Shown here one piece after another: positions 1 through 32,410 of a stretch of 32,410 nt of DNA. Location: contig PLQC01000090.1 in the NCBI GenBank assembly GCA_003159675.1, positions 1 through 32,410 on the forward strand, given 5' to 3'. Position 1 is the stretch's first letter. Every line of letters begins with the position of its first letter. The position numbers and the translations under genes were made by a program. The notes under the pieces were generated by a model. The model did no database searches, was not told the DNA's origin, and was given only the letters and a program-made list of their open reading frames with translations. The DNA is from Limisphaerales bacterium (GTDB taxonomy: Bacteria > Verrucomicrobiota > Verrucomicrobiia > Limisphaerales > BOG-1460).

Positions 1-889
<889 letters not shown>

Positions 890-1106
890 ATTGGTTTTGT
901 ATATCGATGAAACATGGCTAAAAACCGCATAAAAGATTCAATTGACATGATCATTCGGTTTTGTAATGATGGGTGCGGTCAGACTTTCTCACCAACCTTG
1001 GTTTTTTCTGACAGGCCTTCTGGGCGGCCTTGATTTTGTTGGCGGTGTCAAAACCGCCGAGGGAAAATCTGTTCAAACTTAAATCTATTAGCAATGGAGG
1101 AAGCAT

Positions 1107-1260
1107 ATGAAACTTTGCATCAGCGTCGTTGCCACCCTGTTCCTGCTGACCGTGTGGAAGCTGGAGCAATGTCACCACCGGAATAACCATTGTGGGCGCC
1201 AATTATGTGTTCACCAGCACGATGAACGGCAAGGCTGCCTTCTTCCGTCTCGCCCAGTAG
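1107..1260 (+). pseudogene. Frameshifted remnant of a small secreted/beta-rich protein
   Basis: MKLCISVVATLFLLT signal-like start. A shift near 1155 restores GSWSNVTTGITIVGANYVFTSTMNGKAAFFRLAQ-stop at about 1258. Confidence 0.35.
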
Positions 1261-1364
1261 CTACCCATCACCATGAAACACATCTCTGCTTTGCCCATTT
1301 TTGAATCCGATGAAAATTAACAACCAAACCATCAACAAATGAAAGAAGAAAGAAAGACAAACCT

Positions 1365-2480
1365 ATGAAATTCTATTACTTGGACAGCCAGAATAAAACG
1401 TCCGGCCCTGTCAGTTGGGAAGCTCTCCAGGAATTAATTAATCAAGGTGATCTGGATGGAAACCCCATGGTGGTTGAAGAAGGCGGGAGCGAGTGGAAAC
1501 CATTTTCCACCATTGCCGCAAAGACGTCCTCCACACAAACTGCTTCGTCGGCGCGGACCTCAGACGGAGCCGCCGCTCAAGGAGCTGGTGGCGGGTTTAG
1601 ACCGACGTTTTTAGGTGATTTAGTGGCTGGTCCTTTAGGCATCGCCAAAGGATGGTTGAATGAGGATTTTATCAATGCGTCGATCACCTTTTTCAAAAAG
1701 GCAGGTCACTATGCGATTATTGTCGGGGGAGGACTGGGCCTTATCAAATGCATCATTTCCGCCGTAAAAACGAACCAGTTGATACCGGCCCTGGTAGGCA
1801 TTGCCTTTGTGGTTGCCCTGGCAATCTTGCAATTTACTGCGATTGCTTTTTTGGATTCGGGAGACCGCTTGATTGCCAACACTCCGGATCGTGTTTCCTC
1901 AAAGTCCTATCTGGAATGCATCGGCCTGTTCGCCTTATTGGTTGGGATTGGATTCCTGACGGGTGGACTTTTTGTGGGTCTTGAAGTGGGGGGTATGAAT
2001 GGGTTTGTAACAATTATCATCCCGTGCACAATCGTTTTCATCCTGTTGTTATATAAAGCCGCGATTGCTTTCAACCCGCAGACGGTCAATGTCCGCATTG
2101 AAAAAACCAGCGCTGGCGATGAAGCTGTGGGACTTTTAGGTTTTCTACAAAAGTCAGTGCTGAAATTGGTGCCGTCGCTTTTCTTCTTGCTTGCCGTCCT
2201 CGGCGATCTGATGATTCTTTCATCCTTCTTGTCGGCACACCCCCACCCGGCGGATGCGGCGCCCAACCTGGATATGTCAACGGATGCGAGTCAATTTGCT
2301 GGTGGCATGCCGCTAAATCAATTATCCGGCGCCTATCAAATGCTGGCGGGGTATGGCGGAATTTTGCTGGTCTTGTTGGCATGTTTGGTTCCGCTTTTAT
2401 TTTATATTTTATTTCTTCTAGTTAATCTCATTCGGGAAGTCATCCAGTCGATTTTGTCTCTGCAGACAAAATCAAAATAA
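1365..2480 (+). CDS. GYF_2 (DUF4339) domain membrane protein
   Basis: N-terminal MKFYYLDSQNKTSGPVSWEALQELINQGDLDGNPMVVEEGGSEWKPF matches the GYF_2 pattern; followed by several hydrophobic helices. Confidence 0.8.
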   Translation: MKFYYLDSQNKTSGPVSWEALQELINQGDLDGNPMVVEEGGSEWKPFSTIAAKTSSTQTASSARTSDGAAAQGAGGGFRPTFLGDLVAGPLGIAKGWLNEDFINASITFFKKAGHYAIIVGGGLGLIKCIISAVKTNQLIPALVGIAFVVALAILQFTAIAFLDSGDRLIANTPDRVSSKSYLECIGLFALLVGIGFLTGGLFVGLEVGGMNGFVTIIIPCTIVFILLLYKAAIAFNPQTVNVRIEKTSAGDEAVGLLGFLQKSVLKLVPSLFFLLAVLGDLMILSSFLSAHPHPADAAPNLDMSTDASQFAGGMPLNQLSGAYQMLAGYGGILLVLLACLVPLLFYILFLLVNLIREVIQSILSLQTKSK

Positions 2481-2499
2481 ATCAACTGTATAAAAAACT

Positions 2500-4410
2500 A
2501 TGGCCTGGACTCCACCGCCGCCGCCCGGACCGCAGCCTTCCAGAGAACCAATTAGGTCAAACGAGCTGCCGCCGCCACCACCACCTCCATCGGTTGCACA
2601 AAGGCCACCACCACCACCTCCACCATCGGCACTGGTTGCGCGACCCGAACCAATCAAGTCTCAAACACCACCCCCGCCGCCGCCGCCACCAGGAGTTAAT
2701 CCTACTTGGTCGCCGCCGCCGAGTCCACCCGCTGGCGCGGCTGCTCCCCATGTTTCCAATCATATTCCGAATGTGCCAGTTGTCCGCCAACCCATGAGCC
2801 GCAGTGCCAAGCTGGGCTGGGTCACGGCAATCCTTCTTGGTGCGCTGGGATACGGTGGCTACTGGGGCTACCAACATCACAACCGCTACCCCAAAGAAAA
2901 GGAAATCAGGGATTTTGTCGAAAAACAACTGGCAATTCCCGGCCAAAAGGTGGTTGATGTGTCTTCCAAACCCGTTGACTCCGGCAGTTCATCCGGTGGT
3001 TTTAATCTAATCGGTGAATGGCATGGCTTGGGACAGGATGGAATCCCGATGGGAGATATTTTTCAAAACAACAACAATGCTACTGTGCAGATAAACAACG
3101 TACATTTTCAAGGCAGTTACGCCTTGCGGCAAAGCAGTCCTTACTGGGAACTTGACATTAAAGACCTGCATACTGGCAGTTATAATGGAACGACTGTCTC
3201 TGGCAGCATACCTGAAGGAACCATACAGGCAATTTTACAGCCCATCTCGGCGAATTCATTTAAGATAGAATACAACGATACGGGTGATACGCGGCCGACG
3301 AATTTTGACAAAGGTGCGATTGTAATGACGCGCACTGGAACAGCCACGGCTGCTTCCGCCCAAAACAGCACACCCTCAACGCCACCAGCTGGAGTGCAGT
3401 TTGCTTTTACGGCAACCATGGAAATGACCGAAGCCCTCTTCGCCACAATTCCCGTGGAGCGATTTATGCAGCAACAGGGCGCAAACCCGATGGTTTTTCG
3501 CAAGATACAATCAATTCTCAACGGCCCGAATGCTGTGCGCCTGCGTGAAATTTCCGGCGTGTCCGGCCCGGTGACGGACTTCACCGGTAAAACGATTGTC
3601 CGGAAAACTTTTTCTCAGGGACATCGCTACACCAGTTCCGGGATAATCAAGGCCATCCGGCAAGATGGCAAGTGGCAGTTGACGCTGGCTTCCGGTCCCA
3701 ATCCCGACAAGGATGCTCCTGCTTTTGGTTACAGACTATCGGACTTCAAAGGCGAGGTCTTGTCAACCGACCAGCCGGACCAGTTGAAAGAAATCAATGA
3801 TTTGATCAGCGGTGCCAACGACACGTTGAAAAAACTTCAAGAAGCGCAGGAACAGAATCGCCAAGAAATGCTGGCTTCGCAAAACGCGGCTCGACTGGCC
3901 GCCCAACAGGAAGCACAACAAAAACGCGCGGCGGCTGAAGCTGCCCGCCAACAGCCGGCGGCCGGCTCATCGGTCAATACCGCACCGGCTCAAACGCCCG
4001 CCGCTGGAGCTGCTGCCACTACGAACATTAACAATGTTTTGGTATCTTCCGGAACGCCAATTACTGTTACCACGCTAGACACGATTGATACCTCCTCCAG
4101 CCTTCAACCATTTTACCGTGCCACTACCACCAGAGACATCAATCTGTCTAACGGCGCCACCATCCCCACGGGTTCAGACGCGAAGTTAATTATTTTCGCA
4201 AATGGAGCCGCCTATCAAATGCGCCTGGACAGTCTTACAGCCAACGGAAAAAACATCCCCCTGAACACAGATATATTTAACGTTGGCACCGTCGGACAAG
4301 GCTCTTCTCCAGTAAAAATTGGCTTTGGCGGCATATCATTGAACACCGGCAGTTTATTTAAATCGAGCAGTATAAGGCCTGGAAAACTATTCACCTTTCA
4401 CCAGCAATAA
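2500..4410 (+). CDS. Poly-proline N-terminal membrane-anchored protein
   Basis: Long ORF 20 bp after the GYF_2 gene. Residues 4-85 carry P5-P8 tracts including PPPPPPPPGVNPTW; one TM helix KLGWVTAILLGALGYGGYWGY; coiled-coil-like Q/A-rich region; C-terminal beta-rich part. Confidence 0.75.
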   Translation: MAWTPPPPPGPQPSREPIRSNELPPPPPPPSVAQRPPPPPPPSALVARPEPIKSQTPPPPPPPPGVNPTWSPPPSPPAGAAAPHVSNHIPNVPVVRQPMSRSAKLGWVTAILLGALGYGGYWGYQHHNRYPKEKEIRDFVEKQLAIPGQKVVDVSSKPVDSGSSSGGFNLIGEWHGLGQDGIPMGDIFQNNNNATVQINNVHFQGSYALRQSSPYWELDIKDLHTGSYNGTTVSGSIPEGTIQAILQPISANSFKIEYNDTGDTRPTNFDKGAIVMTRTGTATAASAQNSTPSTPPAGVQFAFTATMEMTEALFATIPVERFMQQQGANPMVFRKIQSILNGPNAVRLREISGVSGPVTDFTGKTIVRKTFSQGHRYTSSGIIKAIRQDGKWQLTLASGPNPDKDAPAFGYRLSDFKGEVLSTDQPDQLKEINDLISGANDTLKKLQEAQEQNRQEMLASQNAARLAAQQEAQQKRAAAEAARQQPAAGSSVNTAPAQTPAAGAAATTNINNVLVSSGTPITVTTLDTIDTSSSLQPFYRATTTRDINLSNGATIPTGSDAKLIIFANGAAYQMRLDSLTANGKNIPLNTDIFNVGTVGQGSSPVKIGFGGISLNTGSLFKSSSIRPGKLFTFHQQ

Positions 4411-4550
4411 TGGGTGCAAGGTTTCTGAAACTTATTGCAATGATCCGTCAGGCTCTACCCAGATCGTTCCGGGTTAAAGATTTCACGCCAACGACATGGG
4501 CCCAGGCGAGAGGAAACGAGCAAGCGGTTGAATTGCGCCTCCGGGGTGGA

Positions 4551-4952
4551 TCATTTCAGAAAATCGTCCAACGCATTTTCCAGCTTTTTGAATGTTTCTT
4601 CCAAGCGCAGCACCAGCGGAGACATTTTCTGCCAATCCAAGTCAAACGAATAAGCGTTGCGGAATACATGACGGAATCGCAGGTATTCATTCAACGTGTC
4701 GTGAGGTTCTTCCGACAGCAACGTCGGTCGGTGCGCGGTTGGCGTTTTCATGCGCAGCAAACGTTCACGATGCCAGGCATCGCCGCGCACCGGCTCGCCG
4801 TCCAACACCATCGCCACACGCTTAAAAATATTTTCCACGCCGGTGTAAAATGAATGGAGCAAGGCTGCCAGCGCGGACAGTTCGATTTCAGTCGGAGCCG
4901 TGGCGCGGCATTTGGCGAGGAGTCCGTGAATCCCAGACAACAAACGCTGCAA
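4551..4952 (-). pseudogene. HepT-like ribonuclease toxin family protein, probably degenerate
   Basis: VLDGEPVRGDAWHRERLLRMKTPTAHRP...EYLRFRHVFRNAYSFDLDWQKM resembles the HepT-like family. The only start is a TTG; an in-frame TGA lies just upstream of DKFRKQQATEREQ. Confidence 0.55.
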
Positions 4953-4986
4953 TTGCTCGCGTTCCGTGGCCTGTTGTTTGCGGAAT

Positions 4987-5079
4987 TTATCTCACGCGGA
5001 CGAGTTCATTCTCCGTGCGTAGGTAGCGGGTGAACGGCGTGCTGCGATCCAGGTCAATTAAATCCACCGAACGGCCAAT
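4987..5079 (-). pseudogene. C-terminal fragment of MNT-type nucleotidyltransferase (HepT partner)
   Basis: Minus-strand peptide IGRSVDLIDLDRSTPFTRYLRTENELVRVR-stop, immediately 5' of the HepT-like ORF; an in-frame TAG precedes it. Confidence 0.5.
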
Positions 5080-5402
5080 CTAAATGAATTGGCGTGAAAA
5101 TCCTCCCGTGCGCGAAATCTTAAAAGCAAAACTCCCGGAGCCGGGGGGGGGTGAGCCCTGGTATCCGTCGGGGCTGCCAGCAACAGGGCTGAATTTATTT
5201 AGAGCGATAGAGTTGCAGCCGATCCCGCTCGGTTCCCGGCTCGACGATGGACAAAACCCGGGCGATGAAATACGATCGACCTGGTCCTCGAACTAACGCA
5301 TCGAGCGGCTCAGAAACTTAACATCGGTCACGAGGCGCAGTTCATTATGAAAAATCCGTGGGTGATGCACAGGCAAAAGAACCGTCGCAGCGATTCGGAA
5401 AT

Positions 5403-8381
5403 ATGAACCTGCCAAAATTCCTCTCAATCCTTCTCGTCTCCTTGCCCCTCAGCTCGTTCTCGCAGGAGGTGTCGTTTTATACCGCCAGGCCTGACGACCC
5501 CTCCGCGGTTGTTCTCACGAAAGAACAATTTCCCGAACTCCATGCCGATGGGGTTGGAGACGACAGCGTGGCTCTGCAAAATGCGATTGGCCAGGCTGCG
5601 GGGAGCGGGCACGTGCTGCTCATTCCCGAAGGCCGTTATCGCATTTCGCGGACGATTGGCATTCCAGCAAGCACGCGCGTGATTGGCTTTGGCGTGAAAC
5701 GACCTGTGATTCTCCTCGGCGCAAATACGCCCGGTTACACCAATCACGACGAAGCCCCAAAGTATATGATTTGGTTCAGCAGCGGATTCGGCGGCGGAAG
5801 GCAGGGCGCCCGAGAACAGCCGAGCCAGGTGGACTCAAGCTTCGGGGACGCGAATCCCGGCACGTTCTACAGCGCGCTCGCCAATGTTGACATCGAGATC
5901 GGGGAGGGCAACGCAGCGGCTGCGGGCATCCGTTCGCACTATGCGCAGCATTGCTACATCGCGCATGTGAATTTTCATATTGGCTCGGGCTTCGCCGGCA
6001 TTGACGCGGTTGGCAACGAAGCCGAAGACCTGCATTTTTTTGGCGGTGACTACGGCATCGTTACTGGCAAACCGTCGCCGAGCTGGCCGTTCGCGCTCGT
6101 TGACGCCACGTACGAAGGCCAGCGTATTGCGGCGATAAAAACCGAGGAGGGCGGTCTGACATTGATCCGCAACCAGTTCACCCACGTTGCGACCGCGATT
6201 TCCGTCAATCCCGACCGCGCCGAGGAACTCTGGATGAAAGATTGCCGATTCGAAGACATCACCGGCCCGGCGCTCATCATCAGCGATGAAATGAACGCGC
6301 GGACGGAAATCAACCTGGAAAACGTCGTGTGCCAACACGTGCCCGTGCTGGCGAAGTTTCGAGAAAGCGGAAGAGAGGTCGCCGGAGCCGGCGATATTTA
6401 CTCGATTAAGACATTCGCGCACGGATTGCACATTCCCGAGCTTGGCGCGACCCCCAGGGTTGAGGACGTCTACAAGGCGATCCGGTTGAACTCGATGCCG
6501 CCGCCGTTGCCGTCGGACATTCCGGCGCTGCCATCCGTTGAAACGTGGGCCAACATCATGTCGCTCGGCGCGAAAGGGGATGGCGAGACGGATGACACGA
6601 AAGCGATCCAGGATGCGGTTGGCCAGCATGAGACGATTTTCTTTCCGAAGGGCCGTTACAAAATCACAGATGCGATTCGTCTCAAGCCCGACACGATACT
6701 CATCGGTCTCAATCCGATCGCAGCGCAGATCCGTTTGGCGGACGATGAGCCCGCGTTTTCCGGCCTCGGCAATCCGAAGGGAATGATCGAATCCTCCCGG
6801 GGTGGGAAAAACATCATTGTCGGCATCGGTCTCGACAGCGGGGCGAACAACACGCGCGCAGTTGGGCTCAAATGGATGGCCGGATCCGACTCGCTCGTGG
6901 ATGACGTGCGTTTCCTCGGCGGGCACGGCACTTCTTATCCCGACGGCCCGCGCGTTCCCATTTACAACAGCAACAACTCCGGCGACGCGGATCCGAACCG
7001 CCGCTGGAATTCAGAGTCTTACAGTCTTTGGGTGACCGACGGTGGGGGTGGAACTTTCGCGAACATTTGGACGCCGAGCCCGTACGCCGCGGCGGGCATT
7101 TGCGTCTCGGACACGGCGACCGAAGGCCGGATCTACGAGCTCTCGAGCGAACATCACGTCCGGAATGAAATGATTTTCCGAAACGTCTCCAACTGGCAGG
7201 TGGACGCCTGCCAGATGGAAGAGGAGCGAGGCGAGAGCCCGGACTGCCAGCCCGTTTATATCTCCAGTTGCACCAACCTGTCGTTCGCGAATCTCTACCT
7301 CTATCGCGTCATCTCGTCTTATTCGCCATTTCCGAACGGCGTGATTGCAGACGGTGATTCGCGCGACTTGCGTTTTCACAACGTCCATGTCTATAGCCCG
7401 AGCAAACTCGCGGCGGACAATACGATTTTCGATCGGACTCATGGCGTTCACATCCGTTCGCGCGAGATTGCACTGCTGCAACTGTCAGGCGATGCGCCAA
7501 AACGGGCTGAAGCGCTCCGATCCTCGGTCCTTGCTTCCGACGCGAAGGTCGAGAAGCTCGCAGAGGGATTCAATGACATTGAGTGCGCGACGGCGGATTC
7601 TGCCGGGAATATTTACTTCGTCGATTATCGATGGAATCGGATTTATCGCTGGTCCTCGGCTGCACACAACCTGAGCATTGTTCGCGAAGATCCAACCGGT
7701 CCGGTGCAACTTGCGTGCGACCGCGCCGGAGACTTGATTGTCATCACCGCGAACCGCGCCGCTTACACGTTCCATCCTGACAGACCGGGACACGACATCA
7801 CTGTTCTTGATCCTGTCGCCGCCGCGCCGCGCGAAGGCATGACCGCGTATCTGGCCGTGAACCACTGGCGCGACGGCCATGATTTTATTCAGGACACAAC
7901 ACGGCGCTATCCACAGCAATTCGTTTCTCCCGACGGGACCACATTTATTCCCGTTCCTCAAACATTTGGCGGCAACAGGACCGGCGGCAATTTCGGCAGG
8001 GGAGGCTTTGGCGGTGGAGGTCAAACAGACTTGCGCCGGGCTTACGGCCTCGCGCCCGGCGCCATCGGCAAACGCTTCTACGTCGGCGATGAATTTGGCC
8101 AGGTGACGTGGTCCTTCCTTGTGAATCCCGATGGTTCGCTTTCCGACCCGAAAAAGTTCTGTGAAGAAGGAGAAGGCAGCGTGACCGTTGACGAAAGGGG
8201 GAACGTATTCGTCTGCGCGGGCAACATCTTTGTCTATGACAACTCCGGCAAACGGATCGGTTTGATTGAAGTGCCCGATCGTCCGACAAGCCTGGCTTTC
8301 GGCGGTGGGGATCGCAAGACACTGTTCATCGCCGCACGCAGTTCGCTTTACGCAGTTCGCACGAAATTCAAAGGGCAGTAA
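5403..8381 (+). CDS. Secreted pectate-lyase-superfamily (right-handed beta-helix) protein with two helix modules and a C-terminal NHL/SMP-30-like propeller region
   Basis: Signal peptide MNLPKFLSILLVSLPLSSFSQ. Two Pectate_lyase_3-like N-terminal motifs (ADGVGDDSVALQNAIGQAAGSGHVLLIPEGRYRIS and SLGAKGDGETDDTKAIQDAVGQHETIFFPKGRYKI). C-terminal NIYFVDYRWNRIYRW. ORF track start 5358 is an upstream GTG; ATG 5403 is preferred. Confidence 0.85.
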   Translation: MNLPKFLSILLVSLPLSSFSQEVSFYTARPDDPSAVVLTKEQFPELHADGVGDDSVALQNAIGQAAGSGHVLLIPEGRYRISRTIGIPASTRVIGFGVKRPVILLGANTPGYTNHDEAPKYMIWFSSGFGGGRQGAREQPSQVDSSFGDANPGTFYSALANVDIEIGEGNAAAAGIRSHYAQHCYIAHVNFHIGSGFAGIDAVGNEAEDLHFFGGDYGIVTGKPSPSWPFALVDATYEGQRIAAIKTEEGGLTLIRNQFTHVATAISVNPDRAEELWMKDCRFEDITGPALIISDEMNARTEINLENVVCQHVPVLAKFRESGREVAGAGDIYSIKTFAHGLHIPELGATPRVEDVYKAIRLNSMPPPLPSDIPALPSVETWANIMSLGAKGDGETDDTKAIQDAVGQHETIFFPKGRYKITDAIRLKPDTILIGLNPIAAQIRLADDEPAFSGLGNPKGMIESSRGGKNIIVGIGLDSGANNTRAVGLKWMAGSDSLVDDVRFLGGHGTSYPDGPRVPIYNSNNSGDADPNRRWNSESYSLWVTDGGGGTFANIWTPSPYAAAGICVSDTATEGRIYELSSEHHVRNEMIFRNVSNWQVDACQMEEERGESPDCQPVYISSCTNLSFANLYLYRVISSYSPFPNGVIADGDSRDLRFHNVHVYSPSKLAADNTIFDRTHGVHIRSREIALLQLSGDAPKRAEALRSSVLASDAKVEKLAEGFNDIECATADSAGNIYFVDYRWNRIYRWSSAAHNLSIVREDPTGPVQLACDRAGDLIVITANRAAYTFHPDRPGHDITVLDPVAAAPREGMTAYLAVNHWRDGHDFIQDTTRRYPQQFVSPDGTTFIPVPQTFGGNRTGGNFGRGGFGGGGQTDLRRAYGLAPGAIGKRFYVGDEFGQVTWSFLVNPDGSLSDPKKFCEEGEGSVTVDERGNVFVCAGNIFVYDNSGKRIGLIEVPDRPTSLAFGGGDRKTLFIAARSSLYAVRTKFKGQ

Positions 8382-9004
8382 TGCGCTTGCTCGTTCGGGA
8401 GGGGGTCCACGATCATCACACTGGCCGCGGCGCCGCGCTTTCCCGGCACGACCAGCCATGTACTGCAAGGGGCCTGCCGCATCACGTTGAGAGCAGTATT
8501 GCGATGGAACCATTTTAGCCAGCCGCGGTAACCATGCGTGCACATGACGATCGTGTCCGCTTGCAAACGTCTTGCCGTTTCGACGATTACCTCCGCGGGA
8601 CGCCCCTCGCAAACGAGGATTTCCGTGGTCACTTGGTCGCCCATGCAATTGGCCAGCTCACGCAATTGGGTTTCCGCGTTGCGACACAATTCATTGAGCA
8701 GGCGAGTGCGTTGAATTCCGCGCTCCTCGCCTGCAATATTGAGTTGCACGACATGCAGCAGCACCAGCGTGGCCTCTGATTGGCGGGGAAGGTTCTTAGC
8801 GATGGCGAGGGCCGCGTGAGAACTGCTCGACAGCGTCAGAGGAACGAGAATGGTTTTAGGAGCGAATGCGGGGCGCTTTTCGTTCCGAGCATTGTTCTCG
8901 CCCTGAGCCGAGTTCAACACCCAATGGCTCACATGAGATTCGCCATTACCCTCGGCAATGGGTCGTTCGGTATTCGTGCGCGTTTGGGAACAGATGCTTT
9001 TCAT
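8348..9004 (-). CDS. Universal stress protein (UspA family)
   Basis: KTILVPLTLSSSSHAALAIAKNLPRQSEATLVLLHVV...LQADTIVMCTHGYRGWLKWFHRNTALNVMRQAPCSTWLV. 3' end overlaps the beta-helix gene by 34 bp convergently. Confidence 0.85.
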   Translation of the reverse strand: MKSICSQTRTNTERPIAEGNGESHVSHWVLNSAQGENNARNEKRPAFAPKTILVPLTLSSSSHAALAIAKNLPRQSEATLVLLHVVQLNIAGEERGIQRTRLLNELCRNAETQLRELANCMGDQVTTEILVCEGRPAEVIVETARRLQADTIVMCTHGYRGWLKWFHRNTALNVMRQAPCSTWLVVPGKRGAAASVMIVDPLPNEQAHYCPLNFVRTA

Positions 9005-9008
9005 ACGC

Positions 9009-10202
9009 CTATTTCACTTGTGGTCTCGCATCAGCAACGCCGGGCTTGGTGGTTACTGCCGAGTTGTTGCGGTGACTCCGGTGGCTGAACCACCAGAAGA
9101 GAAGAAAGAAAACCGCGATCTGGATGACAACGAGAGCGGCAATCTTCGGCAGCAACGGGACCCGCGCCTTCCAGAGCTGGGGAGGCCGCAGTCTCTTGAA
9201 TCGCTCTGTGAACGGAACCTCATTGTAGTCGTTCAATTCCGCCTTCATGCAGGCGGCCGATGCGAAACGCTTCGCCGGGTTGCGTTCAAGAGCGTGCAAA
9301 ATAATCTCCTCAATTTCCGGAGATAACTGAGGGTTCCGCTTGCGGGGCGCTTCGGGATCGCCAGTGAGGCGGGCATTCATGATGACGTAGGGATTGTCGC
9401 CGTCGTAGGGAGGAGAGCCGGTGGTCATTTCGTACAGCATCGCTCCCAAGGCGTAAATGTCGGTCCGGGAATCACCGCGCTTTCCCTGGACCTGCTCGGG
9501 CGCAATGTAGTCCGGTGTGCCCATCGTGGACGAGAAGCCGCCAAACGTGAGACGTCGTGCATTCTCGGATTTGGCAATGCCAAAATCCATGATGCGAACA
9601 GTGCCATCCTTGCAGAGCATGATGTTCTCCGGCTTCAAGTCTCGATGAACCACTCCATTCCTGTGCAGGTAATCAAGCCCCGCGCAAATCTGGCTGACGA
9701 TGCGCACGGCTTCGCCTTCAGGCAACCGCGTCTTTTCGCGGAGCCGGGCAGCCAGGGTCCGGCCTTCGAGAAATTCCATCACGATATAGGGCCGGCTCTT
9801 GTCCGCAGCAGGCAGCATTTTCAAAATATCCGGATGGTCCAGCGTAAGCCCGATGTTCTCTTCGCGTTGAAAGCGGCAAAAGAAGCCCGGATCGCTTTCG
9901 AACTGCATCAATGGGACTTTCAAAGCTACGGATCGTCCCGTGTGACGATCCAAGGCCTCGTAGATCCACGCCATTCCACCCCGGCTAATGACATCCAAAA
10001 TCTTGAATCGATCATCCAACACCTGGCCAACCTCAAGCTCGTTCGACGTGGGAAAAGAGGCAGGAAGGTTTGATGATGCCCGGCTGTTTTCGAAACCGAA
10101 TGCATGCATAGCTGATCCTTCGTGAAACCGAGATCGCTGCGTTAAAGGAGCAGTAACCGTCACCCGCCTGTCCACGCTGCAAATGCTCATCGAGTTTTTC
10201 AT
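9009..10202 (-). CDS. Membrane-anchored serine/threonine protein kinase (Hanks type)
   Basis: ISRGGMAWIYEALDRHTGRSVALKV, VVHRDLKPENIML, IMDFGIAKSE, GTPDYIAPEQ, DIYALGAMLYEM; single C-terminal TM helix. Confidence 0.93.
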   Translation of the reverse strand: MKNSMSICSVDRRVTVTAPLTQRSRFHEGSAMHAFGFENSRASSNLPASFPTSNELEVGQVLDDRFKILDVISRGGMAWIYEALDRHTGRSVALKVPLMQFESDPGFFCRFQREENIGLTLDHPDILKMLPAADKSRPYIVMEFLEGRTLAARLREKTRLPEGEAVRIVSQICAGLDYLHRNGVVHRDLKPENIMLCKDGTVRIMDFGIAKSENARRLTFGGFSSTMGTPDYIAPEQVQGKRGDSRTDIYALGAMLYEMTTGSPPYDGDNPYVIMNARLTGDPEAPRKRNPQLSPEIEEIILHALERNPAKRFASAACMKAELNDYNEVPFTERFKRLRPPQLWKARVPLLPKIAALVVIQIAVFFLLFWWFSHRSHRNNSAVTTKPGVADARPQVK

Positions 10203-10448
10203 GGATGCACTATTTCACGCGGGTCGATTCCGGGGTAATTAAAAGGTGACCGAAGGACGTAAAAATAATGTGAAGAGCCGGCGATCTGGTTGATCTCACC
10301 TTTTTGTCGTTTCAACCTTTATGATATTTTTATGGGATTTGGCTTTCATTTGATTACCCGGCCGGAGCCGGGCGAGGTGATACTGGTCACGTGAAAGAAA
10401 TTCCATCCGCTCCAGCCTTTGCTGTGGCAAGAACGATTCAGTCGGAAA

Positions 10449-10567
10449 TGGGGAGCGCGACCGTCCCGGTTGCGGCAGCCGGCGTCTCGCCGACTTCATC
10501 TTCCCTGCCCGCTTCAACTTTTTCAGCCAGAGGCCGAAAACTGCAGGCGAGACGCCCGCGCTCCCCA
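10449..10567. repeat. Palindromic interspersed intergenic repeat
   Basis: gggagcgc...ggcgtctcgcc on the left and ggcgagacgcccgcgctcccc on the right form a long imperfect inverted repeat in the kinase/kdpE intergenic region. Confidence 0.6.
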
Positions 10568-10617
10568 AAATCAACCGAATCGTCACGGCTTGGCCCGCTG
10601 GCGATGACGGGGCTTGA

Positions 10618-11710
<1,093 letters not shown>

Positions 11711-11823
11711 AACCGCCTCACCCGGCAATGCCACGAGGCGGTCTCTCGACCACGTCGGTCTGGGCGAGTCGGGACGTTTGGATAATGGAAGAAGCAGGAT
11801 CAGTCATCTGGCGCAGTGCCGAG

Positions 11824-11863
11824 CTGCGTTGCTTGCGGAGAGCAGCCCCTGTCAGGCAACGCA
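11824..11863 (+). promoter_or_regulatory. Hairpin in the glnB-kdpA intergenic region/leader
   Basis: TGCGTTGCTTG ... CAGGCAACGCA, an 11-bp stem with one G-U wobble and a 17-nt loop. Confidence 0.4.
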
Positions 11864-12090
11864 ACTTGATAGAATTTTAATGCTTCCCTCGCTTCTTTGA
11901 GTTTCTTTCGTGCCACATTGTTGAGGTTTAATCATCGTGGTAATTGCACGTCTTGGCTTTTCTTCGGCATCTCCCTGGACCGGACAGAAAAATCCTCTGT
12001 GACATAACCGTTTGCGATTTTCCAAACGCGCCGGGCACGATCCCTGCATAAGCCTCACCGCAATCAAACTGACATTGAGCGAATTGAGTT

Positions 12091-13989
12091 ATGACAACAA
12101 TCGAGATTATCCAGATCGTACTCTTCTTTGGGTTGGGCATCGCACTGACGCCGCCGGTGGGTCGTTTCATGGCGAAGGTGTACAAAGGTGAGAAAACCAT
12201 TCTTCATCCGATTTTCCATCCAATCGAGAATGTCATCTACCGGCTGACGGGGATCGATCCGAACGAGGAGATGACCTGGTTGACGTACTTCTGGGCCGTG
12301 CTGCTGTTCGCCACGGTCGGCTTCGCGGCAGACTTGGCGATCTTCATGACCCAGCAATGGCTGCCGCTGAATCCGCAAAAACTGCCCAACTGCTCCTGGC
12401 ATCTGGCATTCATGCAGGCCTGGAGCTTCACGTGCAATGCGGACTGGCAGTCCTACGCGGGCGAGACGACCATGAGTTACTTTTCGCAGATCTTCGCCAT
12501 CATGGTGCACCAGTTTCTGAGTGGCGCGTCGGGGCTTGCGGTCCTGGTGGCTGTGGGGCGGGCCTTGAAGCGGGCTTCGGTCAAGACTGTCGGCAATTTC
12601 TGGGTCGATCTGACCCGGGGCCTCCTTTATTTCGTGCTACCGATTTCCGTGCTTTGGGCCATTCCATTGGCCTGGCAAGGCGTACCGCAGACCTGGAAGC
12701 CCTACCCCACCGCCAGCCTCATGGAGCCGTACACCACGCAGGTGCAAAAAACGGATGACAAAGGCAACAACGTGACCACCAACATCCAGTTGGTGCTGCA
12801 AGCCCCGAAGCTGGATGCCAAAGGCCAACCCATGATGGCCAACGGCGCTGCGGTGATGATCGATGTGCCGCAGGTGGACTCCAAAGGCCTGCCCATCATG
12901 ACCAATGTGCCGGTCATGGTGGATGCCAAGGTCGATACTCAACCCATCCCGATCGGACCCGTGGCGTCGCTTGAATCGATCAAGCAACTCTTCACCAACG
13001 GCGGCGGCTGGTACAACGTAAACAGCGCGCATCCGTATGAGAATCCCACTCCGCTGACCAATTTCCTGGAATTGCTGGCGATCATTGTCGTGCCGATGGC
13101 GCAGGTCTATATGTTCGGGCTGCTGGTCGGGAACAAGAAGCACGCCTGGTGTTTGTTCAACGTGATGCTCGCCCTGTTTGTGCTTTCATTCATCGTGGCC
13201 TGGTACTACGAGTCGCGGCCCAATCCGGTGATGGCCGGCGCGATGCCGAACATGGAAGGCAAGGAACAGCGGATTGGGGTGATGAACAGCGTATTGTGGG
13301 GCACTTCCTGCACCGCGATCGACAACGGCTCGGTCAATTCGATGCATGACAGTTGGATGCCGCTGGCCGGAATGATGCCAATGTGGAACATCATGATCGG
13401 CGAAATGCTCTTCGGCGGCATCGGCTGCGGCATGTATTGCATGTTGTTCCACGTGATCATCACGGTGTTCATTGCCGGGCTGATGATTGGACGAACGCCG
13501 GAATATCTGGGCAAGAAACTTGACGCGTGGGTGGCCACCTGGGCTGTGATCGGCGTTCTCGTTCCAAACGCAGCGTGTCTCCTTCCGACGGCCCTGGCCG
13601 TCGAGGTGCCGCAGGGCCTGTCCAGTATGAATAACGGCGGCCCGCACGGATTAAGCGAAGTACTTTACTGCTTCGCTGAGGCGGCCAACAACAACGGCAG
13701 CGCCTTCGCCGGGCTGAACGCCAACACGCCCTTCTACAACATCGGCGCCGGGATTGTCATCTGGATCGGACGATTCATCCCCATCATATCCATATTGGCG
13801 ATTGTGGGCAGACTGGCTTCCAAGAAAACCGTCGAAGCCTCCGCGGGCACGCTCCCCACTCACGGCCTGACGTTTGGCCTCACGTTGACGGGTGTCATCT
13901 GCGTCGTCGCGGCGCTGACGTTTTTCCCGGCACTCTGCCTGGGACCGATCGTCGAGCATGGATTGATGCTGGCGGGTCGAGCGTTCTAA
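12091..13989 (+). CDS. kdpA: Potassium-transporting ATPase subunit A, divergent copy 1
   Basis: [64 protein letters not shown]. Confidence 0.95.
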   Translation: MTTIEIIQIVLFFGLGIALTPPVGRFMAKVYKGEKTILHPIFHPIENVIYRLTGIDPNEEMTWLTYFWAVLLFATVGFAADLAIFMTQQWLPLNPQKLPNCSWHLAFMQAWSFTCNADWQSYAGETTMSYFSQIFAIMVHQFLSGASGLAVLVAVGRALKRASVKTVGNFWVDLTRGLLYFVLPISVLWAIPLAWQGVPQTWKPYPTASLMEPYTTQVQKTDDKGNNVTTNIQLVLQAPKLDAKGQPMMANGAAVMIDVPQVDSKGLPIMTNVPVMVDAKVDTQPIPIGPVASLESIKQLFTNGGGWYNVNSAHPYENPTPLTNFLELLAIIVVPMAQVYMFGLLVGNKKHAWCLFNVMLALFVLSFIVAWYYESRPNPVMAGAMPNMEGKEQRIGVMNSVLWGTSCTAIDNGSVNSMHDSWMPLAGMMPMWNIMIGEMLFGGIGCGMYCMLFHVIITVFIAGLMIGRTPEYLGKKLDAWVATWAVIGVLVPNAACLLPTALAVEVPQGLSSMNNGGPHGLSEVLYCFAEAANNNGSAFAGLNANTPFYNIGAGIVIWIGRFIPIISILAIVGRLASKKTVEASAGTLPTHGLTFGLTLTGVICVVAALTFFPALCLGPIVEHGLMLAGRAF

Positions 13990-14019
13990 ATCATCCCAAC
14001 AACTTTCAACAAAATTCAT

Positions 14020-16197
14020 ATGAGCACAAAAATCGAATTCAAGTATTCGGAGCTGTTCCGTCAGGCGGTGATTGACGCGTTCAAGAAGCTGCATCCGCGC
14101 GACGAAATCAAGAACCTGGTGATGTTCGTTGTGTGGCTTGGCTCCATCTGGACGACAATCATTCTTTTCCTGCCAGGCCAGTTGAACCTGTTCAATATAC
14201 AGATTTGCTTCTGGCTGTGGTTCACCTGCCTCTTTGCCAATTTCGCCGAAGCAATGGCCGAAGGCCGGGGCAAAGCGCATGCCGATGCACTCAAGAAAAT
14301 GCGCACGAAGACCATGGCACGCGCGATTGTGGATGACAAAGAGGTTCAGATCGCCAGCTCGGATCTGAAAGTGGGCGACTACTTTGTATGCGAAGCCGGG
14401 GAGTTGATTCCCGCCGACGGTGAAATCGAGGAGGGCATTGCCACGGTGGATGAATCGGCGATTACGGGCGAGTCCGCGCCCGTGGTGCGTGAAAGCGGAG
14501 GGGATCGCAGCGCAGTAACCGGAGGCACCCGGGTGCTCAGTGATCGGATCGTGGTGCGGGTCACCGCCGAAGCCGGCCACTCCTTTCTCGACCGGATGAT
14601 TGAGATGATTGAAGGCGCGCGCCGCCAAAAAACGCCGAACGAGATCGCGCTGAACATCGTGTTGGTCAGCCTGACGGCGCTTTTCATCGTCGTGGTCTTT
14701 GTGCTGCCGCCTTACGCCCATTACAACGAAAACCAGGCTGGTCAGAAGGGAGTGGTGTTGACTTCCATTCCCGTGCTGCTGTCGCTGATTGTTTGTTTGA
14801 TCCCGACGACTATCGGCGGCCTTTTGAGCGCGATCGGCATCGCCGGCATCGACCGTTTGATGCGCCGCAACGTCCTGGCGACGAGCGGTCGGGCGGTCGA
14901 GGCTGCGGGCGACGTGGACGTACTGCTGCTCGACAAGACCGGGACGATCACACTCGGCAACCGTCAAGCGACGGAATTCATTCCTGCTCCGGGCGTCAAA
15001 GTGGAAGAACTTGCGGAAGCCGCACAACTCGCTTCTCTGGCCGATGAAACGCCTGAGGGCCGCTCCATCGCCGTGCTGGCGAAAGAAAAATATGGTCTGC
15101 GGGGCCAGGAAGTGGCCGAACGATTCGCGACCTTCGTGCCATTCACGGCGCAAACACGAATGAGCGGCGTGGACCTTTACGCGGAGCCACAACCCCAGCC
15201 GGACGTGAAGAAGAACGAGATGGCCATCACCGGCCGCTCGAAAGCTGCTTCTGCACCACCGTCGTTGGCAATCGAGCCCACTGGTCATCCGATCCGTTGC
15301 ATTCGCAAAGGCGCAGCCGAAGCCATGGCAAAACTTGTGAAAGAGAAGGGCGGACAGGTGGACCAAAGCATGATGAACAAGGTGGACGAGATTTCACGAC
15401 AAGGAGGCACCCCGTTGCTGGTGGCCGATGGCGGCCGGCCGCTCGGCATCATCCACCTCAAAGACATCGTCAAAGGCGGCATTAAAGAGCGCTTCGCGCA
15501 ACTCCGCAAGATGGGCATCAGCACGGTGATGATCACCGGTGACAACAAACTGACCGCGGCCGCGATTGCCGCCGAGGCCGGTGTGGACGATTACATTGCG
15601 CAGGCGAAGCCGGAGGACAAGCTGGCCCGCATCCGCAAGGAACAGGAAGGCGGCAAACTGATCGCGATGATTGGCGACGGCACCAACGACGCACCGGCGC
15701 TGGCGCAGGCCGATGTGGGCGTGGCGATGAACACCGGCACCCAAGCCGCGCGCGAAGCCGGCAACATGGTGGACCTGGACAGCAACCCGACCAAGCTCAT
15801 CGAGGTGGTGGAAATCGGCAAGCAATTGCTGATGACGCGCGGCGCGCTGACCACGTTCAGCATCGCCAACGATGTTTCGAAGTATTTTGCCATCCTGCCG
15901 GCGATGTTTGGATTGCTCTACGCGGCAAGCGCCGGGGGTCGCGGCCCGCTCGACAAGCTGAACATCATGTATCTGCACTCGCCGCAGAGCGCCATCCTGG
16001 CGGCGGTCATTTTCAACGCCTTGATCATCGTGGCGCTGATTCCCCTTGCGTTGAAAGGTGTGAAATACCGTCCTCTTGGCGCCGCCGTGATTTTGCGCAA
16101 CAACATGCTGATTTATGGCATTGGCGGCATCATCGTGCCGTTCATATTCATCAAATTGATCGATATGCTCCTGGTGTTGGTCCACCTGGCACCTTGA
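14020..16197 (+). CDS. kdpB: Potassium-transporting ATPase subunit B, copy 1
   Basis: P-type ATPase motifs [54 protein letters not shown]. Confidence 0.97.
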
Positions 16198-16233
16198 TCC
16201 GCCGATGCCCTTAAACTCAAACGAGGAAATACT

Positions 16234-16857
16234 ATGATAAAACTTATTATCCAATCCGTAAGGCAGACGATTTTGTGGAGTATCGTGGCCGGAGTAATAT
16301 ACCCGGTCATCATTACTGTCATCGCGCAAGTGGCGTTTCACGATCAGGCGAATGGAAGCCTGGTCCAGCGGGACGGCAAAATCATCGGTTCTGCGTTCCT
16401 GGCGCAGCAGTTCCAAGGCACCAATTACTTCTGGCCGCGACCGTCGGCATGTGGTTACGGCACGGGGCCATCGGGCATCGTGGCGTCAAGTGGCAGCAAC
16501 CTGGGACCCACCAGCGCGCCCTTGCACACGAATGTCATAAACAACATCTCTGCCTTCATCAGCGGGAACAACCTGCCCACCAACACGCCCGTGCCGGCCG
16601 ACATGATCTATGCCTCGGCCAGTGGCCTTGATCCGCATATCAGCCCCGAAGCCGCGCGTCTTCAGATCGCTCGCGTGGCCGCCTCGCGCGGCATGAGCGA
16701 GGACAAAGTCAAGGCGCTGGTGGATCAATTCACCGAGCCGCCGCAGTGGGGCTTTCTCGGCCAGGCGCGAGTGAATGTGTTGCTGTTGAACGTGGCCCTC
16801 GACCAGGCCCAGGCCGAAGCGAAGAAAGCCGAAACCGGCGCACCATCGAAAGGTTGA
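16234..16857 (+). CDS. kdpC: Potassium-transporting ATPase subunit C, copy 1
   Basis: FHDQANGSLVQRDGKIIGSAFLAQQFQGTNYFWPRPSA...GSNLGPTS...VPADMIYASASGLDPHISPEAA. Confidence 0.95.
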   Translation: MIKLIIQSVRQTILWSIVAGVIYPVIITVIAQVAFHDQANGSLVQRDGKIIGSAFLAQQFQGTNYFWPRPSACGYGTGPSGIVASSGSNLGPTSAPLHTNVINNISAFISGNNLPTNTPVPADMIYASASGLDPHISPEAARLQIARVAASRGMSEDKVKALVDQFTEPPQWGFLGQARVNVLLLNVALDQAQAEAKKAETGAPSKG

Positions 16858-16922
16858 TGATGCGCGTGTAAACCGCCAGGGAGTCAGGCTGCCTTGGCCA
16901 TCTACAGTCCCTGCGTCATGCC

Positions 16923-17690
16923 GTGAAGCCGAATCCCATCGCGTTGCTCATTGACGATGATAAGGCGAACCGGCGCCTGTTGCGGATGCTGCTGGAATCG
17001 CAACATTATCGCCTGTTTGAATCGGAGAACGGCCATCTGGGTCTGGCTGCCGCGAGAGCGTGTCAGCCGGACGTGATCATTCTCGAGTTGGCGTTGCCGG
17101 ACATGGGCGGCATGACGGTGCTGAAGCGGTTGCGCCAATCAGGCCAAACTCCGGTGCTGGTGCTCTCCGTCTGCAATCGCGAGGCGGACACCGTCGCGGC
17201 GCTCGATGGGGGCGCGAACGATTATATGACAAAACCGTTCAGCGAAGCGGAATTGCTCGCCCGCCTTCGAGTCCTCCGACGTTGCATTCCCAGTGAATTC
17301 GAGGAGCCGGTGCTGATCGAGGGAGACCTCAAGGTGGATTTGATCAAACACCTGGTTGTCTTGAGCGGTCGCAGAATTGATCTCACACCCACCGAAGAGG
17401 CGCTGTTTCACGCGCTCGTCGCCTATGCGGGCAAGGTGGTCACCGGCAAACACCTGCTTCGTTCGGTCTGGGGTGCGGAAGGAGAGAATCAAGGGCAATA
17501 CTTGCGTGTCTTCATCTCCAACCTCAGAAAAAAGCTGGAAGGGACCCACGGAAGAGTTGTCATCGAAACCACTGGCAGTCTCGGTTATCGGCTCCTGTTA
17601 CGGAGCGGCGGTCGAATAGACGGAGATGTTGAATTTCCGTCCGAAACGATTGAACTCCAAAACGGTGAATGTCGAACCGCCCGAGAATGA
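16923..17690 (+). CDS. kdpE: KdpE-like OmpR-family response regulator, copy 2 (Glu at phosphoacceptor position)
   Basis: Paralog of 10618-11361 (MKPNPIALLIDDDKANRRLLR; DVIILELALPDMGG; MTKPF; winged-helix LTPTEEALFHALVAYAGKVVTGKHLLRSVWG). Confidence 0.85.
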   Translation: MKPNPIALLIDDDKANRRLLRMLLESQHYRLFESENGHLGLAAARACQPDVIILELALPDMGGMTVLKRLRQSGQTPVLVLSVCNREADTVAALDGGANDYMTKPFSEAELLARLRVLRRCIPSEFEEPVLIEGDLKVDLIKHLVVLSGRRIDLTPTEEALFHALVAYAGKVVTGKHLLRSVWGAEGENQGQYLRVFISNLRKKLEGTHGRVVIETTGSLGYRLLLRSGGRIDGDVEFPSETIELQNGECRTARE

Positions 17691-17798
17691 ACAGGCGGGC
17701 GTAACAGCCCGTTGAAAAAGCAGGAGCTGACGTGAGGAGGCTCTGTTCAGCCATAATTTGTTCATGCGGTTTTTCGAACTGAAGCGGAGCTGAGCGGA

Positions 17799-17826
17799 GT
17801 TGAGGGTTGAATGTTGAGGGTTGAGA
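17799..17826. repeat. Short direct repeat GTTGAGGGTTGAAT/GTTGAGGGTTGAGA
   Basis: Two adjacent 14-nt units sharing 12 of 14 bases. Confidence 0.6.
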
Positions 17827-17836
17827 GAGACGGAAG

Positions 17837-18115
17837 GTGAAAGGACGTGGATTCGCCATGAATCGGCAGACAGACGATGACAAATTCAGGCGTATGAGCG
17901 CGATTGCCATGAAGGACGTTTTGGCCCTGAGCGTGGCCGAACGCATCCAACTGGTGGAAGACATCTGGGACTCGATTGCTGCATCGGGAGAGACACTGCC
18001 CGTTCCGGATGCCCTGCGAGAGGAGTTGGATCGGCGAGTTGAAGATCATCGGCTCCACCCGGATACCGGAACGGATTGGAATGACTTAAGGCGTCGTCTT
18101 GGCAAATCGAAATGA
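17837..18115 (+). CDS. Addiction module antitoxin (TIGR02574/Unstab_antitox-like)
   Basis: LALSVAERIQLVEDIWDSIAASGETLPVPDALREELDRRVEDHRLHPDTGTDWNDLRRRL; ATGA overlap with the downstream toxin frame. Confidence 0.8.
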   Translation: MKGRGFAMNRQTDDDKFRRMSAIAMKDVLALSVAERIQLVEDIWDSIAASGETLPVPDALREELDRRVEDHRLHPDTGTDWNDLRRRLGKSK

Positions 18116-18408
18116 CCCGGCGCGTCATCCTCAAGCCGGCGGCCGAGGCGGAGATGGAACAAGCGCATGCCTGGTACGAACAGCTTAAAGCCGGTTTGGG
18201 TCATGAGTTTCTATGATGCGTCGATGGCTGCATCGCTTCGCTACAGCGCAATCCCGAAGCGTATCCGGTGGCACATAAGCACGTTCGCATGGCGCTGGTG
18301 AGAAGGTTTCCCTACCTGGTTTTCTAAACGCCGGAAACGAATCAAATTACGGTGTTCTCTGTTTTTCACGCTGCCAGGGACCCGCAAATCTGGAAACGGC
18401 GGGTTTAG
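18112..18408 (+). pseudogene. ParE/RelE-type toxin pseudogene with two in-frame stops
   Basis: Single frame: MTRRVILKPAAEAEMEQAHAWYEQLKAGLGHEFL*CVDGCIASLQRNPEAYPVAHKHVRMALVRRFPYLVF*TPETNQITVFSVFHAARDPQIWKRRV*. Stops at 18214-18216 and 18325-18327. Confidence 0.85.
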
Positions 18409-18431
18409 CCCGGAAGCGCTTGGATACGCAA

Positions 18432-19022
18432 TCATTTGGCGTTCAAACTGTCCAGAGCCAGGTTGAGGGTGAGGACGTTCACACCCGGCTCGCCAAGAAA
18501 GCCGAGATCCGGACCTTCGGTGTTCGAGCGCACAAGTTCGAGAACCTTTTCCACGCTCAGGCCCCGGGCCCTGGCGACGCGCGGGGCCTGAAGCTCGGCG
18601 TTGCGCACGCTGATGTGCGGGTCCAAGCCGCTGCCGGAAGCAGTGACGGCGTCGGCGGGCACCGGCGCGTTCGTGGCCAGCCCGTTTTGTGCGCGGTAAT
18701 CCGCGATGTTCTGAGCAATGGAATCGTGGAGTTTCTGCGAGGTTGGGCCAAAATTGCTGCCGCCCGAACTGGTGGGATCGTAACCATTACCCGCAGCCGA
18801 AGGGCGCGAATGGAAATATTTGTCCGCGGTGAACTGTTGGCCCAGCAACCGCGAGCCGCGCAGGGTGCCGCTGGGATCAACAATCAAACTGCCGTTGGCT
18901 CTGTCGTGGAAGAGCGCCTGAGCGATTCCGAACACGACGAGCGGATAAAGCCCGCAGCAAACCACCGCAAGGATCAAGGTGGACATCACTGCACCGCGAA
19001 TTTCAGCGAAGAATTCTTTCAT
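18432..19022 (-). CDS. kdpC: Potassium-transporting ATPase subunit C, copy 2
   Basis: FHDRANGSLIVDPSGTLRGSRLLGQQFTADKYFHSRPSAAGNGYDPTSSGGSNFGPTS...SGLDPHISVRNAELQAPRVARARG. Confidence 0.95.
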   Translation of the reverse strand: MKEFFAEIRGAVMSTLILAVVCCGLYPLVVFGIAQALFHDRANGSLIVDPSGTLRGSRLLGQQFTADKYFHSRPSAAGNGYDPTSSGGSNFGPTSQKLHDSIAQNIADYRAQNGLATNAPVPADAVTASGSGLDPHISVRNAELQAPRVARARGLSVEKVLELVRSNTEGPDLGFLGEPGVNVLTLNLALDSLNAK

Positions 19023-19025
19023 ACC

Positions 19026-21041
19026 TTAAACGAGTCTGAGGGCCGTAATGATGACATCGATGAATTTGATTCCGGCAAATGGAATGATGACGCCGCCCAA
19101 GCCGTAGATGAGGAGGTTGCGCCGGAGAATGGCCAGTGCCCCGATCGGCTCAAACTTTACGCCGCGCAACGCCAGCGGAATCAGGGTGATGATGATCAGC
19201 GCGTTGAAAATGACGGCGCTCAGGATGGCGCTGGTCGGGCTGTGGAGGCGCATGATGTTGAGCGGCGCAATGGCCGGAAAGGTTCCGACCAGCATTGCCG
19301 GAATGATTGCGAAGTATTTGGCGACGTCGTTGGCGATGCTGAAGGTGGTGAGCGAACCGCGCGTAATGAGCAATTGCTTGCCGATTTCAATGACCTCGAG
19401 GAGCTTGGTCGGATTGGAATCCAGGTCCACCATGTTACCTGCTTCCTTGGCGGCTTGTGTGCCGGTGTTCATGGCCACGCCGACATCAGCCTGGGCCAGC
19501 GCCGGCGCGTCATTCGTCCCGTCGCCAATCATGGCCACCATGCGCCCGCCGCTTTGTTCCTTTCGGATGAGCGCGAGTTTGTCCTCCGGTTTCGCTTCGG
19601 CGAGGAAATCATCCACGCCCGCCTCGGCGGCGATGGCCGTCGCCGTCAGTTTGTTGTCGCCGGTGATCATGATGGTCTTGATTCCCATCTTGCGGAACTG
19701 GGCAAAACGCTCTTTGATGCCGCCTTTCACAACGTCTTTCAAGTGAATGACGCCCAATACTTTCTCGCGCGTTGCAACCACAAGAGGTGTGCCGCCGGAC
19801 TTGGAAATTCTTTCGATGGTATGCTCCGTTGCTGTCGAGATGCTGTCGTTGACGAACCCGCGGATGGCGTCGGTTGCGCCTTTGCGATATTGCACACCGT
19901 TCAAATCCACACCGCTCATGCGCGTTTGGGCGGTGAAGTTGATGAATTGTGCGCCGGGCATTTCATGGAGCTGGCGTTCGCGAATGCCGAATTTCTTCGC
20001 CAGCACGACAACGCTTCGGCCTTCCGGCGTTTCGTCCGCCAACGAAGACAATTGCGCGGCATCGGCCAGTTCCTGCTCGGTGACGCCCGGCGCGGGAATG
20101 AATTCCGTCGCCTGGCGATTGCCGAGTGTGATCGTCCCGGTCTTGTCGAGCAGCAACACATCCACGTCGCCCGACGCCTCAACCGCGCGGCCGCTCATCG
20201 CCAGCACGTTGTGCTGCAGCAAACGATCCATGCCGGCAATGCCAATCGCGCTCAATAACCCGCCAATCGTCGTCGGGATCAAACACACCAGCAGCGCGAT
20301 CAAAACCGGCACGGAGAATTCAGCGCCGGAATAAATGCCGAACGGCTTCAGCGTCACACAGACCAGCAGGAAAATCACCGTCAACGCGGCCAATAGAATC
20401 GTCAATGCGATTTCGTTCGGCGTCTTTTGGCGCTGCGCACCTTCCACCAGGGAAATCATCCGATCCAGAAATCCTTCGCCGGGATTGACGGAGATGCGAA
20501 TTTTGATTTCGTCCGACAGCACCCGCGTGCCGCCGGTGACGGCACTGCGATCACCGCCGCTCTCGCGAATCACCGGTGCCGATTCGCCCGTAATGGCTGA
20601 TTCGTCCACCGAGGCAGCGCCTTCGATGACATCGCCGTCGGCGGGAATGATTTCGGTCGCGCGCACCAGGACGACATTTCCCTTGCGGAGTTCCGAGGCA
20701 TTGACTTCTTCAAGTTGCCCGTTGCTGCCGATGCGGCGCGTTTTCGTTTGCACGCGGGTCTTGCGCAAGGCCTGGGCCTGGGCTTTGCCCCGGCCTTCGG
20801 CCATCGCCTCGGCAAAATTGGCAAACAATACCGTGAACCACAACCAGAGCGCCAATTGAGCGATAAATCCGCGATCCAGCCGCGGGGTGAAAATCCCGAC
20901 GGTGGTCAGCGCCGCGCCGACCATGGTCACGAACATGACCGGATTTTTGATCATTAACCGGGGGTCGAGCTTCTTGAACGCGTCCATCGTCGCCGGCCCG
21001 GCGATTTTCCAATCAAATAGAGAAGGAGGTTTCTGTGTCAT
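19026..21041 (-). CDS. kdpB: Potassium-transporting ATPase subunit B, copy 2
   Basis: [13 protein letters not shown] start (ORF track extends to 21122 upstream); [59 protein letters not shown]. Confidence 0.97.
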
Positions 21042-21061
21042 AGGGTGAAAGCGCGAATCAA

Positions 21062-22978
21062 TCAATAGAGTTTTCCCAGAAGGGTCTGGAAGTGCTCGAC
21101 AATCGGCCCGAGTGTCAGGCAAGGCAGAAAGTTGAGCGCGCCGACCAGCAGGACCGTCCCGAGCAGCAACAGGACGAAAGTGAAGCCGGAAACCGGGAAA
21201 GTGCCGGCGCTCAAGGGGACAATCTTCTTTTGCGCGAGCGATCCGGCCATGGCCATGATGGGCACAATCATCAGGAACCGACCGATCAACATGGCGAGGC
21301 CGATGGTTGTGTTATACCAGGGAGTATTGGCATTCAAGCCGGCGAAGGCGCTGCCGTTATTTCCGTTGGCGGAACTGAATGCGTAAAGGATTTCACTCAA
21401 TCCGTGCGGGCCGGAGTTGTTCAACCCCGCCAGTCCCCATTGGCTGACCGACGCCCAGGCGGCAAAGCCAAGAATGGAAAGGGCCAGCACCAGCAGCGCC
21501 AGCATTGCCATTTTCACCTCGTAAGATTGGATTTTCTTGCCGAGGTATTCGGGCGTGCGCCCAACCATCAGGCCAGCGATGAAGACAGCGAGCACGACGA
21601 AAACGAGCATACCGTAGAGCCCCGCGCCCACGCCACCGATGATGATTTCGCCGAGTTGCATGTTGAACAACGGAACGAAGCCACCCAGTGCGGTGAAGGA
21701 ATCGTGCATGGAATTGACCGCGCCGCAGGAAGCATCGGTGGTGACAGTGGCGAACAAGGCGGAATTGAAAATGCCAAAGCGGACCTCTTTGCCTTCCATA
21801 TTCCCGTCTGCCACAGCCACCCCGAGCTGCTGGTGAATCGGGTTCCCCCTCGACTCAGCCCACCAGCAAAGCAACACGCCACCCAGGAACAACAGCATCA
21901 TGGCCGACCAAACCGACCATCCATGGGCCTGGTTTTTCGTCATTCGGCCGAGGTAATAGGTCAGGCCGCTGCCGATCGTGAAAATAGAGAGCATCTGGAT
22001 GAAGTTGGAAAGCGGCGTCGGGTTCTCGAACGGATGGGAGGCATTGGCGTTGAAAAATCCGCCGCCGTTCGTGCCGAGCATTTTGATGGCGATCTGTGAC
22101 GCCACCGGACCTTGCGCGATGGCTTGCTCCTCCACTTTTTGATCGACCATGACCGGCACATTGGTCATCGCGGGTTGGCCTTTCTCGTCGAGCTTCGGCA
22201 CATCGACCATCATCGCCACGCCGTTGGTCATTACCGGCTGACCTTTCTCGTCCAGCTTGGGCGCTTGAACCAGGACAGCGACGTTCGTTGTCACGGGTTG
22301 GCCCTTGTCATCGGTTTTGGGAACCTGGATGGTGTAAGGTTCTGTGAGTTTGGCTTTGGTGTAGGGTTTGAAGTTTTGAATCATTCCCTGTGAAACCAAG
22401 AAAACGGCGACGACCAGGCAAATGGGCAGCAGCAGGTAATAGGTGATGCGCACGAGATCCACCCAGAAGTTGCCAATCGTTTGGGCCGTGTGTCGCGCGA
22501 TGCCGCGAACCAGGGCTGCGGCAAGAGCGATGCCGGTGGCCGCTGAAGTAAAATTGTGGATCACCAGGGCGACCATCTGCGAGAGATAGGACATCGTGGA
22601 TTCGCCGCCGTAACTCTGCCAATTGGTGTTGGTGACAAAACTGACCGCAGTATTGAACGCCAGATCGGGGCTCACCGGGCCAAAGCCCTGCGGATTGAGC
22701 GGCAGCAGGTGCTGGAATCGCAGAATAGCATAAGTGAACAGGCAACTCACCAGGCTGAACAACAACATGGCGAAGGTGTATTGCTTCCAGCCCTGCTCCT
22801 GGTCCGGCTTCACACCCATCGCCCAATACGTCAGCCGCTCCAAAGGTTTTAGAACCGGATCGAGCCACGTCTTTCCCCTGGCATCGAGCACTCGAACCAG
22901 GTAAAGGCCCATGGGCTTGGTGATCAAAGCCAGGACCCCGACAAACACTGAAAGTTGCAACCAATCAATAGAGTGCAT
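21062..22978 (-). CDS. kdpA: Potassium-transporting ATPase subunit A, canonical copy 2
   Basis: [82 protein letters not shown]. Confidence 0.97.
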
Positions 22979-22987
22979 GTGAGTTCC

Positions 22988-23071
22988 TCAAAACTTTTCC
23001 GGCCGTAGCATGGCCACGAGCAGATAGATGAACAGCAAGAAGGCAATAGCGCCGCCGACAAGATTTTCCAT
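22988..23071 (-). CDS. kdpF: KdpF-like small membrane subunit
   Basis: 27-aa ORF MENLVGGAIAFLLFIYLLVAMLRPEKF directly upstream of kdpA copy 2; too short for the ORF track. Confidence 0.8.
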   Translation of the reverse strand: MENLVGGAIAFLLFIYLLVAMLRPEKF

Positions 23072-23079
23072 AGTCACTC

Positions 23080-23163
23080 CTAGAGCTTTTCGCAGAACGT
23101 TGCGTAGAAGCCGGCAATGATAAAGAAAGCAATGATTACAATGATGTAGATCAGGTCACTCAT
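23080..23163 (-). CDS. Small single-TM protein upstream of kdpF
   Basis: 27-aa ORF MSDLIYIIVIIAFFIIAGFYATFCEKL, same strand, ending 9 bp before kdpF. Confidence 0.65.
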   Translation of the reverse strand: MSDLIYIIVIIAFFIIAGFYATFCEKL

Positions 23164-23420
23164 ACAAATGCTCCCGGGTCATTCTCCCGCCCGGCCATCC
23201 GGATGGAGAGATTGCTGTCGATTCCTGCGGCGTTTTTCTTTTGCAACACACTGGTCATATTCGTGGCTGCATACTCGGTCGTGTTCTGCTGTTGGGGTAG
23301 TTAAATTGAGGGTCAATTGCGTAAAAAAGATGTTAACGCGGCCGGAGCGCGAGGAAGCATTCTCAACCGCTGATTTATGGACTATGCCACGGCTCCGCGC
23401 ACGATTTCCGATTCAATCAC

Positions 23421-23500
23421 GGATGCACACGGATGCACACGGATGCACACGGATGCACACGGATGCACACGGATGCACATGGATGCACATGGATGCACAC
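23421..23500. repeat. Tandem repeat, 10-bp unit GGATGCACAC, 8 copies (two variants GGATGCACAT)
   Basis: Read directly; flanked by partial units (cac on the left, ggat on the right). Confidence 0.97.
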
Positions 23501-23551
23501 GGATTCCGAAGTCCCGTCAGGGACGACCGAGAATAGCCCAGGGTTTCGACC

Positions 23552-23922
23552 ATGGGCATTGATCCGCAGGCGCGGTTGAATATTCTTGAATTCATCCGGG
23601 GCCTGCGCGCTTCCGGCACTGCGATTCTTTACACCACCCATTACCTGGAGGAACCCGAGGCGCTTTGCCAGCGGATTGGAATCATCGATCATGGCCGGTT
23701 GCTGGCCAAGGGCACTTTGCCCGAGTTGCAGGAGCGGTTGGGCGGCGATCGCCTTTTCATTCTCGAAGCCGATTTCAGAAACGCCGCGCCGGAGGCGTGG
23801 AGGCGCTGAATCAGGTCATCAGTTTCGGCAGCGGGTTCAGTGCAATCCTGAAACCGGTCGCCATGCTGGCGGTTTTCGGTTGCGCCGCGAAGGTGCTCGC
23901 AGCGCGCTTTTTCCGCGCCTGA
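23552..23922 (+). pseudogene. ABC transporter remnant: C-terminal piece of ATPase joined to C-terminal piece of permease
   Basis: GIDPQARLNILEFIRGLRASGTAILYTTHYLEEPEALCQRIGIIDHGRLLAKGTLPELQERLGG has D-loop and H-loop but no Walker A/B. It is followed by LNQVISFGSGFSAILKPVAMLAVFGCAAKVLAARFFRA-stop in another frame. Confidence 0.75.
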
Positions 23923-24042
23923 CCTCCCAGCGGCTGCTAGGGCTGCCAGACGGCGCGATAGAAATGCTGGCCCGAGGAAGCGGTGCTGTAATCGCCGCGC
24001 TCCGGCCTGCTTGCAACCGGTGCCAGCGTTCGGATGCGCCCC

Positions 24043-25341
<1,299 letters not shown>

Positions 25342-25579
25342 TCAATTTCAACCACACCAAATCAAAACGAAGATCGCATAATAAAACCGCCGGGCAACGA
25401 GTCAAGGAATGCGTTTGAGGATCAGGCGCGCAATGGGGATCATAAACCGCATGGGACCTTGAACCCGGCAGCGACGCACTGCCGGGCGTCGAGGCCGACC
25501 GCAGGTCGGGCCCTGCCCGGTTTATGGAAAGCCTCCACGATTCCGAAATCGCGCATGGGGACCATGAACCGCGTAGGAC

Positions 25580-25610
25580 AACCTTTTTGTCGCATATGCA
25601 ACAAAAGGTT
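25580..25610. repeat. Near-perfect palindrome centred on GCATATGC
   Basis: aacctttttgtcGCATATGCaacaaaaggtt; the arms are reverse complements apart from two positions. Confidence 0.7.
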
Positions 25611-25773
25611 GCACCGCTGTGATGCTGGCTCATGGAGAGGACCGTGCTGCGCGGAGACGGACGACCACAGGCCACCCTACGATGCGGTGGGTCGGCCAAG
25701 CAAGTCATGTCCAGCAATTAACAAGATATGGTTGGTTGATGGGAGCGGTTGCGATGAAAGTGGGGGTGTTGAT

Positions 25774-26073
25774 ATGAGTTTAATGGCGATCGCACATTTG
25801 AGTCCGGACGAGGGGCAGCGTTGCGAACTCTGTCCGTTAAACCGGGTGCAGGTCGGCGTGGTGGTGCGGATCAGGCAACTGTGCGCCGCGCCCGAATTGC
25901 AGAACCGCCTGCGCGAAATCGGTTTGTGCGAAGATCAGATCGTCAGGCTAGTCACGAGCCGCAACAACCTGATCTGCCAGGTCTGCAACGCCCGGCTGGC
26001 CATCAGCGAGCAATTGGCGCGGCTGATCCTGGTTGAACCGGTCGCCGTTCCCGCCCGCTGTCCCGTCAGTTGA
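25774..26073 (+). CDS. FeoA-domain protein
   Basis: VRIRQLCAAPELQNRLREIGLCEDQIVRLVTSRNNLICQVCNARLAISEQLARLILVEPV fits the FeoA SH3-like pattern; extra CxxC at the N-terminus (CELC). Confidence 0.75.
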   Translation: MSLMAIAHLSPDEGQRCELCPLNRVQVGVVVRIRQLCAAPELQNRLREIGLCEDQIVRLVTSRNNLICQVCNARLAISEQLARLILVEPVAVPARCPVS

Positions 26074-27121
26074 CCCGGGATGCCCCCGCCATCCCCTGTT
26101 CCGCCGTTCCGCCGGTAAATCGTTCCACCATTTTCTCCAGCGCCGCAATCCACAGCGGATGCTCGTTCATGCACGGAATGCGCGTGAACTCCTTTCCGCT
26201 CGCCCGCATGAACTGCTCGCACCCGCGCATGCCGATCTCCTCGATCGTCTCAAGGCAATCCGAAACAAACGTCGGGCAGAGGACGAGCATCCTTTTTTTG
26301 CCCTCCTGCGCCAGGCGCGGCAATTCATAGTCGGTGTACGGTTTCAGCCATGGGTCTTTTCCAAGGCGCGATTGAAATGAGACGGAATATTTCCCCGCCG
26401 GCACACCCGACTTCGCCACAAACGCCGCCGCCGTCTTGAAACATTGGGCGCGATAACACGTCGCGTGCGCCGGGCTGGCGATTTCACAGCAATCCGGCAC
26501 GGTCAGACAATGGCAGCCCGTGATGTCCGATTTTCTGATATGCCTCTCCGGGATGCCGTGAAAGCTGAACAGCAGATGATCGTAGTCCTGTTTCAGGTAA
26601 TCCGCCGCGCTGGCCGCCAGCGCTGTGATGTAATCCGGCGCGTCGTAGTATGGCGCCTGCACCATCACTTTCATCCGCGGCGCAAGTCTTGCCGCGACCT
26701 CCCGCACGCGCACCACGGCGGTTTCACAGCTCGACATCGCATAGTGCGGAAAGAGCGGGATGAGCAGAACGTCGTCAGCCCCCCTGGCCGACAGGTTTGT
26801 CACTCCGCTTCCGATGGAAGGACTTTGGTAGCGCATCGCCAGTTCGACTGGAACGCTCACGCGTTTTTGCAGCGCGGCCTGGACGTGTTTGCTCGTGACG
26901 ACCAATGGCGAACCGTCCTTCGTCCATATTTTTTCATAGGCGTGCCCCGATTCCTTGGGGCGGGTCGGCAGAATGGCGAAATTCACCACGCAAAACCGGA
27001 TCGGCCACGGCATGTCCAGCACACGGCCATCCATCAGAAACTCGCGCAGATATTTTCGCACGTCCCGGACAGAAGGCGAATCCGGCGAACCCAAATTGAC
27101 CAATAAGACGCCTTTGGGCAT
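26066..27121 (-). CDS. hemH: Ferrochelatase
   Basis: KGVLLVNLGSPDSPSVRDVRKYLREFLMDGRVLDMPW; LLFSFHGIPERHIRKSD; SFQSRLGKDPWLKPYTD; LCPTFVSDCLETIEEI. Confidence 0.96.
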   Translation of the reverse strand: MPKGVLLVNLGSPDSPSVRDVRKYLREFLMDGRVLDMPWPIRFCVVNFAILPTRPKESGHAYEKIWTKDGSPLVVTSKHVQAALQKRVSVPVELAMRYQSPSIGSGVTNLSARGADDVLLIPLFPHYAMSSCETAVVRVREVAARLAPRMKVMVQAPYYDAPDYITALAASAADYLKQDYDHLLFSFHGIPERHIRKSDITGCHCLTVPDCCEIASPAHATCYRAQCFKTAAAFVAKSGVPAGKYSVSFQSRLGKDPWLKPYTDYELPRLAQEGKKRMLVLCPTFVSDCLETIEEIGMRGCEQFMRASGKEFTRIPCMNEHPLWIAALEKMVERFTGGTAEQGMAGASRVN

Positions 27122-27222
27122 GAATTCGTTGAGTCGTTACAAGGTTAAATCGCTGAAACGTTACATCGGGTGGGCCGTGGCAGTCACGCTGGAACGGTCC
27201 AGAGCTGGGCACTCTTTATAAC

Positions 27223-27280
27223 GTTGGGTGGGGCGAGGCTCCTGACGAGCCAGCTCGCGAGGACGCTCGCCCCACCCAAC
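27223..27280. repeat. 58-bp palindromic interspersed repeat
   Basis: GTTGGGTGGGGCGAG ... CTCGCCCCACCCAAC, a perfect 15-bp inverted repeat with a 28-nt centre. Confidence 0.85.
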
Positions 27281-27312
27281 TCAACCACTACCCGCGTCAA
27301 TGCTCCACCGCT

Positions 27313-28779
27313 TTAACGCTTCAACGCCTCCCCCACCCTCTCCGCCACATTGCAACCGGACACAATGGAATCGCTCAGCGAAACGCCGTCGCGATAATGG
27401 CCGGCCAGGAACAAACCGGGGGCCCTGGCTTCGATATCCGTCATCAGGTCTCGGTACCGGCCGTAACCGACATTGTATTGGGGAATCGCCTTGGGATAAA
27501 ACACGCAGTGTTTGAAGGTGGGGTCGCCTCTCACACCCAGGAGCACCCGCAAATCTTCACAAGTCAGTTCGTAAAGCTTGCCGGGCGGCAGCGATGCCAG
27601 TTCGGGGTATCGCTCTCCGCCGACATAACTCGTGAGGGTGAGATGCCCGGCGGGCGCGCGATTCGGAAACAACGACGACGAAAAGATGGTTCCGAGAATT
27701 TTGAAGCCTTCGATTTTCGGGATCAACATGCCGAATCCTTCGCAGGGATGGGCCACGTCCTCCCGCCGGAAGCCCAGCACCACGCTTGCCACCGGCGGGT
27801 AACGGATCTCGGAAAAGGCGGTGAGGTCCGGAAATTTTTCCTTTGCATCGGCCCCTTGCGCGGGTTCGGTAGGGCCGGCCTGCCGGCCGGCCTGGACTCG
27901 CGGCGGCGCGGCCTGAGCCGAGACCCCGTCCGTCTCAATCTGCAACTCCGCCAGTCTGAACGCCGTGCCGCAATAAATCACCGCTCCATGTTCGGCCCGA
28001 GTCTCACGGCCATTCTCACGAGACTCGAGAGTCCAGCCTTCCTGTGTCCGGATGAGTTTCATGACGGAGGTGTTGAGCTTCACCGCGTCGCCCAGATGCC
28101 CGCGCAACGTGTCGGGCAAAACCTGCAATCCTTCATCAAATGAAAACTTCGGCGCGCGGTCCTTGGCCACCTCGCCGCTCCTCTTTCGGTCCCGCGCCCC
28201 AAAAATCTGGCCTTTTATCATGGAGCCATACCTGTCTTCCAGCGCCTTGAGCTTGGGAAACGCGTGGGTGACGGACAGCTTGTACGGATCGCCGGCATAA
28301 ATCCCCGCGACCAGCGCATCAATCGCGTGATCCAGAAATTCCTGGTTGAACCGGCGCACCACGAATTGCGCGATGCTTTCCTCGACTCCATCCCGTCGCG
28401 GCGAAGCAAATGGCTCTCGCAACACGGCCAGCTTGGCTTTGAGCGAAAACAGTTCCGTCGTGAAAAAACCCGCCGGCGAGCCGGGCATCGCGATGGGTTT
28501 CTTGTAGCGAACGACGTAACGCGCCTCGGCTTTGGGATCGGGATCGAGCCGCCGGGATTGCAGTCCTGCGTCGCGGACGAGTTGCGCGATTTTCGGCGAT
28601 GTTTCGAGAAGCGTGTTGGGTCCAAACTCGGCGAGGTAGCCGTCCTTCCGCAGGGACTGGATCACACCCCCTGCCCGCCCGCCGGCTTCATAGACCGTCA
28701 CCGGGATACCGCTGCGCTTCAAGTAAAACGCAGCGGTCAAACCCGTGATGCCCGCGCCAACAATTGCAACGGGTTTCAT
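27313..28779 (-). CDS. Protoporphyrinogen oxidase (HemG/HemY family)
   Basis: MKPVAIVGAGITGLTAAFYLKRSGIPVTVYEAGGRAGG; GPNTLLET; PPVASVVLGFRREDV; GLFLAGHYRDGVSLSDSIVSGCNVA. ORF track start is 28830. Confidence 0.93.
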   Translation of the reverse strand: MKPVAIVGAGITGLTAAFYLKRSGIPVTVYEAGGRAGGVIQSLRKDGYLAEFGPNTLLETSPKIAQLVRDAGLQSRRLDPDPKAEARYVVRYKKPIAMPGSPAGFFTTELFSLKAKLAVLREPFASPRRDGVEESIAQFVVRRFNQEFLDHAIDALVAGIYAGDPYKLSVTHAFPKLKALEDRYGSMIKGQIFGARDRKRSGEVAKDRAPKFSFDEGLQVLPDTLRGHLGDAVKLNTSVMKLIRTQEGWTLESRENGRETRAEHGAVIYCGTAFRLAELQIETDGVSAQAAPPRVQAGRQAGPTEPAQGADAKEKFPDLTAFSEIRYPPVASVVLGFRREDVAHPCEGFGMLIPKIEGFKILGTIFSSSLFPNRAPAGHLTLTSYVGGERYPELASLPPGKLYELTCEDLRVLLGVRGDPTFKHCVFYPKAIPQYNVGYGRYRDLMTDIEARAPGLFLAGHYRDGVSLSDSIVSGCNVAERVGEALKR

Positions 28780-28856
28780 GGCTTTGTGAGGACTTTCAAA
28801 AATCCGTTCGATGAGCTCCGCGACTTCCAAACAACTAAAGGTCGCGCGGATGCTTC

Positions 28857-28894
28857 CCCTCTCCCGTCCGACGGGAGAGGGTCAGGGTGAGGGT
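28857..28894. repeat. Hairpin-plus-tail repeat, left copy (inverted relative to 29352-29389)
   Basis: ccctctcccgtc-c-gacgggagaggg followed by tcagggtgagggt. Confidence 0.9.
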
Positions 28895-29298
28895 CTTTTG
28901 GGTTTATCTGGTTCGCGGCGGTGTGGTGGCGGTGCAACGTTGCCGGGATGTGGGGCGCGTTCCTGCAAAAGCCGCCAGAGATTTTCCAGGAGATTGTTCC
29001 GATCTTCCGATTTCGCGAGCTGATGGTTCCACACGCGTCTGACAAGAATGCCGTGCGAGGCGAGGAAACTGTCCCGCTCGAAATCGTATGCTTGCTGGCT
29101 GGGAAATCCGTGTCCGGACCCGTCGAGTTCGATGGCAAGCTTGGCTTCGACGCAATAAACATCCAAGTAGTACGGTTTCTCGGGATGTTGGCGGCGGAAT
29201 TTGTATCCAGCCAGACGGCGGGATCGCAGCAAACGCCAGAGCTGCTTCTCGGCCCAAGTGGACTGTTTGCGCAATGTTCGCGCCCGTGTGGCAGACAT
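28882..29298 (-). CDS. DUF559 / Vsr-like endonuclease domain protein
   Basis: TLRKQSTWAEKQLWRLLRSRRLAGYKFRRQHPEKPYYLDVYCVEAKLAIELDGSGH...LASHGILVRRVWNHQLAK; the stop codon lies inside the left repeat. Confidence 0.88.
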   Translation of the reverse strand: MSATRARTLRKQSTWAEKQLWRLLRSRRLAGYKFRRQHPEKPYYLDVYCVEAKLAIELDGSGHGFPSQQAYDFERDSFLASHGILVRRVWNHQLAKSEDRNNLLENLWRLLQERAPHPGNVAPPPHRREPDKPKRPSP

Positions 29299-29351
29299 GA
29301 ATGGGTGAGTAAACCGAAATCGTCAGGCAGGCAAGTGAAGATTCTACTTGA

Positions 29352-29389
29352 ACCCTCACCCCGGCCCTCTCCCATCGGATGGGAGAGGG
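29352..29389. repeat. Hairpin-plus-tail repeat, right copy
   Basis: accctcaccccgg followed by ccctctcccatc-g-gatgggagaggg. Confidence 0.9.
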
Positions 29390-29501
29390 AGTGTTGTAAT
29401 TCCGCACACGCCTCAACAAACGAAGCAACTTGATCAATATCTTTGGGGTCAATTGTATTGCTCATTAACTTACGGATACGCAAGTTTACGATTTTCTTTT
29501 T

Positions 29502-30881
29502 TCAAATCGTCTTCGAGTGTTTTCGCTCGCCCATCGACGCCAGGGTGTTGTCAAAACACATGGCGATGTTGCGGATGAACAAGCGGCCAGTGTCGGTAAC
29601 TTCGAAGCCGGTGGGCGTGCGTTTCACGAGGTGGTCGGCTTCAAACGGTGCGAGTGAAGCCAGTTCATTTGCGAAGTGTTGCACGAAATTGATGCCGAGC
29701 TTTTGTGACATGGCGGCGTAGTCCAGGGAGAGATCGCACATCACGCGCATGATGGTCTCGCGGCGGATCCTGTCCTCTTCGGTCACGAGATAACCGCGCT
29801 GCACCGGCACGCGACCGGCGTCCACGGCCTTCTCGTATTTCGGAAGTTCCTTTTCGTTCTGCCAGTAGGCCTCGGGGATCTGCGAGATGCTCGACATGCC
29901 GAACGCATAAATGTCCGCGCCGGCGCGGGTGCTGTAGCCCTGAAAATTGCGTTGGAGCTGCCTGCTGCGCTGCGCCACGGCGAGTTCATCGTTGGGCCGG
30001 GCGAAATGGTCCATCCCGATATAGACGTAGCGGTCGTTGGCGGTGAGTTTCTCGATGACGAGCTTGAGGACCTGCAGCTTGGTTTCGGGCGCGGGAAGGG
30101 ATTGTTGTTGCTCCAGGATTTTTTGCGCCGGTTTGACCCACGGCACGTGCGCATAACTGAAGACCGCGAGGCGGTCGGGGTTCATTTCGAGCACGATGTC
30201 GAGCGTTTCGTTGAATGACTCAAGGGTTTGATGCGGCAGGCCGTAGATGAGGTCGAGATTGATCGAGCCGTACCCCAGTTCGCGCATCCAGTCCATCGCC
30301 TGCTGGGTCATCGCGCGCGGCTGGATGCGATGGATCGCCTCCTGCACCCGTGGATTGAAATCCTGCACGCCCATCGAGGCGCGGTTGAAACCGATTTCGC
30401 GCAGCGCCACCAGGTGGTCCCGCGTCAGCCGTCGCGGATCCACTTCCACACCGGCTTCGAGGTCGTCCGAAAATGTGAACCGGCTCCGGATCAGCCCGCC
30501 CAACCGCCGGATCTCGTCCGGCCTTAGAAACGTGGGCGAGCCGCCGCCGAAATGGAGCTGGACGACCTTGCGCGAGGGATTCAGCCGCGGCGCCATCTGC
30601 GCCACCTCGCGGCCGAGGGTTTCGATGTAGGATTCGCCCTTGTCGTGGTTGAGGGTAATGACGGTGGTGCAGCCACAGAACCAGCAGAGCGTTTCGCAGA
30701 ACGGGATGTGAAAATAGAGGGACAGGTCGCGCGCGGCGCGGTTGTTGGCCTCCACCCGCGCGGAGAGTTCGGCCCATGATACGGTGTCCGCAAACTTCGT
30801 CGCGGGCGGATAGCTGGTGTAACGCGGGCCGGCCACGTTGTACTTCTTCACCAGCTCGAGATCGACCTGTAATGTGTTCAT
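29502..30881 (-). CDS. hemN: Oxygen-independent coproporphyrinogen III dehydrogenase/oxidase (radical SAM)
   Basis: YNVAGPRYTSYPPATKF, IPFCETLCWFCGCTTVI, FGGGSPTFL, DLIYGLPHQT. Start ATG 30881 overlaps the hemE stop (ATGA). Confidence 0.95.
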   Translation of the reverse strand: MNTLQVDLELVKKYNVAGPRYTSYPPATKFADTVSWAELSARVEANNRAARDLSLYFHIPFCETLCWFCGCTTVITLNHDKGESYIETLGREVAQMAPRLNPSRKVVQLHFGGGSPTFLRPDEIRRLGGLIRSRFTFSDDLEAGVEVDPRRLTRDHLVALREIGFNRASMGVQDFNPRVQEAIHRIQPRAMTQQAMDWMRELGYGSINLDLIYGLPHQTLESFNETLDIVLEMNPDRLAVFSYAHVPWVKPAQKILEQQQSLPAPETKLQVLKLVIEKLTANDRYVYIGMDHFARPNDELAVAQRSRQLQRNFQGYSTRAGADIYAFGMSSISQIPEAYWQNEKELPKYEKAVDAGRVPVQRGYLVTEEDRIRRETIMRVMCDLSLDYAAMSQKLGINFVQHFANELASLAPFEADHLVKRTPTGFEVTDTGRLFIRNIAMCFDNTLASMGERKHSKTI

Positions 30882-32074
30882 CCGGATTTGAAAGCGCGCA
30901 CCGCTTCCACCAGCGCGGCGATGTTTTCCAGTTTCGCCGACGGCGGCACGCCGTGGCCGAGGTTGAAAATATAGCCCCGACGCCCCCGCATTTCCACCAG
31001 CAGCCGGGTCGTCTCGCGGGCAATGGCTTCGGGTGTCGCATCGACGAGCAGGGCCGGAGCCAGGTTGCCCTGCAGAGCGATCGTGGCTGGAAGGAGCCTG
31101 CGGGCTTCGGCGAGGGAAAACCGCCAGTCGATCCCCAACACTTTCGCCCCGGTGGCCACAAGGTCGGACCAGTTGGCGTGAGTGCCGAGCGAGAAGATGA
31201 TCGTCGGAACCCCGGAGTCCGACCCTCGGTGTCCGGGCCGGCCCGGCTGCGCCCGTCTCCGGATTCCTGAAACCGACGCGATGATGTCCTTCATCCACCT
31301 CCCGGAGGCTTCCTGAAATTCGCCGGGGGCGAGCAGCCCGCCGTGGCTGTCGAACAGTTGCAGCGCATCCACGCCGGCGCGAATCTGCATCTCCAGGAAG
31401 GAAGTGATGGCGGCGGTCAGCTTCTCGGCCAGCATCCAAAACGTCTTGCGATCTTCACGGAACAGGGCCAGGGCCCGCGTGTAGGATTTCGCACTGCCCC
31501 CTTCCATCATGAACGTCGCCAGCGTCCAGGGCGAGCCGGCGAAACCGATCAGCGCCGTCCGGTCACCGAGATCCTTGCGGACCAGGCGAAGCGCTTGGTC
31601 CACATAACCCAGCCGCTCGCGGACCCGCTCGACGGAGAGCCGCTCGATGTCCGCGCGACTGCGGATTGCGAAATCCATGACGATGCCGCCCCTGTCGGGA
31701 AAACGGTAGGGTTGCCCGAGGGCCTCGGGAATCACGAGAATATCGCTGAACAAAATCGCCGCATCGAAGCCGAATCGGCGGACTGGCTGAACGGTCACTT
31801 CTGCCGCCAGCTCGGGTGTTTGCACCAGTTCGAGAAAGGAATGCTTCTGCTTCAGCAAACGATACTCCGGCAACACGCGCCCGGCCTGGCGCATGAGCCA
31901 CACCGGCGGACGGTCCACCGCCTCGCACCGGCAGGCGCCCAGGAACCGGTCCCGATCACTGATTTTCCTGCCGCCACGCCCCTGCGTCCGTTCGCCGCGA
32001 GCGTTTTTCGATCGGAATTTGATTGTTCTCAACGCAGTCATCCGCGGATGCTGATTCCGTTCACGCGTAGACAC
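30878..32074 (-). CDS. hemE: Uroporphyrinogen decarboxylase
   Basis: RPPVWLMRQAGRVLPEYRLLKQKHSFLELVQTPELAAEVTVQPVRRFGFDAAILFSDILVIPEALG; GFAGSPWTLATFMMEG; FNLGHGVPPSAKLENIAALVEAV. Exact start uncertain (32074 or 32041). Confidence 0.96.
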   Translation of the reverse strand: MSTRERNQHPRMTALRTIKFRSKNARGERTQGRGGRKISDRDRFLGACRCEAVDRPPVWLMRQAGRVLPEYRLLKQKHSFLELVQTPELAAEVTVQPVRRFGFDAAILFSDILVIPEALGQPYRFPDRGGIVMDFAIRSRADIERLSVERVRERLGYVDQALRLVRKDLGDRTALIGFAGSPWTLATFMMEGGSAKSYTRALALFREDRKTFWMLAEKLTAAITSFLEMQIRAGVDALQLFDSHGGLLAPGEFQEASGRWMKDIIASVSGIRRRAQPGRPGHRGSDSGVPTIIFSLGTHANWSDLVATGAKVLGIDWRFSLAEARRLLPATIALQGNLAPALLVDATPEAIARETTRLLVEMRGRRGYIFNLGHGVPPSAKLENIAALVEAVRAFKSG

Positions 32075-32357
32075 AATACAGCAAGTCCATCCGCAGACTG
32101 CACGGTTCTTGTCGATTCATCCACATAATTTGATTAGCTCGCAGCTATCTCGTCGTAGAGGATGGGGATCCTCTCGACGGTGGGCAGTTCGATGCAATTG
32201 GGTTTCGCCACAAGAAGATGGTACCCGAAGCCGGTCCGCAAATGAAGCCCGCTGTTTGCAGGAGGGTCGATCCGGGTGCACTCCGACACACTGTCCCGAT
32301 CGCAAACATGCCGGAGCGCCGTGTTTGGATCCTGTGTGAAAAGCTGAACTGGGTGGT

Positions 32358-32374
32358 ACGGGCCACTGGCCCGT
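32358..32374. repeat. Short perfect palindrome, possible edge of an intergenic repeat
   Basis: ACGGGCCA-c-TGGCCCGT. Confidence 0.5.
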
Positions 32375-32410
32375 CCCGTCCGGCGACCCGCCCATAGGCG
32401 TCAACCTAAG

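Follow-up and report, generated by a model that had tools for sequence, protein, structure and literature searches.

Eukaryotic GYF domains bind proline-rich peptides, typically peptides in which PPG is followed by a hydrophobic residue. In bacteria, a GYF domain is found on the cytoplasmic side of the membrane protein GltJ (Adventurous gliding motility protein X) of Myxococcus xanthus; GltJ consists of a Zn-ribbon, the GYF domain and one transmembrane (TM) segment, and its partners are MglA and AglZ. For MglA, the partnership with GltJ is described in PMC12288465. Planctomycete GYF-domain proteins are found in GAP1-N2 conflict systems, where, according to PMC7159879, GYF is fused to a TM-rich region and encoded in operons.

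The window, i.e., the whole stretch of 32,410 nucleotides analysed here, is an entire contig of a Limisphaerales bacterium. Two of its adjacent genes, termed A and B in the following, code for a membrane protein with a GYF_2 domain and a membrane protein with a poly-Pro tail, respectively, and had been proposed in an initial annotation as a candidate bacterial GYF/ligand pair. Our analysis identifies conserved GYF_2/poly-Pro membrane gene pairs, and to this extent the proposal stands; such pairing is not a property of GYF_2 in general, and the PPG-hydrophobic ligand proposed with it is not shared by these pairs.

Among solved structures, the GYF domain of GltJ (7z3c) is the best relative of these GYF_2 domains, as a profile built from 15 related GYF domains finds it with an E value of 2.3e-7, followed by Tic56 (2.7e-5) and GIGYF2 (0.014), and Foldseek matches it with a probability of 0.97 (E 0.83). 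According to Pfam and AlphaFold2, gene A does not have the GltJ-type order of Zn-ribbon, GYF and one TM segment; in contrast to GltJ, it lacks a Zn-ribbon, is predicted to have six helices and lies beside an unrelated gene whose product bears a poly-Pro tail. Some relatives of gene A bear a Zn-ribbon in place of GYF, a feature reminiscent of the Zn-finger in GltJ. SMY2-type GYF domains (Smy2, GIGYF1/2), for which complexes with PPG-hydrophobic peptides exist (3fma, 7rup, 7ruq), share the fold of the GYF_2 domain of gene A (Foldseek probability 0.98-1.0, E > 0.1), and the first strand of this domain keeps the aromatic/Tyr residues, with D7 alignable gap-free with the SMY2-type Asp. However, of six groove residues gene A keeps only Y538, and this in the gap-free alignment only, and B shows no conservation of the ligand motif. 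The GYF-like domain of Tic56 (7vcf) is close in the sequence profile as well, but Tic56 is a subunit of a chloroplast import complex and not part of a separate poly-Pro gene pair. With the GAP1-N2 conflict systems, the A-B pair has in common a bacterial GYF plus TM-rich region in an operon (PMC7159879), whereas the gene lists around A-B contain no GTPase or FNIII component and the passage on the conflict systems describes no poly-Pro partner.

Architecture and Predicted Topology of A and B

The two genes and their parts are located as follows.

1365..2480, + strand: gene A, GYF_2 domain plus six-helix membrane domain, 371 aa (ORF call, Pfam, AlphaFold2)
1368..1532, + strand: GYF_2 domain of gene A, residues 2-56, predicted cytoplasmic (PF14237, AlphaFold2, Foldseek)
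1662..2474, + strand: six predicted membrane helices of gene A, residues 100-370 (AlphaFold2, homologue searches)
2500..4410, + strand: gene B, poly-Pro tail, single TM helix and extracytoplasmic part, 636 aa (ORF call, AlphaFold2)
2500..2754, + strand: poly-Pro tail of gene B, predicted cytoplasmic, residues 1-85, with tracts P5, P7, P7 and P8
2668..2709, + strand: PPPPPPPPGVNPTW, PPG-hydrophobic site of gene B, residues 57-70
2800..2880, + strand: single TM helix of gene B, about residues 101-127 (AlphaFold2, flank charges)
3382..3948, + strand: conserved alpha/beta core and long helix of gene B, about residues 295-483 (AlphaFold2, alignment)

The first gene had been described as a GYF_2-like domain followed by TM helices, and this holds. 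Residues 4-51 match Pfam PF14237 (GYF_2) with 33.7 bits, compared with a curated cut-off of 25.8 (E 3.2e-8), and AlphaFold2 gives a confident GYF fold for residues 2-56 (mean pLDDT about 94) within a model of the whole protein, calculated from a 16-sequence alignment, with a mean pLDDT of 84.9. Long helices span residues 100-136, 140-172, 180-207, 211-236, 250-290, and 318-370. Foldseek matches the GYF part to GYF domains of Smy2, GIGYF1/2, GltJ, and Tic56 with probabilities of 0.97-1.0, at E values above 0.1, which are poor because the domain makes up a small fraction of the query. The membrane domain belongs to a family for which there is no Pfam model and which has relatives in other Verrucomicrobiota, Aminicenantes, Desulfovibrio, and others; an N-terminal GYF or Zn-ribbon is present in some of these relatives and absent in others. 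At L170 and L172 (and L167), a Zn-ribbon-like N-terminus with paired CxxC, which recalls the Zn-finger of GltJ, replaces GYF_2 in front of the A-family membrane domain; the L170 protein did not match any Pfam family.

Gene B starts 19 bp after gene A and was likewise found much as first described, i.e., with about 85 proline-rich residues, P5 to P8 tracts, PPPPPPPPGVNPTW and one TM helix, the tracts falling within residues 5-64 and the TM helix corresponding to helix 11-37 of an AlphaFold2 model that begins at residue 91. Residues 295-483, a region common to the Opitutaceae homologues, are modelled with pLDDT values of mostly 80-92. No Pfam family matches gene B above cut-off, and its outside domain, for which the model is only partly confident, has no significant PDB match by structure. 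Initial order-level and DNA-pattern searches for gene B were empty, but a search of the phylum gave distant homologues, and the idea of a lone ORFan was dropped; since relatives exist in family f66 (see below), gene B is considered real. Poly-Pro genes of the window's genome were surveyed by a DNA pattern search and fetched regions, and the outcome speaks against a chance occurrence of the tail. Among 67 matches to (CCN)6, only three other called proteins have P5-P6 runs and no other called protein has seven or more prolines in a run; the gene caller behind this count did not list gene B itself. In the same genome, the protein at L349 (1188-2324) begins with a P6-containing tail followed by a TM segment, and its gene has no adjoining GYF_2 gene.

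It had been suggested that both N-terminal domains could face the same compartment, and the predictions agree with this and not with opposite sides. The number of helices in gene A is even, and positive charges occur in loops 2 and 4 and at the C-terminus, with none in loops 3 and 5. In A relatives of G074 and G023, both from the same order, helices 1 and 2 are separated by an inserted PSCyt1 domain, which binds haem, and this insertion puts loop 1 on the outer and the N-terminus on the inner side. B homologues carry more positive charge before the TM helix than after it, a bias that is less clear-cut in the window's gene B. Helix count, loop charges, position of PSCyt1 and flank charges of B together lead to the prediction that GYF_2 and poly-Pro are both cytoplasmic. 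The A-family proteins with PSCyt1 after helix 1 at L113 (1-1704) and L012 (565-2187) have, instead of GYF_2, a Pro-rich N-terminus in one case and a Zn-ribbon in the other.

Genomic Context of the Window

Two further genes flank the pair.

20-889: integrase ORF, 289 aa, catalytic domain present and most of the N-terminal domain missing (Pfam)
4551-4952, - strand: HepT-like toxin gene (PF20797, E 4.6e-32), just after gene B

A tRNA at positions 1-74 matches Rfam RF00005 and is truncated at its 5' side by the contig end; ARAGORN detected no tRNA. The integrase ORF runs into the tRNA, its C-terminus GGERGIRTPGTAFDRTTV being tRNA sequence read as protein. No second att copy exists within the window, the contig ending inside the tRNA with the other side outside the data. 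The reported integrase next to a tRNA is thus there, by its catalytic domain and the Rfam match, in the form of an N-terminally truncated gene at a tRNA that is cut by the contig end. GC content rises from 0.49-0.54 over the first 5 kb to mostly 0.55-0.61 beyond position 5000. Further along the window, a pectate-lyase-like protein is encoded according to gene list and translations, as are, judged by eye only, Kdp-type transporter genes, enolase and porphyrin genes.

An element may have brought in the A-B pair. The accessory cassette that the initial annotation had suggested is weakly supported, given a truncated integrase, a cut tRNA, the lower GC of positions 1-5000 and no second att copy; the Opitutaceae pairs described below have no tRNA nearby. 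Loss of the integrase N-terminus and the lack of a second att copy in the window also make the integrase a weaker argument for a live element. It would be in line with the truncated integrase, the tRNA at the contig end and the GC step if the pair were carried by, or left over from, a tRNA-integrated element in decay and its genes were non-functional, but neither ORF is interrupted over its 371 or 636 codons and the model of gene A is confident, and we regard such decay as very improbable.

Conserved A-B Pairs in the Opitutaceae

Searching the phylum with gene B minus its tail identified G176 and G185 only, and a search with the membrane part of gene A showed that A adjoins B in G185. In family f66, to which G185 belongs and in which the A-bearing contigs are labelled Opitutaceae or Opitutae, 19 of 150 genomes contain B and 13 contain A. 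Five Opitutaceae genomes (G185, G545, G493, G559, and G594) have A and B adjacent and in the same order, and in all five A has an N-terminal GYF_2 and B a Pro-rich tail. The longest Pro run in B counts 7 (G185), 11 (G545), 9 (G493), and 10 (G559) residues, and 2 in the milder Pro-rich tail of G594. GYF_2-bearing A genes in G517, in G540, and at L265 have no neighbour with a Pro-rich tail.

In G185, known from a single contig (L134, 4405-5534 and 5580-7990), A and B both shift frame inside Pro-rich linkers, near STLNSQLS-type repeat peptides, and might be pseudogenes or contain sequencing errors. Directly upstream of A in G545, a DUF481 gene is encoded (L218 5605-6657, Pfam E 1.6e-27), with a look-alike in G493 (similar short products upstream in L219), which hints at a link to the outer membrane.

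A Second Pair With an Unrelated Partner

Partners are also exchanged. A second B copy in G493, with a Pro-rich tail whose longest run is 4, follows a GYF_2 gene with a DUF4282 membrane part and not the A module. Three more Opitutaceae genomes, G547, G497, and G241, contain a GYF_2-DUF4870-like gene with, directly behind it, the gene of another poly-Pro single-pass protein, which bears no relationship to B and has runs of 9, 10, and 15 prolines, respectively, in the three genomes; these pairs lie at L229 565-2041, L280 183-1659, and L327 1489-3153. The adjacency postulated for the window's pair is therefore conserved in these genomes, five with A-B and three with the unrelated pair, while most GYF_2 genes have no poly-Pro neighbour. 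At L229, the second-type pair lies directly upstream of a GYF-bearing A gene, and at L339 (1399-2145) the tail of a second-partner homologue contains P9 although no GYF_2 gene is located within 1.5 kb.

The pair of G241 came from a DNA pattern search that was blind to GYF and covered 30 poly-CCN loci, one per genome. Only 3 called genes at these loci have an in-frame P6 or longer; two of them look exported or lipoprotein-like, and the third, with the sole cytoplasmic-type tail among them, is the GYF_2-adjacent gene of G241.

Ligand Groove and PPG Motif

The groove of GIGYF2 is formed by Y538, F549, W557, Y562, F563, and L567, with D540 and Q546 nearby (PMC12249416). The human GIGYF2 sequence used for the alignment agrees with the numbering in that paper. 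In the profile alignment, five of the six positions are replaced in the window's gene A (F549 to V, W557 to L, Y562 to D, F563 to L, and L567 to P), while Y538 corresponds to Y5 of gene A in a gap-free strand alignment and to a leucine in the profile alignment. The signature GPF-x4-[M/V/I]-x2-W-x3-GYF is not present in the window's gene A, which reads GPV-SWEA-L-QE-L-INQ-GDL. The same loss of the groove is seen in 12 GYF domains of these loci, position 557 being L or K, whereas 29% of the GYF_2 domains of the order retain W at this position; paired domains are thus no better fitted to canonical binding than unpaired ones. The paired GYF domains have in common that their first strand is rich in Tyr, that GP is present and that residue 44 is a Trp. 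Of the seven B proteins adjoining GYF_2 genes, one has a PPG-hydrophobic motif, namely the window's own, and this motif was rejected as a common ligand motif. The lack of an aromatic ligand pocket, which the first reading had named as a refuting result, thus largely applies.

Association of GYF_2 With Poly-Pro Neighbours

Of 94 genomes from the window's order, 93 have GYF_2, and nearly every tested genome of this order and of the Opitutaceae contains it, at about two to six copies per genome; G074 has 31 matches, where 2 to 10 are typical. An order-wide survey of 100 fetched regions contained 98 GYF_2 genes with 163 non-GYF neighbours. A P5 run occurs in one of these neighbours, which is the window's gene B, compared with 3/649 background genes, and in an Opitutaceae sample 1/26 GYF_2 genes has a poly-Pro neighbour. 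A poly-Pro neighbour is consequently not a general property of GYF_2 genes, and the general enrichment that the initial annotation wanted checked fails in both groups.

Within the families of the partners, the picture is a different one. B-family members with a run of at least seven prolines account for 5/7 of those with a GYF_2 neighbour and 0/12 of those without (p=0.0018, the threshold of 7 having been picked among 4, 5, and 7, with p=0.0063, 0.045, and 0.0018, respectively), and the longest Pro run differs with the presence of a GYF_2 neighbour as well (Mann-Whitney p=0.002). Where B homologues lack a GYF_2 neighbour, their N-terminus is for the most part short and free of poly-Pro, exceptions being G527 and G540 (P5). 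For class-wide homologues of the second partner, runs of at least seven prolines are found in 3/3 with and 1/13 without a GYF_2 neighbour. In the A family, a neighbour with a Pro-rich tail accompanies 8/11 proteins with and 0/33 without an N-terminal GYF_2 (7/9 vs 0/4 inside the Opitutaceae only, p=0.02), according to a table drawn up by visual inspection of gene lists, in which L113 ends at a contig edge; gene starts are those of a simple gene caller. When both partner families are pooled, 8/10 proteins with a GYF_2 neighbour and 1/25 without reach P>=7 (Fisher p=1.6e-5, ignoring relatedness). On the B tree, whose support is weak, the GYF-neighbour label needs four changes, and with one independent contrast on well-supported branches a descent-corrected test could not reach significance. 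The pooled association and the roughly three separate origins of pairing are suggestive.

It is conceivable that A and B are operon partners that touch through their membrane or outside parts, that the tail is a disordered spacer produced by CCN-repeat expansion and that GYF_2 binds something else or nothing. Such a spacer would fit the degenerate groove of GYF_2, tail lengths ranging from 34 to over 220 residues, the many CCN runs in Opitutaceae genomes and the frequency of Pro-rich linkers inside GYF_2 proteins themselves, 6/98 of which contain P5 in the window's order compared with 3/649 background genes. However, of the only three P6+ genes at 30 poly-CCN loci two look exported or lipoprotein-like and the other one adjoins a GYF_2 gene, and long runs track a GYF_2 neighbour in two unrelated families; we consider a spacer rather unlikely. 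Pro-rich linkers following GYF directly, as in the A homologues at L222, L224, L229, and L219, and the A-family protein of G074, which carries a Pro-rich tail itself, might also mean that GYF_2 binds a linker in cis and that the tail of the neighbour competes or regulates, so that no stable A-B complex would be needed. This cis arrangement appears improbable, as the window's gene A has no Pro-rich linker after GYF_2 (residues 55-80 inspected) and as the association with the neighbour would be left unexplained.

Proposed Arrangement and Implications

The explanation that we tentatively prefer, at slightly less than an even chance, is that A and B form a two-protein complex of the inner membrane, with a non-canonical contact between GYF_2 and poly-Pro as the probable link. 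Gene A, with six predicted membrane helices, would hold GYF_2 in the cytoplasm, and gene B would cross the membrane once, with its poly-Pro tail in the cytoplasm and its conserved alpha/beta domain outside. GYF_2 would most likely dock on the tail as a polyproline-II helix, perhaps through several weak simultaneous contacts, using a face other than the canonical groove, and docking would join B and its outside domain to A. Co-occurrence of GYF_2 and poly-Pro in two unrelated partner families counts for this putative docking; loss of the groove, the unconserved PPG motif, the rarity of poly-Pro neighbours and statistics blind to kinship count against it. As a reason for the conserved pairs, direct binding between GYF_2 and poly-Pro is still the most likely one, although we would not quite expect it to prove correct. 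If GltJ, a gliding protein that also bears GYF, is taken as a model, one might guess that A-B serves as an envelope scaffold or sensor.

In the open-access literature, with most subscription papers outside the search, no paper naming a ligand for GYF_2 was found, and the conserved GYF_2/poly-Pro pairs supply a short list of concrete partner peptides. A more far-reaching and rather doubtful idea is that GYF_2 of Verrucomicrobiota represents a class of bacterial poly-proline readers that use a non-eukaryotic surface, and that the operon pairs are a reusable plug-and-socket with which membrane complexes are assembled from unrelated parts. If binding holds, bacterial GYF folds would recognise poly-Pro without the eukaryotic groove, and the pairing would have been reused with different membrane modules.
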